NCBI RefSeq assembly: GCF_017377735.1
Contig: NZ_JAFVMH010000004.1
Span: 186,001-250,000 of the forward strand
Reading direction: 5' to 3'
Source of the DNA: Acetobacter garciniae
GTDB lineage: Bacteria; Pseudomonadota; Alphaproteobacteria; Acetobacterales; Acetobacteraceae
DNA: 64,000 bases
Part shown: positions 1-64,000 of the stretch, one piece after another
Position numbering within the stretch: the stretch's first letter is position 1
Layout: every line of letters starts with the position of its first letter
Notes under the pieces: model-generated
What the model saw: only the letters and a program-made list of their open reading frames with translations
Database searches by the model: none
Told to the model about the DNA's origin: nothing
Translations under genes and position numbers: made by a program

Positions 1-140
1 TTGATGCCGGACTGGGAATAGATCTTCATGATATGCCACAGGATCGGCCGCCCTCCGATCTCGACCATGGGTTTGGGCCTGCTTTGGGTTTCTTCCATCA
101 GACGTGTGCCATAACCACCCGACAGGATGACGGCTTTCAT
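1..140 (-). CDS. rfbF: Glucose-1-phosphate cytidylyltransferase, N-terminal part
   Basis: Only the first 46 residues are inside the window; the gene runs off the left edge. The N-terminus reads [14 protein letters not shown] and continues with a [16 protein letters not shown] block, the nucleotide-binding signature of sugar-1-phosphate nucleotidylyltransferases; the GGYGTRL form and the rest of the start fit RfbF, which makes CDP-glucose from CTP and glucose 1-phosphate for CDP-deoxysugars. The ATG at 138-140 is preceded by an AGGAGA ribosome site. It is the last visible member of the leftward sugar unit, 319 bases after the epimerase gene. A CDP-glucose 4,6-dehydratase gene would be expected beyond the edge. 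The exact nucleotide specificity is inferred from the N-terminus alone. Confidence 0.85.
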
Positions 141-459
141 GACGTTCTTCTCCTTTTGTGGCCCGGCCGACCATGGTTTACGCCATCCACCAGGCATGAG
201 AACCGGACGCGCAGCACGTCCCGGCCTTCGGAATAATCTTTATCAAAGGCTTAAAGTTCCCATGTTTCCATAATTTGTATACTCGTGACACCCACCCCCA
301 TCCCCCACACGAATACCATCCCGCCTTGCCATGCGTGAACGCCGGTGCTGCATATCCGCCGCGCGGATGTCCACAACGCGCGCGTTCCTGCCTTCCCGTT
401 CAGGAATAATCCATTATTTTATCGCCATATATTCAGACATTCCGCAGGCATGGGGCTGT
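141..459. other. Intergenic stretch before rfbF
   Basis: No convincing gene is present in these 319 bases between the epimerase stop and the rfbF start, both on the minus strand. It has AT-rich patches around 235-280 and 405-440 that could carry an rfbF promoter reading leftward, but no clear promoter pair or terminator hairpin can be named. Small open frames here have no recognisable content. Confidence 0.5.
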
Positions 460-1497
460 TCAGGAGACCCAGCGCAGGTCGTTTGACAACCTGCCGTCTT
501 CCATCATGCCTGCCAGCGCATGCAGCCTGATCAGCGATGAATGGCGGAAATCCCGGTCGGCAAAACCGAACCCGCGCAGCCCGCCTATCAGTTCGCCAAT
601 TGCGTTCTCCAGGGTCATGCGCGGCAGGTGATCGGGGGCGAGTTCGGACATAAGCGAAAAATCCACCTTGTAGGAACGGCGGTCGGGCGGGGCCGCGGTA
701 TTGATGCTGACTGTGGTACCGGGCAGTTGCGTCGCCACGGCCTCGGCCAGGTCGCGCACCGTATAATTCCAGGTGTCGCTCCCCGCGTTGATGACCAGCA
801 TGGGATCACCCGTGCGCGACATGGCCCATTCGATGGCGCGCGCCATGTCGCGCACATGGATCAGGGGGCGCCAAGGCGTGCCATCGCTCAGCACGACGAT
901 CTCGCCCGTTGTCAGGGCGCTGGCTACAAAATCGTTCAGCACAAGATCCAGCCGCAGCCGGTCAGAAAAACCGCAGGCCGTCGCAAAGCGCAGGCATGTC
1001 ACCATCATGTCGCCAAGCTCAACCTGGCGCAGCGCACGTTCGGTATCGATCTTGGACCGTGCATAGGCTGTCAGCGGCTCCACGGGATCGCGCTCCGTGC
1101 GGGGCGCGCCGGCCGCGCACCCATAGACACTGCAACTGGAGGCAAAGACGAAATGCCCCACCCCGGCCTGTGCGGCGGCTTCCGCCACCTTGACACTGGC
1201 ACCCCGGTTTATCGCATCGGTCGCGACCTCGAAGCGGTTGCCCATGGGATCGTTGGAAATTGCCGCCAGTTGAACGACCACATCCACCCCTTCAAGCAAG
1301 GCTTCGGGCAGGTCGCGCACGTCGCCGAAATACTGGGCGTCCAGAAAAACCTCGGGCAAGGGCCCGCGCGTGGTCAGGGATTGTCCGAACAGGGATGAAT
1401 CGTAGCCGACAATCCGCGCATCGGGGAATGTCATGCGCATGTGCCGCACCACGACGGGACCGACGTAACCCATGTTACCAACGATCAGGATATGCAT
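460..1497 (-). CDS. NAD-dependent sugar epimerase/dehydratase (extended SDR)
   Basis: A 345-residue extended short-chain dehydrogenase. The start MHILIVGNMGYVGPVVV holds the GxxGxxG nucleotide-binding loop; an SSCSVYG strand and a YARSK catalytic Tyr/Lys follow in the usual places. The ATG at 1495-1497 is preferred over an upstream one because the Rossmann strand begins there, and this leaves a 41-base gap to the SGNH gene. Lying between polysaccharide-modification genes and rfbF, it probably epimerises, dehydrates or reduces a nucleotide sugar. Substrate and exact reaction cannot be read from the sequence. It likely shares the leftward transcript that starts at the MBOAT gene. Confidence 0.82.
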   Translation of the reverse strand: MHILIVGNMGYVGPVVVRHMRMTFPDARIVGYDSSLFGQSLTTRGPLPEVFLDAQYFGDVRDLPEALLEGVDVVVQLAAISNDPMGNRFEVATDAINRGASVKVAEAAAQAGVGHFVFASSCSVYGCAAGAPRTERDPVEPLTAYARSKIDTERALRQVELGDMMVTCLRFATACGFSDRLRLDLVLNDFVASALTTGEIVVLSDGTPWRPLIHVRDMARAIEWAMSRTGDPMLVINAGSDTWNYTVRDLAEAVATQLPGTTVSINTAAPPDRRSYKVDFSLMSELAPDHLPRMTLENAIGELIGGLRGFGFADRDFRHSSLIRLHALAGMMEDGRLSNDLRWVS

Positions 1498-1538
1498 TGT
1501 CTGTCTCGTCCCTGTTGCGCCTGCGCGGGGCAGTGCTG

Positions 1539-2609
1539 TTATTGATAGATATGCCTGCCGATAACGCGTGAAAGCGATGTCGCGGCAGACCAGCGAATAT
1601 GAACGGCATCCGTAAAATCTGCATCCATCAGCGGGGTGCTGTAATCGGCGTTCCACCGGCGTGCGTCACTTCCCGCCAGGGCTGCATCCAGCCGTTGGTC
1701 GAAGGTGTCCGCCACATGCCAGGCGGGATCGTAAAGCCGGTGCCATTCGGGCTTGAGCGGCATTTCAACCACCGTCATGCGTATGCCCGCCGCACTTAAA
1801 TGCCGGGCCATGTCCCGCATGGCGGTAAAACAGGTGGTATCGAAATCGGGCATGGCCAGGTCGCCCAATGTCGGGCGGGTCACGATAGTATTGAGCGGCC
1901 CATCCCCCGTCGGGGTGAACACCAGCGGGTCCAGGGGGGTGCGGTTCTGCCGCTGGGCCGCAATGCCAACGGCGTTATGCAACAGCGAAACCGGATCGAA
2001 ATAGCGATAATAAAACCCCCAGCGCGACCGGCGCGCAAAAACATAGGCATCCGCATCATGGATGTTGAACACGTGATCCGCCACCTGGCGGCATCCGGTG
2101 AAATCCTGTGGCACCACCAGCATGACGACAACGCGCACGGCATGGTAATGGTGCAGCAGCCAGTCCGTTACAAAGGCTGTCTGCGTGGCCTTGAGCCCGC
2201 AAAACGCCCCGTTGAGCACCTGCGCGCCGGGGGTCGAGGCCTCGAGTGCTGCACTATCCACGCCGCGCCACGCAACGGATGAGCCCACAATCAGCAGGTT
2301 TGGCGATATTTCTCCCTTCTCCCGCAGGAAACGCAGTTTTTCATCAACACAGACACTGTTCGACAAGGCGGGTGGCGGCAGGTGGCCCACAGCATCCAGC
2401 CCGCGCAGGAGCACCATGAAGGCCGCAAGGCAGAGCAGCCCGCCACAGGCCAGCCAGGCAAAATAGCTTATGCCGAAACGGGGAAAACGCATGAAGCGGC
2501 GCCATGCACGCCCCCGCCCGGGTGAGAGCGCATCGGCCGTGGACCGGCGGAGTGTATCCGCATTGGGGATTGTTGTGCCCTCGCCGCCCAGAAGCTTCTC
2601 GTCATGCAT
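1539..2609 (-). CDS. Membrane-anchored SGNH/DltD-AlgX-like acyltransferase protein
   Basis: A 356-residue protein with a cytoplasmic N-terminus, one membrane segment at about residues 47-69 and a large periplasmic domain. The domain opens with LLIVGSSVAW (candidate nucleophile Ser110/111, block I of SGNH hydrolases) and ends with DAVH (Asp334, His337), the Asp-x-x-His pair of the family. Such proteins partner MBOAT acyltransferases in DltD/AlgX/AlgJ-type systems and finish acyl transfer to a polymer outside the membrane. The ATG at 2607-2609 sits two bases beyond the ACP stop codon, indicating coupling. The acyl group is unknown; context suggests an ACP-derived one. Confidence 0.72.
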   Translation of the reverse strand: MHDEKLLGGEGTTIPNADTLRRSTADALSPGRGRAWRRFMRFPRFGISYFAWLACGGLLCLAAFMVLLRGLDAVGHLPPPALSNSVCVDEKLRFLREKGEISPNLLIVGSSVAWRGVDSAALEASTPGAQVLNGAFCGLKATQTAFVTDWLLHHYHAVRVVVMLVVPQDFTGCRQVADHVFNIHDADAYVFARRSRWGFYYRYFDPVSLLHNAVGIAAQRQNRTPLDPLVFTPTGDGPLNTIVTRPTLGDLAMPDFDTTCFTAMRDMARHLSAAGIRMTVVEMPLKPEWHRLYDPAWHVADTFDQRLDAALAGSDARRWNADYSTPLMDADFTDAVHIRWSAATSLSRVIGRHIYQ

Positions 2610-2610
2610 G

Positions 2611-2874
2611 TTAACCGGCTGCCCCCTGATTTTTTGCGCATCGGGCTTCGATGAGGTCGACAAAATCGGCAACATTGTGAAGCCGGTCGAGTTCCGCCGT
2701 CCTGAAATGAATTCCGAAATGCGTCTCGGCGGCGACGATCAGCATGATATGGGTCTGGCTGTCCCAACCCGGCAGGTCCGCCGCTGTGGTTTCAGGCAGG
2801 AGCACGATCGTATCGTCATCCAGGACATCACGGAAAATCGTATTCAGTTCGTCATAGATCCTGCTTTGGGTCAT
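2611..2874 (-). CDS. Acyl carrier protein
   Basis: An 87-residue acidic protein with a GWDSQTHI motif; Ser39 in the DS pair is the expected phosphopantetheine site. Length and helical layout match stand-alone acyl carrier proteins. The ATG at 2872-2874 overlaps the FkbH-like gene stop in an ATGA arrangement, so the two are translationally coupled; the longer upstream frame is rejected for that reason. Being locked between an FkbH-like protein and an SGNH/MBOAT pair, it probably carries the acyl unit that FkbH loads. It is not the fatty-acid synthase ACP, whose gene lies with fab genes and carries a DSLDxVE motif. Confidence 0.85.
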   Translation of the reverse strand: MTQSRIYDELNTIFRDVLDDDTIVLLPETTAADLPGWDSQTHIMLIVAAETHFGIHFRTAELDRLHNVADFVDLIEARCAKNQGAAG

Positions 2875-4757
2875 GTCATTTCCACCTTGATGAAAGGCGA
2901 TGGCGGCACACCGCGCCGCATGTCGTATCGCCATGAAACCGCACCGTCCGTGCCGGCGGGATCGGGACCGTCAAAGCCCAGCCGCCCATACAGGGTAGAG
3001 ACCATGGCGTTGCGCGGGGTCGGCCTGTATTCGCCACGCATTGCCCCCACCCCGCGTTCACACGCATCCAGCGCCAGTACGGCAAAGATCGCGTTCTCCA
3101 CGCCACGCCCCAGAACGCGGCAGCTCATCACCCAGTTCTCGATCAGGTTGCGCTGCTCGTCCGCCTCCGCCCGGGTCAGCACGACACTGACCAGCCCGTT
3201 ATCGCCAAACCGGTCGATCAGGCGAAACGCCCAGCCCTGCACACCGGGTGTTGCAAGAACAAGGCGGAACTCGGCCTCGCCGTATCGCCGTGTGGTCAGG
3301 TTGAACTGGTTTGTCTTGTTGAGTAACTGCACCGCCCGCGCAAGGGACGCATCGTCAATGCGCGAGGCGAGCAGGCGCATGTCCAGTTCCCGCAAGTATC
3401 CGTCAAGGTCCGTTGCGCCCTGCATGGCCGCCGCCCGCGCGTTATTGGCGGCATAGCTGCGGTTGCGCTGGAGATCGTCGGGCGTGAAGGACACGGCCTC
3501 GAAACATCCGCTGGCGGCCAGCACCTGCGGATATAACGCGCAGTCGTCTGGCATTTCGGGAACGGCGACCATCGGCAGTTCGCGCCGGACAATGGCGCGT
3601 TCGGCCGGGTTGTCATCCACGAACACCAGGGCGTCCAGCCCCAGCCCCAATGTCTGCGCGATCATGCGTATGTTGGTGGCCTTGTCATCCCAGTTGGCGA
3701 CAAAGGCCGCGATATCGCCACGCTTGAGAACCATATCGGCATGGGCGAAGCCGCGTTCCGCCATGTCCGTGTCGTTCTTGCTGCAAACCGCCAGCACAAT
3801 ACCGCGCTGCCCAAGCTGGGCGATGTAATGCTGGAATGCGGTATAGGATTCTCCTTCCGGGCTGCCCTGCCCAAGCCGAAGCCCCTCCGGCCCGTCATCC
3901 CCCACCACACCACCCCAGACCGTATTGTCCAGGTCCAGAACAAGGCATTTACGCGACAGGCCGCAGGCTGCCGCCATGATACGGGCCAGCACGTCCCCAT
4001 AAGTCGGTGCGGCGGCGGGGGTGACCAGTTGCTTGGCCTGATGCCAGCGCGCGGGATCGCCCAGCGCTTGTGCGCCCCCCGTCAGGGCCGCGCAGACCTC
4101 CATATCCAGAACCGGCACGCCTTCGGCCTTCGCCGTATCGCACAAGGCGCTGTCCAGTCGTGCTGCAATGGCGGTGGGCGAGCCGGGAACCTGCCTATCA
4201 TACGAACCGAACAGACGCGTATCCGGCCGGATCAGGCTTTGCTGGATGACGGTTGCCCCAAGGGCCCTGCCCCGCCGCCACAGGCCGCGCAGTTCCTCCA
4301 CCCTGCGGGCTGTTGCGGCCTCCGCCATCTCGGACGTGGCCCCCAGCCCCACATCCAGCGGCGTGTCCCACCGGTCCAGGGCGAGAAGGATGAAATCCGG
4401 TGCGAAACGGGCCAGATCGCCATCTGGCGCCAGAAGGGCCTGGCGGTATTGCCCGTACGGTGCGCACCAGATCTCCGCCAGCAGGCCGCGCGCGAGGCAG
4501 GCCACGCGGATGGCGGGCAGCAGGTGTTCAACCGTATGCGACGCCAGGATCGCCAGGCGGCAGGCCCGCAGCCCCTCGGGGGCCTCCACTGCCTGGGGGA
4601 TGAGGCGGTCGAGCATGCCGGTCTGGACAAAATCCCTGCGAAAGGCTGAAAGGTTACGCGCGGCCTGCAAGCGTATCTGCGGGTCTGTCCCTACGCGTGC
4701 CGCGCGGATCGCACCCGACAGGTCCGCATGTGGCGGCAGCCAGAAAAGCTGTTCCAT
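2871..4757 (-). CDS. FkbH-like HAD-IIIC family protein
   Basis: A 628-residue protein. Residues 1-260 resemble the SGNH-like N-terminal region of FkbH proteins. The HAD core starts with DLDNTVWGGVVGDDG at 275-289 (nucleophile Asp275, Asp277), followed by the VCSKND and FVDDNPAER motifs. A GNAT-like C-terminal region follows (about 480-600). FkbH enzymes (FkbH, OzmB, BryFkbH) take 1,3-bisphosphoglycerate and form glyceryl-ACP. The next gene is an ACP, which supports that reaction here; the final acyl could be glyceryl or a derivative. Nine bases separate it from the MBOAT gene. Family assignment is firm; use for glycan decoration instead of polyketide starter supply is inferred from context. 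Confidence 0.85.
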   Translation of the reverse strand: MEQLFWLPPHADLSGAIRAARVGTDPQIRLQAARNLSAFRRDFVQTGMLDRLIPQAVEAPEGLRACRLAILASHTVEHLLPAIRVACLARGLLAEIWCAPYGQYRQALLAPDGDLARFAPDFILLALDRWDTPLDVGLGATSEMAEAATARRVEELRGLWRRGRALGATVIQQSLIRPDTRLFGSYDRQVPGSPTAIAARLDSALCDTAKAEGVPVLDMEVCAALTGGAQALGDPARWHQAKQLVTPAAAPTYGDVLARIMAAACGLSRKCLVLDLDNTVWGGVVGDDGPEGLRLGQGSPEGESYTAFQHYIAQLGQRGIVLAVCSKNDTDMAERGFAHADMVLKRGDIAAFVANWDDKATNIRMIAQTLGLGLDALVFVDDNPAERAIVRRELPMVAVPEMPDDCALYPQVLAASGCFEAVSFTPDDLQRNRSYAANNARAAAMQGATDLDGYLRELDMRLLASRIDDASLARAVQLLNKTNQFNLTTRRYGEAEFRLVLATPGVQGWAFRLIDRFGDNGLVSVVLTRAEADEQRNLIENWVMSCRVLGRGVENAIFAVLALDACERGVGAMRGEYRPTPRNAMVSTLYGRLGFDGPDPAGTDGAVSWRYDMRRGVPPSPFIKVEMT

Positions 4758-4766
4758 GAACCGCCC

Positions 4767-6311
4767 TCAGAACTGGAAATAGAGAAATTCAGTCGGCGCT
4801 GCGGAAAGGGCGCGCATGACGGCCAGCATACCCACCGCACCCACCACCAGCCCGCAGACAGGCCCCGGCCGCCACGCACTGCTGGGCCAGGCGCGTTCCA
4901 GCCAGGATCGCGCGGGCCGGTAATTGAGTGCGGTCTGGAAATTGCGCATCCATTGCCCGGCATTGGGCAGGCCCCAGACCACCAGCAGCAGTACTGCGAT
5001 CAGCATCACCTGCCGCAACCCGACCGCGATGGCGCCACCCCCCTGCGGCGCACCCAGCACCATGCCGTGCAAAATGGCCCGAGCTGCCGATACGCTATCT
5101 GCGCGGAAGAAGACCAGCCCCACCAGCACGCACAGGCATGTCAGCAGGACCGAGCCCGCATGGGCGATCCACCCGCCGTCGATCCGGTAGCCCAGGGCCG
5201 CCTTAAGGCTGCGCCAGCCGTGATTGATGCTGAGATAAACCCCGTGCAACAGGCCGAACACGATGAACTGCCACCCCGCGCCATGCCAGAGCCCGGAAAG
5301 AAACATGGTAAAGAGCGAAGGAAGGGCGACCAGTGTCGCGAACGTGCCCAGCGTGTGCTGGCCACGCCTGGGCAGTCGCAGGCCCTTTTTCGCCCGCGCA
5401 CGTGTCAGGCGCAGCACAAGCGGGTTGTAGATATAGGCGGTCAGAAAACGGGTGAGCGTCATATGCCAGCGCGACCAGAATTCTATGATATTGCGCGATT
5501 TGAAAGGACTGTCGAAATTCGGCGGCAGGCTGATCCCGAACAGCAGCCCCAGCCCGATCGCCATATCCGTATACCCGGAAAAATCGAAATATATCTGCAA
5601 TGCATACGATCCGGCCCCCGCCCAGGCCGCACCCATTGCGGGCACATGGCCTGCACCGGCCAGCGCGAAGACGGGTGTTGCATAAGCGCCCATCGGGTCT
5701 GCAAGGATCACTTTCTTGAACAGCCCGATCAGGAACAGCGTCATTCCCACGGCAGCACGCCCTGCTTCCCCCCGCCCGCTCATCAACCGGTTGAACTGGG
5801 GCAGCATCTCGCTGTGATGGGTGATGGGGCCCGCGATCAGATGGGGGAAGAAGGAAATAAACAGACAGTAATCGAGAAAACTATGCTGGACCGCCGTCCC
5901 GTCATAGGCGTCGCTCAGATAGGCAATCTGCTGGAAAGTGAAAAAGGATATCGCAAGGGGGAGGACAATATGCGGGATCGTCCAGTCCACCCCTGTGGCG
6001 TCCACTGCCACGGATACCACGAAACCGGCATATTTGTAGTATCCCAGCACCCCCAGATTGACGCCCACCGCAACAAGCAGCAGCCATGCGGAGCGGGTTC
6101 GGGCAAGGGATTTGCCCATAAGGAAGTTTGCGATAATGCTCAGCATGAACAGCGGCACGGCCTGGATATTCCACCAGCCATAGAACACCACCGATGCGAC
6201 ACTCAGCCACGCGACCGAGGCCCGGCGCGCGCCCAGCCTGGTCAGCAGGACAAAGCCCAGCAGGACCACGGGCAGGAAATAGACAAGAAATATCTTTGAA
6301 TTGAACAGCAT
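4767..6311 (-). CDS. MBOAT family O-acyltransferase (AlgI/DltB-like)
   Basis: A 514-residue polytopic protein with roughly 10-12 membrane segments. It carries the MBOAT signature LWHGAGWQFIVFGLLHG with its conserved histidines and the family phrase FWSRWHMTLTRFL. Such enzymes move acyl groups across the inner membrane to a periplasmic polymer. The chosen ATG (6309-6311) has a purine-rich GGGGGAAG stretch upstream and begins MLFNSKIFL, as in AlgI; an upstream in-frame start is poorer. It heads the leftward unit with FkbH, ACP and SGNH genes. In AlgI systems the acyl donor is often acetyl; here an ACP-bound donor is more likely. Confidence 0.88.
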   Translation of the reverse strand: MLFNSKIFLVYFLPVVLLGFVLLTRLGARRASVAWLSVASVVFYGWWNIQAVPLFMLSIIANFLMGKSLARTRSAWLLLVAVGVNLGVLGYYKYAGFVVSVAVDATGVDWTIPHIVLPLAISFFTFQQIAYLSDAYDGTAVQHSFLDYCLFISFFPHLIAGPITHHSEMLPQFNRLMSGRGEAGRAAVGMTLFLIGLFKKVILADPMGAYATPVFALAGAGHVPAMGAAWAGAGSYALQIYFDFSGYTDMAIGLGLLFGISLPPNFDSPFKSRNIIEFWSRWHMTLTRFLTAYIYNPLVLRLTRARAKKGLRLPRRGQHTLGTFATLVALPSLFTMFLSGLWHGAGWQFIVFGLLHGVYLSINHGWRSLKAALGYRIDGGWIAHAGSVLLTCLCVLVGLVFFRADSVSAARAILHGMVLGAPQGGGAIAVGLRQVMLIAVLLLVVWGLPNAGQWMRNFQTALNYRPARSWLERAWPSSAWRPGPVCGLVVGAVGMLAVMRALSAAPTEFLYFQF

Positions 6312-6564
6312 GAGCTTCCCCCAGGAAGAAGGCGTCCCACGGCCTGCCATCTAGTCTTGTCCTGATCTCAATCCAAAAATCATTGTCCGCGCCGTGGCCG
6401 CGTTCCAGTGCGTTCAACGCCGCCATTCTCTTTCGTGACAACACCCCCCGAACACGTTTTCGTGATCATGCACATTACCTTGCGGGAAAGACGTCGCTGG
6501 ATCGTAATACCGTGGAACGCGTGCGAAATCCCCGTCATGCGACGCAAAAAGGGTTTTCCTTTCC

Positions 6565-7272
6565 ATGAGCTTTCCTGAAAAAGACAGTGTGGCACTGGTG
6601 ACAGGTGCTTCTGGCGGCATAGGGGCGGCCGTGGCGCGGCATCTGGCGGAAGCGGGCTGTCATGTCATTCTGACCGGGCGGCAGCCCGCATCCCTGCTGG
6701 CCCTCGCCGCCTCGTTAGGGATTGCACGCACAACCGTAGTCCCGGCCGATCTGACCGATGAGGGCGATCGCCAATCCCTTGCGCGCCATTGTGCCGACCG
6801 CATGGACGTGCTGGTTCATTGCGCGGGGTTGTTCCTGCCCGGCCCGGCCGACGCGGGACAGAACGCAACCCTGCTTGAGGCCATCAATGTTACCGCGCCC
6901 ATGGCATTGTCATCCCTGTGCCTTGCAGCCGTACTCAAGGCACGGGGGCAGATTGTTTTTGTCAACTCGACTGCCGCGCTGAACCCGGCAGGCCATGCAC
7001 ACGGCGCCTACACCGCCAGCAAACGCGCCCTGAAAATTGCCGCCGACGGCCTTCGTCCCACGCTCAGGGGCCGCCATGTTCGCGTGCTGAACGTCTTTCC
7101 CGGCCGTACTGACACCGCAATGCAGCAGACAGTGCTGGACAGCGAAGCCAGGACGGGCAGTCGTATCGCCCTGCTCCAGCCCGACGATATCGCCCGCACC
7201 ATCCTGTACTGCCTTGGCACGCCGCGCCGGTTTGAACTGACCGACATCGTCATCCGCCCTGAAAACGCATGA
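6565..7272 (+). CDS. Short-chain dehydrogenase/reductase
   Basis: A classical 235-residue SDR. TGASGGIGAAV at the N-terminus is the cofactor loop, NSTA gives the catalytic Ser and YTASK the Tyr/Lys. It is divergent from the MBOAT gene (253-base gap with the promoters of both units) and leads a rightward unit of sugar-tailoring genes. It probably reduces a keto sugar intermediate, but it could be a general SDR; substrate is not readable. The ATG at 6565 has only a weak ribosome site. Confidence 0.8.
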   Translation: MSFPEKDSVALVTGASGGIGAAVARHLAEAGCHVILTGRQPASLLALAASLGIARTTVVPADLTDEGDRQSLARHCADRMDVLVHCAGLFLPGPADAGQNATLLEAINVTAPMALSSLCLAAVLKARGQIVFVNSTAALNPAGHAHGAYTASKRALKIAADGLRPTLRGRHVRVLNVFPGRTDTAMQQTVLDSEARTGSRIALLQPDDIARTILYCLGTPRRFELTDIVIRPENA

Positions 7273-7377
7273 CGATTTTTTTTACCCAATGGAAACTTTT
7301 GAAGGCGATCCCGTCTTAACATCCAGACACCGCGAAATATCGGGTTGGCACGGCTTTCCTGCACATATGGGGTAACC

Positions 7378-7926
7378 ATGATCTTTGAGCCGACGCGGAT
7401 CGAAGGTTTATGGAAGATCGGTATCGAACGCCATATCGATAACCGTGGATCGTTCGGGCGGCTGTTCTGCCGTGACGAATTTTCCGCGCGCGGGCTATGT
7501 GCCGACTTTGTGCAGATGAACAGTTCCCGCACGGCACGGGCAGGCACGGTCCGGGGCATGCACCTCCAGCTTCCACCACATATGGAGGTCAAGCTGGTAC
7601 GCTGTATCCGCGGTGCGATCGAAGACGTTGTCTGCGATCTTCGTTCCGCCTCCCCCAGCTATCTGCAAAAAGAATCCTTTGTTCTGGATGCGGACGATGA
7701 CCGGCTTTTATATATTCCCACGGGATGTGCACATGGTTTCCAGACACTGACCGACGATGTCGAGGTTTTTTATGCGATGTCGCATGTTTTTTCCCCCGGT
7801 TCGGGCACCGGCATTCGGTTCGACGATCCCGCGCTGAACATTGTGTGGCCCCTGCCGGTCACCTGTATTTCCCAGCAGGACAGAACATGGCCCCCTTACC
7901 GGGCTGCGGCGTTTTCCCTCCCATGA
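7378..7926 (+). CDS. dTDP-4-dehydrorhamnose 3,5-epimerase-like (RfbC family)
   Basis: A 182-residue cupin-fold sugar epimerase. The RGMHLQ strand carries the catalytic His, KLVRC a conserved Lys, and IPTGCAHGFQTL is the family signature. The start at 7378 (MIFEPTRIEG) matches the family length; a longer frame from 7345 adds an unrelated leader. Next to a sugar C-methyltransferase and in a locus with rfbF, it probably epimerises a 4-keto-6-deoxy nucleotide sugar, possibly CDP-linked rather than dTDP-linked. The final motif reads FYAMS where many RfbC have a Tyr-Lys pair, so specificity may differ. Confidence 0.85.
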   Translation: MIFEPTRIEGLWKIGIERHIDNRGSFGRLFCRDEFSARGLCADFVQMNSSRTARAGTVRGMHLQLPPHMEVKLVRCIRGAIEDVVCDLRSASPSYLQKESFVLDADDDRLLYIPTGCAHGFQTLTDDVEVFYAMSHVFSPGSGTGIRFDDPALNIVWPLPVTCISQQDRTWPPYRAAAFSLP

Positions 7927-7993
7927 CGCGAGCGGGGCCAGGACTGTCTGGCATGGATTTTTCGCCATAACCCCTTATGCAAAAGGCACGGCA

Positions 7994-9289
7994 ATGGACC
8001 CTGTAACACTTACCCCCCCAAGCCCGGCCAGCACATGCGTGCCGGACCTTGCCCATGTAGCCGTGACGCATTGCCGTTTATGCGGGGCGGCGCTGAGCAC
8101 CAGTGTTGCCAATCTGGGGCTTTCGCCCCTGGCCAATTCCTACATAAAGCCAGAGCTGGAAAACGCGATGGAGGCATTTTATCCCCTGCACGCGTTTATC
8201 TGCGATGACTGCCACCTGGTCCAGTTGGCGGAGTTCGAATCCCCCCAGGCCATATTCGGCGACTATCTGTATTTTTCATCCTATTCCGAAAGCTGGCTCC
8301 GGCATGCGCAGGCCTATATCCGCAAGCAGATTTCACGCTTCGGGCTTGGTCGTCAGTCCCTTGTCGTGGAAATTGCCTCCAATGACGGTTATCTTTTACA
8401 ATATGCGTCCCAGGCGGGTATTCCGGCACTGGGGGTGGAACCCGCAGCCAATGTCGCGGAAGTCGCGATATCGAAAGGCATTCCCACCGATATCGCCTTT
8501 TTCGGCCAGCAGACCGCCCTTCGGCTGAAAGAGGCCGGATATACCGCGAACCTGATGGTCGCCAACAATGTCGTAGCCCATGTGCCCGACCTGCATGACT
8601 TTTTAGAAGGCTTCAGGATCCTGCTGGCCGATGATGGGGTCGTGACATTCGAATTTCCCCACCTGCTGCAACTGATCTCGCAATACCAGTTCGACACGAT
8701 CTATCACGAGCATTTTTCCTATTTTTCGCTGCTGGTCATGCGCCGCGCGCTCGCCATGCATGATCTCAGAGTGTTCGATGTCGAGGAACTGCCCACGCAT
8801 GGCGGGTCACTGCGCGTTTATGCCACGCCTTCCGCCAATGCGCTTTTGCCTACCCTGCCATCGGTGGAAGAAATGATGGGCCGCGAACGTGCGGGCGGGC
8901 TGGAAGATATCCAGACCTATCGCGATTTTTCAAAAAAGATCGTGACCATAAAATGCGATGTCCTGGACTTTGTCATCAAGGCCCACAGGGAAGGTGCGAC
9001 GGTGGCTGCGTACGGTGCCCCGGCCAAGGGGAACACCTTGCTGAACTACTGCGGGATCGGCCCGGAACTGATCCCCTTTACCGTCGATGCCAGCCCTTAT
9101 AAGCAGAATTTGCTGCTACCGGGCACACGTATTCCCATCCTTCACCCCGATGCCCTGCGCAAGGCGCGCCCCGATTACGTGCTTATTCTGCCATGGAACC
9201 TGAAGGACGAGATCATGACCAGCATGGCCGATATCAGGGAATGGGGCGGCCGGTTCGTGGTGCCGATCCCGACATTGGAAATTCTCTGA
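7994..9289 (+). CDS. Nucleotide-sugar C-methyltransferase (SAM-dependent)
   Basis: A 431-residue protein of the TylC3/CloU type. It starts with a zinc-binding CRLCG ... CDDCH module (about residues 20-75), then a SAM fold with VVEIASNDGYLL as motif I, and a C-terminal domain with AYGAPAKGNTLLNYCGI, typical of the family. Such enzymes add a C-methyl group at C3 of a 4-keto-deoxysugar nucleotide. The start at 7994 is 68 bases after the RfbC-like stop. With rfbF and RfbC-like genes present, a branched-chain, C-methylated deoxysugar in the O-antigen or exopolysaccharide is likely; the product itself is inferred. Confidence 0.87.
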   Translation: MDPVTLTPPSPASTCVPDLAHVAVTHCRLCGAALSTSVANLGLSPLANSYIKPELENAMEAFYPLHAFICDDCHLVQLAEFESPQAIFGDYLYFSSYSESWLRHAQAYIRKQISRFGLGRQSLVVEIASNDGYLLQYASQAGIPALGVEPAANVAEVAISKGIPTDIAFFGQQTALRLKEAGYTANLMVANNVVAHVPDLHDFLEGFRILLADDGVVTFEFPHLLQLISQYQFDTIYHEHFSYFSLLVMRRALAMHDLRVFDVEELPTHGGSLRVYATPSANALLPTLPSVEEMMGRERAGGLEDIQTYRDFSKKIVTIKCDVLDFVIKAHREGATVAAYGAPAKGNTLLNYCGIGPELIPFTVDASPYKQNLLLPGTRIPILHPDALRKARPDYVLILPWNLKDEIMTSMADIREWGGRFVVPIPTLEIL

Positions 9290-9343
9290 ACCGCTCGGAT
9301 CGGCTTGTTGCAAGGCGTATTCCAGCCCTGACGCCCGGATGAC

Positions 9344-10315
9344 ATGACAATGGACCATCCCCCCCGTTATGCGGTTCTGTTCCGTACCCATGTCTGGGAC
9401 AGCTTTATCGAACGGCAATTTGCCCGGCTGCGCCAGATCGTCAGGCATGGCGATGTCCATATCGTTGCCAATAACACGGCAGGAACGTGCCCGCCGGTTG
9501 CGGGCCTGCCGTTCATGACATTTACCGAGAGCGAACTGGAGGCCATGGGGCTGGCCCGCGGTGGCGAGGGCGAAATGTTATGGAACAATGTTGATTACGC
9601 GCTGTATTACTTCATGAAAGCCTGCCCCGATTACGACTATTATATCCTGTTCGAATATGATGTCATGGCCAATATCGACCTTGACGCGGTGATGGCAAAG
9701 GTCCTGGACGACAGGGCGGATCTGGTCGGCACCACAAAGGGACCGCCGCTGAAGAACTGGTGGTTCCGCCAGACCTGTGCGGATGTCTACCCCGAGGATG
9801 ATGTCGTGAAAATGCTTCTGCCACTGGGCATTTTCTCCAACAGGGCCGTGCGTTTCCTTTTTGAAAAAAGACTATCCATGTCCGCGCGGCTTCCCGACGG
9901 TTCCGCACGGAACTGGCCCCATTGCGAGGCATTTATTCCCACCGAGCTATCGCTGGCAGGGTTCAAGCTGGCCGAACTTTCATCCTATGGGGCGATCGAG
10001 CGCTACAGTCACGAACCCGCCTATCTGGAAGACGATGTTAAAACCCCGGCGGTGGACGAATTTATCCACCCCGTGCTCGATACAAGCCGTTACATTGCCA
10101 GCGCAATCCGTTACGAAGGCCGGCCCGAGACGTATTTCATACCGGGCAGTCCGTTCAGGCGTAAACTGGCGCGTTTTCCGCGCGGTTTCTACATGCCCTT
10201 GCTGCGGGACGCCTTCAGGCGGCGTTTCGTCTCACTCAACCAGAAGCTGCGCAGGCTGTTGGCCGAATGGTATGGATCTGTGCGTTCCGGGCGCGTTCCA
10301 TCCATTTTCCATTAA
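9344..10315 (+). CDS. Putative glycosyltransferase-like protein
   Basis: A 323-residue soluble protein that I do not recognise with certainty. The acidic stretch YYILFEYDVMANIDL (about residues 105-120) resembles the metal-binding DxD region of GT-A glycosyltransferases, and the following text (DDRADLVGTTK) fits that fold. No signal peptide or membrane segment is seen; the C-terminus is basic. It is 54 bases after the methyltransferase gene and is the last rightward gene of the polysaccharide locus, which supports transfer of the tailored sugar. An in-frame ATG six bases later (9350) is an equally possible start. A lipopolysaccharide-modification role without transferase activity is also possible. 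Confidence 0.5.
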   Translation: MTMDHPPRYAVLFRTHVWDSFIERQFARLRQIVRHGDVHIVANNTAGTCPPVAGLPFMTFTESELEAMGLARGGEGEMLWNNVDYALYYFMKACPDYDYYILFEYDVMANIDLDAVMAKVLDDRADLVGTTKGPPLKNWWFRQTCADVYPEDDVVKMLLPLGIFSNRAVRFLFEKRLSMSARLPDGSARNWPHCEAFIPTELSLAGFKLAELSSYGAIERYSHEPAYLEDDVKTPAVDEFIHPVLDTSRYIASAIRYEGRPETYFIPGSPFRRKLARFPRGFYMPLLRDAFRRRFVSLNQKLRRLLAEWYGSVRSGRVPSIFH

Positions 10316-10384
10316 GGCGCGCCCTGTCACCGCATAGGCGACGCTACGCACCGGGCCGGGCCGGCATGAGTATGTGCCTAACGG

Positions 10385-11170
10385 TCAGGAAATCTTGGAA
10401 TCCACCACAAATTCTATATCGTCACGGCAGAACAGCACTTTTCCGTAAAGCAGGCGTTCGTCCTGACGCGTGAGATAGACATGTTCGGATTGCAGCACAT
10501 GACGGCTGCGGCTGAGTTCAAGATGTTTCATGACATCGACCGCTGTCTTCACGCAACTGATCTTGTTGATGATGCGATAAGGATGTTTTTCGATCGCACG
10601 CAGGAGTGACACGATAGGCAGGTTCGCCATCATGTCCGGGGTGACGACAGCGGCAAGGGCTGCGGCCATATAGCGTGTTTCATAAGCCAGGGGGTGGCCA
10701 TCCAGCACGCGAACGCGCTTGAACTGCAACACGCGCTCCCCCTCCGGAATATCGAGCCCCGCCGCCACGATGGCAGGGGCCGGGCAGATGTCATGCGCGA
10801 TCAGGCGGAAGGTCATGATCCGCTGGGTTATCAGCAGTTCGTCCTCGAACGCCACGGTCAGGTCATGGGCCAGGCGTTCGGCGGCGATAAAGGTGCCACG
10901 CCCCCGCCCGCGCACGACCAGCCCGTCGGATACCAGACGGTCCATCGCCTGGCGCACGGTCGCACGGCTGACACCGAAATATTCCATGCAGCGCGTCTCG
11001 GGCGGGAGCATATAGCCCGCAAGACGGTGGCGCCGGGCCTGGATCAGGGCGGCCATGGACGAGGCGATCTGGGCGTAAAGCGGTTCCGACAGGGACGGGT
11101 CGGGAATGGAAAGCTCGGACAAGGAGATTGTGCCACTCTCCCCTTGCGGAAGCGTACTCTTCTGTTTCAC
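10385..11170 (-). CDS. GntR family regulator, UTRA (HutC/PhnF) subfamily
   Basis: A 261-residue repressor-type protein. A winged helix with FGVSRATVRQAMDRL (about residues 66-80) and RGRGRGTFIA lies near the N-terminus; the C-terminal half is a UTRA ligand domain. HutC/PhnF-type members sense a metabolite of the pathway they control. It is the last gene of the leftward uptake cluster, 266 bases after the second permease, and is likely its regulator. Two inverted repeats in the gap upstream are candidate operators. The ligand is unknown; a nucleotide, ribose phosphate or pyridine acid would fit the neighbours. Confidence 0.88.
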   Translation of the reverse strand: MKQKSTLPQGESGTISLSELSIPDPSLSEPLYAQIASSMAALIQARRHRLAGYMLPPETRCMEYFGVSRATVRQAMDRLVSDGLVVRGRGRGTFIAAERLAHDLTVAFEDELLITQRIMTFRLIAHDICPAPAIVAAGLDIPEGERVLQFKRVRVLDGHPLAYETRYMAAALAAVVTPDMMANLPIVSLLRAIEKHPYRIINKISCVKTAVDVMKHLELSRSRHVLQSEHVYLTRQDERLLYGKVLFCRDDIEFVVDSKIS

Positions 11171-11214
11171 TCTCCGGCCCGGCCTTTCTGACTATGCGAT
11201 CATGCGCTCGCGGC

Positions 11215-11236
11215 GTGCCCGACACCTGTCGGGCGC
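11215..11236. promoter_or_regulatory. Palindrome upstream of the gntR gene
   Basis: The core CCCGACACCTGTCGGG (11218-11233) is a 7-bp inverted repeat with a 2-base centre; outer bases extend it with one G-T pair. It lies 45-66 bases ahead of the regulator's start. It is a candidate autoregulatory operator; the tiny loop and absence of a T run argue against a terminator. Confidence 0.4.
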
Positions 11237-11360
11237 ATAGTGTTAGTCTATGATCGCGCTTTTTTCCAGTAGCCGGTATTGATCGGGACGGCATGGCTGC
11301 AACGCCACAGCCGGACGGCCCTGGCGCAACCCGGGGGCACTCCCCCGCTGCCAGATGCAC

Positions 11361-11395
11361 CAAGCGCCACACCCCGTAACGGAGAATGGCGCTTG
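11361..11395. repeat. Nine-base inverted repeat between permease and gntR
   Basis: CAAGCGCCA at 11361-11369 pairs perfectly with TGGCGCTTG at 11387-11395 across a 17-base spacer. There is no T tract on either side, so it is not a standard terminator. It could be an operator or an RNA hairpin separating expression of gntR from the transport genes. Confidence 0.4.
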
Positions 11396-11436
11396 CTGGC
11401 TTGGGGCGGGCATGAGCCGCCTATGGGGGCAGGGCG

Positions 11437-12183
11437 TTAGTGACGCAGCTTGTGTTCGCAATAGAGCAGCAGCGTATTGATGCCGACTGCCATGAACGCC
11501 AGGAAAAACCCCACGGCCAGGGTCACGGGCGTGTCACCCAGGTTGATGGCGTTCACCGCCATGAAGCCGAGCCCGCTATGGGACGCAAACATTTCCCCGA
11601 TCAGCACGCCCAGCAGGCAGAGCGCGACCGAGACACGCAGCGTTGCGATCATATCGGGCAGGATGGCCGGGACAATGACGAAATAGAACCGCTCGGCCGC
11701 GCCAAGCCGCATGACCCGGGCCGAACGCAGCAGAACTTTGCGCACACCCGCAACCAGGCGGCTGGTAATGAAATAGACCGGAATAACCCCGTGCATGACC
11801 CCGAAGGCCACCTTGGGGGCCATGCCCAGCCCGAAGAGTTCAAGCACGATGGGGTAGAGCGTGATCTTGGGCACGGTCTGGAAGATCATGAGCAAGGGGG
11901 CCAGATACCACGACAGAAGCCGTGAACTGCCGATCAGCAGGCCCAGGGCACCGCCCACGGCAATGGAAATGCCGCTGGCCAGCAGGAAAGACCGGCCGGT
12001 TGCCGCCGCATTATGCCAGAAATAGGCCTTGCCCATCAGGTGCAGCAATGTTGCCGCCACGGAAACCGGGCCGGGTTCGGGGTGGGGATACGCCCAGCAC
12101 GCAACCTGCCACAAAACCAGCACGGCCCCCATCAGCACGACCGGAGGGGCGACGGCACGAAAATGGGCCTGGATGGCGGTCAT
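11437..12183 (-). CDS. ABC transporter permease (SsuC/TauC family)
   Basis: A 248-residue inner-membrane protein with about six membrane segments and the BPD_transp_1 fold; the EAA-type loop is the RSARVMRLGAAERFYFVIVPA region. It is the last transport gene, two bases after the other permease stop, so the two probably form a heterodimer with the ATPase at 12947-13759. The family imports taurine, sulfonates, nitrate, pyrimidine precursors and similar small acids. Substrate here is unknown; linked nadC and PhnN/phosphorylase genes suggest a nitrogen heterocycle or nucleotide-related compound. Confidence 0.88.
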   Translation of the reverse strand: MTAIQAHFRAVAPPVVLMGAVLVLWQVACWAYPHPEPGPVSVAATLLHLMGKAYFWHNAAATGRSFLLASGISIAVGGALGLLIGSSRLLSWYLAPLLMIFQTVPKITLYPIVLELFGLGMAPKVAFGVMHGVIPVYFITSRLVAGVRKVLLRSARVMRLGAAERFYFVIVPAILPDMIATLRVSVALCLLGVLIGEMFASHSGLGFMAVNAINLGDTPVTLAVGFFLAFMAVGINTLLLYCEHKLRH

Positions 12184-12185
12184 GG

Positions 12186-12950
12186 CTATGCGCCCTCCCT
12201 TTTGACCGGTTCGGCGGCAATCATGTCGAAACCCAGCGTGGTGGCAGCGGCCAGCACAACCACGCAGCCGATATAGCCGTACATCGTGTCAGTATCGAAA
12301 TTGTCGTAGGCATAGGCGATCTGGTAACCGACGCCCGCATCCGACATGATGAATTCCGAAGCGATCACCCCAATGAACGCATAGGACACGCACAACCGCA
12401 GGCCCGACAGCAGCATGGGTGCCGCGGCCGGAATGCGCACATACATGACGTTCTGCAACGGTGTCAGGCCGAATACCCGGGCCGTTCGCACGATCGAACG
12501 CGACACGCCATCCAGCGCTGTCAGGGTCGTGGTGATCATGGCGACAATCCCGAGCATGATCGAGATCAGGATAATGGGCAGCCGCCCGCTTCCCGTCACG
12601 GTAATGAGGGCGGGATAGAAAATGAAGGTCGGCACCGCGTAGTAGCTGGCCAGATAGGGCTCCAGCGCAGCACGCAGCAGGCGTATGGGGTGGACGATCA
12701 TGCCTACGGCTATCCCCCCCGCCCCTGCGATCAGTGCCGCGATCAGGATATCGCGCAGGCTCAGCCATAAGGCCGCGCGGGAAGCAGACTGCCCCATGAC
12801 CGCGCACATATCATGCCAGATCGTGACGGGTGCGGGCACGATGCCCGTGCCGAGCAGGCCGATAGAACAGAACACCTGCCAGAGACCCACCAGTACGACG
12901 ATCAGCAGCAGACGCAGGGCATACGGTATGGCTGTCAGACCGGTCTTCAT
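12186..12950 (-). CDS. ABC transporter permease (SsuC/TauC family)
   Basis: A 254-residue permease with six predicted membrane segments and the EAA-type loop RTARVFGLTPLQNVMYVRIPA. The ATG at 12948-12950 overlaps the ATPase stop (ATGA); an in-frame extension upstream would run deep into the ATPase gene and is rejected. It is a paralogue of the permease just downstream rather than a duplicate: the sequences share fold and motif spacing but differ widely. Two permeases with one ATPase and one binding protein make a complete importer. Confidence 0.88.
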   Translation of the reverse strand: MKTGLTAIPYALRLLLIVVLVGLWQVFCSIGLLGTGIVPAPVTIWHDMCAVMGQSASRAALWLSLRDILIAALIAGAGGIAVGMIVHPIRLLRAALEPYLASYYAVPTFIFYPALITVTGSGRLPIILISIMLGIVAMITTTLTALDGVSRSIVRTARVFGLTPLQNVMYVRIPAAAPMLLSGLRLCVSYAFIGVIASEFIMSDAGVGYQIAYAYDNFDTDTMYGYIGCVVVLAAATTLGFDMIAAEPVKREGA

Positions 12951-13759
12951 GCGTTGTTCGCCGCCATATGGTGGTTGCTTTCGGCGCGCAGGGGGGCCCA
13001 GATCTCGCTCAGCAGGTCGCCATAATGCGGGCTGGAGACGACAGTGCTGTCGCGCTCCCGCGGCCAGCCGGTTTCCACCAGCTTGATCAGCCGGCCCGGC
13101 CGGGCGGACATGACGCCGATCCGGTCCGAAAGCATGACGGCCTCGTCCAGCGAATGGGTGATCAGCAGGATCGTGGCGTTGGTCTCGCGCCACAGCCTGA
13201 GCAGTTCATCGCCCATCAACAGGCGTGTCTGCTGGTCGAGCGCGCCAAAGGGTTCATCGAGCAGGATAAGGCTGGGGCGCATGACCAGCGTGCGCGCGAT
13301 ACACACACGCTGGCGCATGCCCCCCGAAAGCTGGGAGGGATAGGAGGTCCGGAACCGCCTGAGCCCCATGAAGTCGAGCGCATGTTCCACGCGGGCCGCA
13401 ATGTCATCACGCGCAAGGCCACGGCGCTTGAGACCGAAGGCAATATTGTTCTCGACCGTAAGCCACCCGAAGGACGCATCTTCCTGGAAAACGATGCCAA
13501 CGCCATCGGGCACCCCGCGAATGGGCTGCCCGTTCAGCAATGCCTGGCCTGCGGCAGGCCGCGCAAGGCCGGACAGAATATCGAGCAGGGTCGATTTGCC
13601 ACACCCCGATGGCCCGACGATGGAAAGAAATTCGCCCCGCCGCAATGTCAGGTCCAGGGGACCAAGCGCGTGAACATTGCCGCCCTTGCGGGTGGTGAAA
13701 CGCTGTTCGACCTGCCGCAATTCCACGCAGGGGACGTCTGTTTGTCCGTTTTCTGTCAT
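12947..13759 (-). CDS. ABC transporter ATP-binding protein (SsuB/TauB family)
   Basis: A 270-residue ATPase with Walker A GPSGCGKST, Q-loop FQED, signature LSGGMRQR, Walker B LILLDEP and switch His in ITHSLDEA. The VQEDASFGWLTV-type Q-loop region and the DEAV ending fit the nitrate/sulfonate/taurine group. It sits 16 bases after the binding-protein gene and overlaps the permease start by four bases. It energises import of the unknown ligand of this cluster. Confidence 0.92.
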   Translation of the reverse strand: MTENGQTDVPCVELRQVEQRFTTRKGGNVHALGPLDLTLRRGEFLSIVGPSGCGKSTLLDILSGLARPAAGQALLNGQPIRGVPDGVGIVFQEDASFGWLTVENNIAFGLKRRGLARDDIAARVEHALDFMGLRRFRTSYPSQLSGGMRQRVCIARTLVMRPSLILLDEPFGALDQQTRLLMGDELLRLWRETNATILLITHSLDEAVMLSDRIGVMSARPGRLIKLVETGWPRERDSTVVSSPHYGDLLSEIWAPLRAESNHHMAANNA

Positions 13760-13775
13760 GATCCGGAATATCGTT

Positions 13776-14753
13776 TCAGTTAAGGAATGATGAATTGACG
13801 GCGGTATTCCAGTCGATGTCGCCCTTCAGTTCGCCGATCAGCTTCAGCCCGTCGGCCGCGCGGTTCAGTTCCGTGGTGTCGATCGCTCCATCGCTCCACA
13901 TATGCGCCTTGACCATGTTGTCTATCGCAACACGGGCCAGTTCCGGCGGCATGTGGTACACCTCGGCCAGAATGGTCGCGGCCTCGGCCGGGGCGGCGTA
14001 AAGCCGTTCAACCGCCTTGCGGCGCTGGCCGATGATGCAGCGCAGGGTGTCAGGATGAGCACTTGCAAAGGCGCGTGTCGTAATCCCGACGGACATGGTC
14101 ATGGGGGGCAGGATGTCCTCGGCCCGGACAACGGTGCGGTAGTCGTCGCGCCTGCGAATGGCCAGGGGTTCGATCAGCACGGCGGCGTCAACCTCCCCGC
14201 TGTCCAGCATGGAAAGCCCCTGCACATACCCACCTGACGCCACCCGGTGCACGCTGGCTGGGTCTATGCCCTTGTGTTGCAGTTCCATGAGCAGCAGCAT
14301 TTCGGATGAGGCACGCGGCGTGGTGATGGCAACCTTGTGGCCCGCCAGGTCGGCCAGCGTATGGATCGCGCTGGTCTTGGTAGTGACGACCGACGCCCCG
14401 GCCGGGGTATCGGTCCCGACATTGACGATAATCACGTCCAGATGATGGGCGATGGCGGCCACGGCGGCGGGAAAGGCTACCTCGGCATAGGGCAGATCGC
14501 TCGCCATCATGTTGCGCACGGTGGACCCGCCGCCCGCCGAACCGATAATACCGTCAATATCCCCACAGGGCTTGAAAAGCCCGTCATGCAGGGCAACGGC
14601 GTATGGGGCGCCGTACATGCTCTGCCCCCATTGGGTGACGGAAATTTCCGCAGCCCGCGCCCCTGGCTGGAACAGCCCGCAACCCAGCAGAACAGCCCCC
14701 GCCACAACGCCACCGCGCAGGATGGCGGCGGCCGCTTGAATTGTCTGTTTCAT
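13776..14753 (-). CDS. ABC transporter substrate-binding protein (SsuA/TauA/NMT1-like)
   Basis: A 325-residue exported protein. Residues 1-35 form a signal peptide ending GARA; an LLGC stretch inside it could alternatively be a lipobox. The mature part opens EISVTQWGQSMYGAPYAVAL and contains the family features of periplasmic type-II binding proteins (an ADLAGHKVAITT-like segment and SGEVDAAVLIEP). It delivers the ligand to the two permeases downstream. The gene follows the fusion enzyme by 74 bases in the same direction. Its pocket residues do not identify the ligand; homologues bind sulfonates, nitrate, thiamine precursors or aromatic acids. Confidence 0.87.
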   Translation of the reverse strand: MKQTIQAAAAILRGGVVAGAVLLGCGLFQPGARAAEISVTQWGQSMYGAPYAVALHDGLFKPCGDIDGIIGSAGGGSTVRNMMASDLPYAEVAFPAAVAAIAHHLDVIIVNVGTDTPAGASVVTTKTSAIHTLADLAGHKVAITTPRASSEMLLLMELQHKGIDPASVHRVASGGYVQGLSMLDSGEVDAAVLIEPLAIRRRDDYRTVVRAEDILPPMTMSVGITTRAFASAHPDTLRCIIGQRRKAVERLYAAPAEAATILAEVYHMPPELARVAIDNMVKAHMWSDGAIDTTELNRAADGLKLIGELKGDIDWNTAVNSSFLN

Positions 14754-14827
14754 GCTCGGGTTTCCTTCTCTACCTGCAACGGCGGCACACCGTCAGTCCC
14801 ATACAACCATGTCGTTACGATAGGGTA

Positions 14828-16897
14828 TCAACATTCCCTGATATCGAAACCATTTTCTTTACTGCTTTCATCAGCGGATTTTCCTACTCCCGCACTCGCG
14901 GCCATGTGAGCGGCGGCCTGTACGTCCGGCAGGGACGATCCCATGAGCGTGAACACGACCGTATCGGCCTCCACCCGATCACCCACGCTGGCGTGCAGGT
15001 CCAGCCCGGCGGAAAGATCGGTCGGGGCCCCCGCACGCCGCGCCAGGGTGGCAATACGCCAGCCATTGATGCCACGCACGACACCGGCCCGCCCCGCCCG
15101 AACGGGCAGGCGTACGGGCCCCGGGGCCACGGCAGGAACACGCGGCCCCTGGGCGTGGATAATGTCTTCGAACTTCGCCAGGGCGGCCCCGCTGCGCAGA
15201 ATATCGCGCGCGATCTCATGGGCTGCGGCGATCGTGGGCACGTTCGGGTCGAAGGCAATGATCTCGGCGGCGAAACACAACGCCTTTTCGCGCATGTCAG
15301 GCGGGGCTGCGGGATCTTCGGCCAGCACGGCGCGGGCGTCGCGCAGTTCCAGGGCCGGTCCTATGCCGCGGCCTATGGGCCTGCTGCCGTCGGTGGGCAT
15401 CGCCCCCACGCGCAGGCCCATCTTGTCCCCCACCGCTTCGAACAGTTCCGCCAGCAATGTCGCCTGGTCCAGGTCATGCACCTTGGCGAATGGGCCATAG
15501 GGAATGTCGATCATGACATGGGTGGACCCTGCGATCAGCTTTTTCGACAGGATGGAGGCCACAGACCAGCGGTTGGTTTCCAGGTTGAGCGGGCGTGTCA
15601 GGTCATTGACGATGTCGTCGAGCGGGGAATGCATCAGTCGGCCGTTCCAGGCAATGCACCCGCCTGTGCGGGCGACGACCTGCTCCATCTCAGCCATGCC
15701 CAGATCGACCCGGGCCACGGTTTCCATGGCCTCCGCCGTGCCGGAGGCCGAGGTAATGGCGCGCGAGGATGTCTTGGGAATAAGCAGGCCATAGGCCGCA
15801 ACAATGGGCACCACGACCAGGGTGATGCGACTGCCCGGCACCCCACCGAGGGAATGCTTGTCGACCACCATCTTTTCGGGCCATGTCATGGGCGACACAA
15901 GGCTTGCGCGGGCACGGGCAACGCGCGCGGTTTCCTCTATCGACATGTTGGGGATGATGGATACGAGAAGGGCTGCGACCTCGGCATCCGAATAGCGACG
16001 GTTCACGATATCGCGGAACAGGTTTTCGTATTCGCTTTCGCGCAGGACATGCCCCGCGATCCGCTGTTGCAGCAGTGACCGGCTTGGCGGTGCAGGTGCC
16101 CGCGCAATAAGCACCGGCGTGGCCTCGGGCAGCCCCAGAAAACGGAACCCGTCGTCCGACACGCCAATTTCATGCGCGCCGACAACCGATGGATCGTGAC
16201 ACATCATGGCCTGCGCGCAAAGGCTGCGCCCGGCGGCCTGGATTTCAAGCCGGTGGGCAGGTGGCGCATCGGTGGCCTTACCGGGCAGGAACACCACCGG
16301 TCCCCGCCCCGTCGCCACAGCCACGCGCCGCAGCCGCGGCCGGTCGGCTATGGCGCGAATGGTCGCGACCAGAGCGTTCACCCCGCTTTGCACGTCCGTA
16401 TCGTTGGAGACGTGAAAGACGCTGACATCGGCGGGCATGGGCAAGGGCTTGCGCGCCAGGCGGCTGGCTATGGCCTGCGCATTTTCGCGCCCCCGCGTGG
16501 CCAGCCGCCGGGCGATGGTTTCGTCACGGGCGGTGATTTCGATCACCACCAGATTGGCAAATTTCTCACGCAGGGCCGGGATATCGGCGCGCGATCCGTT
16601 TGCAATCACGCACCCGCCCTGCGCAAGGGCTGCGAACTGTTCGGTCCGCCAGCCATAGGACAGGCCATGCGCCTTCCAGCCATGTACAAGGGCCCCGCTT
16701 GCCATGAGCGCCTCGAACTCCTCCGCCCCGACACTTTCATGGCCTTCGGTTCCCACATTTTCGGGGCGGGTAATAACGCGCTGCGCAAAGGCAAAGCGCG
16801 TATCCTCACGCAGGGCGGCCCATGCGCCCGCCAGCAGCGTATCCTTTCCAACGCCGCTGGCTCCGACCACGACGCAGAAAATGCCGCTGCCCGTCAT
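14828..16897 (-). CDS. Fusion of PhnN-type ribose-bisphosphate kinase and AMP/thymidine phosphorylase-like enzyme
   Basis: A 689-residue two-domain protein. Residues 1-185 match PhnN, which phosphorylates ribose 1,5-bisphosphate to PRPP: P-loop GASGVGKD at 12-19 and an RVITRP strand. Residues about 195-689 match full-length archaeal-type AMP phosphorylase (the putative thymidine phosphorylase group), with DKHSLGGVPG at 346-355 and KTSSRAITS at 375-383. That enzyme turns a nucleoside 5'-monophosphate plus phosphate into base and ribose 1,5-bisphosphate. The product of one domain is the substrate of the other, so the fusion could make PRPP from AMP or another NMP. Its ATG overlaps the NadC stop (TGATG). 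Both domains look intact; the combined reaction is inferred and substrate is untested. Confidence 0.85.
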   Translation of the reverse strand: MTGSGIFCVVVGASGVGKDTLLAGAWAALREDTRFAFAQRVITRPENVGTEGHESVGAEEFEALMASGALVHGWKAHGLSYGWRTEQFAALAQGGCVIANGSRADIPALREKFANLVVIEITARDETIARRLATRGRENAQAIASRLARKPLPMPADVSVFHVSNDTDVQSGVNALVATIRAIADRPRLRRVAVATGRGPVVFLPGKATDAPPAHRLEIQAAGRSLCAQAMMCHDPSVVGAHEIGVSDDGFRFLGLPEATPVLIARAPAPPSRSLLQQRIAGHVLRESEYENLFRDIVNRRYSDAEVAALLVSIIPNMSIEETARVARARASLVSPMTWPEKMVVDKHSLGGVPGSRITLVVVPIVAAYGLLIPKTSSRAITSASGTAEAMETVARVDLGMAEMEQVVARTGGCIAWNGRLMHSPLDDIVNDLTRPLNLETNRWSVASILSKKLIAGSTHVMIDIPYGPFAKVHDLDQATLLAELFEAVGDKMGLRVGAMPTDGSRPIGRGIGPALELRDARAVLAEDPAAPPDMREKALCFAAEIIAFDPNVPTIAAAHEIARDILRSGAALAKFEDIIHAQGPRVPAVAPGPVRLPVRAGRAGVVRGINGWRIATLARRAGAPTDLSAGLDLHASVGDRVEADTVVFTLMGSSLPDVQAAAHMAASAGVGKSADESSKENGFDIREC

Positions 16898-17751
16898 CAG
16901 CCAGGCTCCGTCACGGCCTTGGGTTCGTCCAGCCCGATATCCACCGCCCGCGCAGACTGGAACGGCCGGCTGGACGACACGTAGTCCACCCCGGTCTGCG
17001 CCACGGCACGGATGGTCTCGAACGTGATGCCGCCCGATGCCTCCACCTTCGCGCGGCCGTTCACCACGCGCACGGCTTCACGCATGTCCTCGAGCGACAT
17101 GTTGTCGAGCATGATGATATCGACATCGGTCGCGACCGCCTCATGCACCTGTTCAAGCCGGTCGCATTCGACCTCGATCCGGGTCAGGGTGGGGGCCAGT
17201 GCCCGCGCCCGCGCCACGGCCGCCGTAATGCCGCCGCTGACCGCGATATGGTTGTCCTTGAGCATGATGCCGCTATCCAGCGCCAGCCGGTGGTTCAGGG
17301 CACCCCCGCAATAAGCCGCGTGTTTTTCAAGCATTCTCAGCCCCGGCGTGGTCTTGCGCGTATCCAGCAGCTTGACCCCCGTGCCGTCCAGTTCACGCAC
17401 ATAACGCGCGGTTTCCGTGGCGATGCCCGACAGGCGCTGGACAATGTTCAGCGCCGTGCGTTCGGCCGTCAGCAGATACTGCGCGGGACCGGTCACGCTG
17501 AGCAGGATATCTCCGCGCGCCAGGGTGTCTCCATCGCGGCAGCATGTCGTAACCTGGCATTGCGGCGCGTAACGCGAAAACACGGCGGCGGCGACATCCA
17601 CGCCGGAGACGGTCATGGCTTCCCGGGCGTTCATGACAAACGTTCCGATCGTTTCGGGTGCCACCATGAGTTGCGCCGTCAAATCGAACTGGCCGATATC
17701 TTCCATCAGCCAGGTATCGATCATCTTGAGAAGTGTAAAGTGGTCGTACAT
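16897..17751 (-). CDS. nadC: Nicotinate-nucleotide pyrophosphorylase (NadC/ModD family)
   Basis: A 284-residue quinolinate phosphoribosyltransferase-type protein. Key motifs are RTALNIVQRLSG, TRKTTPGLR (131-139), NHR (153-155), KDNH (165-168) and EASGGI, all as in NadC, which joins quinolinate and PRPP to give nicotinate mononucleotide, CO2 and pyrophosphate. The usual HRxGL reads HRLAL. It is not with nadA/nadB but in an ABC/TonB uptake cluster, one base overlapping the PhnN-phosphorylase fusion, so it may act on an imported pyridine acid or a look-alike. ModD, a NadC paralogue of molybdate operons, is the main alternative, but the binding protein here is not ModA-like. Confidence 0.85.
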   Translation of the reverse strand: MYDHFTLLKMIDTWLMEDIGQFDLTAQLMVAPETIGTFVMNAREAMTVSGVDVAAAVFSRYAPQCQVTTCCRDGDTLARGDILLSVTGPAQYLLTAERTALNIVQRLSGIATETARYVRELDGTGVKLLDTRKTTPGLRMLEKHAAYCGGALNHRLALDSGIMLKDNHIAVSGGITAAVARARALAPTLTRIEVECDRLEQVHEAVATDVDIIMLDNMSLEDMREAVRVVNGRAKVEASGGITFETIRAVAQTGVDYVSSSRPFQSARAVDIGLDEPKAVTEPG

Positions 17752-17817
17752 GCAGGTTTCCTTGCGGCCGCGTCCGGCGACCGTCGTCTTGCCAAGAAAA
17801 GAGAATTACGGAACCTT

Positions 17818-20187
17818 CTAGAAATGATAATCAAGGGTTCCGAAGAACTGGCGTGGCGCCCCAATGAACATCGACGCAAGGTCACCCGACAATGGAAAGC
17901 CGTTTTCGCCCAGCGTGCTGATATAGCGTTCATTGAACAGGTTATAGACATTGAAGCTGATTTTCAGGCCTTTGAGCGGGCGATAATGCCTGAACGTATA
18001 GGACAGTCCGGTATTGGCCACCCAGTAGGCCGGCACGGACGTATCGTTGACATAGGAGAAATAGCGTTTTCCGACATAGTTGGCGTCGAAATGCATGTTC
18101 ACGTCATTGATGTCGTAGGAAACGCTCGTCTTGTACATCCAGGACGGATAGCCGACAAGCTTCTTGCCCTTTACCGAATAGACCACGTTGGATGACGTAA
18201 TGTTGTCGTCGTAAACCGAATGGTTGTAGCTGACACTGTTGAAGATCGACAGATGCTTGACCGGGTGCAGGGTAACTCCCGCATCTATACCGTTCTGGGT
18301 CACGGACCCCACGTTCGAAACCGTGTTCTGCGGATCGAGACGGTTGCCCGAAGCAAGCTGCGCCAGGCGGTTATAGAAATTCACACGGTACAGGCTGAGG
18401 GAGGCCACGAGAAATTCCGACGTATACCGATAACCCAACTGGTAAACCCAGTCCCGTTCGGGGCGCAGCTTTTTTTGTTCGGCCAGGAATGTCGGTTGAT
18501 CGCCGGCACACCACACGCACGGCTTGCCATAGGAACTATAGGTATAGGCACGCATGTTTTCGGATATATCGAAATACAGCTCGTGATTTTTCAGGAATGT
18601 CCAGTTCCCCGCGAAATGCGGCAGGAAAGCCGCGGCCGATGTCAGGGAGCCGCTGGGAATGGAGGGTTCCTTGTTGATGACGGGATTGTTGTAGTTCCCA
18701 CCACCCGCCGTGGTCACGAGCAGGGACTTGAAACCCGCCCGGAAGGAAAGATTGGGAAGAACCCTGTAGACATCCTGAAGGTAGTACTGAAACGTATTGG
18801 TGTTGAAGTTCTGCCCCCAGCGTTCCGCAAAGGCCGGGCCATAGGTGTTCCACGGACCGGTGGTGAGCAGGGGTGCGCCCTGGCCGAGTGCGGGTTCGTT
18901 GTAATACACGCGCTTGTTCGTCCACCCCACGTTTTCGTACCAGATACCCGAACTGATCGTGTGCCGGTTGATCGCATATTGCAACCCGGAGGTAAAGCCG
19001 TAGCGATGCGTGACCGGGTTCTGCACCTGTTCGGAAAGGGGCGCGCCCGTGCCGGGGGATGGAACATACGGGTTGCCATATGTCCCGAATTCCGATGTGG
19101 ACTGCGCGTAGGCCACAGACTGCCAGCGCAGGCGGCTTGTCAGCGCGAAATCGAAATTCAGGCCACCCAGAAAATCCTTCTCGACCTGCCCTGCATCGTA
19201 ATAAGACACGTCCTTGGGGCTTTTGGTCGTGTTATAGCCGGGGGGATAGATACCTTGGGCGGCCTTGTAGGCTGCGGTATAATTCGGGTAATAGGAATCG
19301 ATATTCATGCCCAGATGGTTGATGATATCGAGCGAAAGATCCGAATAGCTGAATTCCGACAGGTCCGACCAGTCGAACAGAGCGGTAATCTTGCTATCCT
19401 GCCCGATGGGCTGGACAAGCTTTGCGTTCACCTGCTGCTGAAACTGCTCGCCCGCACCACGCCATTTCTGGGTGGAGGAACGCGCGTAGGAGACAAAGAA
19501 CTTGGTGCCGGTGGAGTTCAGCGCACCGCTATCGGCCCGCACATAGGTGCGATAGGTGTCGTAGCTGCCGAACATCTGCGATACCCGCCCCCCCGCCTTT
19601 TCAGACGGATCGGACGAGAAAAACCGCAGGCCGCCACCCAGTGCGGTCACAGACGGCAGATCCAGCGCCCCGGCCCCCTGCGAGAGGCTCATGGCCGAAA
19701 TATTGTCCTGCGTGATCGCGGAATTGATATCCAGCCCGTTATATTTGAGAAACGACTGGTCCCCCAGGGGAATGCCATCAAGCGTTACGCCGATCTGGCT
19801 CTGGTCGAACCCGCGCAGATACATGGAATTCGCCCAGGTATCCAGGCCCAGCGCGTCCGATGTGGTGAAATTCACCCCCGGGGTCGTTGTAGCAAGAATT
19901 TTGAAAGGACTTGTTCCTGACGTGAATTCTGACATTGTTTCGCGTGCGACGAACTGTTCCGTGCCGTGCGAGACACGATGCGAAGCATTGACGGAAATCT
20001 GTTCGGTTCCGCGGCCACGAAGTGCTTCCGCCTTCGAACGGTTGCTTTTGGCTTTATGCGCGGCCGGTGTTTCAACCGACGGCGATGATGTCGCGGCAAA
20101 AGCTGGCAACGGAAGCATCAAAATCGGTGTCAGTACGGAGCAGGCGGTAAGAACGGCGCTATGGCGCGCGACAGATGCGTGGCTCAT
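17818..20187 (-). CDS. TonB-dependent outer membrane receptor
   Basis: A 789-residue receptor: signal peptide at about 1-31 ending PAFA, a TonB-box-like EQISVNAS, plug domain (VTLDGIPLGDQSF, LSQGAGALDLPSVTALGG) and a 22-strand barrel ending in LDYHF with the usual terminal Phe. The ATG at 20185-20187 gives a good signal peptide; an upstream in-frame ATG adds 16 odd residues. It lies 66 bases ahead of nadC in the same direction and heads the cluster, so it probably brings the ABC importer's ligand across the outer membrane. It resembles receptors for small organic ligands rather than having clear siderophore features; the ligand is unknown. Confidence 0.9.
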   Translation of the reverse strand: MSHASVARHSAVLTACSVLTPILMLPLPAFAATSSPSVETPAAHKAKSNRSKAEALRGRGTEQISVNASHRVSHGTEQFVARETMSEFTSGTSPFKILATTTPGVNFTTSDALGLDTWANSMYLRGFDQSQIGVTLDGIPLGDQSFLKYNGLDINSAITQDNISAMSLSQGAGALDLPSVTALGGGLRFFSSDPSEKAGGRVSQMFGSYDTYRTYVRADSGALNSTGTKFFVSYARSSTQKWRGAGEQFQQQVNAKLVQPIGQDSKITALFDWSDLSEFSYSDLSLDIINHLGMNIDSYYPNYTAAYKAAQGIYPPGYNTTKSPKDVSYYDAGQVEKDFLGGLNFDFALTSRLRWQSVAYAQSTSEFGTYGNPYVPSPGTGAPLSEQVQNPVTHRYGFTSGLQYAINRHTISSGIWYENVGWTNKRVYYNEPALGQGAPLLTTGPWNTYGPAFAERWGQNFNTNTFQYYLQDVYRVLPNLSFRAGFKSLLVTTAGGGNYNNPVINKEPSIPSGSLTSAAAFLPHFAGNWTFLKNHELYFDISENMRAYTYSSYGKPCVWCAGDQPTFLAEQKKLRPERDWVYQLGYRYTSEFLVASLSLYRVNFYNRLAQLASGNRLDPQNTVSNVGSVTQNGIDAGVTLHPVKHLSIFNSVSYNHSVYDDNITSSNVVYSVKGKKLVGYPSWMYKTSVSYDINDVNMHFDANYVGKRYFSYVNDTSVPAYWVANTGLSYTFRHYRPLKGLKISFNVYNLFNERYISTLGENGFPLSGDLASMFIGAPRQFFGTLDYHF

Positions 20188-20781
20188 TGACGTGCATAAT
20201 CCCCCTAATGACGACCTGGTTAAGCGTTTGGCCAAGACCCATATCCCAGCCGGAAAAGAAAAGCAAAGTTATACAAAAGATATTTTCTATCTTAACGCCG
20301 CCGCAAAACATTTTTCTGGCGACAGTATTTTTGCCATGTCCGAATGTCCGGACAATATGATGATAGAACCCATACCGTGTCAAGTTCGAAATGAAAATTC
20401 ATGCGAACACATGTTAATTCGTTGATATTATTAATTAATTTTCGATCAGGAATCGAAGGGGTGTAACAGAGTCAAAGCGCGCAGCGGTGCGAAGCTGGTG
20501 AAGCCGGTCACAACCGCCCCATTCTACCGATCACATGGTATTGGACGGCACCTGCAAGGCTGTGGGGACTATATCCGGCGCTGATGGCCCGCACGACGTC
20601 AGGACGCGGCATACCCGCTCACGCCCATATCCAGACTGCGCCTGTCAGCGGGTTGCAATTTCAAAACCCCGTTAATCTGTCGATCTGCACAGAGGTTTTG
20701 CCAATCAGGATCTGTGAGCATTGTCATCGCACTTTTGTGGCCACGCCCGATGCGTCGGGAACGGGCGCCGATCATTCTGTA
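20188..20781. other. Intergenic region between the uptake cluster and the cox operon end
   Basis: No gene is supported in these 594 bases. Positions 20220-20450 are AT-rich and should hold the promoter of the TonB receptor cluster (reading leftward); they include a TGTCCGGACA palindrome. Positions 20662-20700 can fold into a stem of CAAAACC and GGTTTTG with an inner TCTGT/ACAGA stem, a possible end signal of the cox operon, although there is no separate T tract. Short open frames between 20450 and 20780 have no recognisable product. Confidence 0.5.
20337..20354. promoter_or_regulatory. TGTCCGGACA palindrome upstream of the TonB receptor
   Basis: TGTCCGGACA at 20345-20354 is a perfect 10-bp palindrome, preceded by another half site TGTCCG at 20337-20342. 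It lies about 160 bases upstream of the receptor start within AT-rich DNA. It is a candidate regulator site for the uptake cluster; no binding protein is identified. Confidence 0.35.
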
Positions 20782-21096
20782 TCAGGGTGCTGTATCGGGC
20801 GGTATGCGCGGGTTCGGTGCGGGGGAAGACAGTGTGTCCCCGACGGGAAAATTCGTTCGCGTGAAGCTGTCCAGGCTGCCCAGCGCAAGCAGGACGGACA
20901 GCCAGAACAGGCCGCCAATGGCAAAGATAGCGGCCAGCGTCGGGGCGCGCATCATGCGCATGAAACCGCAGGCGATCAGCAGCGCCATCAACCCCGCACA
21001 TCCGCCAATGCCCCAGTTGGCCCCCACCGCCGCCAGGACCAGTTCGACTGCCAGCAGCATGAGCAGCAGGCCCCAGCATGACAGGACGCGCGCCAT
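20782..21096 (-). CDS. Cytochrome c oxidase small subunit (subunit IV-like)
   Basis: A 104-residue membrane protein with about three hydrophobic segments and a hydrophilic, proline-rich tail. It is the last gene of the oxidase operon; its ATG overlaps the subunit III stop by one base (TGATG). Position and size match the small subunit IV/CoxD that stabilises heme-copper oxidases. Sequence similarity alone would not identify it, so the call depends on context. Confidence 0.65.
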   Translation of the reverse strand: MARVLSCWGLLLMLLAVELVLAAVGANWGIGGCAGLMALLIACGFMRMMRAPTLAAIFAIGGLFWLSVLLALGSLDSFTRTNFPVGDTLSSPAPNPRIPPDTAP

Positions 21097-21728
21097 CACA
21101 CCCGTCCGATCAGGTACAGGACGGGAAAAAGCAGGACCCAGACCAGATCGACAAAACTCCAGTAAAGACCGACGACCTCCACCGGCATGGCTATAAGGGG
21201 CGCGCTCCTGCCCCGGTAGGTGCGCAGGCAGATCCAGCCGATCAGCCCGATCCCCACCAGCATGTGCAGGCCATGCAGTGCCGTGGACAGGAAATAGAAG
21301 CTGTAGAAAAGCTGTGCCCCGCCTGCCTGCGGGCCACCAAGGGCAAATCCGGGGCCGGGGAACAGGTGATCGGCCAGTTCCGTATGCCATTCCCACCCTT
21401 TCAGGCACAGAAAGGTCACGCCCAGCCCGGCTGCGCTCAACCCGGCCAGAATGACGCCGCGCGCGTTTTCATTGCGTGCGGCGTCTACCCCAAGCGTGTA
21501 GGCCATGCTGCTGGTCAGCAGCAATGCGGTGTTGATGCCGCCGATCATAAGGTTGGTATGTCTTACTCCCAGCGCCCAGCCTGCCGCGCGGGTGTGGGAA
21601 TAGACCACGAAAATCAGGAACAGCCCGCCAAACAGCAGGATTTCACTGGCAAGGAACAGCCACATGCCGGCTATTGCCGTCTCGTCACGGTGGCGCGGGC
21701 TGTCATAGGGTGCGAGGTGTTCAGACAT
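21096..21728 (-). CDS. ctaE: Cytochrome c oxidase subunit III
   Basis: A 210-residue protein with five to six membrane segments and the subunit III phrases MWLFLASEILLFGGLF, FYFLSTALHGLHMLVG and VGLYWSFVDLVWVLLFPVLY. It is shorter than mitochondrial-type subunit III, as in caa3 oxidases. The ATG at 21726-21728 overlaps the subunit I gene by eight bases; an upstream in-frame start lies inside ctaD and is rejected. It binds subunit I and supports proton uptake. Confidence 0.93.
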   Translation of the reverse strand: MSEHLAPYDSPRHRDETAIAGMWLFLASEILLFGGLFLIFVVYSHTRAAGWALGVRHTNLMIGGINTALLLTSSMAYTLGVDAARNENARGVILAGLSAAGLGVTFLCLKGWEWHTELADHLFPGPGFALGGPQAGGAQLFYSFYFLSTALHGLHMLVGIGLIGWICLRTYRGRSAPLIAMPVEVVGLYWSFVDLVWVLLFPVLYLIGRV

Positions 21729-23370
21729 GCGGGGGCTCCGCCTGCGGGGCGGGGGCCGGGTGGTCCAGCGCGGCGTAATCGTAGGCGTCATGCGTTACGA
21801 CGGGCGGCTCTATGAAGTTTTCCGTAGGTGGGGGCGAGGATGTCCGCCATTCCAGCCCGGTTGCCTGCCACGGGTTGGCGGTTGCACGCGCTCCGCGGAA
21901 CAGCGACCAGATGAAGTAGATCAATGGCAGGATATAGGCCAGCGCAAGGATGCTCGCCCCGGCGGAGGACAGCACGTTCAGCACCTGGAACTGCGCGGGA
22001 TAGGTCGCATACCGGCGGGGCATGCCCTCATACCCCAGAAGGAACTGGGGGAAGAATGTCAGGTTGAAGCCGAAGAACAGCAGTGCCGCCGCCGTGCGCC
22101 CCCACATTTCGGGGTACATGCGCCCTGTTATCTTGGGCCACCAGTAATGCAGCCCGGCGAAATAGGCCGATACCATGCCCCCGACCATGATGTAGTGGAA
22201 ATGCGCCACCACGAAATACGTCTGGGTGAGGTGCACATCACTTGCCAAGGAGGCCAGAAACAGCCCCGTAAGCCCGCCCACCGTAAAAAGCCCGATGAAC
22301 CCCAGGGCATAAAGCATAGGCGCGTCCAGCCTTATGGCGCCGCCATGCATGGTGCCCAGCCAGTTGAAGACCTTGATGGCCGAAGGCACGGAAACCAGGA
22401 AACTCAGCATGGAAAACACAACCGCCGCATACAGCGATGTGCCGGCCACGAACATGTGGTGCCCCCAGACCAGAAAGCCGATGGCGGCAATGGAAATGGA
22501 AGACCACGCAACAAACCTGTAGCCGAAAACAGGCTTGTGGCAGAACGTGCTCACCACTTCGCTGACCACCCCCATGCCCGGCAGGATCATGATGTAGACC
22601 GCCGGGTGGGAATAGAACCAGAACAGGTGCTGGAACAGGAGCGGATCACCCCCCAGGGCAGGGTCGAATACGCCGACATGAAAGACATGCTCGAAAGCCA
22701 GCAGCACCAGCGTAATGCTCAGCACCGGTGTTGCCAGCACGAAAATGACGCTGGTCGCATACAGCGCCCAGAGCATGAGCGGCAGCCGGTACCATGTCAG
22801 CCCGGGCGCGCGAAGCTGGTGGATACTGATGATGAAGTTCACCCCCGTGGCGATAGAGGAAAATCCGCTCAGGAACACCCCTGCCACCACGGGCAGCACG
22901 CGGCCCTGGGTATAATCGGTGGAAAGCGGGGTATAAAAGGTCCATCCCGTTTCCAGCCCGCCCCGGAACAGCCCGTAAACCACCAGCGCGCCAGCCATGA
23001 CGAACAGGTACCAACTGATCAGGTTCAGCCGCGGAAAGGCCAGGTCCGGCGCCCCGAGCATGAGGGGGACAAGAAAATTGCCCAGCGTGACCGGTATGGA
23101 CGGCACAAGGAACAGCCAGACCATGACAATGCCGTGCATGGTGAACATGCGGCTATAGGTCTCATCCGACAGGATGGCCCCGGTGGGGGAAATCAGGTGC
23201 AACCGGATCAGGGCCGCGCCAAGGCTGCCAAGTACAAAAAACGCCGTGATCGACGCCATGTATAACAGCGCGATCCGTTTGTGGTCGGTCGTCAGCAGCC
23301 ACGAACGCAGCGTGCCGTCCTGCCACAGGTAGCTGCGCTGCATGGTTTGCGGGTCGGACGTGGGTGCCAT
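21721..23370 (-). CDS. ctaD: Cytochrome c oxidase subunit I (A2-type, caa3)
   Basis: A 549-residue heme-copper oxidase core with 12 membrane segments. It opens TTDHKRIALLYM; MHGIVMVWLF carries a heme a ligand His, WFYSHPAVYIMILPG the CuB His and cross-linked Tyr, and WGHHMFV the CuB His-His. The motif YSHPAVY replaces the HPEVY of A1 oxidases, so the K/D-channel Glu is absent and the Tyr-Ser pair marks an A2 enzyme. A FHYIMVGG strand near residue 370 provides the heme His ligands. It reduces O2 with electrons from cytochrome c, fed by the fused subunit II just upstream. Confidence 0.96.
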   Translation of the reverse strand: MAPTSDPQTMQRSYLWQDGTLRSWLLTTDHKRIALLYMASITAFFVLGSLGAALIRLHLISPTGAILSDETYSRMFTMHGIVMVWLFLVPSIPVTLGNFLVPLMLGAPDLAFPRLNLISWYLFVMAGALVVYGLFRGGLETGWTFYTPLSTDYTQGRVLPVVAGVFLSGFSSIATGVNFIISIHQLRAPGLTWYRLPLMLWALYATSVIFVLATPVLSITLVLLAFEHVFHVGVFDPALGGDPLLFQHLFWFYSHPAVYIMILPGMGVVSEVVSTFCHKPVFGYRFVAWSSISIAAIGFLVWGHHMFVAGTSLYAAVVFSMLSFLVSVPSAIKVFNWLGTMHGGAIRLDAPMLYALGFIGLFTVGGLTGLFLASLASDVHLTQTYFVVAHFHYIMVGGMVSAYFAGLHYWWPKITGRMYPEMWGRTAAALLFFGFNLTFFPQFLLGYEGMPRRYATYPAQFQVLNVLSSAGASILALAYILPLIYFIWSLFRGARATANPWQATGLEWRTSSPPPTENFIEPPVVTHDAYDYAALDHPAPAPQAEPPHV

Positions 23371-23374
23371 GGTG

Positions 23375-24373
23375 TCAGTTCCCCTTGCGCTCAGGACTGG
23401 CCGACATCCCCACGCCCGATAGGCGCGACGGCGAGAGTGTCTGGATATAGGCGATCAGGGCCGCCAGGTCCTCTTCCGCCAGCACGCCACGGTAAGACGG
23501 CATCTGGGTGGCATAAGCCGCCGCCTGCCCGCTTACAGTTGCGGTGTGCAAGATGGCATCGTGCAGGAACGCGTTATCCACCTTTACGCGCTGGCCATCC
23601 GGCCCCATGGTCTGGCTGCCGTACAGCCCCACCATGGACGGCGCGCGGCTGGTATCGTCCGCACCGGGGGAATAAGGCTGCGAGACATGGCAGCCACTGC
23701 ATCCATTATGGATGAACAGGGCTTCTCCCCTGGTTGCAAGACTGCCGCTGGCGGGGGTCTGGCCCAGCCAGTTGGCGTAATCGGTCGGGGTCAGGACAAT
23801 CAGGGTGCCGGTCATGCGCGAATGCCCGATGCCACAGAACTGTGTGCAGTAAAAACGAAACGCCCCGACCTGGGTCGCGGTGAACCACAGGCTCTGGTAC
23901 CGCCGGGGCAGCACGTCATGCTTGATCCGCAGCGCGGGGATCGAGAAATCATGAATGACATCTTCGGACGTAAGCAGAAGCTGCACCGGCCGCCCCAGGG
24001 GCACATGCAGCGCGTTGATCTCGCGCTGGCCGCCGGGATACTGGACCTTCCACATCCATTGCTTGCCGGTGACATAGATCTGGATCGCACCGGATGGCGG
24101 CTGGAACCCCACCACGTAAAGCCGCGCCGCCCATAGGAAGAGTGCAAAGAAAACAGCCAGCGTGACCGAGGTCCAGGCAATTTCGAAGCGCCAGCTTTTA
24201 TGGGCCACCGTCTCCGCCGATACGGGCACCCTGCTCCCGACCCGGAAACGGATGATGTTGAGCAGCATCAGCCCGAACACCAGCCCCAGCACCGCCAGGC
24301 TGATGAGCAGGAGCCCACCCAGCAGGATATCGACCTGGCCGGCATGGACCGATGCTGCGGGCAGCCACGTCAT
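23375..24373 (-). CDS. ctaC: Cytochrome c oxidase subunit II fused to cytochrome c
   Basis: A 332-residue protein with two N-terminal membrane helices and a CuA domain with YCTQFCGIGHSRM (Cys, Cys, His, Met ligands). A C-terminal cytochrome c domain follows, with CSGCH heme site and a TQMPSY methionine ligand. Such a fusion defines caa3-type oxidases. The ATG at 24371-24373 overlaps the SCO stop (ATGA); an upstream in-frame start would overlap the SCO gene by 130 bases. It accepts electrons from alternative complex III and passes them via CuA to subunit I. Confidence 0.95.
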   Translation of the reverse strand: MTWLPAASVHAGQVDILLGGLLLISLAVLGLVFGLMLLNIIRFRVGSRVPVSAETVAHKSWRFEIAWTSVTLAVFFALFLWAARLYVVGFQPPSGAIQIYVTGKQWMWKVQYPGGQREINALHVPLGRPVQLLLTSEDVIHDFSIPALRIKHDVLPRRYQSLWFTATQVGAFRFYCTQFCGIGHSRMTGTLIVLTPTDYANWLGQTPASGSLATRGEALFIHNGCSGCHVSQPYSPGADDTSRAPSMVGLYGSQTMGPDGQRVKVDNAFLHDAILHTATVSGQAAAYATQMPSYRGVLAEEDLAALIAYIQTLSPSRLSGVGMSASPERKGN

Positions 24374-25170
24374 CGCTGACCCCGCCAGTGGGCCATGCCC
24401 AGCAGGGTGCCCAGCGTCAGCACGGTCAGCGCGCCGCCGAGCTTGAGCAGTTTTTCCACGGCCAGCGTATAGCGCCCGGTCGTATCGTCGTAATGAAAGC
24501 ACAGAAGCAGGATGGAGGAGGCACTGGCCTGCTCGCCGCGTGCTGCATGGGCCAGGGCCTGGCGCACATCGCCCGGCTGGTACCCGATACCCAGCACATA
24601 GCCCGAGACACTGCCCGCCGGGGTTATGAAGACAAGCCCCATCGGGTGCATGTACTGGTGCAGTTTTTCATCGTAACGTGCGTGAAACCCCACCGCACGC
24701 GACAGGCGCTGGATACTGGCGGGCGCACCGGTTACGAAATGCCACCCCTGGCCTGCGCCAGGGGTGGGAAACCGCGCAAGATCCTCCGCCAGCGCCTGCC
24801 GCGCCATGCCGCGCGTTTCCGCCGGGTCGATACTGACCACCAGCAGCGTGTAGTCCGCCGGTGTTGTCAGGCCACCGCGCGCCAGCGCATCCAGCATATC
24901 CCTGCGTTCGAGTTCACACATGTTGGGGCAGGCGTAATACCCCATCGAAAGAATGGTGGCCCCATGCCCCAGAAAGGCCCCCAGTGGGCGGGTCTGGCCC
25001 GATGTATCAGTAAAGGGCGCATCGAGCGGCAACGCATGACCCTGCCGCGGGGTAAAGGCCAGTGCCTGCAACCCATCCCCCGCTGGTTGCGCCCATGCTG
25101 AAGGCACCGCGCAGGCCAGCACCACCCACAGCACCCCGATATGGCGCAAAAGGGCCGCATGGCGCGCCAT
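24370..25170 (-). CDS. SCO1/SenC family copper chaperone
   Basis: A 266-residue protein with a signal sequence (ending SAWA), a thioredoxin-fold domain with CPNMC copper-binding cysteines (the usual CPxxC) and a conserved His in QYMHPMGLVFITP, plus a C-terminal membrane helix near 240-260. SCO proteins load copper into the CuA site of subunit II, the next gene. The start overlaps the previous gene stop by one base. The C-terminal anchor is typical of SCO-like proteins in act/cox clusters. Confidence 0.9.
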   Translation of the reverse strand: MARHAALLRHIGVLWVVLACAVPSAWAQPAGDGLQALAFTPRQGHALPLDAPFTDTSGQTRPLGAFLGHGATILSMGYYACPNMCELERRDMLDALARGGLTTPADYTLLVVSIDPAETRGMARQALAEDLARFPTPGAGQGWHFVTGAPASIQRLSRAVGFHARYDEKLHQYMHPMGLVFITPAGSVSGYVLGIGYQPGDVRQALAHAARGEQASASSILLLCFHYDDTTGRYTLAVEKLLKLGGALTVLTLGTLLGMAHWRGQR

Positions 25171-25553
25171 TACGGTGCTGCCTTTTCAGGCGCGGGCCAG
25201 CCGGGAATGCCCTCGCGCAGGATTTCCTGCATGGCCTGGTCGATCGGAATATGCCCGATACCCCTGCTCCTGTCCGTCCATCCAAAACTGTTCAGGGCGT
25301 TCTTCTCGCGCGCAGCAAACGCCGCCATATCCGCCACCGGATCGGATTGCAGCCGGGGTTCGGCAATGATGGGAAACGGCGGCTTGAGCAGACGGTCGAG
25401 TGATTTTTGCGGGAACAGCATATCGGCCCCCACCACAAGCCCACCCACCACCAGCCCGATGGCCAGCCCCCCGATCGTGACCGCACGGAAAGACACATCG
25501 CGGGTTTCGTGCCGCAGGGGGTGTGTATCGGGTGTGGGATGCTGCTCAGACAT
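25170..25553 (-). CDS. Small membrane protein of the act/cox operon, unknown function
   Basis: A 127-residue protein with one membrane helix at about 25-45 (VTIGGLAIGLVVGGLVVGA) and a soluble remainder without cysteines or metal motifs. The ATG at 25551-25553 overlaps the actF stop by eight bases; longer frames there are shadows. A conserved-looking GWTDRSRGIGHIPIDQAM segment resembles those of small proteins found between actF and sco in other act clusters. It could be an assembly or accessory subunit. I do not recognise it by name. Confidence 0.6.
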   Translation of the reverse strand: MSEQHPTPDTHPLRHETRDVSFRAVTIGGLAIGLVVGGLVVGADMLFPQKSLDRLLKPPFPIIAEPRLQSDPVADMAAFAAREKNALNSFGWTDRSRGIGHIPIDQAMQEILREGIPGWPAPEKAAP

Positions 25554-26595
25554 GGGCATCCCTCCGCTCGCGTGGCCATGGCGCGTAGGGCACCTGTATG
25601 CCGGGGCGGAAAGCCAGGAACACGCTGCTGGAACCGAAAAAGACAAGCGACAGCACAATGGGCAACGCCACCTGCGCCCATGGCCAGCCCGGCAGCACCA
25701 GCCAGAAATTGCGCAGCACCTCCATGCCCACCAGCAATCCTGCCACCCCCACAACAACGGGCCGCAGCCCTTGCAGGGGGCGCAGGGCCAGCAGCCCGAA
25801 CGGCAGGACGACATGCAGCCCCACGATGGACAGCGCCACCCTCCCCCACCCGCCGCGCAGGCGCGGGCCGTACCATGCGGCCTCCACCGGCAGGTTGGAC
25901 TGCCACACAATCAGGAACTGCATGAAATCCAGATAGGCCCACAGCACCGTAAGCCCCAGCAGCAGTCGCGCCAGATCCTTCAGTTCCAACGGGCGGGCCC
26001 GCCACCCTTCGCACATGATCCCCACGGCAAAGGCCAGCAGCACCGCCCCGGCAGAGGCGACAAGCCCGTAAGCGCTGGAACTGAAATGCGGATCAAGGGA
26101 TTCCGTCAGGTCGATTGCGGCAAAACCGGATGTAAAACCCAGCACGATCAGCCCGGCAGGCGCGGCCCGCGCCAGATCCCGCCTGCGCAGGCAGATCAGG
26201 CCTAAAGCACCCCACGCCACCCCGTAAATCGCCACCCGCGCCAATGCGGCCGGCATGTTGAGATAAAAGCCGTTTGCCAGCCCGGCCATCCTGTCCGGGT
26301 GCAGCCATGGGTACAGGTATCGTGCACCCCAAATAATACCCCCCAAGGCGGGCAGGCCCAGCGGCAGCGTTGCAATGCCCGCGCGCAGGGCGGGGTGCAG
26401 GATTTCCCCCCACCGCCCGCCTGTCAGGGCATGCACCAGCATGAGCGCCATGCTGCCAAGCGGCCAGCCAAGCCATGCCGCCGCGACTGCAAGCCAGGCG
26501 GGGAATACGGCCGCGGGCATCAGGACAGCATCAGCCACCAGCCCCACCAATGCGACTGGTGCGACCATGATGGCCATGGACCGCACGCGGTTCAT
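25546..26595 (-). CDS. actF: Alternative complex III subunit ActF (NrfD-like)
   Basis: A 349-residue membrane protein with about ten hydrophobic segments, weakly resembling NrfD/PsrC. It overlaps actE by four bases (ATGA). In alternative complex III ActF and ActC are the two large quinol-site membrane subunits, with ActF lacking cofactors. The position directly after actE and before the SCO gene is the usual one. Identification is mainly by gene order and topology. Confidence 0.85.
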   Translation of the reverse strand: MNRVRSMAIMVAPVALVGLVADAVLMPAAVFPAWLAVAAAWLGWPLGSMALMLVHALTGGRWGEILHPALRAGIATLPLGLPALGGIIWGARYLYPWLHPDRMAGLANGFYLNMPAALARVAIYGVAWGALGLICLRRRDLARAAPAGLIVLGFTSGFAAIDLTESLDPHFSSSAYGLVASAGAVLLAFAVGIMCEGWRARPLELKDLARLLLGLTVLWAYLDFMQFLIVWQSNLPVEAAWYGPRLRGGWGRVALSIVGLHVVLPFGLLALRPLQGLRPVVVGVAGLLVGMEVLRNFWLVLPGWPWAQVALPIVLSLVFFGSSSVFLAFRPGIQVPYAPWPRERRDAHV

Positions 26596-27095
26596 GGCGG
26601 TGTGGCCCGCTGGGCGGGGGTCATGTCTGCCAGCATGGCATACTGGCTGCGACGCAACGCATACAGATAGGCCACGATAGCCCAGCGGTCATCGGGCATG
26701 ATCCGTTGGGCAAAGCCATACATCACGCCCTGCCCCGCTGTAATGATGGCGTAAAGCTGATCGGGCGTAGCATTGTGGGTGGGAGCCGTTGCCAGGGGCC
26801 GCGGGGCGGGAAAGCCCCTTTGCACCACCATGCCGTCGCCCAAGCCCGTCCGTGCATGGCAGGGCGCGCAGAAGGCGTCGTATTCGCTGCGCCCGCGCCG
26901 CAACAGGGCCGATGTCAGGGCGGGGGCAGGCCGCGGGGCATCATGATATTCCACGCGGCCTGCCACGCCATTCGCCGGGGCGCTGCGGGGGCTGGCATAG
27001 GGGTTTTCCTTATGCTGTTTCGACATGTCGTCGCACCCGCCAGCCAGAAGCATCAGCGCGCCGGGCAGGATGCGCAGCGGCCGGATGCGCGTCAT
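26592..27095 (-). CDS. actE: Alternative complex III monoheme cytochrome c ActE
   Basis: A 167-residue lipoprotein cytochrome. An LAGGC lipobox ends the signal peptide at about residue 21, and the heme site CAPCH lies near residue 82; a YGFAQRIMPDDRW segment supplies the Met ligand. ActE is the peripheral cytochrome of alternative complex III and passes electrons on to the oxidase. It overlaps actD and actF by four bases each. Confidence 0.9.
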   Translation of the reverse strand: MTRIRPLRILPGALMLLAGGCDDMSKQHKENPYASPRSAPANGVAGRVEYHDAPRPAPALTSALLRRGRSEYDAFCAPCHARTGLGDGMVVQRGFPAPRPLATAPTHNATPDQLYAIITAGQGVMYGFAQRIMPDDRWAIVAYLYALRRSQYAMLADMTPAQRATPP

Positions 27096-27586
27096 GACGT
27101 GATGTCTTCAATCTTCAGCGCACCGTGGCGCGCCAGCGTGGCCCGCACCGCACCGTTGCCCTCGGCCCCGTGCACCACCACAACCGCATGGCCGCCTGTC
27201 ATGACGGTACGCATGCTCCGGGCCTCATCCACCGGGTCGTAAAGACGGGGCAGGCGCACCGTCATGCAGTAGCCGATGAACCCCGCCAGAACGGCCCCCA
27301 GGACCGCCAGTTCAAAACAGGCCGGGATATAGGACGGCCATGAAAAATTCGGCCTCCCGCCAATATTCTGCGGGTAAGCCAGTATCGTGGCATAGGCCTG
27401 CATGCCAAAGCCGCCCGCAGCCCCCACCATGCCCCCACCCAGCATGAGCACGGGCACGATGGAGCTACCCCCGATCTCGGGTGGCGGGGTGGCGCTATAG
27501 GTTTCGACCACACAGGCCGTGTCGCGCCGCAGTTCGGCGACGGCCTCATGCAGAGTGTCTTGGGTGGCGAAGGCTGCGATCATCAT
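27092..27586 (-). CDS. actD: Alternative complex III subunit ActD (DUF3341)
   Basis: A 164-residue membrane protein with two helices (around 45-68 and 85-110) and N- and C-terminal soluble parts, matching DUF3341/ActD. Two adjacent ATG codons (27584-27586 and 27581-27583) are possible starts; the first gives an ATGA overlap with actC and the second a TGATG overlap. An upstream in-frame extension lies inside actC and is rejected. Confidence 0.88.
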   Translation of the reverse strand: MMIAAFATQDTLHEAVAELRRDTACVVETYSATPPPEIGGSSIVPVLMLGGGMVGAAGGFGMQAYATILAYPQNIGGRPNFSWPSYIPACFELAVLGAVLAGFIGYCMTVRLPRLYDPVDEARSMRTVMTGGHAVVVVHGAEGNGAVRATLARHGALKIEDITS

Positions 27587-28953
27587 GGCCGGTGTGCCAG
27601 CATGGCGCGCATCTCGGCCATGGCAAGCATGGGCATGAAGCGCAGCAGGAGAAGAAACGCGGTCAGGAACAGCCCGATACTGCCGCATAGCAGGCTCCAT
27701 TCCCACAATGTGGGCGTGTACTGCCCCCACGCGGATGGAAGCTGCGTGCGCGCCAGGCTGCTGACGATGATCAGGAAGCGTTCGAGCCACATGCCGATCA
27801 GCACACCCAGGCAGATCAGCCATACCACCGGCAGGTCAAGCCGGATCGCCCGCCACCACAGCAGTTGCGGGAACCCGATATTGAGCACGATGGTGCCCCA
27901 GTAGACGGGCGCATACAGGCCATGAAGCCGGAAGGCGAACATGGTCCTGTCCGCAGGGTCTGGACCGTAATAGGTTGAAAACGCGTCCATCACATAGGCG
28001 TAGGCCACGCACAGGCTGCTGGTGAGCAGCAGACGCCCCAATGTGTCGATATGCCGGGCGGTGATATAAGGGTGCAGCCCCATGGCCGGGCGGAGCAGTA
28101 TGACCGCCATCAGCACGACGGCAAAACCCGACAGGGCGGCCCCGAATACAAAGAAGGGCGGGAACTGGGTCGAATGCCACCCGGGTGTGGCACCCCCTGC
28201 AAAATCCATACCGACAATACTATGGACCGAGACCACCAGCGGCGCCATGAGTGCGGCCATGACCCCGTAGACCGGCTGGTAATGCCGCCACTGCCGCCCC
28301 GAACCCCGAAACCCCAGCGCCAGCACGCCATAGAATACCTGCTGCCAGCGCTGTTGCGCGCGGTCGCGCAGGGTGGCCAGATCGGGGAGCAACCCGAAAT
28401 ACCAGAACAGGATCGAACACAGCACATAGGCCAGGATTGCAAAGAAATCCCACACCAGCGGACTGCGGAACTGCGCCCACAGCCCCATCGTATTGGGGTA
28501 GGGAAACAGCCAGTAGAAAAACCAGGGCCGCCCCAGATGCAGGATGGGAAAAATGGCCGCGCACAGGGCCGCACACAGGGTCAGGCTTTCGGCCAGCCGG
28601 TTGAGCGACGTACGCCACGGCGCGCGCAGCAGGAAGAACAGGGCCGAAATGAACGTCCCGCCCGAGGCGATGGCAATCCACCAGACGTAATTGAGGATGT
28701 CGAACCCCCAGGCCACGGGCCAGTCGATACCCCATATGCCCAGGCCCGCATAAAACAGCCATGCAACGGAGATAACACCCATGCAAAGCAACGCCAGAGC
28801 AAAGCCGAGGCCCAGCCACCACCACAGCGGTGTCCAGCCGCTCTCGCCCTCATGCAGGGTGATGGCGCAGATGCGTTCCGTCAGGGAATGGGGTGTCTCG
28901 GCCGGGAAGATAAGGGCGGCATCGTCCACCGCGGCACCTGTCTTGCCCGTCAT
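27583..28953 (-). CDS. actC: Alternative complex III subunit ActC (NrfD/PsrC-like)
   Basis: A 456-residue polytopic protein with ten membrane segments. HSIVGMDFAGG and GRPWFFYWLFPYPN are typical ActC/NrfD phrases. ActC is thought to form the quinol-oxidising site of alternative complex III together with the iron-sulfur subunit ActB encoded upstream (four-base overlap). Confidence 0.92.
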   Translation of the reverse strand: MTGKTGAAVDDAALIFPAETPHSLTERICAITLHEGESGWTPLWWWLGLGFALALLCMGVISVAWLFYAGLGIWGIDWPVAWGFDILNYVWWIAIASGGTFISALFFLLRAPWRTSLNRLAESLTLCAALCAAIFPILHLGRPWFFYWLFPYPNTMGLWAQFRSPLVWDFFAILAYVLCSILFWYFGLLPDLATLRDRAQQRWQQVFYGVLALGFRGSGRQWRHYQPVYGVMAALMAPLVVSVHSIVGMDFAGGATPGWHSTQFPPFFVFGAALSGFAVVLMAVILLRPAMGLHPYITARHIDTLGRLLLTSSLCVAYAYVMDAFSTYYGPDPADRTMFAFRLHGLYAPVYWGTIVLNIGFPQLLWWRAIRLDLPVVWLICLGVLIGMWLERFLIIVSSLARTQLPSAWGQYTPTLWEWSLLCGSIGLFLTAFLLLLRFMPMLAMAEMRAMLAHRP

Positions 28954-31823
28954 GACGGAATGGCCGGATTGCGGTTGAGGATACGCGCTTCATAGGTCAC
29001 GCGCGGGTGGGTGCCCTGTTCGGGCAGGGCCGCATAGGTGAGCGGACTGGCCTTGCGGCGTGTCACCTCGGCTGCGGGGTCATTGATGTTGCCAAAGCTT
29101 ATGGCCTGTGCGGGACAGGCCGCCTGGCAGGCGGTGACCACCTGTTCCCCCATCCCGTCACGGTCGGCCACGATGCGTGCCTGTGCGATACGCTGCACGC
29201 AGAAGGTGCATTTTTCCATGACCCCGCGCGCACGGACCGAGACATCGGGGTTGCGGCTGATGGGGGGCCTGCTCTCGTGCTCGGCAAAGGCGAAGTAATT
29301 GAACCGCCTGACCTTGTAGGGGCAGTTGTTGGAGCAGAACTTCGTGCCGATACACCGATTGTAGACCATGACATTCAGGCCTTCAGAATCATGCGTCGTG
29401 GCCCCTACCGGACAGACGGTCTCGCACGGGGCCTGTTCGCAATGCATGCAGAGCATGGGCTGGAAGAACGTATCGGGTGCGTGCTCCGTTCCTTCGTAAA
29501 GACGGTCGATCCGCAGCCAGTGCATTTCACGCTGGCGCAGCACCTCGTCCCGGCCGACCACGGGAATATTGTTTTCCACCTGGCACGCGCTCACACAGGC
29601 ATTGCAGCCTATGCAGGCATTGAGATCGATGCTCATGCCCCATGCGACCGGCGCACCGGGGTCACGATGGTACAGCGCGTCATGGGGCGTTGCACCACCG
29701 CCGAGAAAATCAGGCCGATCACGAAACTGCGCCAGCGTGCCATGGCGCGCCACGTCCGAAGGTGCGGTCCCCACCGCCGTTGCATGGTGTTCGGTACAGG
29801 CGATGGGTGTGGCAGGCGTGCGGAGAGCCTCGATTTGCACCGGGCCGGTCATGTCACGCAAAGGGTAAAGGTCGGTGCCCACACCGTTACCCGTCTCGCC
29901 CGCATGGCGGCGGCCCCAGCCCAGCAGCCCCACGACACAGCCTGTCGCCTGACCGGGCTGTATCCATATGGGTAGCTGTGCGCGGGTGGTGCCACGGGTC
30001 AGGATGACCCTGTCGCCGTTACGCAGGTTCATTGCCTGCGCCATGTCGGGCGGGACCAGCAGGGGGTTGTCCCACACCACCTTGCTCAGCGGGCGGGGCA
30101 GTTCCTGCAACCACGGATTATTCGCCCCCCGCCCATCCCACAGATACGGATCGGGCCGCAACAGCAGCACAGCTTCGTTGGCCGCGCGCGGGAACGAGGC
30201 GGGGGAAGCCACACGCATGGCCGCCTGCCGCAAGGGGGCATCCACCCGCCGTGACACCGTTCCCGCAATGACCCCGGCCGCCAGCGCATCATGCCAGTCC
30301 CGTGGGGTGGGAAGCCGGTCCCGCCATGCGTCGCGCAGCATGTCCATGGCCGGGCGCGATGGCTGGCCCAGGCAGGCATGCAGGGCGCTGAGGGCGTTCA
30401 TTCCGCCGTAAAGCGGTACGGCCTGCGGCTGGATGAGGGCAACGGTGCCGTCATGCCCGCGCGCATCCCCCCATTCCTCCATCGCGTGGGCAAGGGGCAC
30501 ATGCCACTGTGCAGCCAGCGCTGTCTCATGCGGGCGGTCTGACAGGGCAATGCTATTGGGCACGTGCTTCAGCGCTGCTGCAAAACGGGGCGACTGGCAG
30601 ACGGGGTTGACGTCCAGTATCAGCAAGGCCCGCACCGCCCCACGTTCCATATCGTCCATCAACGCGGCCAGCGTGCCGGTGGGGGGGGCCGGGGGGTAGC
30701 AGGGCGATTCAACGATATCGAACACCGCCCCACGCCCGCCCAGCGCTTCATTCATGGCCTGCACGGCGGCCTGTGCCTCGGCCGGGTAATCGGGGCCCAG
30801 ATGCACGAAGGCGCGGCCATGGTGGGCGCGCAAGTCGGCTACCACGGGGGTAAGCCAGTCTGGCCCGCCCGATGGGGCTTCGTTCTGCAAAAGCTGGGCC
30901 GACAGCCGGCCGATGACCTCATTCATCATGGCAGGCGTTGCAATGAAGCGATGATCCGCCGCAACCCCGGTCAGGGAGGGTGTGGGTTCCACCGCATAAA
31001 GCCGGTTCATGGTGCCACGGGCGGGATTACGGCGCGCGGCAAAGGCGCGGGCATAGGCCAGGTGCCCCGGCGCGCTGTCCAGCAGGTCGCTGTCCAGGGC
31101 AAGCAGCACATCCGCCTGCCCCGGATGGGCGACAATCGCGATGGACGGACCATAAGCCAGATCCAGGCCCTGCGTTACGCTCTCCCGCCCGATTGCATCC
31201 CATTGGTGCCAGATCGCACCGGGGAAAGTGGCAAGAACCTGCTCGATCGCCCGCCCCAGCGTTGGGGATGTGATCGTGCCGGTGAGAATACGCAGCCCCT
31301 CGCCTGCCTGCGTGCCATCGGGGTGCGGGGCCGTGGCGGTTGCGCGCATCGCCTGCATGGCAGCAGCCAGATCCGGCCACGATGTCGGCATGCCCCTGTG
31401 AAGCGGGCCTGTGGCGCGATCGGGATCGTAAAAATCGTAGACAAGCGCCTGGGCCGTCACATCCGTTGCACCAAGACTGCTGGGGTGGTCGGGATTGCCT
31501 TCTATCTTGATCGGCCGGCCCATCTGGTGCGTGACCAGAATACCCTCCGCATAGCCATCGCGCATATGGGCGGTGGCGTAGATGTTGGGCAGGCCGGGCA
31601 CCACGCCCTGCGCCGCACGCACGGCGGAGACAAAACCCCGGTCAGGTGTGCCGGGGTCACAACCGGCCACCCCGCCACTGGCCAGCGCCAGCCCCAGCAG
31701 CTTGAGCATGCGCCGCCGGTCCAGCGTATGGGACAGCGCGGCTTCAAGCTGGGGAAAATGCCGGACCAGTGCTGCGTCCGACACATCCATGCCGATGCGT
31801 GAGCCCCCCTCTAGCGGTGGCAT
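28950..31823 (-). CDS. actB: Alternative complex III iron-sulfur/molybdopterin-fold subunit ActB
   Basis: A protein of about 957 residues. The N-terminal two thirds is a molybdopterin-oxidoreductase fold that in ActB lacks the cofactor; it carries a twin-Arg-like DRRRMLKLLGLALASGG segment. The C-terminal part has ferredoxin clusters: CIGCNACVSAC, CMHCEQAPCETVC, CIGTKFCSNNC and CTFC with a distant CQAAC. ActB wires quinol electrons to ActA. The start is uncertain: ATG at 31823 or 31832 overlaps actA, ATG at 31790 does not. Much longer frames upstream are shadows of actA. Confidence 0.93.
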   Translation of the reverse strand: MPPLEGGSRIGMDVSDAALVRHFPQLEAALSHTLDRRRMLKLLGLALASGGVAGCDPGTPDRGFVSAVRAAQGVVPGLPNIYATAHMRDGYAEGILVTHQMGRPIKIEGNPDHPSSLGATDVTAQALVYDFYDPDRATGPLHRGMPTSWPDLAAAMQAMRATATAPHPDGTQAGEGLRILTGTITSPTLGRAIEQVLATFPGAIWHQWDAIGRESVTQGLDLAYGPSIAIVAHPGQADVLLALDSDLLDSAPGHLAYARAFAARRNPARGTMNRLYAVEPTPSLTGVAADHRFIATPAMMNEVIGRLSAQLLQNEAPSGGPDWLTPVVADLRAHHGRAFVHLGPDYPAEAQAAVQAMNEALGGRGAVFDIVESPCYPPAPPTGTLAALMDDMERGAVRALLILDVNPVCQSPRFAAALKHVPNSIALSDRPHETALAAQWHVPLAHAMEEWGDARGHDGTVALIQPQAVPLYGGMNALSALHACLGQPSRPAMDMLRDAWRDRLPTPRDWHDALAAGVIAGTVSRRVDAPLRQAAMRVASPASFPRAANEAVLLLRPDPYLWDGRGANNPWLQELPRPLSKVVWDNPLLVPPDMAQAMNLRNGDRVILTRGTTRAQLPIWIQPGQATGCVVGLLGWGRRHAGETGNGVGTDLYPLRDMTGPVQIEALRTPATPIACTEHHATAVGTAPSDVARHGTLAQFRDRPDFLGGGATPHDALYHRDPGAPVAWGMSIDLNACIGCNACVSACQVENNIPVVGRDEVLRQREMHWLRIDRLYEGTEHAPDTFFQPMLCMHCEQAPCETVCPVGATTHDSEGLNVMVYNRCIGTKFCSNNCPYKVRRFNYFAFAEHESRPPISRNPDVSVRARGVMEKCTFCVQRIAQARIVADRDGMGEQVVTACQAACPAQAISFGNINDPAAEVTRRKASPLTYAALPEQGTHPRVTYEARILNRNPAIPS

Positions 31824-32464
31824 ATCGAGCATTCCGTAAGGTTGCGCCGGCCGAGATGGTACTGCGCCACCAATGCGGCGATGCTGGGTGTATCGGGGCC
31901 GCGATGCCAGTCCATGTCGAAGATGTTTTCCACCGGCCGCAGGTTGGGGCCCGGGTCGCGGTGGCAGTCCAGGCAGAACTGCATTGTCAGTGTCTTTGCC
32001 TTGTAGGTCAGCGGCATGGAGCCCACGTTGCCGTGGCAGCTTTCGCAACCTACCCCTTTGGCAATGTGAATGCTGTGGTTGAAATAGACATAGTCCGGCA
32101 CATCGGTCACACGCTGCCAGGTCATGGGTGTATTCCTTGCCAGACTGTCGCGAACGGGTGCGAGGACTGCGGCATTGGTCCATATCTGTGAATGACATGT
32201 CATGCAGGTGAAGGTTGGCGGCAGGCTGGCCTGCGCGCTGTTTTCCACGCTGCTATGACAGAAGCGGCAATCAAGCCCGAGGCCGGCCACATGATGCTGG
32301 TGGCTGAAGGGAACCGGCTGCTGGACCACCCAGCCCACATGCCGGGTATAATCCGAATACGGCCAGGCAAACCACCACAGCCCCCCGCCTGCGACCGCAA
32401 AGGCAATGGCGGCCAGGCATGTCGTCATGATGATATTGGCGCGGGGGGTGAACGGCGCTCCCAT
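31811..32464 (-). CDS. actA: Alternative complex III pentaheme cytochrome ActA
   Basis: A 217-residue protein with an N-terminal membrane anchor and five CxxCH heme sites: CRFCH, CMTCH, CESCH, CLDCH and the C-terminal CSICH. Five hemes are characteristic of ActA. It is the first gene of the 12-gene act-cox operon. The ATG at 32462-32464 is chosen because the hydrophobic anchor follows within 15 residues; the longer frame reaches into the intergenic region. Confidence 0.93.
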   Translation of the reverse strand: MGAPFTPRANIIMTTCLAAIAFAVAGGGLWWFAWPYSDYTRHVGWVVQQPVPFSHQHHVAGLGLDCRFCHSSVENSAQASLPPTFTCMTCHSQIWTNAAVLAPVRDSLARNTPMTWQRVTDVPDYVYFNHSIHIAKGVGCESCHGNVGSMPLTYKAKTLTMQFCLDCHRDPGPNLRPVENIFDMDWHRGPDTPSIAALVAQYHLGRRNLTECSICHR

Positions 32465-32515
32465 CAGTTTGCGTTCCGTCTGAGATGGCGGGCTCGAGAA
32501 CCTGTTTAACGGGAG

Positions 32516-32533
32516 GGGATTATCAATTATCCC
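32516..32533. promoter_or_regulatory. Imperfect palindrome in the act operon leader
   Basis: GGGATTATCAATTATCCC has pairing ends (GGGAT/ATCCC) and an AT-rich centre. It lies 52-69 bases upstream of actA, the first gene of the operon. It may be a regulator site or part of the promoter; the evidence is only its symmetry and place. Confidence 0.3.
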
Positions 32534-32594
32534 GCAGCCGGATGGTCGGGCGGCAAACCCGGTGCAAACCCCGTGCCCCGGCTGGCAAAACGGC

Positions 32595-34382
32595 TCATGA
32601 TTTTTCGCCCGGCAGGATGGAGGCCAGCATTTCCCTTGCCGAACCCAGAATGACACTGGCCCGTTCAGGCTCCGTTGGAAGGGATGTCAGGAAGGCCTTG
32701 GCCTGTTGCAGGGTGATGTGCGGCGGCAGCGGCGGCACGTTGGGGTCAGTGCGGGCTTCCAGAATGACGGGGCGGTCCGCACTCAGCGCTTCTTCCCATG
32801 CGGCTGCGACATGGGCGGGATCGTCAACATAGATCCCCTTCAAGCCCAGCAGCTCGGCGTATCGATGATAGGGAAAATCCGGGATGGACTGGGTTGCTTC
32901 CGTCTTGCCCTCGCCAAGCTGGATGCGTTCCTCCCATGTCACCTGATTGAGATCCTGGTTGTTCAGCACCAGCACGATCAGCGTCGGATTGGACCACTGC
33001 TTCCAGTATTTGGAAATCGTGATCATGACATTCAGGCCGTTCATCTGCATGGCCCCATCGCCCATACAGGCAATGACGGTGCGTTCGGGATAGGCCATCT
33101 TGCCCGCCACGGCGTAAGGTGTCCCCGCCCCGAGCGATGCAAGGCCACCCGACAGCGATGCCTTCATGCCCCGGCGCATTTTCAGGTCGCGGGCATACCA
33201 GTTGGCGACGGAGCCGGAATCCGCCGTGATAATCGCGTTCTCCGGCAGGCGGGGCGACAGTTCCCAGAAGACGCGCTGCGGGTTGAGCGGGCTGGCGCTG
33301 GTCATGGCGCGGGCTTCCAGCACGTTCCACCACTGCGCGACTTCCTTTTCTATGCGAGCGCGCCATGCACGATCGTCCTTGCGGTGCAGAAGCGGGATCA
33401 GTGCGCTCAGTGTTGCGGCGCTGTCGCCTTGCAGGTTGACCTCCATCGGGTAACGCAGCGACAGGTTGGCACTGTTGACATCGATCTGCACGCCACGCGC
33501 CTGCCCCGGCTTGGGCAGGAATTCGCTATAGGGGAATGCCGACCCCACCATGAGAAACGTGTCGCATTCCTTCATCATATCCCATGACGGCTTTGTGCCC
33601 AGCAGCCCGATCGAGCCGGTCACGAACGGGCATTCATCCGGCACGGCGGCCTTGCCCAGCAGCGCCTTGGCTATGCCCGCCCCAAGGATTTCCGCGATTT
33701 CGAGCAACTGATCCGTTGCCTCCAGCGCGCCCGCCCCTGCCAGGACTGCAACCTTGCTGCCTGCGTTCAGGATCTCGGCAGCGGCCTGCAGGCCAGCTTT
33801 CTCCGGCACCGTGCTGCAGATTGTCGTGCCAATACCCGTATGGGTTGCGCCATGTGCCATTGGCGGCTCCGCATAGGGGAGTTCCTGCAAGTCATTGGGC
33901 ACGATCAGGACCGTTGGGGCGCGCTTGTCGCGTGCAATACGCACGGCCCGGTCCACCGCATGGCGCATTTGCGATGGCTCGGTCACGGTGACGATGTACT
34001 CACACGCCACGTCCTTGCACAGCGAATGCAAATCCACTTCCTGCTGGTAATTCGTGCCGATGGCCGTGCGGGCCTGCTGGCCCATGATCGCCACAACGCC
34101 GACATGATCGAGCTTGGCATCGTAAAGCCCGTTCAGCAGGTGGATGGCGCCGGGCCCCGATGTCGCGAAACACAGCCCGACCTGCCCGGTGAACTTGGCA
34201 TGCGCCGTGGCCATGAATGCCGCCATTTCCTCATGTCGCACCTGCACGTATTCAATGGTGCCTGCATCCACCTCGCGCTGCAGGGCCACGTCTATTCCCC
34301 CGGCCCCATCGCCCGGATAGCCATAGGCACGCCGCAGCCCCCATTCCTGAAGGCGCTTCCATAAGAATTCGCTGACATTCAT
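32595..34382 (-). CDS. Thiamine-diphosphate enzyme (pyruvate oxidase/acetolactate synthase-like)
   Basis: A 595-residue ThDP-dependent enzyme with three domains: an N-terminal Pyr domain with the cofactor Glu (RHEEMAAF), a middle domain, and a C-terminal PP domain with GDGAMQMNGLNVMI and NNQDLNQVTWEER. The NNQDLNQVTWE form marks the group annotated as thiamine pyrophosphate-requiring protein, related to pyruvate oxidase PoxB/YdaP. The ATG at 34380-34382 follows a GGGAGAG site. It might make acetate from pyruvate with electrons to quinone, but substrate and acceptor are unproven. It is upstream of actA by 130 bases in the same direction, so co-transcription is possible. Confidence 0.82.
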   Translation of the reverse strand: MNVSEFLWKRLQEWGLRRAYGYPGDGAGGIDVALQREVDAGTIEYVQVRHEEMAAFMATAHAKFTGQVGLCFATSGPGAIHLLNGLYDAKLDHVGVVAIMGQQARTAIGTNYQQEVDLHSLCKDVACEYIVTVTEPSQMRHAVDRAVRIARDKRAPTVLIVPNDLQELPYAEPPMAHGATHTGIGTTICSTVPEKAGLQAAAEILNAGSKVAVLAGAGALEATDQLLEIAEILGAGIAKALLGKAAVPDECPFVTGSIGLLGTKPSWDMMKECDTFLMVGSAFPYSEFLPKPGQARGVQIDVNSANLSLRYPMEVNLQGDSAATLSALIPLLHRKDDRAWRARIEKEVAQWWNVLEARAMTSASPLNPQRVFWELSPRLPENAIITADSGSVANWYARDLKMRRGMKASLSGGLASLGAGTPYAVAGKMAYPERTVIACMGDGAMQMNGLNVMITISKYWKQWSNPTLIVLVLNNQDLNQVTWEERIQLGEGKTEATQSIPDFPYHRYAELLGLKGIYVDDPAHVAAAWEEALSADRPVILEARTDPNVPPLPPHITLQQAKAFLTSLPTEPERASVILGSAREMLASILPGEKS

Positions 34383-34732
34383 CTCGCGCTCTCCCATGCG
34401 GACTCATTCGCCAACGTCAGAAATTCAAAGGGGTTGCCAATAATTCCCACAGGCGTCGACAATGGCCCGCAGCGCAGGGCCCACGAAAAAATACGCCACA
34501 ACGGAAGGTCCGCTCGCCTCTTGTCCTATCGCACTCGTTGCTCAAACGCTCGTCCGCAAACGGGGGCGTGGGGTTTGCCCATTTCGGAAACCACGCCATG
34601 GCTCCGGAGATATTCGCAAAGGGGCTTAAAACGGGGTCGTGACGGCATGCACGACGCGACACGCCAGGACAGGAATCCGACCGCCTGCCTTCTACCCTCT
34701 CACTGGCAGTTGCCGCCGTCTGTTGTGGAACA
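34383..34732. other. Intergenic region upstream of the ThDP enzyme
   Basis: These 350 bases separate the ThDP enzyme start (34382) and the MFS gene stop (34733), both on the minus strand. A minus-strand open frame across it has no recognisable sequence and its codon pattern looks random. The region should contain the ThDP promoter, but I see no clear element and no terminator. Confidence 0.5.
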
Positions 34733-35944
34733 TTACAGGGTTTCGAAATGCCCCTGCGAAAGGCGATGACCGCTCGGAAATCCGTGTGAGCGTGCGCCCC
34801 AGGCCGTAAGGAAGCCACCCGCCAGAATAACCAGCATGGCCCATGGGAAAGACGCGGCACCACCCACATCCAGCAGCATGCCGCCCAGAAGACCGCCTGC
34901 GGCGATGGCGCTGTTCCATGCCACGACATTGATTGAAAGCGCCACGTCCGCACCTTCCCCCGCTGCATCCGCCAGCGCGGTCTGCAACAGGGTTGCGGCC
35001 CCGCCAAAGGTCAGCCCCCAGATGGCCACACCCAGCCAGATGACGACGGAAGAATTCGCCCCCACGGCGAAAACACCGCAGACCGCCGCAAAGACCGCCA
35101 GACTGACCAGGACGGACGCGCGTAGCGCATGGTCCACCAGCCGACCGGTCAGCCCTATGCCACCAAGGGCTGCAACACCGAAAACCAGCAGCACAAGATC
35201 CGCCTGCCCCGCCAGACCCGACGGCATAAGGAAGGGCACAATATAGGTGTAGAGAATATTATGCGCGAGCATCCAGGCGATCACGACGCCCAGAACCGAT
35301 CTCACGCCGGGCATCATCAGAACATGACGAAACGGCAGGCGTTGTGTATGCGCAGCCCCCGGAAAATCAGGCACCGTAGCCAGCACCCAGCCGATCAGCA
35401 GGATGGTGAAAGCGGACATGATGCCAAAGGCCAGCCGCCATCCCATCATGGCGCCAAGCCATGTGCCGGCCGGGACACCAAGGGCCATGGCGATGGGTGT
35501 GCCGACCATGGCAATGGCCAGCGCCCGCCCCTGCTGGGCACGCGTTACCATCCGGCGGGCATATCCGGCCAGAAGCGCCCATGCCAGACCGGCTGCCGCT
35601 CCCGCACAATAGCGGGCGACAAGCGTCACCCGGTAGTCCGGCGAAAATGCAGTGACGGAATTGAACACCAGAAAGCCGATGATGGCCAGCAGCAGAACAG
35701 CCCGCCGCCGCCACCGTTGTGTTGCAAGTGTCAGCGGAATGGCCGCGCTGAGCGAGCCTACGGCATAGGCCGTCACCATCTGCCCTGCATAGGCCGGCGG
35801 AACGTGCAGGCCCGCGCCGATCTGGGGGAGAAGGCCAGCCGGCAGGGTTTCGGTCATGATACACAGGAAGCCGGTCATTGCGAGCGCCAGAAGACCGGCG
35901 ACCGGCAGGCTGCCATCCGGCGACGGGTGTGGATTTCGGGTCAT
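34733..35944 (-). CDS. MFS transporter (DHA1/AraJ-like)
   Basis: A 403-residue protein with 12 membrane segments. It has a first-half loop-type motif (MVTAYAVGSLSAAIP), an RRRAVLL basic turn and a GTPIAMALGVPAGTWLG motif C region typical of DHA1 proton-driven efflux pumps such as AraJ/YdhP. It is divergent from a TetR regulator (115-base gap), a standard layout for an inducible exporter. Confidence 0.9.
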   Translation of the reverse strand: MTRNPHPSPDGSLPVAGLLALAMTGFLCIMTETLPAGLLPQIGAGLHVPPAYAGQMVTAYAVGSLSAAIPLTLATQRWRRRAVLLLAIIGFLVFNSVTAFSPDYRVTLVARYCAGAAAGLAWALLAGYARRMVTRAQQGRALAIAMVGTPIAMALGVPAGTWLGAMMGWRLAFGIMSAFTILLIGWVLATVPDFPGAAHTQRLPFRHVLMMPGVRSVLGVVIAWMLAHNILYTYIVPFLMPSGLAGQADLVLLVFGVAALGGIGLTGRLVDHALRASVLVSLAVFAAVCGVFAVGANSSVVIWLGVAIWGLTFGGAATLLQTALADAAGEGADVALSINVVAWNSAIAAGGLLGGMLLDVGGAASFPWAMLVILAGGFLTAWGARSHGFPSGHRLSQGHFETL

Positions 35945-35963
35945 CTGAAACTCGCATATATAG

Positions 35964-35973
35964 AATGGTCAAT
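35964..35973. promoter_or_regulatory. AATGGTCAAT motif between MFS and tetR
   Basis: AATGGTCAAT occurs in the divergent promoter region. The reverse complement of 36754-36768 reads CAATGGTCGTCAATG, and 36788-36794 is AATGGTC; both lie ahead of the SDR at 36859. Shared occurrence suggests a TetR operator, but the motif is short. Confidence 0.3.
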
Positions 35974-36059
35974 ACAGATATACGGAGGGCGGGAAATGCT
36001 GGCAATATATTTCTGGATTGCTTAGTATGGAAGTCTATCCGCACAGGGAGGAAAACCAG

Positions 36060-36671
36060 ATGGCCCGCACAGGACGGCCCCGTGAATTTGACCGGGACAA
36101 GGCGCTTGATGCCGCCATGACGCTGTTCTGGGCGCAGGGTTACGAACCCACATCGCTGAACCAGCTCAAGGCCTGCATGGGCAATATTTCCCCGGCGAGT
36201 TTCTATGCCGCATTCGGGTCCAAGGAAACCCTGTTCCGTGAAGTGGTGCAGCGTTACCTGCAAACCCACGGGCAGGTCATGGCACCCCTATGGGACGAAA
36301 CGCTTTCCCCCCGTGACGCCATCGAACAGACACTGCGACGCTCTGCCCGCATGCAGACAGCACGCTCACACCCCACCGGGTGCCTGATTGTGCAGGGTGC
36401 GTGCAACTGTTCGCCTGAAAACCTGCCCGTTCAGGCCCTTCTGGCTGCCGAGCGCGAACGCAGTCGCGACGGTATCAAAGCCTGCATAGAACGGGCGGTA
36501 ACGAACGGTGAACTGCCGGCCTCGGCAGTCACCCAGACCCTGCCTGCCCTGTTTACAACCTTCCTGCATGGCATGGCCTGCGAAGCCAGAGACGGGGACA
36601 AGGTGAAAACACTGGACGCAGCCATCACGACCCTCATGCAGGTGTGGGATAGCCAGGCCCTTCAGCCCTGA
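36060..36671 (+). CDS. TetR/AcrR family regulator
   Basis: A 203-residue regulator. An N-terminal helix-turn-helix (GYEPTSLNQLKACMG, SPASFYAAFGSKETLF) is followed by a C-terminal ligand domain of the type seen in many SDR/MFS-linked repressors. The ATG at 36060 has a strong AGGGAGG site; an upstream start at 36018 is weaker. It is divergent from the MFS exporter and 187 bases upstream of an SDR, and probably controls both. Confidence 0.9.
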   Translation: MARTGRPREFDRDKALDAAMTLFWAQGYEPTSLNQLKACMGNISPASFYAAFGSKETLFREVVQRYLQTHGQVMAPLWDETLSPRDAIEQTLRRSARMQTARSHPTGCLIVQGACNCSPENLPVQALLAAERERSRDGIKACIERAVTNGELPASAVTQTLPALFTTFLHGMACEARDGDKVKTLDAAITTLMQVWDSQALQP

Positions 36672-36858
36672 CGCCTGTCCTTCAGGTATACTGTCCTGAT
36701 CGTGTGATCGGAAACCATCCACCGATTTTATCTGTATCGGCCGATCCATAAATCATTGACGACCATTGCCGCCCTATTTATGTATCGAATGGTCTTTAAG
36801 TATCGCCAAGCCATTCCGGCGTCCCGTTTTATATGCATCCCGTCAAAGGAAATCGGTC

Positions 36859-37620
36859 ATGAACCAGAAGAACGCAGCCCTTGTCACGGGTGCAAATCGT
36901 GGGATCGGATACAGTATCGCAAAATATCTGACCGATGCTGGCGTCAATGTCATCGGCACCTATCATACCAATGCAGCCGAAGCCAAGGCGGCTGAAACGA
37001 CACTCAGCAATGCAGGGGCAAAACTGCGCATGCTGAAACTGGATATTTCAGATCATACCGGTTTTGCGGCGTTCATAGAGCAGGTGAAAAATATTCTGGC
37101 AGAAGAATTCCGCCAGTCTTCCCTGAAATACGTCATACAGAATGCGGGAAATATCGTTCATACCCGTTTTGATGCCGCCACGCCCGAACAGCTCGACAAT
37201 CAGTACAATATCCACTTCAAGGGGCCCTATCTGCTGAATGTGGCCCTTCTGCCGCTGATCTGCGATGGCGGTCGTATTCTCAACATCACCTCGGCCGCCA
37301 CACGCTTCTATCTGCCCGATCATGGTCCCTATTCGGCCATGAAAGGGGCGACCGAAGTGATCTCGCTTTATATGGCAAAGGAACTTGGGGCCCGTCGCAT
37401 TACCGTCAATGCGGTGGCCCCGGGCGCCATTGCCTCTGACTTTGGCGGCGGACTGGTTCGGGACAATGCCCGGATCAATTCAAGCCTGGCGGATATCACA
37501 CCGCTGGGGCGTGTCGGGCAGCCCGATGACATTGGCGCTGCGGTCGCGGCCCTTCTGTCCGACAACATGCACTGGGTGAACGGCCAGCGGATCGAAGTGA
37601 CGGGCGGCCAGTCGCTTTGA
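36859..37620 (+). CDS. Short-chain dehydrogenase/reductase
   Basis: A 253-residue classical SDR with TGANRGIGYSIA, NAGN, ITSAA (Ser) and YSAMK (Tyr/Lys). The C-terminal NGQRIEVTGGQSL ending is typical of 3-oxoacyl-ACP-reductase-like proteins. A ribosome site AAGGA precedes the ATG at 36859. It lies in a TetR/MFS neighbourhood and may reduce a quinone or carbonyl that induces the regulator. Substrate unknown. Confidence 0.88.
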   Translation: MNQKNAALVTGANRGIGYSIAKYLTDAGVNVIGTYHTNAAEAKAAETTLSNAGAKLRMLKLDISDHTGFAAFIEQVKNILAEEFRQSSLKYVIQNAGNIVHTRFDAATPEQLDNQYNIHFKGPYLLNVALLPLICDGGRILNITSAATRFYLPDHGPYSAMKGATEVISLYMAKELGARRITVNAVAPGAIASDFGGGLVRDNARINSSLADITPLGRVGQPDDIGAAVAALLSDNMHWVNGQRIEVTGGQSL

Positions 37621-37649
37621 TGCTTCCGTATCGGGAGGGGGACAATACA

Positions 37650-38090
37650 ATGATCGACGTCATGGCCAGCAGCGTTCTCGATGCGCCTGTTGCATCCGTC
37701 TGGCCGCTTATCCGGGATTTCGGGGCCATCGGAATGTGGCTGCCGGGTGTAAAAAGCTGCCAGATCGAAGGGGGTGATCCGGGTGATCGCGTCGGCGCCA
37801 TCCGGCGACTCGAGATGGGCGATGTCGGCCTTATCCGCGAGCAGCTTCTCGCCCTGTCCGACACGGATCATGCGGTGACATTCTCGATCATCGAATCAGC
37901 CCTGCCGATCTGGAACTATCGCTCGACAATCAGGCTGTTTCGCGTAACGGATGGCGAACGCACGTTCATTCGCTGGAAAGGGGCGTTTGAAGCGGACGCA
38001 GACCATGCCTGTGCAATGCAGACACGAATGCCGACCCTGATCTACCAACCGGGCTTCAACAGCCTGGCAAAAAGGCTCGCCGATCGATAA
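37650..38090 (+). CDS. SRPBCC (polyketide cyclase/START-like) family protein
   Basis: A 146-residue single-domain protein with VASVWPLIRDFGAIGMWLPGV at the N-terminus, the usual first helix of SRPBCC/polyketide cyclase 2 proteins. The ATG at 37650 follows a GGGAGG site 29 bases after the SDR stop, so the two are probably one operon. These proteins bind hydrophobic ligands in a deep cavity; no catalytic residues can be assigned. Confidence 0.8.
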   Translation: MIDVMASSVLDAPVASVWPLIRDFGAIGMWLPGVKSCQIEGGDPGDRVGAIRRLEMGDVGLIREQLLALSDTDHAVTFSIIESALPIWNYRSTIRLFRVTDGERTFIRWKGAFEADADHACAMQTRMPTLIYQPGFNSLAKRLADR

Positions 38091-38113
38091 TCGTGCCTCC
38101 TTGCTTAAGGCCG

Positions 38114-39160
38114 TCAGCGCCCCTGCTTTCCGATGCGCGGGATCACGCGCTGTTGCTGCTGGCGTTCGATCGCGCTGATCAGAACCGCGAGCGGATCGGC
38201 ATCCGCCGTATAGCCAGCCAGCCGGATCTTCGTCATGTCGGACACGACATCGACCTCCGTGCCGAACACGAAGTCTCCAAACCCCCAGCCCACAGCCCGG
38301 GCGAAATCGGGTTGCACCAGATCCTGTCCGATCTGCGTCCAGATGGGGGCGAGCGCGGGCATGTGGCCGGCCAGCGAAAATGGAATGGGCTCACCGACCG
38401 CAAGGCCGAAATGCCGGGCCACGCGCTCCCATACCCGGCGCCAGCGGAAAGGTGCGTGAACGTAGTTGAATGCCTGACCGGCTGCCGCTTCTGCCGTTGC
38501 CGCCCATGCGCTGGCGCGCGCCAGCGCATGGGCATCCGTGACCTGCGCCAGGCACCTGTCATAGGTTTTATACGATCCGGGGAACCGGAAGGCCGCCCCG
38601 TCGGCCGCGCAGATCGCAGCATACGCCCCTATGACGGTGGCGATATTCATCGCATTTCCGGCCGCATCACCCACGACCACATCCGGGCGCAGGATCGTCC
38701 ATTCCGGCCCACCGGCTTCATGGCGGGCCTCTAATTCGCGTTGCTGGGTGAAATAGAAGTTCGGCCCGATCGGCCGGGGATTTTCATCTTCATAAAACGG
38801 TGTGCAAACCGGTCCGAGATGCACGCCATAAACCTTGGCCCCCTGGTAAAGAACGACCCGCTTCAGCGGTGCCCCGACCTGTTCCAACCCGTCGAGCAAA
38901 TTGCGGAGCATGGCCGAATTGCGCGTATCTTCCTCCGCCAGGCCACCACCGGGGCCGTAGGCGGCGTAGAACAGGTGCGTGCAGTCCGCGGCACCTTCCA
39001 GCGCCTTTCGCGTCTGTGCGGCATCACCCAGATCGGCACGGATATTGCCATGGCTGCGGGAAAGGCCCTGGCCTTCCCAACCAGGTGCCCTGGCAAGTTC
39101 CTCCAGCAGGGCCTTTCCAATAATGCCGTTTGCGCCTGCAACCAGTGCTTTGTGAACCAT
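38114..39160 (-). CDS. PRISE-like SDR oxidoreductase (progesterone 5-beta-reductase/iridoid synthase type)
   Basis: A 348-residue atypical extended SDR. It opens ALVAGANGIIGKAL (NAD(P) loop) and contains NFYFTQQRELEARH and WTILRPDVVVGDA, features of the PRISE family that reduce activated enone double bonds. The ATG at 39158-39160 follows a GGAGG site. It lies 102 bases from dctA in the same direction and convergent to the SRPBCC gene. A bacterial PRISE may reduce small enones; the substrate is unknown. Confidence 0.72.
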   Translation of the reverse strand: MVHKALVAGANGIIGKALLEELARAPGWEGQGLSRSHGNIRADLGDAAQTRKALEGAADCTHLFYAAYGPGGGLAEEDTRNSAMLRNLLDGLEQVGAPLKRVVLYQGAKVYGVHLGPVCTPFYEDENPRPIGPNFYFTQQRELEARHEAGGPEWTILRPDVVVGDAAGNAMNIATVIGAYAAICAADGAAFRFPGSYKTYDRCLAQVTDAHALARASAWAATAEAAAGQAFNYVHAPFRWRRVWERVARHFGLAVGEPIPFSLAGHMPALAPIWTQIGQDLVQPDFARAVGWGFGDFVFGTEVDVVSDMTKIRLAGYTADADPLAVLISAIERQQQQRVIPRIGKQGR

Positions 39161-39262
39161 GTCCGTTTTCCTCCTGCACAATGACGATACAGGGCCGATG
39201 CGCTCATCCAAAGGCTTGAAATGCAGTCACAGGTCCAAACCCGCACAGGGGGATGATTTCGG

Positions 39263-40555
39263 TCACGGTCGTCCCAGGACTTCGGCCGCGCGCTTGCGGT
39301 CCAGCTTGCCTTCCCACGCGCCGATCACCACAGGTGCGACACAGTTGCCGGCCAGATTGCCCACCGCCCGGGCAATGCCGATGAACCAGTCCACCGCCAG
39401 CAGCATGACCAGGCTTGCAACCGGAATGGAAGGAATGGCGGACAGGGTGGCAGCCAGCACCACGATGGCGATTCCCGGAACGCCGTGCGCCCCCTTGGAT
39501 GAGACGAGTGCCGTCGCCAGCATGATCAAAATCTGCCATGCGCTTAAGGCCGTACCCGTTGCCTGGGCAAGGAAGATGACGGCCAGGCCGAGATAGATCG
39601 ACAGGGCATCGAGATTGAAGGAATAGCCCGCCGGCACCACCAGCCCCACGACCTGACGGTCCACGCCGATCTGCTCAAGCTTGGCCATGACACTGGGCAG
39701 CACGGCATCCGATGCGGTGGTGGCGAAGGTGATCGCGAATTCCGTCCGAAAATAGCGGAAGAAACGGATCGGGCTGATGCCCGACAGGCGCAGGCAAAGC
39801 CCCAGCCCGCCGATGACGAACACGGCAATGACCACGAAATAGAGCGCCACAAAGGCAGCAAGATGCCCGATTGCGCCCAGGCCGTAACGGGCGGTCGTGG
39901 TGGCCATGGCGCCGAAAACGCCCAACGGCGCCAATGCGATGATGAACCGCATCATGCGCGAAAACAGGGTGGACAGGGCGTCGATCAGGCGAATGATCGG
40001 CGCACCGGCTTCGCCGATCTGGCTGAGACAGCAGCCGAACAGAATTGCGAAGAACAGGATTTGCAGCACGTTGCCCTGGGTAAAGGCATCGGCGGGCGTG
40101 TGGGGGATCAGCCCAAGCAGGAACTCCGTGACCCCGCCCTGGTGCATGACCTGGGCATTATGGGCGTAGGACGAAATGACGCGTGCATCGTCAGGCGCAG
40201 GTACGAACACGATACCCCGGCCAGGCTGGAGCAGCAGGGCAATGCCCACGGCAATAAGCAGCACCAGCGTGGTCATGCCTTCGAAATAGAGCAAGGCCTT
40301 GGCCCCCAGCCGGCCGACGGTGCGCAGGGAGCCCGCGCCCACAATGCCCGTGACGACGATGCAGAACAGCAGGGGGCCGACCGCCATCACGATCAGGTGG
40401 AGGAAGAGATCGGTCGCCCAGCGTGTCTGCGCAGCAAGGCCCGGTGCGAAAACACCCAGCGCCAGGCCCAGCACGGTGGCGATGACGACCTGGAGGAACA
40501 TGCCAGGGCGTGTCACCCGGCTGGCATGTGTCACGGGCAGGGTCGTCTCGCTCAT
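39263..40555 (-). CDS. dctA: Dicarboxylate/amino acid:cation symporter (DctA-like)
   Basis: A 430-residue DAACS family transporter. Re-entrant loop and substrate motifs are visible: TTASDAVLPSVM (the serine-rich loop reads TTASDA), VVPAGYSFNLDALSIYL and SSKGAHGVPG. It imports C4-dicarboxylates or related acids with protons or sodium. The gene is 40 bases after the TonB receptor in the same direction, suggesting one operon that carries a ligand through both membranes. Orotate or ureide-type acids are alternative substrates, given the amidohydrolase genes upstream. Confidence 0.87.
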   Translation of the reverse strand: MSETTLPVTHASRVTRPGMFLQVVIATVLGLALGVFAPGLAAQTRWATDLFLHLIVMAVGPLLFCIVVTGIVGAGSLRTVGRLGAKALLYFEGMTTLVLLIAVGIALLLQPGRGIVFVPAPDDARVISSYAHNAQVMHQGGVTEFLLGLIPHTPADAFTQGNVLQILFFAILFGCCLSQIGEAGAPIIRLIDALSTLFSRMMRFIIALAPLGVFGAMATTTARYGLGAIGHLAAFVALYFVVIAVFVIGGLGLCLRLSGISPIRFFRYFRTEFAITFATTASDAVLPSVMAKLEQIGVDRQVVGLVVPAGYSFNLDALSIYLGLAVIFLAQATGTALSAWQILIMLATALVSSKGAHGVPGIAIVVLAATLSAIPSIPVASLVMLLAVDWFIGIARAVGNLAGNCVAPVVIGAWEGKLDRKRAAEVLGRP

Positions 40556-40595
40556 CCGATGGGTCCTTGGCTGGTTTGGGGGCCGCGCGCTCGGC

Positions 40596-42902
40596 TCAGT
40601 AAGTCACGTTGATCCGCGCACCGACGAAGCGGGGCATGCCGGGGATCACGCCGTAGAAGGTAGCCTGCGTACCGGCCGATAGCCAATAGCGGCGATCGGC
40701 CAGGTTCTCACCATAGACGGTGACCGACCAATGCTGCCTGGGGGCCGCGAAGGTCAGGAACGAATTGACCAGGAAATAGGCGGGTGAGCGGTAGATGCCC
40801 GTCTGGCCGATATATTGCGGCTGGGTCTGGCGGCCGCGATAGGAATAATCGACATCGAACGTCATCTGGTAGTCACGCAGGACATTCCACGTGTAGTTGG
40901 CAGCCCCCGACAGGGTCAGGTTGGCCAGCCCCATATTGACATTGTCATAATTCGTATTGACGGCCTGCCAGACACCGGTGGCGGCGAAGTTCGCCGTGGT
41001 GGCCGTGCGGTTGATGCTCTGGAACTTGGTATAGACGCCGTTCTGGTAGCCGAAATTCTGCGTCAGGATCATGCCACGGAACGGACGGGCCTCGGCATCG
41101 AATTCGGCACCGTAAATATAGGACCGTGGCGCATTCACATAACCGCCCAGCACGCCGTAGGGCGGGACCAGGATCGTGCCCAGAAGCTGCTGATCGCGAT
41201 AATCGTAGTAAAACCCGGCAGCGTTCAGGCGAAGGCGGCGGTCGAACAGCATGGTCTTGAAACCGCCTTCATAGGTCAGGATCTGTTCCGGCTTGAACGG
41301 GCGGAGCTGGGCTGCCTGCTGCGTGATATTGGCCGAGAACCCGCCGGGCTTGAAGCCACGGCTGAACATCATGTAGCCCATGATATTGCGCGTGAACTGG
41401 TATTGCGCACCGACACGGCCACCGAACTCGTTGCTGAGCGCACCGCTATTGCCGAAATTGGTCGGCGTGCCGACAATGCCGCCCGTATCCAGGTTGTAGT
41501 TCGTGCTGGTGACGTTCAGCATCTGCCGGTCATCGGATTCATGCAAGATCGCGCCGATCAGCCGCAGCTTTGGAAGAATACGGTAGGAAAGCTGGACGTA
41601 CTGATTGAAATTCTGCTGATTCTGCCGGTAGCTCGTCTCGTTCAGCGGGGTCGTGCCGGGTCGATCGGAGGAATCGTACCAGAAATTCTGCGCCATACGC
41701 GACCGGCTGTAGTACATCCCCGTTTCCCAGTGAAAACGCGCGCTGGGGTCGATCGATTCCAGTTTCACTTCCTGCGAGAACACGTTTGTCTGGTTGTTGC
41801 GGAACATGTTGCCATAGGACAGGATGGAGTCCGTCTGGTTTGTCAGTTCGTGCTCGTCCGCCATTTCATAGGCGCTGATGGTCGACAGGCGGCCCCATGA
41901 AAAATTCTTCGTATAGCGCACGTTCACGCCCCAGAAGAGATTGTCCTCGCGGGGTTTGGTGTTCCTGCCGTCTATGCCGAGTATTTTGGCAAAGCGCGGA
42001 TCAAGGCCCCATTCGGTCTGGTAGATGTCCTGCGTGACCGGCACGTTGTAGGAATTGTACAGATTGTGCCCGGATGCGTATTCCGACTGGTCCGTGGTCC
42101 AATGGCCGCCGATAATCAGGTTGGACGTGTCGTCGATATCCCATTTCAGCTTGGCGCGCAGCGCGCCCAGATTGGCATTGCCGAAGCCCTGGCCCGCAGC
42201 ATTGTGCTGATAGCCGCCCCCGGTCATGGACTGCCCGGCAATGCGGAATGACACCGACTGGGAAATGGGGCCGGAGACATAACCTTCCACCCGGTTGCGA
42301 CCGTAGCTTGCGATATCCTCGGTCAGGCCGGCATGGAACTGGCGTGTCGGGTCGGCGGTATGGAAGTCGATTTCGCCCCCCGTGGTGGCCTGGCCATGCG
42401 TGTAGCCGGAAGGACCGGCGGCAATGGAAATATCGTCAAGGTCGAACATCATGCCCGTGGTCATGATCGAGACTGGCAGCGCAACGCCGTCCAGATAAGG
42501 CATGGTGGAGGGCGTGTTGTTCTGTGTGAAGTCCATCAGCCCCACACCGCGCAACGTGAAGTTCAGCGCCCCGGACCCGAAGGAGGGCTGGATAGTGAGA
42601 TTGGGGGCCACGCGCTGGATATCGGTCATGACACGGATGTTGCGATCGGCCAGTTCCTGACGGGAAATCACTGTTTCGGAATGGGCGTCATGCTGGCCGG
42701 CCCCGGACGCACCCCGGCGGGCGGATACCGTAACCTGTTCGCTCTGCGCGCGCAGGGGGGCGTGATGCCGTACCGGCTTGGCGGCGGGTGTCTGCGTCGC
42801 AGCATCAGCCAGTGCGGGCAGCGGCAGGATAACGCCCGCCATAAAGCTGGTCATGATGGCCTGCCTTCTGAAGGAAAGCTCGGCGCAGCGCGGGAAAAGC
42901 AT
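40596..42902 (-). CDS. TonB-dependent outer membrane receptor
   Basis: A 768-residue receptor with a signal peptide ending PALA (about residue 32), a TonB-box-like EQVTVSARR, a plug with YLDGVALPVS and SIAAGPSGYTHGQATTGG, and a barrel ending in GARINVTY (terminal aromatic). The ATG at 42900-42902 has an AAGGAAG site; an in-frame ATG at 42974 has none. The gene leads the receptor-dctA unit and has an operator-like site upstream (43038-43049), shared with the FadR-type regulator gene and the amidohydrolase gene. Ligand unknown. Confidence 0.9.
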   Translation of the reverse strand: MLFPRCAELSFRRQAIMTSFMAGVILPLPALADAATQTPAAKPVRHHAPLRAQSEQVTVSARRGASGAGQHDAHSETVISRQELADRNIRVMTDIQRVAPNLTIQPSFGSGALNFTLRGVGLMDFTQNNTPSTMPYLDGVALPVSIMTTGMMFDLDDISIAAGPSGYTHGQATTGGEIDFHTADPTRQFHAGLTEDIASYGRNRVEGYVSGPISQSVSFRIAGQSMTGGGYQHNAAGQGFGNANLGALRAKLKWDIDDTSNLIIGGHWTTDQSEYASGHNLYNSYNVPVTQDIYQTEWGLDPRFAKILGIDGRNTKPREDNLFWGVNVRYTKNFSWGRLSTISAYEMADEHELTNQTDSILSYGNMFRNNQTNVFSQEVKLESIDPSARFHWETGMYYSRSRMAQNFWYDSSDRPGTTPLNETSYRQNQQNFNQYVQLSYRILPKLRLIGAILHESDDRQMLNVTSTNYNLDTGGIVGTPTNFGNSGALSNEFGGRVGAQYQFTRNIMGYMMFSRGFKPGGFSANITQQAAQLRPFKPEQILTYEGGFKTMLFDRRLRLNAAGFYYDYRDQQLLGTILVPPYGVLGGYVNAPRSYIYGAEFDAEARPFRGMILTQNFGYQNGVYTKFQSINRTATTANFAATGVWQAVNTNYDNVNMGLANLTLSGAANYTWNVLRDYQMTFDVDYSYRGRQTQPQYIGQTGIYRSPAYFLVNSFLTFAAPRQHWSVTVYGENLADRRYWLSAGTQATFYGVIPGMPRFVGARINVTY

Positions 42903-43289
42903 GATGGTCTTCCTTGTCTGGTGCGATGGCAGGCGACGGGCACGCGGCCGTGTCCTGATGGCGGGGTCGTTCATTATCTCGAATGTGGAATGATAGTCAT
43001 GTTTTGTCTACCAGAATCACGCTGTTTGATAAAAAATGTTGCATACAAGATGGAAAGCAAACCGGAACGAAACGCCGCCGAAAAAGGTCACCCCCGGCCC
43101 CAAAATGCCCCACAAGGAATCGTGCAAATTAATCCCTTGATTTAAATGAGGAAAATTCCACCTGCCCTTTAACCGGACCTCCCTGCCCTGATTTCTGCGT
43201 CATGCCCATGGGGTGCAGAGAAGCAGAGGAACGAAAACCGCCCTCGCCAGGCCAGGGAACACAAGGGCGATTCGCCATCACCGGGCCGG
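42903..43289. other. Intergenic regulatory region of the ureide module
   Basis: No gene is supported. The left part (42903-43060) is AT-rich and should hold the leftward promoter of the TonB receptor, including an operator-like GTTGCATACAAG. The right part carries the start of the rightward regulator promoter region. No RNA gene or terminator was seen. Confidence 0.55.
43038..43049. promoter_or_regulatory. FadR-type operator candidate upstream of the TonB receptor
   Basis: GTTGCATACAAG matches the perfect palindrome CTTGTATACAAG found at 44073-44084 in 10 of 12 bases. It lies 136-147 bases upstream of the receptor start. Probable site for the GntR/FadR regulator encoded at 43332. Confidence 0.55.
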
Positions 43290-43296
43290 ATGTCGA

Positions 43297-43338
43297 TTGC
43301 AGAACCCATGCGGGCTGCCTATAGTTCTTGTATGCGAG
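43297..43338 (+). promoter_or_regulatory. Promoter and operator at the FadR-type regulator start
   Basis: TTGCAG (43297-43302) and TATAGT (43320-43325) are 17 bases apart, like a sigma-70 promoter. A start of transcription six or seven bases later falls on the ATG at 43332. CTTGTATGCGAG (43327-43338) matches the module operator in 10 of 12 bases and overlaps that start. This suggests a leaderless, self-repressed transcript. Confidence 0.5.
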
Positions 43339-44030
43339 ACAACGCCGAAAAAGATGCCCATAAAAATCCGCACCTGATCGAGGACCGCATCGTCCATGCC
43401 GCACTTTCCGGTCGCATCGCGCCGGGAGAGCGCCTGGGCGAGAAGGAATTGTCGGAGATTTTTGGCGTATCACGCACGCTGGTGCGCGAGGCGATGATGC
43501 GCCTGCAGGCCCGCGGCATCGTGGAGGTTTCTGCCCGTCGCGGCTGGTTCGTCATCGAGCCTTCCGTCGAGGAAGCGCGCCATACGATCGATGCCCGCCG
43601 CGCACTGGAGGTCGGCATGCTGGTCACCATCGACCGGGCCAGCCCGGCCATGATCCGGGCGCTGCGCGCCCATGTACGGGCCGAACAGAAGGCCATTGCC
43701 AGTGGCGACCGGGCGGAGCGCAGCTATCTGCTGGGTCATTTCCATGTCTGCCTGGCCGAAACGTTGGGCAATCCGGTCCTTGCGTCGCTGTTGCAGGATC
43801 TGACGACGCGCACGGTGCTGATTGCAGCACTCTATCAGTCATCGCACGATGCCCATGAATCCTGCGGCGAACATGTCGAGATCATCGATGCGCTCGAACA
43901 GGGCAATATGACAGAGGCCGCGCGCCTGATGGATGTCCATCTACGGCATGTCGAAAAGGCCCTGAACTATCGCAATGTCTCCAATCGCCTGGACCATCTG
44001 AAAGCAGCCTTGCAGGGAACGACCGACTGA
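43332..44030 (+). CDS. GntR family regulator, FadR (FCD) subfamily
   Basis: A 232-residue regulator: winged helix with LGEKELSEIFGVSRTLVREAMMRL and an all-helical FCD ligand domain with the metal-type His pattern (HFHVCLAETLGNP, HVEIIDALE, LMDVHLRHVE). FCD proteins sense small carboxylic acids. Start choice: no ribosome site precedes either 43290 or 43332, but promoter spacing places transcription start at 43332, so a leaderless start is favoured. It probably represses its own gene, the TonB-dctA unit on the left and the amidohydrolase-aminotransferase unit on the right. Confidence 0.88.
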   Translation: MRDNAEKDAHKNPHLIEDRIVHAALSGRIAPGERLGEKELSEIFGVSRTLVREAMMRLQARGIVEVSARRGWFVIEPSVEEARHTIDARRALEVGMLVTIDRASPAMIRALRAHVRAEQKAIASGDRAERSYLLGHFHVCLAETLGNPVLASLLQDLTTRTVLIAALYQSSHDAHESCGEHVEIIDALEQGNMTEAARLMDVHLRHVEKALNYRNVSNRLDHLKAALQGTTD

Positions 44031-44071
44031 TAGCGCGCCCGGCGCTGGTAACGGGGTTGCTTTCTGCGCTT

Positions 44072-44085
44072 TCTTGTATACAAGA
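44072..44085. promoter_or_regulatory. Perfect palindrome ahead of the amidohydrolase gene
   Basis: TCTTGTATACAAGA is a perfect 14-bp palindrome 52-65 bases upstream of the allC-like start. Near copies lie at 43038 and 43327, ahead of the TonB receptor and regulator genes. Best candidate for the consensus operator of the FadR-type regulator. Confidence 0.65.
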
Positions 44086-44136
44086 TTCGACGGGACATAC
44101 GCTCCCACTATCCCCGTTTGAGGAGTCGATGGCGTT

Positions 44137-45414
44137 GTGAGACGTTCGCTGGATCATCCTGAACATATGACGCTTGGGGGCATTCGCTCGGTCGCGCGGT
44201 GCGATGAACTGGGCGCGGCCCCTTACTCGGACGATCCGGCCGCCCTCTTCCGCCCCTATCTGGGACCGGGGTATAGAGCGACGCTTGCACGGATCACGAC
44301 CTGGATGGTTGAGGCGGGCATGACCACGCGGATCGACGCCGCAGGCAACATCGTCGGCCGGTACGAAGGTCTCTCGCCAGACGCCCCGGCATTGATGATC
44401 GGGTCGCATGTGGACAGCGTGCGCAACGCCGGGCGGTATGACGGCATGCTGGGCGTCATGCTGGGGATCGAGACCGTCGCGTGGTTTGCCGCCCGCCAGC
44501 AGCGCTTTCCCTTCGCCATCGAGGTAATCGGCTTCGGGGATGAAGAAGGATCGCGCTTTCCCGTTTCGATGCTGGCGACCCGCGCCGTGGCCGGCACATT
44601 GGCGGAACAGACCCTGGACCTGCTGGACACGGACGGTACCAGCCTGGCCACGGCGCTGGAGACTTTCGGCCTTGACCTGGCCCACCTGCCCCAGGCGGCA
44701 CGCCCGCGTGAACACGTGCTGGCCTATGTGGAGGCCCATATCGAGCAGGGCCCGGTGCTGGAAGCCGAGAATCGCGCGCTGGGCGTCGTCAGCGCCATTG
44801 CCGCGCAGTTCCGCCTTCGCGCGACGGTGGGCGGTGTCGCGGGCCATGCCGGCACGATGGCGATGCACCTGCGGCGCGACGCCCTGGCCGCCGCCGCCGA
44901 GATGGTGCTTGCCATCGAACGGATCGGCGGCGCGGGTCCGGACGATCTGGTGGCGACCGTCGGCCGGATGGAGGTCCATCCCGACGTGCCCAATGTCGTG
45001 CCGGGCGACGTGGTTTTCAGCATCGATATCCGTGCCGGGACCGATGCGGTTCGCAACCGTGCCGCCGATGCAATCCGCGCGGCACTGGCCGATATTGCAG
45101 CCCGCCGACAGGTGACGCTGAATGTTGCGGTGCAGCACGACCTGAAGGCCACACCCTGCGATCCCGGCCTGACGCGCCTGATGGAACAGGCCGTGCAAAC
45201 GGCCACCGATGCTGCGCCGCGTACCCTGGTCAGCGGGGCCGGACACGATGCGATGGTAATGGCCGCTCTGGCGCCGGTTTCCATGCTGTTCATGCGCTGC
45301 CGGGGTGGTGTCAGCCACCATCCTGCCGAAGCGGTGATGGAAGACGATGTCGAGGCGGCATTGCGGGCCATGACGAATTTTATCGAACGCTTCGCTGCAT
45401 GGGCTTCGGGCTGA
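44137..45414 (+). CDS. allC: Allantoate amidohydrolase / N-carbamoyl amino acid hydrolase (M20 family)
   Basis: A 425-residue Zn-dependent amidase. Metal-site motifs are intact: GSHVDSVRNAGRYDG (His, Asp), GFGDEEGSRF (Glu-Glu) and EAHIEQGPVLE; GAGHDAMVMA and a C-terminal RGGVSHHPAE carry further ligands. Family members split allantoate, ureidoglycolate or N-carbamoyl amino acids. Because the next gene is a ureidoglycine aminotransferase, allantoate is the preferred substrate. A GTG start at 44137 has an AGGAG site upstream; an ATG at 44167 lacks one. Regulated by the palindrome at 44072-44085, by inference. Confidence 0.83.
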   Translation: MRRSLDHPEHMTLGGIRSVARCDELGAAPYSDDPAALFRPYLGPGYRATLARITTWMVEAGMTTRIDAAGNIVGRYEGLSPDAPALMIGSHVDSVRNAGRYDGMLGVMLGIETVAWFAARQQRFPFAIEVIGFGDEEGSRFPVSMLATRAVAGTLAEQTLDLLDTDGTSLATALETFGLDLAHLPQAARPREHVLAYVEAHIEQGPVLEAENRALGVVSAIAAQFRLRATVGGVAGHAGTMAMHLRRDALAAAAEMVLAIERIGGAGPDDLVATVGRMEVHPDVPNVVPGDVVFSIDIRAGTDAVRNRAADAIRAALADIAARRQVTLNVAVQHDLKATPCDPGLTRLMEQAVQTATDAAPRTLVSGAGHDAMVMAALAPVSMLFMRCRGGVSHHPAEAVMEDDVEAALRAMTNFIERFAAWASG

Positions 45415-45496
45415 AATGGGTCCATCGTCAAAATCGATGGACAACAAAAGGGCTTTTGAGCACGCAGGCGTGACAGGACGAGAGGAAACAGGGGCG

Positions 45497-46714
45497 ATGT
45501 TTGAACAGATTGATCCGCCGTCGCGGCTGCTGATGGGACCGGGGCCGGTCAACGTGCATCCGCGCGTTCTGCGGGCGATGACGGCGGACATGCTGGGCCA
45601 GTTCGACCCGGAAATGACCGGCTACATGAACCAGACAATGGCGCTGTACCGTCAGGTGTTCATGACAGAGAACCGCTGGACATTCCTGATCGACGGCACG
45701 GCGCGCGCGGGGATCGAGGCAGCCCTGGTCTCGCTGGTCGAACCAGGGGCACGGCTGCTGATCCTGCGCGCGGGGCGGTTCGGCTTGCTTCTGTCCGAAA
45801 TAGCCCAGCGCATCGGCGCCGATATCCGCACCCTCGACATCCCGTGGGGGGAGGTCGCGACGCTGGAACAGATCGAGGCCGCGATCGTCGAACATCGGCC
45901 ACAGGTCTTCGCCGCGATCCATGGCGATACCTCCACCACCATGGCCCAGCCGCTGGACGGCGTGGGCGCGATCTGCCGCCGGCACGATGTGCTGTCCTAT
46001 GTCGACGCCACGGCGACACTGGGCGGTATGGCGGTGGCGACCGACCCATGGGGCGTGGATGTGGTAACGGGTGGGTTGCAGAAATGCATGGGCGGGCCGC
46101 CGGGTTCGTCCCCCATCACCATCTCGGACCGGGCGGCGGCGCATATCATGGCCCGCCGGCATGTGGAGGCGGGAATCAGGGGCGCGAACACGCAGGATGG
46201 CAGCCGGGCGCGGATTGGGTCCAACTATTTCGACCTTGCCATGATCATGGAATACTGGTCCGAAAAGCGCCTGAACCATCATACCGAAGCGACCTCCATG
46301 CTCTACGCGGCGCGCGAGGCCGCCCGTATCATGGTGGAAGAAGGGCTGGAGACCCGTTTTGCCCGGCACCGCGCGGCAGGTGCTGCCATGTGTGCCGGAT
46401 TGCGGGCAATGGGGCTGACGCTATACGGCCAGGATGCGCACCGTATGACCAATGTGACCGGTGTGGTCATTCCCGATGGGGTTGACGGCGAACGGGTGCG
46501 GACGCGGATGCGTGAGGAATTCGAAATCGAGATCGGCACCGCCTTCGGCCCGCTTGCCGGAAAGATCTGGCGCATCGGGGCCATGGGATACAACGCCATG
46601 AAACATAAGGTGCTGATCACGCTGGGCGCGCTGGACGCCGTCCTGGCCGCCGAAGGCTATCCCCTGCCACGCGGGGCCGGGGTGGACGCCGCCCACGCAT
46701 CCTATCAGGGGTAA
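45497..46714 (+). CDS. pucG: (S)-ureidoglycine:glyoxylate aminotransferase (PucG-like)
   Basis: A 405-residue PLP enzyme of the alanine-glyoxylate aminotransferase fold. Strong PucG phrases are LLMGPGPVNVHPRVLRAM, GQFDPEMTGYMN, RRLNHHTEATSMLY-type text (KRLNHHTEATSML), GLETRFARHR and FGPLAGKIWRIGAMGY. The PLP lysine is in GGLQKCMGGPPG. PucG converts ureidoglycine and glyoxylate to oxalurate and glycine in purine breakdown, after allantoate amidohydrolase, which is the gene just upstream. The ATG at 45497 has a purine-rich site; the longer frame from 45416 adds an unrelated leader. Pyridoxamine-pyruvate aminotransferase is a less likely alternative. Confidence 0.87.
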   Translation: MFEQIDPPSRLLMGPGPVNVHPRVLRAMTADMLGQFDPEMTGYMNQTMALYRQVFMTENRWTFLIDGTARAGIEAALVSLVEPGARLLILRAGRFGLLLSEIAQRIGADIRTLDIPWGEVATLEQIEAAIVEHRPQVFAAIHGDTSTTMAQPLDGVGAICRRHDVLSYVDATATLGGMAVATDPWGVDVVTGGLQKCMGGPPGSSPITISDRAAAHIMARRHVEAGIRGANTQDGSRARIGSNYFDLAMIMEYWSEKRLNHHTEATSMLYAAREAARIMVEEGLETRFARHRAAGAAMCAGLRAMGLTLYGQDAHRMTNVTGVVIPDGVDGERVRTRMREEFEIEIGTAFGPLAGKIWRIGAMGYNAMKHKVLITLGALDAVLAAEGYPLPRGAGVDAAHASYQG

Positions 46715-47075
46715 GAAAAGACCGATCGACCGGCCCGGAGCGCCCTCACCTCTTCCACTTCCGAACCACGGAAAGGCGTGACAACTGTCGGCGCGCCGGG
46801 CCAGTATCGCGCCGCTCCTGGCCGTTCGACTGGGTTCCACTTGTCCGCCCCCACTCGATCGCCGCAGCAACAGGCACGAGATTGCCGCGGCAGGCTCATG
46901 CCATCCGGCTCCTTCCGCCTGCTGAAGCGGTTTGGCAGAACCGCGTGCCAACTGACGAGACACCCCAGGATATTCCGATTTTCATGGCCATTCGCATTGA
47001 GAGCCGCTCCGCGTTCTTGAAAAATCGATCATTGATCGGTATAAGGAGATCAATGATCGAGTTCAGGGGGCAGCA
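46715..47075. other. Intergenic region before the P450 gene
   Basis: No gene is supported in these 361 bases. GC-rich text with no clear function fills 46715-46980. From 46980 the composition turns AT-richer and contains a perfect 13-base inverted repeat (47025-47060) directly before the P450 start. A 32-codon frame starting at 47053 with an AAGGAG site overlaps the P450 start in another frame. Confidence 0.5.
47025..47060. promoter_or_regulatory. Perfect 13-base inverted repeat before the P450 gene
   Basis: TCGATCATTGATC (47025-47037) and GATCAATGATCGA (47048-47060) are exact reverse complements separated by GGTATAAGGA. The repeat ends 15 bases ahead of the P450 ATG. It resembles a TetR-type operator, as in the Bm3R1 site of P450-BM3; as RNA it would hold an AAGGAG in its loop and spacer edge. 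The likely partner is the TetR protein encoded directly after the P450. Confidence 0.65.
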
Positions 47076-50000
47076 ATGGACGAAACGGTACCCACTCCGC
47101 GCGGTCTTCCTTTTGTCGGCAACCTGTTCGAACTGGACGGCCACGCACTGATCCAGAGCCTGATGCGCCTCTGGCGGGAACTTGGACCGATCTACCGGTT
47201 GAACGTGCTGGGCCAGTCTGGACTGGTCGTGGGGTCGCAGGCTCTGGTCAATGAAGTCTGCGATGAAACACGGTTTGAAAAATTCGTTCACAGCGCATTG
47301 ATCAACCTCCGCCCCGCGACGGGGGACGGTCTGTTTACCGCTCAAAATAACGAAGCGAACTGGGAAATAGCCCACCGTATCCTGATGCCGGCTTTCGGCC
47401 CCCTCGGCCTGCGCGACATGCACGGCAAGATGCTCGATATCGCAGGCCAGATGCTGGATCGTTGGGAACGGTTTGGAGAAGACGCCGAAATCGACGTCGT
47501 GGACAGCATGACCCGCCTTACACTGGATACATTGGCGCTCTGTGCTTTCGATTACCGCTTCAACAGTTTCTATCGCGATTCCATGCATTCGTTCGTTGAT
47601 TCGATGGTCAGTGCATTGCTCGAAGCATCCGCCCGCGACAGGCGGCCGGCCCTGCTGTCTCGCGCAATGCTCCGAACGCAGAGAAAGTTCCGGCATGATG
47701 TGGCCATGATGCATGAACTTGCAGATTCACTGGTTGCGGACCGTCGGGAAAAGGGGGCGATGGGGTCACGCGGCGATCTGCTCGATTCAATGCTTCTGGG
47801 CCGTGATCCGACTTCCGGCAAACAACTGAGTGATGAAAACATACGTTTCCAGCTCGTGACATTCCTGATTGCGGGGCATGAGACGACCAGCGGCCTGCTG
47901 TCCTTCACCCTCTACCACCTGCTGAAATATCCGGAAATCCTGCGAAAGGCACAGCATTGTGTCGATGATGTTCTGGGATCAAGGCTCCCCACACCCGCAG
48001 ACATGCCCCGGCTGGACTATCTCGAGCATATTCTCATGGAAAGCCTGCGCCTGTGGCCCACGGCGCCGGCATTTGCGGTTACCCCGATCGCACCGACACG
48101 GCTTGCGGGCAAATATCCCGTCATGCCGGGGGATGAAATCCTCGTTCTTCTTCCAGCCCTGCATCGCGATCCTCTTGTCTGGGGTGACGATGTAGAGACA
48201 TTCCGCCCCGAACGCTTTGAACGGGAGGCAGTAGCCCGTTTGCCGCCGAATGCATGGAAACCTTTTGGCAATGGGCAACGGGCCTGTATTGGTCGCGGCT
48301 TTGCAATGCAGGAAGCCCAGCTTGTTCTGGCCATGACGTTGCAGCGCTTCGATATCTCGGCGGTCGATAAAAACTATGAAATGAAGATTGCCGAGACCCT
48401 GACCATAAAGCCGGACGGGTTGCGCATGCATGTACGTGCCCGACCACGTGATGACACGCACGATCCGGCCTATCGTCAAAACAAGCAAGGCGCCGGATCT
48501 TCAATTGGATCGACGCAGTCTGCTGCTGAAGGCGAGCCACTTCTCATCCTGCATGGCGGCAGCACGGGCACTTGTGAAACATTCGCGCGAAAGATCGCGA
48601 AACAGGCGCGGCAGCATGGCTATACTGTGCGCATCATGTCGTTGAATGACGGATCTGCGGAGCTTTCAAATATAAAGAAGGCCGTTTTCATTATTGCCTC
48701 GTTTGAAGGAGAACCGTCTGACTCCGCACGGAAGGGTCTGGAATGGATCGAGCATCTTCCGCGCGAAGCACTGTCGAATCTTGACTATGCCATTCTCGGC
48801 TGCGGCAATCGGAACTGGACGCGGACATATCAGGCCGTTCCCAAGCGCCTGGAAGCGGCATTGAACAAGGCCGGCGCGCAGCCATTCGTGCCGAGAGGGG
48901 AATCCGATGCCGCGGGTGATTTTATCGAGATCGTGGAGCAGTGGATTACGGGTCTGTGGGTTGCTCTGGGCAGCAGCGCCATTTCCGTCATGTCGGCCAC
49001 GCAACTCGAGTTCCTGCCTTCCCTAAGGCAGGCCGGCATGTCCACAGCGACTGCACGCTGCCTGGACAATACAAGGATGACACCCGAACAGTATCGCGGA
49101 TATCATAAGCATCATATCGTTCTTGAACTCTCACCCACACTGCACTACAAAACCGGGGATTACCTTTGCGTACTGCCAAGCAACCCACCGGAAACCGTGG
49201 CAAGAGGCCTGCGGAGGCTCGGCCTCGATCCCGAGACACGCATTCGTCTTCATAATTCAGGCAATCAGGACTGGCCCGTTCCCGAACACGAATCTCTCCC
49301 CGTAAAAACCATCCTTGCGGATTTTGTCGAGCTTGAACAACCCGTCACATTGGACCAGCTCCGTCTGTTTGCTACGCGGACTGCCTGCCCGCCGGAAAAG
49401 GCACATATAGAGCGCCTGCTCGATCCCGCGCTTTATCAACGCGAGATCATGCACCCCCGGATTGGCACGCTGAGTTTTCTCGAACGGTTTGCATCCTGTA
49501 CCGTCGGCCTTGCAGAGCTTCTGCCGCTGCTTCCGCCGATAGCGCCACGGCGTTATTCCATTTCATCGGCCCCCGAAGTCAACTCCCGTCGCTGTACGCT
49601 GACAGTTTCCGTTATCGATGACGCACCTGCTTCGGGAACCGGCCGGCATATCGGCGTGGCTTCGGGGTATCTGGCACGGCTGGTCAAGGATTCCGCCCTG
49701 ACTGTCTCCGTTATGCCCGGCAGCACGGCGTTCCGCCTGCCCGAAGACCCGACAGTGCCGCTCATCATGATCGGTGCGGGAAGTGGCATTGCACCTTTCC
49801 GCGGCTTTCTGGAAGAACGCATGCAGCAGAAACGGGACGGTCTTTCCGTCGGCCCTGCGATAATGTTCTTTGGCTGTCGGAACCCGGACCAGGATTTTCT
49901 TTACAAGGGTATGCTGGCCCAATGGGAAAATGCGGGGATTGTCAGAGTGTTTCCCGCCTTTTCCTGTCCCGACCAAGGAACCGGGCAGTATGTGCAGGAC

Positions 50001-50216
50001 CTGCTTGTCCAGCATGCCGGGCGGGTCATCGAACTGATGGCGCTGGGGGGCCGGATTTATTGCTGCGGCAATGCGCGCACGGTCATACCAGGAATAGAAC
50101 AGGCCCTTATGGAACTTTGCACCCACGCATTGGAGACCAGCCCTGCCGTAGCCATGCGTTGGGCACGGCGCAATATTATACAAAAGAACCGTTATGCTGT
50201 AGATGCTTTCTCCTAG
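47076..50216 (+). CDS. Self-sufficient cytochrome P450/reductase fusion, CYP102 (P450-BM3) type
   Basis: A 1046-residue fusion. Heme domain 1-455: GLFT with Phe87, FLIAGHETTSG (263-273), ESLRLWP, and FGNGQRACIG (397-406, heme ligand Cys404). FMN domain about 490-640 (GGSTGTCE, LGCGNRNW); FAD/NADPH domain to the end (PRRYSISSAP, GAGSGIAPFRGF, FFGCRN). It is collinear with P450-BM3, a fatty-acid hydroxylase. However, the BM3 carboxylate anchors Arg47 and Tyr51 are Gln47 and Val51 here, and the C-terminus ends YAVDAFS where BM3 has YAKDVWAG, so the NADPH-stacking Trp is replaced. Substrate may differ from free fatty acids. The ATG at 47076 follows AGGGGG. Confidence 0.96.
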   Translation: MDETVPTPRGLPFVGNLFELDGHALIQSLMRLWRELGPIYRLNVLGQSGLVVGSQALVNEVCDETRFEKFVHSALINLRPATGDGLFTAQNNEANWEIAHRILMPAFGPLGLRDMHGKMLDIAGQMLDRWERFGEDAEIDVVDSMTRLTLDTLALCAFDYRFNSFYRDSMHSFVDSMVSALLEASARDRRPALLSRAMLRTQRKFRHDVAMMHELADSLVADRREKGAMGSRGDLLDSMLLGRDPTSGKQLSDENIRFQLVTFLIAGHETTSGLLSFTLYHLLKYPEILRKAQHCVDDVLGSRLPTPADMPRLDYLEHILMESLRLWPTAPAFAVTPIAPTRLAGKYPVMPGDEILVLLPALHRDPLVWGDDVETFRPERFEREAVARLPPNAWKPFGNGQRACIGRGFAMQEAQLVLAMTLQRFDISAVDKNYEMKIAETLTIKPDGLRMHVRARPRDDTHDPAYRQNKQGAGSSIGSTQSAAEGEPLLILHGGSTGTCETFARKIAKQARQHGYTVRIMSLNDGSAELSNIKKAVFIIASFEGEPSDSARKGLEWIEHLPREALSNLDYAILGCGNRNWTRTYQAVPKRLEAALNKAGAQPFVPRGESDAAGDFIEIVEQWITGLWVALGSSAISVMSATQLEFLPSLRQAGMSTATARCLDNTRMTPEQYRGYHKHHIVLELSPTLHYKTGDYLCVLPSNPPETVARGLRRLGLDPETRIRLHNSGNQDWPVPEHESLPVKTILADFVELEQPVTLDQLRLFATRTACPPEKAHIERLLDPALYQREIMHPRIGTLSFLERFASCTVGLAELLPLLPPIAPRRYSISSAPEVNSRRCTLTVSVIDDAPASGTGRHIGVASGYLARLVKDSALTVSVMPGSTAFRLPEDPTVPLIMIGAGSGIAPFRGFLEERMQQKRDGLSVGPAIMFFGCRNPDQDFLYKGMLAQWENAGIVRVFPAFSCPDQGTGQYVQDLLVQHAGRVIELMALGGRIYCCGNARTVIPGIEQALMELCTHALETSPAVAMRWARRNIIQKNRYAVDAFS

Positions 50217-50253
50217 AGGGCCTGGATGCGCCCTGCACCAGGAGACATGCAAC

Positions 50254-50901
50254 GTGGCGGACGCCAACAGCCTTGACCACATCCTTCCCCGCAGCGAAGG
50301 GGTCCAGAGACGGGGGCAGCAGCGCAAGGAAGCGTTGCTGGAAGCGGCTGAGATCCTGATTGCCGAATGCGGGCTGGACGGGCTGTCCATGCGTGAGCTT
50401 GGACGCAGGGCCGGCCTGCCCATCGCCTCGATCTATCATTATTTTCCGTCGGCGCAGGCCATTGTCCTGTCCCTTGCCGTCAAGCAACTCAAGCATATCG
50501 AGAGCTTCACAAACGAATTCCTCAGCGATGCCAACCCGACAGACATGACCGCCGAACAGTTGGCAGAGCTTGCCACCAAGGCTGTCGATGCTCTGGCAGA
50601 ACGGCTGGCCCGGACACCGGCGGCACCAGCCATATGGAACGCCTTGCGCTCCACCCCCGCTCTGCGGAACATCGACCGCAACGATACGCTCAATCGTGCG
50701 CAGGTGATCGTTCCGTTCATCGCCTGCCTCCGCCCGCATGACACGGCTGAAGAACTGACCCGGCTGGCGGTCATATTTCTTGAATCGACCATCATCAACG
50801 TGATGTTTGCGCTTGAATCGCCAGAGCCGATGCGTTCTAAATTTCTGGCATCCCTACGCGATTACGTTGCCTGCACATTGCGCGGCTTCAAGCAGTCCTG
50901 A
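50254..50901 (+). CDS. TetR family regulator
   Basis: A 215-residue TetR protein with helix-turn-helix text GLSMRELGRRAGLPIASIYHYF and a long helical ligand domain. The GTG start at 50254 follows an AGGAG site; an in-frame ATG at 50203 would overlap the P450 end and has no site. Its place right after a CYP102 gene mirrors the Bm3R1-CYP102 pairing, although there the regulator gene lies upstream. It probably binds the inverted repeat at 47025-47060. Confidence 0.88.
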   Translation: MADANSLDHILPRSEGVQRRGQQRKEALLEAAEILIAECGLDGLSMRELGRRAGLPIASIYHYFPSAQAIVLSLAVKQLKHIESFTNEFLSDANPTDMTAEQLAELATKAVDALAERLARTPAAPAIWNALRSTPALRNIDRNDTLNRAQVIVPFIACLRPHDTAEELTRLAVIFLESTIINVMFALESPEPMRSKFLASLRDYVACTLRGFKQS

Positions 50902-50905
50902 ACGC

Positions 50906-51580
50906 TCAGGACGCGTCCTGTCGCACCATGTCGCATTGCGCCGCGCGTTCGCGCAGCTTTTCGAAGAACGAATAACGGTTCCACGACAGCTCATGTATGA
51001 TGCGCTCTGAATCCGATTCAGGCTCCTCGATCAGCCATTCGATGGCCGCCGTCACCAGTTCCACATCCAGCCTGAGGGCGATCCGGAGCTGGTTGTCGTC
51101 CAGCCCGACCTTTACTACCTGCATCAGACGGTCAACGACGCGCTCGCGCGAGTTGACGCGCACCTGACGCAGAACCGGCGTCGCACGCATGGCCCGTATG
51201 ATCCATATGCCGCCCGCATGGCTTTGCGTGATTCGGACCATTTCCCGGATCAGGGTACAGAATTTCTCGTGCACTTCATCCGTGGACGTGGCTTCGAGAC
51301 CGCCCTGTTCGATCCATGCAAAAAGGGCCTCGTCCTGGGCTTCCATCAGGCGTTCGCCCATGGCTACCAGCAATGCGTATTTGTTTGGAAAATATCTGTA
51401 CAGCGCAGGCGGGGTTACCTGGGCATGCAGGCATACGCGGTTGGTGGAGAACTGTTCCAGCCCGACCTCGGCCAGCAGTTCTCCCGCAGCGAGCAGGAGA
51501 GTCTCATAAGTCTGCCGCGAGCGGTCCTGCTGCGGGGCAGACTTCTGCTTCAACTTCACTTGCCTGGGTGCGTTCCTCAT
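50906..51580 (-). CDS. TetR family regulator
   Basis: A 224-residue TetR protein: basic N-terminus, TLLLAAGELLAEVGLEQFST, then TPPALYRYFPNKYALL as recognition helix. The C-terminal domain resembles the fatty-acid or acyl-CoA sensing group by general look only. It is convergent with the other TetR gene (four bases apart) and downstream of the class III aminotransferase, so it may control the TonB-MFS-aminotransferase unit. Confidence 0.88.
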   Translation of the reverse strand: MRNAPRQVKLKQKSAPQQDRSRQTYETLLLAAGELLAEVGLEQFSTNRVCLHAQVTPPALYRYFPNKYALLVAMGERLMEAQDEALFAWIEQGGLEATSTDEVHEKFCTLIREMVRITQSHAGGIWIIRAMRATPVLRQVRVNSRERVVDRLMQVVKVGLDDNQLRIALRLDVELVTAAIEWLIEEPESDSERIIHELSWNRYSFFEKLRERAAQCDMVRQDAS

Positions 51581-51648
51581 GCCCTCCCTGTATCATAATA
51601 ACGGGACCCGAATATAGGCACTCCTCGGTTGCGCCATGCGCAGGCGTG

Positions 51649-52947
51649 TCAGTGGTCGACCATTTTGCGCAAGATGGCAAGTTCGGGTGGTGCGGTCAGT
51701 TCCGCTTCACACTGCCGCAGCGCTGCGAACGATTCATTGGCTGCCGCGATCGTCTGCGCGATGTCGTCTTCGGTCATTGCGTCGTTCAGGAACATGTTGT
51801 GCCACGGATGCACGTAAATGCCCCGCGCCAGCATTTCCGTCGTCCAGCGATATCCGAGTCGCATGTCGGGATCGCCTTCGAAGAGAAACAGCGGCATTTC
51901 AACCGGGCCGGTCTGCTGGAACGCATAACCGTGCCGTGTCGCGACCTCGTCCAGCCCGGTCCGCAGGGCCTCCCCAAGGCGGGACAGTTTTTCCAGATAG
52001 GGCGTTTCGCGAATCAGCCGCATGGTGACGTTCGCGGCTGCCATGGCGGCGGCCCCGTACCAGTAGGAGCCCGTGACATAGATGCTTGCCGCGGCTGCGC
52101 GCAGCCTGTCCGAACCCAGCACGGCAGAAAGCGGATGCCCGTTGGCCAGCACCTTGCCCCAGGTCGAAAGATCAGGCGCGACCCCGTTCAGCGTCATGGC
52201 GGAATCACGGGAAAGCCGGAAGCCGCACCGGATTTCGTCGGCAATCAGCACGGCATCCAGACGATCGCACGCGTCCCGGGCCAGACGCATGTAAGCGGGG
52301 TCGGCCATGGCTTGCGGTGCGAATGTGTCATGCTGGAACGGGGTTACGAAGATTGCCGCCAGATCGTCTCCCGCTTCATCGATCGCGGCCTGCAGGCTTG
52401 CGGTGTCGTTATAGTCGCAGAAAATCTGATGCGCCGTATCTTCGGCGATCACACCATGTCTGATCGGCGTGCACCATGACGCAGAACCATGATAGGCGCG
52501 CCGCGCGCGGATGATCTTTCGTCGGCCTGTATGGGCGCGCGCGATCATCAAGGCGATGGAGGACGCATCTGTTCCATCCTTGCAGAACATCGCCCAGTCG
52601 GCGTGGCCGATCATGCCCGTCATGTTTTCCGCAAGATCGACCATGGCCGGGCCGGGTCCGGTCAGCACATCCCCCGCCTGCATCTGTTCCACGAAGGCCG
52701 CATTGACTTCGGGCTGGCCGTAACCGAACAGGTTGGGGCCGTAGGCACACATATAATCGAGATAGCGGTTTCCATCGGTATCCCAGACATACGCCCCTTC
52801 TCCGCGCGCAAAAAACTGCGGCACACGGCCGGTCGGCAGGAGCATGGTGGAAAGATGGCCATACATCCCGTTCGGGATGACCTTGCGTGCACGCGCGCGA
52901 AGCTGCTCGTCATGATGGAGGGGATAGGAAATCAGGCTGTTTTTCAT
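51649..52947 (-). CDS. Class III aminotransferase / aminomutase-like protein
   Basis: A 432-residue PLP enzyme of the glutamate-1-semialdehyde aminomutase-like branch of class III. GTDASSIALMIARAHTGRRKI binds the phosphate, an IADEIRCGFR strand has the PLP Asp, and STWGKVLANGHPLSAV carries the PLP Lys. It is not HemL itself, which has a GSEA phosphate loop and a distinct context. The gene is 15 bases after an MFS transporter gene, so it probably acts on the imported or exported amine; substrate unknown. Confidence 0.87.
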   Translation of the reverse strand: MKNSLISYPLHHDEQLRARARKVIPNGMYGHLSTMLLPTGRVPQFFARGEGAYVWDTDGNRYLDYMCAYGPNLFGYGQPEVNAAFVEQMQAGDVLTGPGPAMVDLAENMTGMIGHADWAMFCKDGTDASSIALMIARAHTGRRKIIRARRAYHGSASWCTPIRHGVIAEDTAHQIFCDYNDTASLQAAIDEAGDDLAAIFVTPFQHDTFAPQAMADPAYMRLARDACDRLDAVLIADEIRCGFRLSRDSAMTLNGVAPDLSTWGKVLANGHPLSAVLGSDRLRAAAASIYVTGSYWYGAAAMAAANVTMRLIRETPYLEKLSRLGEALRTGLDEVATRHGYAFQQTGPVEMPLFLFEGDPDMRLGYRWTTEMLARGIYVHPWHNMFLNDAMTEDDIAQTIAAANESFAALRQCEAELTAPPELAILRKMVDH

Positions 52948-52962
52948 TGTAATATCTCTATT

Positions 52963-54141
52963 TCAGACGAAAAGACGTTTGGAACGACCAGGAAGGTCCT
53001 GGCGCGAAACTGCTGCGAGGGTAAGAAGCAAGGAGATGACGAACAGCGCCATGTCGGCCTCGAAGGCATATCCAAGACCCGATTGCGTCACGAAGGCCGA
53101 CGTAATCGCGGGGCCGAGCGAGGACCCGAACAGCTGCGCGCTTGAAAGCTGCATGGACGTACGTCGTGACGGATCAATGTCGATCAGGAACTTGACCTGA
53201 AAAGGCAGCGCCATCATCCACAGAAATCCGAAGAGACTGATCGATGCGACGTAAAGCCACAGAGAAGGCGTGGTGCCCAGCGCCCAGGTGACGGCAAGCA
53301 TTCCGATATCGGCCACCATGAGCATGACAACGGCCGGAAGCTTTCTTTCCAGAACCGTTCCCATCGCGCTTCCAAAAATCTGGGCGAGAAGAACGGTGGA
53401 TACGGCGCTGCCGATAACATAGGCGTTCAGCCCGGAAATTTCCCCGATCCGTTCGACGAACACCCACAGCCCCATGATGCCTGCCGTGTAGAACAGGCAA
53501 CCTGCAAGGCCCGTCCACCCCTGGGGGCGTATCTTTCCCCCTGCGTCTTCCGCATCTTCATGAAACTGCACGAGGGGCGAAAGTGCCGATGGAACAAGGG
53601 CAATGGCTGGAACGGCGCATAGGGTAAGAATACCCATGGCAACGAACGCGCCGCTGACACCGAACGAAGGCATGATCGTGACCGATAGAAATTCAGCGAC
53701 AACAGCCTGCCAGATCGTCTGCACGGCAAGAAAAATGCCACTGACGCGACCGGGTGATACCGAGCGGGTGCTGATGCATATCACCAGCCAGACCAGTATC
53801 CCCGACGCCATTCCGGCCACGCCGCGTGCGATGTCGATCATGAAGCCTGTACCGAACCCGGTTAGTCCATCCGCCAGGGCCAGAACGGCGCAGGCTGCGC
53901 CGGCCCAGTATCGCAGATGCATTTCCCGAAGATAGCGGACAGACAGAAAGATCGTGAGCCCCAGTGCAAGAAGCTCAACCATCGACAGGCGTCCAAGCTC
54001 ACCGGCGGTAATGCGATGCGCGCTGAGAAGGCCGTCCAGCACAAGGGGTTGCACGCCAAGCATCAGCAGGGCGGCGGAGCCAAGCACCATGCCCCCTGCA
54101 ATCTGCGTGCGTGTGACCAGGGGCGGAAGTTCAGGAGCCAT
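52963..54141 (-). CDS. MFS transporter
   Basis: A 392-residue protein with 11-12 membrane segments and no strong subfamily motif; a moderately charged loop (EDAEDAGGKIRPQG) separates the halves. The ATG at 54139-54141 has a GGAGA site at the right spacing; an ATG at 54162 lacks one. It lies between a TonB receptor (48 bases) and the aminotransferase (15 bases) in one direction, suggesting uptake of a ligand that the aminotransferase then processes. Confidence 0.82.
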   Translation of the reverse strand: MAPELPPLVTRTQIAGGMVLGSAALLMLGVQPLVLDGLLSAHRITAGELGRLSMVELLALGLTIFLSVRYLREMHLRYWAGAACAVLALADGLTGFGTGFMIDIARGVAGMASGILVWLVICISTRSVSPGRVSGIFLAVQTIWQAVVAEFLSVTIMPSFGVSGAFVAMGILTLCAVPAIALVPSALSPLVQFHEDAEDAGGKIRPQGWTGLAGCLFYTAGIMGLWVFVERIGEISGLNAYVIGSAVSTVLLAQIFGSAMGTVLERKLPAVVMLMVADIGMLAVTWALGTTPSLWLYVASISLFGFLWMMALPFQVKFLIDIDPSRRTSMQLSSAQLFGSSLGPAITSAFVTQSGLGYAFEADMALFVISLLLTLAAVSRQDLPGRSKRLFV

Positions 54142-54188
54142 TGAAGAATCTCCGTTCGACATCGAAGGATGCCAGCATATATTTGTAT

Positions 54189-56573
54189 TCAGAAAGTATA
54201 GTTTGCTTCCCCACCGAAATATCGCGGTGTTCCAACAACTTCTTCAAGAATTCCCAGCCCGCTGGAAAGGTTACTCATGAAATTGAGATATTTCTCACCG
54301 GTGAGATTCTTGCCAATGAAGGAGATCTGCAGGTTCGGCTTGGCCAGGGCATAGGTGATCTTGCCGTTGAACAGCCAGTAGGCGCGCTGCGCCACAAGCG
54401 GATTATTTGTGGAGTCGAAATATTGATGGCTGCGATAGGAGGAGTTCAGCATGAACTGCAGATCATCACCGTTCTGGAAGGGAACATGATACATTGCAAG
54501 CATCGTGGCTGTGATATGCGGTGCATTCGGCAACTGGTTTCCGCGATAGCTCACGGCGGAGGGCGTGCCGGCCCCCGCGGTGAAGCGACCGAGCTGCGCA
54601 TTGAGGAAACTCACGTTGAGCTGCATCGTAAGGCGGGGAATGGGCGTCAGGTCGAATTCGGACTCGACCCCCTTGATCTGGGCCCGGGGCGCGTTGCCGA
54701 GCGTGCTGAGCGCAACGCCGTTGGAGCCGGGGATGAGATTATAAATCTGCTGATCACGATAGCTGTTAAAGAAACCCGCGGCATTCCAGCGGAGCCGGTG
54801 GCGCAGGAAATCCGCCTTGAAGCCGACTTCGTAAGCCGTAACGTATTCCGGCTTTACGGGACGGAGCTGATAGGCTGCATTGACAGGATCTATATCCAGA
54901 AAACCGCCGTTAAATCCGCCACTTTTGAAGCCTGTTGAAATACTGCCATATGCCATGATCGCATTCGTGAACTTGTGATCGATCGCCACACGCCATGACG
55001 CGGCGCGGTTCGTCAGGTTTTCCTGGATCGAATAGAGCGGCGTTCGCGCGGGCATGACGCCGCCTTCCTCGATTGACGCCAGCGTGTAGTCGTTGAATGC
55101 CTTGTGTTCATAGGTCAGGCGCCCGCCCAGGGTCAGGTGGGTACGGTCTAGAATCTCGTAATCCACCTGGCTGAATGCCGCGACGGATTGGGTAAACTGC
55201 CCGTTGATCGTGCGGGTGGCCATCGACGTGCCGTCTCCGGCTCCCGCCATACCCAGTATCTGGTCGAGATCCGTCAGTTCGTTAAGGGACTGATCCTGTT
55301 TCAGATGTTCGTTCAGGTAGTACAGTCCGACAAGCCAGTGATAGCGCCGTCCCGACCCATTCACACGAAATTCCTGACTGATATCGGTCGAACGCACACC
55401 GTAATCGATTTCAAGAATCTGGTTGGGACCGGCATCGGTATCTTCGGGATGAATTTTATGGCTTACTTCATAGCCGGTCAGGGACGTCAGGGTGAAGGGG
55501 CCGGGTGACCATTCAAGCTGAACCGAGCCACCCATGGCATTGATCCACAGCGGCCGGTCCCTGTTGTAATATCCTTTGTAGAAGCTTTTTGAGCCATTAT
55601 AGCCATACAGATCGGTACAATGGCCCGCTGTTATGGCGGAATTGGAACATGTATCGCCAAAAGCACCGTTGAAGGTACCGACATTACGGTATTCATCGGG
55701 CCGACGCGAGACCAGGCCGCCATGGAAGTTGAACAGCAAGGTAAGATCATCCGCGGGTTTTGCCTTGATTTGCCCGCGATAGGCGAGATCGTTCGCGCCA
55801 TTTGTCGTATTGTTATCGGTCAGGTCGCGGAAATATCCGTCAGAATAGTTATAGTTGATGGCAACACGCCCATCGACGCCATCGGCAATCTTGCCATTGA
55901 GAATACTTGTCATGGACACCGAATTCCATGATCCGTATTCGATATCCTGATTGGCGTAGAATTTGTCTGTGGGCTTCGCCGTGACATAGCTGATTGCGCC
56001 ACCGGTCGTGTTCCGACCGTAAAGGGTGCCTTGCGGTCCTTTCAGAACCTCCACACGTTCCAAATCGAATGTCTGAAATGTCTGCCCGGCGGGAGAGGCC
56101 TCATATATCCCGTCTACATAGACGCCGTTTGGGCCTGCATTGTTCGTATTGGTGTCGTTCAGGCCGATCCCGCGTATTGCGATAAGGGGCTGGTTTCCCT
56201 TCCCGGACGGCATTGCAATCTGCACATCCGTAAGGTGTGACGCCAGGTCATCACTGGATTTGAGATTGAATTTTTTCAATGTCTTGGCGTCAAAGGCCGT
56301 AATGGAGATCGGAATATCCTGAATACGCTCCTGACGATGTTGTGACGTAACGACGACGTCCTCTATGGCCGGTGACGCTATTTTTGGTTCTGCTTTTGTG
56401 GCAGCAACCTCAGGGGCCTGCTGTGGCGTGCCCCGACTGGCGGTCGGCTTGGGGGTGTTTTTGGCCTTGTGCGGTGTCGATACTGTCGGCTTTTCCGTAG
56501 TTCGAGCTTCGCTGTGAGATGTTGCGAACACCAGAAGCGGGCCCAGAAAATACCAAGATGTGGTTGCTTTCAT
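54189..56573 (-). CDS. TonB-dependent outer membrane receptor
   Basis: A 794-residue receptor. The signal peptide ends about residue 23; a Thr/Pro/Lys-rich linker follows; the TonB box is IEDVVVTSQHRQERIQDIPI, typical of the large sphingomonad-like receptor group. The plug has ERVEVLKGPQGTLYGRNTTGGA; the barrel ends EANYTF. The ATG at 56571-56573 with a GGAG site is chosen over an upstream in-frame ATG. The gene is AT-richer than its GC-rich neighbours, hinting at transfer. It heads the MFS-aminotransferase-TetR unit; ligand unknown. Confidence 0.92.
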   Translation of the reverse strand: MKATTSWYFLGPLLVFATSHSEARTTEKPTVSTPHKAKNTPKPTASRGTPQQAPEVAATKAEPKIASPAIEDVVVTSQHRQERIQDIPISITAFDAKTLKKFNLKSSDDLASHLTDVQIAMPSGKGNQPLIAIRGIGLNDTNTNNAGPNGVYVDGIYEASPAGQTFQTFDLERVEVLKGPQGTLYGRNTTGGAISYVTAKPTDKFYANQDIEYGSWNSVSMTSILNGKIADGVDGRVAINYNYSDGYFRDLTDNNTTNGANDLAYRGQIKAKPADDLTLLFNFHGGLVSRRPDEYRNVGTFNGAFGDTCSNSAITAGHCTDLYGYNGSKSFYKGYYNRDRPLWINAMGGSVQLEWSPGPFTLTSLTGYEVSHKIHPEDTDAGPNQILEIDYGVRSTDISQEFRVNGSGRRYHWLVGLYYLNEHLKQDQSLNELTDLDQILGMAGAGDGTSMATRTINGQFTQSVAAFSQVDYEILDRTHLTLGGRLTYEHKAFNDYTLASIEEGGVMPARTPLYSIQENLTNRAASWRVAIDHKFTNAIMAYGSISTGFKSGGFNGGFLDIDPVNAAYQLRPVKPEYVTAYEVGFKADFLRHRLRWNAAGFFNSYRDQQIYNLIPGSNGVALSTLGNAPRAQIKGVESEFDLTPIPRLTMQLNVSFLNAQLGRFTAGAGTPSAVSYRGNQLPNAPHITATMLAMYHVPFQNGDDLQFMLNSSYRSHQYFDSTNNPLVAQRAYWLFNGKITYALAKPNLQISFIGKNLTGEKYLNFMSNLSSGLGILEEVVGTPRYFGGEANYTF

Positions 56574-57102
56574 AACAATCGGCACTCCGGCAGGTTTTGG
56601 TTCGATCCCAGAACGATAGTCACAGCTACCGATACATTGCAAGCGGAATCGTTACGGATGCGGATGGAGTCGCACCGGTGGTAAAACGATGTATTCGTGA
56701 GCCTTGAATAGTTGGCTTAGGCGCAGTTGTTGGACCGCACCAAGAACTGGCCCGTGTCGAGGGGTCGGGATCAGACTTCCCGATCTGGGCGGGCCAGGCT
56801 GCCGGGCGTTCTTACGGCCAGGCCCCATATCACCCTTGCGGCGCTGTCGGCCGCCTGTGCAGGACACGAGGGTCAGGCCCCCCAATGGTGTCGCGCCAGG
56901 ATGCGACTGCACGGGGCGAAGTTGACAGGCAGGGACCGCGGGATTAGGGCCGCGAAAATATTATCGCTGAGCGGGCGGTTGATGGAGCCCAGGCGGCGGG
57001 GCAGGTCCGTCACACTTTATGAAATCGATGGGAATTACTGACACGTGATTGATCAGGGAGGGAAAAGCCTCCCCGATCGGCATCGGCCCGATGCGGTGGC
57101 AG
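56574..57102. other. Intergenic region with possible gene debris
   Basis: No intact gene is recognised in these 529 bases. Positions 56580-56660 should carry the leftward promoter of the TonB receptor; TTGCAA and TATCGT spaced about 18 bases apart on the minus strand are a weak candidate. Positions 56700-57040 are GC-rich and have overlapping plus-strand frames without recognisable motifs, possibly the remains of a disrupted gene. No inverted-repeat ends of an insertion sequence were found. Confidence 0.4.
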
Positions 57103-58587
57103 TTATGAATTGCGCTCGATCGCAACTGGCGCGACGGCTCCCCGACGGTGATCGCCTGCCTGTTCCCGCAGCGCCAAGTCCGAAACCTTTGCCGGTTGCG
57201 TAGTCGAGACCAGAGCGGGTGAGCTCGGAAGCGGCTGGCCTGCGCTTTCACGTATCTTCCAGACTGCAAGTCCACCGACGACGGCAGCAAGCATCATCCA
57301 GTAGGCCGGCATCAGCTTGTTCCCTGTGGCCGCTATCAGGGATGTCACAATCAGCGGGGTTGTGCCGCCGAACAGGGATACGGCGAAGTTATACGATATT
57401 GCCAGCGACCCGTTGCGTACCTCTGTCGAGAACAGGGCGGGCAGTGTGGATGGAACGACCGCTGTAAAGCATACGAAAGTGGCCGAGAGCAGAAACACGC
57501 CGCAGACCAGCATTACGCCGCCGGCCTGAAACATGAGAAAAGATGGAACAGACAGGAGAAAGAACCCAAAACACCCAGCGAGTAATATGGTTTTTCTACC
57601 CACCCGATCCGACAACGCTCCAACGAAAGGGTTGGCGAAGATCATTCCGACCATGATCATGAACGATACACTTAAGCCGGTTGATTCGTCGTAACCAAGT
57701 TCCACATGCAGATAAGTCGGAAGATACGTGAGGACGAGGTAATATCCGACGTTGATTGTAATGACAATTCCCGCGCATTTTGCAAGCTGGTGCCACTGTC
57801 CTGCGAATGTACGACCAAGCTGGCCCGAAGCAGTGCCCTCACCTGCCAGCGTCTCACGCTTTTCCAGCGCTCGGAACGCAGGCGTGTCCTCCAGGCTCTT
57901 GCGGAAATAAAGGCCCACGATGGAAAGAGGGGCCGCAAGCAGGAACGGGATGCGCCACCCCCATTCCTGCATGGTGTGGGTATCAAGCAATGTCATCAGG
58001 ACCGCGACTATGCCAGCACCCAGGCTGAAGCCGACCAGTGTCCCAACTTCCAGCCATGCGCCGTAGAACCCCCGCCGCGTATCGGGAGCATATTCCGCAA
58101 TGAACGTGGTCGCGCCGCTATATTCGCCTCCGGTTGAGAAGCCCTGGGTCAAACGGAGTAAAAGCAACAAGATGACAGAGAAAATCCCTATCGTTTCCGG
58201 CAAGGGAATGAGACCGATGCCAAGTGTGGCGCCCCCCATCAGAAGGATGGTCAGGGAAAGCACTTTCTGGCGTCCGATCCGGTCTGCCAGGGGGCCGAGA
58301 ACTATTCCACCAAGGGGACGCGCAAGATAGGCGACGGCGAACAGGGCAAAGGCGTTTATCAACTGTGTCGTCTTTGTTGCCTGAGCGAAAAAGACCTGGC
58401 CCAATGTGCCCGCAATATAGAGGTAAACCGCCGCATCGTACCATTCGACGACATTGCCCAGGGCCGCGGCCGTGATGGCGCGACGCATCTCGCCACGGTT
58501 GATGATAAGCGAAGGCGGTTGCGCGCAAGCGCTGGACTGCGTTGAAAGAGGCGTTGACACTACGAACGTTTCTCCGTCCCGAGACAT
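57103..58587 (-). CDS. MHS-family metabolite:proton symporter (MFS)
   Basis: A 494-residue transporter with 12 membrane segments. Motifs of the metabolite:H+ symporter group are clear: ALGNVVEWYDAAVYLY, PLADRIGRQKVL, RLTQGFSTGGEYSGATTF and GALSDRVGRKTILL. The group imports citrate, alpha-ketoglutarate, shikimate, proline/betaine and similar molecules. The ATG at 58585-58587 is chosen; an upstream TTG at 58647 is weaker. No regulator is adjacent, and it may serve the catabolic genes on either side. Confidence 0.9.
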   Translation of the reverse strand: MSRDGETFVVSTPLSTQSSACAQPPSLIINRGEMRRAITAAALGNVVEWYDAAVYLYIAGTLGQVFFAQATKTTQLINAFALFAVAYLARPLGGIVLGPLADRIGRQKVLSLTILLMGGATLGIGLIPLPETIGIFSVILLLLLRLTQGFSTGGEYSGATTFIAEYAPDTRRGFYGAWLEVGTLVGFSLGAGIVAVLMTLLDTHTMQEWGWRIPFLLAAPLSIVGLYFRKSLEDTPAFRALEKRETLAGEGTASGQLGRTFAGQWHQLAKCAGIVITINVGYYLVLTYLPTYLHVELGYDESTGLSVSFMIMVGMIFANPFVGALSDRVGRKTILLAGCFGFFLLSVPSFLMFQAGGVMLVCGVFLLSATFVCFTAVVPSTLPALFSTEVRNGSLAISYNFAVSLFGGTTPLIVTSLIAATGNKLMPAYWMMLAAVVGGLAVWKIRESAGQPLPSSPALVSTTQPAKVSDLALREQAGDHRRGAVAPVAIERNS

Positions 58588-59373
58588 TTGAGAAGGCACT
58601 TTGGGCAAATTGTGGCAGCACAAGCCGTCTGATTTCCTTGGGTTCAATACGGTCGCCGTTCGGAGGTATCCTGCTTACACAATGACATGAACGAACACCT
58701 CGCAAACGTCTTTCATATTCCCGTTATTCGAAAGATGGCGCGGTCATCACTTTAATCATCGAATCCTGGCATGTGCATGAACGGGATAGGGACGATCATG
58801 GAGCGCGGGAACCGTCTTGCAAGGATGGGCTGTCACCAGGGCCCGCGTTTACGGCTCTTATTGAGCGGACGTTTCCAATGCGTGTCAATATACGAAAAAG
58901 ATACGCAACGATTGACATCCCCCATCCAGGGGAGATTGCGCTTGATTATGATGGTGGTCGAGGTAGTGGCGGCCTTTGAAGAAAACGGGATCAGAAGGAT
59001 GGGTTATTTTTCTCAACGAAAAAGTTTCTTTTCAATACAATGGCCTTTTCCACATGGCCCATACCTCTACGGCCTCTCAGAACGCCGCACCATGCTGGGG
59101 GACGGGCACATTAATTTAAGATTCTCTCAAACCAATGACGCAGAACTCTGATGTTTATCCAAGTGCGCAGGTGCCGCAGAAAGAACCGATCGCAGCAGAC
59201 TGGCTGCTACAGCTACTCCCTTCAATTTGCAGGATAATGAACTGCGCAATATCTTCGACCCCGGCTTGAACGATATGGTCAGCCTTGCCTTGCGCTGCGG
59301 CATGGGAAACAGATCCGGTTTGCCTGGCCTTTTTCGGGTCGGGGAACGCTATAATCGAAGATGAGACAACGCA
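58588..59373. other. Intergenic region before the M20 homologue
   Basis: These 786 bases hold no gene I can support. Open frames at 58771-59151 and 58773-58979 (plus strand) have no recognisable family, no good ribosome site and irregular composition. The area around 59000-59160 is AT-rich and may hold the promoter for the rightward M20/Gfo-Idh-MocA unit. No terminator or repeat was seen. Confidence 0.45.
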
Positions 59374-60522
59374 ATGTCAGACAATACCTATTTTGACCAG
59401 AGCCGTCTCAGGGAATGGGCGCTGCGTTTTGCACGCTTTCCAAGCCAGCAGACGCATCGCTTCGAGATGGAGCCTGAGGTTCAGAACTTTCTGGGCGGGC
59501 CCGTCAACGAGATTTTGACGGAATGCGGCCTGCCCCATGTGCGCGACCGGATGGGGAATGTCATCGTCGATCTTGGCGGGCCCGAGGGCGCGCCCAGCCT
59601 GACGCTTATGGCCTATGCGATGACCCATCCCGCAAGCCGCATGGAACGCCCTTTTGCGGGTGAGGTTATTGACGACGGCGCGCGGCTGCGCGGTCGTGGC
59701 CTTTCGGAACAAAAGGGAGCGCTCACCGCCGCCATGGCCGCCGTGGCCGCTGCCAGGGATTTGCCCCGCAACTGCCAGCTGTCCCTCATCGTGACCTCGG
59801 CGGGCGAGACCGGTCGCCACGACGCGGCGCAGGTCGCGCTGGAAACCTTGGGGTATATGCCCGACGCTGCGGTCATCGTGGTGGGCACGGGAAGCCGGCT
59901 CGCCCTCGCCAACAAGGGCCGGATCGACATCGATATCACCGTGCGTGGCAAGGTCGCCCATTCCTCCACCCCATGGGCCGGGGTCGATGCCATTACCGGG
60001 GCCCGCAAGGTGCTCGATCGGGTTATGGCGCTCGATGTGCGTGGGTCGGAACATCCGGGCCTTGGGCATGCCACGCTCACCGCGACCGCGATCCGTTCCT
60101 GGCCGGAGGCCACCCATACCATTCAGGACGAGGTCCGCATGACCTTCGACCGCCGCCTGTTGCCTGGCGATGACCCGGATGCGGCGTTCGATGCCGTGGT
60201 CGATGCCGCCCGGATCGGAGCGCCATGGCAAGTTGAAGCCGCCCGCGGCCCGCATATGTTCCCCGCCGAAATCAAGGCGGACGGGCCGATGGCGCAGGCT
60301 ATCGCCGCCGGTTGCGCGTTGATGGACGTGCCGGCCCCCGAGCCGTTCTATTCCAATGGCTCGCTCGATGCCGGCCTGTTTCATGCAGCGGGTTCCGAAG
60401 CCGCGATGTGGGGCCCGGGCGACATGAACCTGTGGCATTCGAACGAAGAAAGTATCGGCCTGGATGAGATCGAAGCCGGGGCCCGCGCCTATCTGGGGCT
60501 GATCCGCAGCTTCGGGGCCTGA
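59374..60522 (+). CDS. M20 peptidase homologue with altered metal site
   Basis: A 382-residue protein collinear with M20 deacylases: a split catalytic domain and a lid domain (DIDITVRGKVAHSSTPWAG). The metal-binding residues are replaced. GHxD reads AYAM (Tyr81, Met83), GRGxxDxKG reads GRGLSEQKG (Glu112), and the DEE catalytic pair reads AGE (Ala143-Gly144-Glu145). Neighbouring ArgE (61897-63072) shows the standard residues, so this is not a local reading problem. It may be a metal-independent enzyme, a binding or regulatory protein, or an inactive partner. It is 63 bases ahead of an oxidoreductase gene in the same direction. Confidence 0.8.
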   Translation: MSDNTYFDQSRLREWALRFARFPSQQTHRFEMEPEVQNFLGGPVNEILTECGLPHVRDRMGNVIVDLGGPEGAPSLTLMAYAMTHPASRMERPFAGEVIDDGARLRGRGLSEQKGALTAAMAAVAAARDLPRNCQLSLIVTSAGETGRHDAAQVALETLGYMPDAAVIVVGTGSRLALANKGRIDIDITVRGKVAHSSTPWAGVDAITGARKVLDRVMALDVRGSEHPGLGHATLTATAIRSWPEATHTIQDEVRMTFDRRLLPGDDPDAAFDAVVDAARIGAPWQVEAARGPHMFPAEIKADGPMAQAIAAGCALMDVPAPEPFYSNGSLDAGLFHAAGSEAAMWGPGDMNLWHSNEESIGLDEIEAGARAYLGLIRSFGA

Positions 60523-60585
60523 ACACCCTGCGTGAGGGATCACGCGGGGGCTGGACATTGATGACACGGAAATATCGGAGCGATA

Positions 60586-61824
60586 ATGTCTTTCCCTTAT
60601 GCGCCGCTCAAACTGGGTTTGATCGGCTGTGGCGGAATGGGGGCGCGCCATGCCCGTGCCGCTTGTGAAATGTTCCAGCGCGGCTGCAAGGCGATCGAAC
60701 TCGTGGCGATCTGCGATTCAGACCCCGCCAAGCGCGCTGCCATAAGCAGGATGGCGGTGGCGAGCGCCATGCCCGCCCCGGCCGAGTATGAGACGGTTGA
60801 GGCCATGCTGGCCGATACCCGCATGGAGGCGGTGGATATCGTGCTGCCGACCTCGCTGCACCACAAGGTGATCCTGGCTGCATTGGCCGCGGGCAAGCAT
60901 GTGCAGGTTGAAAAGCCGCTCGCGCTGACAGTGGCCGCCTGTGACCTGATCGTGGAAGCGGCTAGGCACAGCGGGCGCGTGGTCTCGGTTTCCGAGAATT
61001 TCCGCCGCATTCCCAGCAATCGCGCGCTTGCGGCACTGCTGAGGGGTGGCACGCTGGGGCTGGTGCAGACCATGGTCTCACGCTGCTTCGCCTCCCCCGA
61101 ACCGCCGGTGAAAGCGGGCGAGCCGGCGCGGGTGAGCCCGCAGTGGTACCGTGACCGCACCCGTGCGGGTGGCTATCAGGTGCTGGAAATGGGGGTTCAT
61201 GAAGCCGATCTGCAACAATACTGGTTCGGCCCCGTCGAGACGGTCATGGCGCATACCGGCCGTTACCCGTCGCACAAGGCGGTGGCGTGCAATGCCAGCG
61301 AAGACATAATGAACGCCACTTTCGGCTTTGCGGGCGGCATGGCCACATCGGTGGTGTTCGGCGCGATGATGCGCGGCGTATCGGTCGAAGACAGGCTGTT
61401 CGTGACCGAGGATGCGGTGGTCCGGAGCGGTGCTTCGCACGCCTGGCAGAATGGCAGCCTTGTCCGGGCCGATGGCTCGGCACTGAGCGCTGAAGACGCC
61501 ACCCGGACATGGCTTGACGGCCTGAGTGCGGAGCAGCGCGCCCTGCTCTTGCCGGAAGGAGCGTGGGACAGGCGAACCGTCTTGTCCGACCCGACCGATC
61601 CGCTCACCTATGGTGTCGGTGTGGCACTTTACGATTTTGCCCGCGCGGTTCGTGGCGGTACCTCGCCCGAGATCTGTGCCGATGTGGCGCGCAGGGCGGT
61701 GGCGGTTTGCTGCGCGGTCATGGAATCCGACCTGCTGCGCGCCGAGGTAGCCGTGGCCGATGTGCTCTCGGGCAGGATATCCGCAGCGCAGGCCCCGCTC
61801 AACACCGCACTTGAACTGGCCTGA
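60586..61824 (+). CDS. Gfo/Idh/MocA family oxidoreductase
   Basis: A 412-residue NAD(P)-dependent dehydrogenase: LGLIGCGGMGARHARA nucleotide loop, the EKPLA catalytic Lys, and a beta-sheet C-terminal domain with GGYQVLEMGVHEADL bearing the catalytic His. Members oxidise inositols, sugars or related polyols. Its pairing with the M20 homologue just upstream (63 bases) is unusual and hints at an amide- or amino-sugar-type pathway; substrate unknown. It ends at a bidirectional terminator shared with the argE-like gene. Confidence 0.9.
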   Translation: MSFPYAPLKLGLIGCGGMGARHARAACEMFQRGCKAIELVAICDSDPAKRAAISRMAVASAMPAPAEYETVEAMLADTRMEAVDIVLPTSLHHKVILAALAAGKHVQVEKPLALTVAACDLIVEAARHSGRVVSVSENFRRIPSNRALAALLRGGTLGLVQTMVSRCFASPEPPVKAGEPARVSPQWYRDRTRAGGYQVLEMGVHEADLQQYWFGPVETVMAHTGRYPSHKAVACNASEDIMNATFGFAGGMATSVVFGAMMRGVSVEDRLFVTEDAVVRSGASHAWQNGSLVRADGSALSAEDATRTWLDGLSAEQRALLLPEGAWDRRTVLSDPTDPLTYGVGVALYDFARAVRGGTSPEICADVARRAVAVCCAVMESDLLRAEVAVADVLSGRISAAQAPLNTALELA

Positions 61825-61841
61825 AGCGCGCTGTGGCGTAC

Positions 61842-61880
61842 GGAAAAGCTCCCGCACCTTGAAGTGCCGGAGCTTTTTCC
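61842..61880. terminator. Bidirectional rho-independent terminator
   Basis: GGAAAAGCTCCCGCAC (61842-61857) pairs with GTGCCGGAGCTTTTTCC (61864-61880) with one mismatch and a six-base loop. A-rich and T-rich flanks give a U tail in either direction. It sits between the convergent oxidoreductase and argE-like genes. Confidence 0.85.
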
Positions 61881-61896
61881 ATTCCCGGGAGGCGGC

Positions 61897-63072
61897 TCAG
61901 CTACGGCAACTGTCAAACAGCCGGGCGAGAAAGGCCTCATACAATGCGAGTTGCGAGCCTTCGATGAACTCGTCAGGCACATGGGCCTGCGCGATGGAGC
62001 CCGGCCCGCAGATTATCGTGGGAATGCCCGCACCTTGCTGGAACAGCCCGCCCTCCGTGCCGAACGCCACCTTGATCACCTCATGGTTGCCGACCAGCCG
62101 CGTCATGGCCTGCACGATGGGGGCATCAATCGGGGTCTCTACCCCCGGAAAGGCCGCAATCGGCGTGAAGACGATATTCGCCGCTGCATCGACCGCCCGC
62201 ATCTGCGGTATGAGTGTCTCTTCCGCATAGCGGCGCACGTCGGCCACCAGCGCGGCCGGGTCATCCTGGGCAATGGTGCGGAATTCGAACTCGAACCCGA
62301 AATGCTCGGGCACCATGTTAAGCTGCGTGCCCCCAGCCGCGACCCCCACATGGGCGGTGGAATGCGGGGGATCGTACATGGGATCCTGTGCCTGCCGGGC
62401 CAGCTTGCGACCGATATCCTGAATATAGACGATCAGCCGGGCACCATATTCGATGGCGTTGACGAATTCGGGCGCGCGGGCCGAATGGCCCGGTGTGCCG
62501 GTCACGCTGACCGCAACCGCCTGCTTGGCCTTGTGGCCGATACACAGGTGAAGCAGGGTCGGCTCACCCACGATGCACCCGATGGGCGGTGCCGACAGTT
62601 CGCGCGCGCAGGCCACCAGATCGTCCGCGCCGGTGCAGCCAAGTTCTTCATCATAGCTGAAGGCAAAATGCACCGGGCGTTCAAGCGGCAGCCGGGCAAG
62701 CTCCGGGGCCATGCCGATGCAGCAGGCAAGAAAACCCTTCATGTCACAGCAGCCGCGGCCGTAGAACCGGCCCGCTTTTTCGGTGAGTTGATGCGGCGGC
62801 ACGGTCCAGTCCTGGCCCTCGGTCGGAACGGTATCGGTATGCCCGGACAGGACCCAGCCCGACACATCACGCGGGCCAAATGTTGCCCATAATGCGGCCT
62901 TGCCCGGCTGGTGCGGTGCGGGCAGCCGGGTGCACTGCGCCCCCAGACTGGTGAATTCCCGCTCGGCCCAATCAATCAGCGCCAGGTTGGACAGGGTGCT
63001 GGTCGTATCGAACCCGATCAGCGTCCGCAATGCCGCAACCGTGCGGGCCGAGGGGCGCGATGTCATATCCAT
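61897..63072 (-). CDS. argE: Acetylornithine deacetylase-like (ArgE, M20 family)
   Basis: A 391-residue deacetylase with an intact binuclear metal site: LSGHTDTVP (His, Asp), YGRGCCDMKG (Asp), FSYDEELGC (Glu-Glu) and a C-terminal His region (GPGSIAQAHVPDE). It fits ArgE, which releases ornithine from N-acetylornithine. The start ATG at 63070-63072 (or 63066) follows a purine-rich stretch. It lies 23 bases after a Rieske-oxygenase reductase gene and so may act on another N-acyl compound in a catabolic operon rather than in arginine synthesis. Confidence 0.82.
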   Translation of the reverse strand: MDMTSRPSARTVAALRTLIGFDTTSTLSNLALIDWAEREFTSLGAQCTRLPAPHQPGKAALWATFGPRDVSGWVLSGHTDTVPTEGQDWTVPPHQLTEKAGRFYGRGCCDMKGFLACCIGMAPELARLPLERPVHFAFSYDEELGCTGADDLVACARELSAPPIGCIVGEPTLLHLCIGHKAKQAVAVSVTGTPGHSARAPEFVNAIEYGARLIVYIQDIGRKLARQAQDPMYDPPHSTAHVGVAAGGTQLNMVPEHFGFEFEFRTIAQDDPAALVADVRRYAEETLIPQMRAVDAAANIVFTPIAAFPGVETPIDAPIVQAMTRLVGNHEVIKVAFGTEGGLFQQGAGIPTIICGPGSIAQAHVPDEFIEGSQLALYEAFLARLFDSCRS

Positions 63073-63095
63073 CTCTTTGCCTTTCGTTCTGTCTG

Positions 63096-64000
63096 TCACA
63101 GATCCAGCACCAGACGCGCGCTGGTGGCGCGCGAACAGCACAGGGCGATCTGGTCGTTCGCAGCCTGTTCCTCCGCACTCAGAAAACTGTCGCGATGGTC
63201 AGGCGTGCCCTCCAGCACCGTACACAGGCAGGTGCCGCAGATCCCCTGCTGGCAGACCGTTTCCACGCTGATCCCCGCCTGAGCCAGCGCGCCGACAATG
63301 GAGGTTCCAGGTGGCACCTGTACGCTGCGGCCGCCTGAGCGGGCAAGAACCACCTCGAACCCGCCATCGGCCCCAGCGTGTGGGGAAGCGGAAGCGGAAC
63401 CGAAGGCCTCGCGGTGGAGCGCTGCCGGGGCAAAGCCCAGGGCACGGGCGCTGGTCTCGATATGGTCCATGAAGCCCTGCGGGCCGCAGCTATAGACCTG
63501 CGCACCGGGGTTGGCCGCCAGCGCACCTGCCGCATCGAACCGGCCGGCCTTGTCCGAGGCATGGATCTGCACCCGGTGGCCAAAGGGCAGGGTCGCGATA
63601 TCTGCTGTAAACGCCGCGTCCCCTGCGCTGCGGATGCAGTAATGCAGCGTGAAGGGCTGGCCCCGCCGGTGCAGCACATGGGCCATGGCCAGCAGCGGCG
63701 TAATACCGATGCCCCCTGCCATCAGCAACACTGGACCTGCCCCCGGCGCAAGCGGGAACAGGTTGCGCGGTGCGCCAACACGGATCTCCTGCCCGGCGGC
63801 AAAACGGGCATGCAGCGTTTCGGACCCCCCGCGTGAGGGCCGGGCACGCAGCACCGCAATACGATAATGCCCACGTTCTGCCGGATCGCTGCACAGCGAA
63901 TACTGCCGCACCAGACCGGGTTCGATCTCCACATCGATATGCGCTCCGGCCTCAAAGGCAGGCAACTCCGCCCCGTCCCTGGCACACAGGTCGATAACCA
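63096..64000 (-). CDS. PDR/VanB-type oxygenase reductase, 5' end cut off
   Basis: About 300 residues are visible; the coding frame stays open through 64000, so the start lies outside. The order is FAD/FMN-binding domain (RQYSLCSDP), NAD domain (LLMAGGIGITPLLAMA, YSCGPQGFMD) and a C-terminal plant-type 2Fe-2S domain with CQQGICGTCLC and a later CC. This matches vanillate demethylase reductase (VanB) and similar partners of Rieske oxygenases. An oxygenase subunit gene is expected just beyond the right edge. An apparent TTG start at 63965 is internal to the conserved FAD domain, confirming truncation. Confidence 0.9.
   Translation of the reverse strand, partial: VIDLCARDGAELPAFEAGAHIDVEIEPGLVRQYSLCSDPAERGHYRIAVLRARPSRGGSETLHARFAAGQEIRVGAPRNLFPLAPGAGPVLLMAGGIGITPLLAMAHVLHRRGQPFTLHYCIRSAGDAAFTADIATLPFGHRVQIHASDKAGRFDAAGALAANPGAQVYSCGPQGFMDHIETSARALGFAPAALHREAFGSASASPHAGADGGFEVVLARSGGRSVQVPPGTSIVGALAQAGISVETVCQQGICGTCLCTVLEGTPDHRDSFLSAEEQAANDQIALCCSRATSARLVLDL

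Follow-up and report, generated by a model that had tools for sequence, protein, structure and literature searches.

A protein of Acetobacter garciniae that fuses a PhnN domain to a putative nucleoside monophosphate (NMP) phosphorylase domain probably works together with NadC, encoded directly upstream, as a ribosyl-phosphate carrier cycle that turns imported quinolinate into nicotinate, a reading to which we assign a probability of roughly 0.7. Slightly less firmly, we favor the view that this cycle forms a catabolic front end for quinolinate with PRPP as the catalyst, in which one carboxyl group would be stripped from the substrate by attaching, and then removing, the same ribose phosphate. 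Quinolinate is an NAD precursor as well as a neuroactive product of tryptophan. In the proposed sequence of reactions, NadC would convert quinolinate and PRPP to nicotinate mononucleotide (NaMN), CO2 and PPi, the phosphorylase domain would split NaMN with Pi into nicotinate and ribose 1,5-bisphosphate, and the PhnN domain would convert ribose 1,5-bisphosphate and ATP to PRPP and ADP. The net reaction would be quinolinate + ATP + Pi -> nicotinate + CO2 + ADP + PPi, with PRPP serving in catalytic amounts as a reusable handle and each quinolinate costing one ATP and one phosphate. Fusion of the last two enzymes may keep the scarce ribose 1,5-bisphosphate near its kinase by channeling, though at three loci the halves are encoded separately, and in many carriers the nicotinate would enter nicotinate catabolism, making quinolinate a source of carbon and nitrogen. 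We infer these steps, with NaMN as the substrate, from the domain architecture, the linkage to nadC, neighboring transport genes of quinolinate type, nicotinate-degradation genes nearby and clade-specific residues. Pyridinium nucleotides have an energy-rich ribosyl bond, so phosphorolysis should run forward, and reverse use of the fusion as a nicotinate phosphoribosyltransferase is unlikely. We know of no described enzyme with nicotinate-mononucleotide phosphorylase activity.

The fusion gene lies at 14828-16897 on the minus strand of the 64,000-nucleotide stretch that we analyzed (henceforth termed the window) and was characterized by its open reading frame, family profiles, an AlphaFold2 model and a fold match. 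The frame is intact, running for 689 residues from an ATG at 16897 to a stop codon that ends at 14828. Residues 5-181 match the PhnN family TIGR02322 (NCBIfam) at 167.3 bits, above its cut-off of 156, and contain the P-loop GASGVGKD at 12-19; residues 190-670 belong to the 'thymidine phosphorylase' subfamily NF003338 (NCBIfam; 543.3 bits, cut-off 434), with the stretches DKHSLGGVPG at 346-355 and KTSSRAITS at 375-383. An initial sequence-only reading had described one protein that joins PhnN to an archaeal-type phosphorylase; the intact frame and scores above both profile cut-offs bear this out, and the three motifs are where it placed them, on a strand (minus) that it had omitted to give. The score against the AMP phosphorylase family TIGR03327 is 366.5 bits, under the cut-off of 535, for which reason we do not class the fusion as an AMP phosphorylase, and that against TIGR02645 falls narrowly short (431.6 bits, cut-off 434.6). 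By sequence and fold alike, the nearest solved structure is the AMP phosphorylase of Thermococcus kodakarensis, with 4ga5 top-ranked by fold (TM 0.90, normalized on the target). The AlphaFold2 model, built on a 34-row alignment, is confident for both domains (mean pLDDT 90.8, pTM 0.81). On the basis of this fold and of the KTSSRAITS stretch, which presumably binds the 5'-phosphate, we assign the C-terminal half as a predicted NMP phosphorylase rather than a nucleoside phosphorylase, and homology likewise supports the original idea that such a phosphorylase would supply PhnN by way of ribose 1,5-bisphosphate. The fusion is single-copy in its own genome, the one other match being weak and confined to residues 5-150.

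The architecture recurs widely. A scan of genome contigs that used the single protein as query returned no relative, whereas a query built from an alignment gave 182 relatives in species genomes. The best 80 of these, together with three plasmid records (out of 328 with any match, the three in which 80% or more of the query is covered), make up the 83 related loci considered below, which share kinship and include many Bosea; their genes were called with a gene caller trained on the hit region. At 80 of the 83 loci the two domains are encoded by a single fused open reading frame, and at the other three (L107, L111 and L113) phnN and the phosphorylase are separate, overlapping, adjacent genes, ordered nadC, phnN, phosphorylase. 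An assembly join or a frameshift between two genes, a possibility raised when the fusion was first proposed, is rejected by this recurrence. Aligned fused relatives are 39-50% identical to the window protein and occur in alpha-, beta- and gammaproteobacteria; shorter fusions of about 590-640 residues are found, for example, in Cupriavidus, in Caballeronia and at locus L033. In the family sample the fusion is rare: full-length matches were present in 2 of 200 sampled Acetobacteraceae genomes, the window genome included, and in none of three congeners, and at least 4 of 385 genomes of a class sample carry the fusion among the matches listed. Several individual cases deserve mention. One Caballeronia genome has two module copies on separate contigs (L084 and L104), and the fused copy at L118 was reported with an internal TAG, which may mean gene decay or an error in sequencing. 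In two alphaproteobacterial genomes (L160, L162) an unfused phosphorylase adjoins a divergent phnN-like gene, without nadC, and some Sphingobium copies adjoin a ribose-phosphate diphosphokinase gene.

The most constant neighbor is nadC, which encodes quinolinate phosphoribosyltransferase (carboxylating nicotinate-nucleotide diphosphorylase). In the window this gene lies upstream at 16897-17751 on the minus strand, its TGA overlapping the ATG of the fusion by one base (TGATG). The protein, which also matches QAPRTases in the PDB, scores 310.6 bits against TIGR00078, with a cut-off of 198.4; ModD was considered as its identity and rejected, with 99.3 bits against TIGR01334 and a cut-off of 178.85. 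Residues D130, R132, K133, R155, K165 and H168, which we take to be conserved substrate-site residues, are kept in all 85 rows of an alignment of module NadCs. In a search of the fused architecture for its gene neighbors, as had been proposed at the outset, 81 of the 83 loci were found to have nadC upstream in the same orientation, with a gap of at most 60 bases at 69 of these 81. The gap is wider at the three split loci, where phnN intervenes, and reaches about 1 kb at five Cupriavidus loci, one of which, L100, has an opposite-strand regulator in between. Two loci lack nadC: L074, whose contig runs out 418 bases upstream, and L097. The latter, in Acuticoccus (L097:10016-12025), carries the fusion in a genome that shows no nadC, here or anywhere else, and that contains a NicC relative (51% identity). 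Across the loci as a whole, the fusion is functionally tied to nadC. In a 99-row NadC tree, one branch (support 98/95) holds the 85 module rows, window included, plus L188, and the remaining 13 non-module copies fall outside it. L188, in the genome that also harbors L088, is a second module-type nadC accompanied by an SsuA-like binding protein and lacking the fusion; it perhaps serves NAD-only quinolinate salvage. FRG-domain proteins were seen near the module at 18 of 83 loci, often directly upstream of nadC (e.g., L032:9478-10287 and L057:7848-8708), an assignment made with PF08867 for the single protein tested.

In the window, the module is embedded in a same-strand gene run with a complement of putative transport genes. 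A TonB-dependent outer-membrane receptor gene (17818-20235, minus; Pfam PF00593 and PF07715) lies 66 bases upstream of nadC, and its product is a candidate outer-membrane porter for the substrate. Beyond the fusion, and likewise on the minus strand, follow genes for a periplasmic solute-binding protein of SsuA/NMT1 type (13776-14753; family profiles), an ABC transporter ATPase (12947-13759; PF00005) and two ABC permeases (12186-12899, PF00528, the frame being open to 13193 and the start guessed; and 11437-12183, PF00528). The final gene of the run (10385-11170, minus) encodes a GntR/UTRA protein, a candidate regulator by its family profiles. Promoter scanning gave no excess (4 found, 3.5 expected by chance), and 13 terminator-like sites were found against 8.7 by chance. 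Predicted proteins at window:20782-25170 presumably resemble terminal oxidase subunits. The best family of the GntR protein is PhnF, below that family's cut-off, and together with the PhnN family match this would hint, as the names suggest, at a role in phosphonate use through C-P lyase. However, no C-P lyase gene occurs among the nine neighboring window proteins scanned, nor did a frequent C-P lyase cluster emerge at the 83 loci, where a minority of clusters was identity-tested, and we regard the likelihood of a phosphonate role as negligible.

Solute-binding proteins near the module are common, being present at 61 of the 83 loci in four clusters: SsuA-type, including homologues of the window protein, at 24 loci, TctC at 13, and two TAXI types at 13 and 11. 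The TctC protein adjoining the module of Variovorax SRS16 matches Bug27 (2qpq) at 457 bits. According to excerpts of PMC11452294, Bug27 binds quinolinate in vitro with submicromolar affinity and prefers it, the bug27 gene adjoins nadC and phnN in Variovorax, where the arrangement was interpreted as NAD metabolism, and loss of bug69 did not abolish growth on quinolinate. The variety of neighboring transporters, of at least four kinds, and the separate branch of module NadCs with its clade-specific residues (e.g., F38, T135 and D159) would also suit a cycle in which NadC takes a ring acid other than quinolinate and a different decarboxylated base results. We consider such a substrate very improbable: the window NadC stands 112 bits above the TIGR00078 cut-off, the stretches DTRKT, NHR and KDNH are retained in every or almost every one of the 85 module rows, the adjoining catabolic genes are nicotinate genes, and the preference of Bug27 reported in the same excerpts is for quinolinate.

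These catabolic genes provide the link from the module to nicotinate as its likely product. With marker thresholds that we set ourselves, nicotinate-degradation markers were detected at 27 of 83 loci, of which 20 carry 6-hydroxynicotinate reductase and/or enamidase and 7 carry NicC, maleate isomerase, NicD or NicF, with no overlap between the two sets. Representative neighbors match structurally characterized enzymes: an enamidase matches 2vun (357 bits), a NicC (6-hydroxynicotinate 3-monooxygenase) 5eow (571 bits) and a maleate isomerase 4fq7 (410 bits). The 6-hydroxynicotinate reductase cluster, for which NCBIfam and Pfam yielded no family, was named from the 'hnr' annotation of plasmid homologues. 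Two further clusters, which have broad family matches, we take to be NicD and NicF; when both are left out, a marker is still present at 26 of 83 loci. At L060, nadC, the fusion, Mo-hydroxylase subunits, 6-hydroxynicotinate reductase and others share one strand, and the run at L108 comprises nicC, nicD, transporter genes, nadC, the fusion, maleate isomerase and nicF. The two routes of nicotinate degradation represented here are those described in excerpts of PMC9304392. The same marker test gave 0 of 34 at control loci, made up of 0 of 20 loci with unfused phosphorylases (20 of a longer list of such sites) and 0 of 14 loci of other nadC genes in module genomes (14 of 16 such genomes with a further nadC over the cut-off). 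The difference between 27/83 and 0/34 corresponds to a Fisher p of 2.4e-5 when loci are taken as independent despite shared ancestry.

At 56 of the 83 loci no marker occurs within about 10 kb, and none was seen at the further fused loci L193-L195, at L158 or in the window; 9 of 83 loci lack both a marker and a binding protein from the four solute-binding clusters. On the genome scale, a full-length enamidase relative was present in 20 of 20 module genomes, hand-picked among the loci and including 7 whose loci already had enamidase, versus 36 of 385 genomes of the class sample, and 3 of the 4 fused carriers listed in that sample are among the 36. A NicC relative of at least about 59% identity occurs in 26 of 33 module genomes that were likewise hand-picked among loci, one of these relatives being split in two. 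Of the 14 genomes covered by both the enamidase and the nadC search, 6 have enamidase no more than 25 kb from the module nadC, and 7 of 17 genomes have a NicC of 59% identity or more no farther than 21 kb from it. As a separate observation, a UPF0280 protein accompanies 6-hydroxynicotinate reductase at 16 of 16 loci (e.g., L060:15671-19235) and PF06684-type proteins do so at 13 of 16; both may be components of reductive nicotinate breakdown that have not been described before.

The phosphorylase half itself carries a signature that sets the fused clade apart. We compared 88 fused rows with 12 unfused bacterial relatives and the T. kodakarensis enzyme. Residues K347, H348, S377, T387, S448 and K452 are kept in all 88 fused rows, and K375, S377, S378 and R379 are shared by all 88 with T. 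kodakarensis. Other positions diverge. R330, invariant in the 88 fused rows, is M in unfused relatives and in T. kodakarensis, and in both of these N418 (87/88) is replaced by G, H423 (86/88) by L and N431 (87/88) by I. Position 420 is R or K in 86 of 88 fused rows, H or A in unfused relatives and A in T. kodakarensis, and R443, found in 68 of 88, is E in 11 of 12 unfused relatives and G in T. kodakarensis. Counted on the sequence alignment, N431 aligns with R202 of human thymidine phosphorylase, which we understand to bind the base. Judged from these alignments, the extra basic residues at or near the base site would fit a base that bears a carboxylate.

This signature bears on the more general alternative that the fusion recycles NMPs, turning AMP, CMP or UMP into PRPP through a channeled bisphosphate. 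The closest characterized relative is indeed an archaeal NMP phosphorylase, which acts on AMP, CMP and UMP according to excerpts of PMC9700705, and the K375/S377/S378/R379 motif is intact in every fused row. General recycling, however, predicts no link to nadC or to nicotinate catabolism, and it does not anticipate that six positions of the fused clade differ from unfused relatives with basic residues added, or that such neighbors are missing around those relatives. We therefore hold it to be distinctly improbable. The linkage to nadC, the association with nicotinate catabolism and the clade's own base-site residues together indicate NaMN and a catalytic PRPP cycle, and the substrate is thus likely to be NaMN, the product of the adjoining NadC, rather than AMP. 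Of the NMP-to-PRPP route originally envisaged, the part that stands by homology is the pairing of an NMP phosphorylase with PhnN; the part that gives way, given nadC at 81/83 loci, nicotinate genes at 27/83 and the base-site residues, is the net formation of PRPP from AMP.

A more serious alternative is that the module supplies PRPP for NAD synthesis, with quinolinate imported and NaMN made for NAD, and with the fusion providing NadC with PRPP drawn from another nucleotide. The linkage to nadC fits this scheme as well, excerpts of PMC11452294 tie nadC, phnN and the quinolinate-binding Bug27 to NAD metabolism, and the module nadC is the only one in 20 of 40 module genomes. Among these 40 genomes, hand-picked among the loci, a further nadC scores over the cut-off in 16 and below it in 3, and one genome has no nadC at all; in the 16, the module copy is therefore an additional one, which the NAD scheme leaves unexplained. 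It also leaves unexplained the nicotinate-degradation genes, present at 27 of 83 loci and at none of the 34 controls, and the base-site residues unlike those of AMP-type relatives, and it would have one nucleotide destroyed for PRPP in order to build another, with no evident gain. On balance we judge it unlikely as a general account, and prefer the quinolinate-to-nicotinate cycle.

For A. garciniae itself the case is less clear-cut, and the gene content of the window genome is the chief weakness of the cycle there. The genome has a single nadC match, that of the module, and searches found neither nadA nor a member of the NAPRTase family, the latter by TIGR01514 or PF04095, models of limited reach: since TIGR01514 matched only 5 of 14 control genomes, PF04095 was added, which matched 6 of the 14 controls and 7 of the 14 genomes searched. 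Given these gaps around a sole nadC, the window copy probably serves NAD synthesis too, and the module may feed NAD synthesis alongside, or in place of, breakdown. Enamidase was not found in the window genome, nor was maleate isomerase in a search run without a positive genome alongside. The sole clear nicotinate-degradation gene found there encodes a NicC relative (472 bits to 8uiq and 470 to 5eow, next best 180), located away from the module next to a predicted transporter gene.

The component families are known, while their combination and the pathway appear new; consistent with the novelty suspected for the fusion from the outset, the open-licence PubMed Central literature yielded no paper on the fusion or on a carrier cycle, and no gene set for bacterial quinolinate breakdown via nicotinate. 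If true, the cycle would be a degradative pathway made from a biosynthetic enzyme whose product bond is undone, and ribose 1,5-bisphosphate would gain a new physiological role. It would also mean that many Proteobacteria carry a wrong annotation for a protein whose name refers to phosphonates, and would correct the NAD-only reading of nadC-phnN neighborhoods.

Among known systems, T. kodakarensis TK0352 (4ga4, 4ga5) shares with the fusion its fold, its class of chemistry, the predicted product ribose 1,5-bisphosphate and the KTSSRAITS and WxG stretches. It differs in standing alone, feeding R15P isomerase and Rubisco (excerpts of PMC9700705), and in lacking R330, N418, R420, H423 and N431 of the fused clade. 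Unfused bacterial NF003338 phosphorylases are 39-48% identical in the phosphorylase half, yet have other base-site residues, and 20 of 20 loci lack nadC and nicotinate markers. The whole PhnN domain is present in the fusion above the TIGR02322 cut-off, but where known PhnN is a separate protein of phosphonate use, here it is fused and linked to nadC. The betaproteobacterial nadC-bug69 and nadC-phnN-bug27 neighborhoods of PMC11452294 have the same nadC-'phnN'-Bug27 order in Variovorax, with quinolinate as ligand; in the excerpted text the phosphorylase half goes unmentioned and the genes are assigned to NAD synthesis rather than to the breakdown of quinolinate. Finally, genes of both the Pseudomonas putida nic pathway and the enamidase route of Azorhizobium and Eubacterium barkeri adjoin the module, and whereas these known pathways start from nicotinate, the module would extend them backward to quinolinate.
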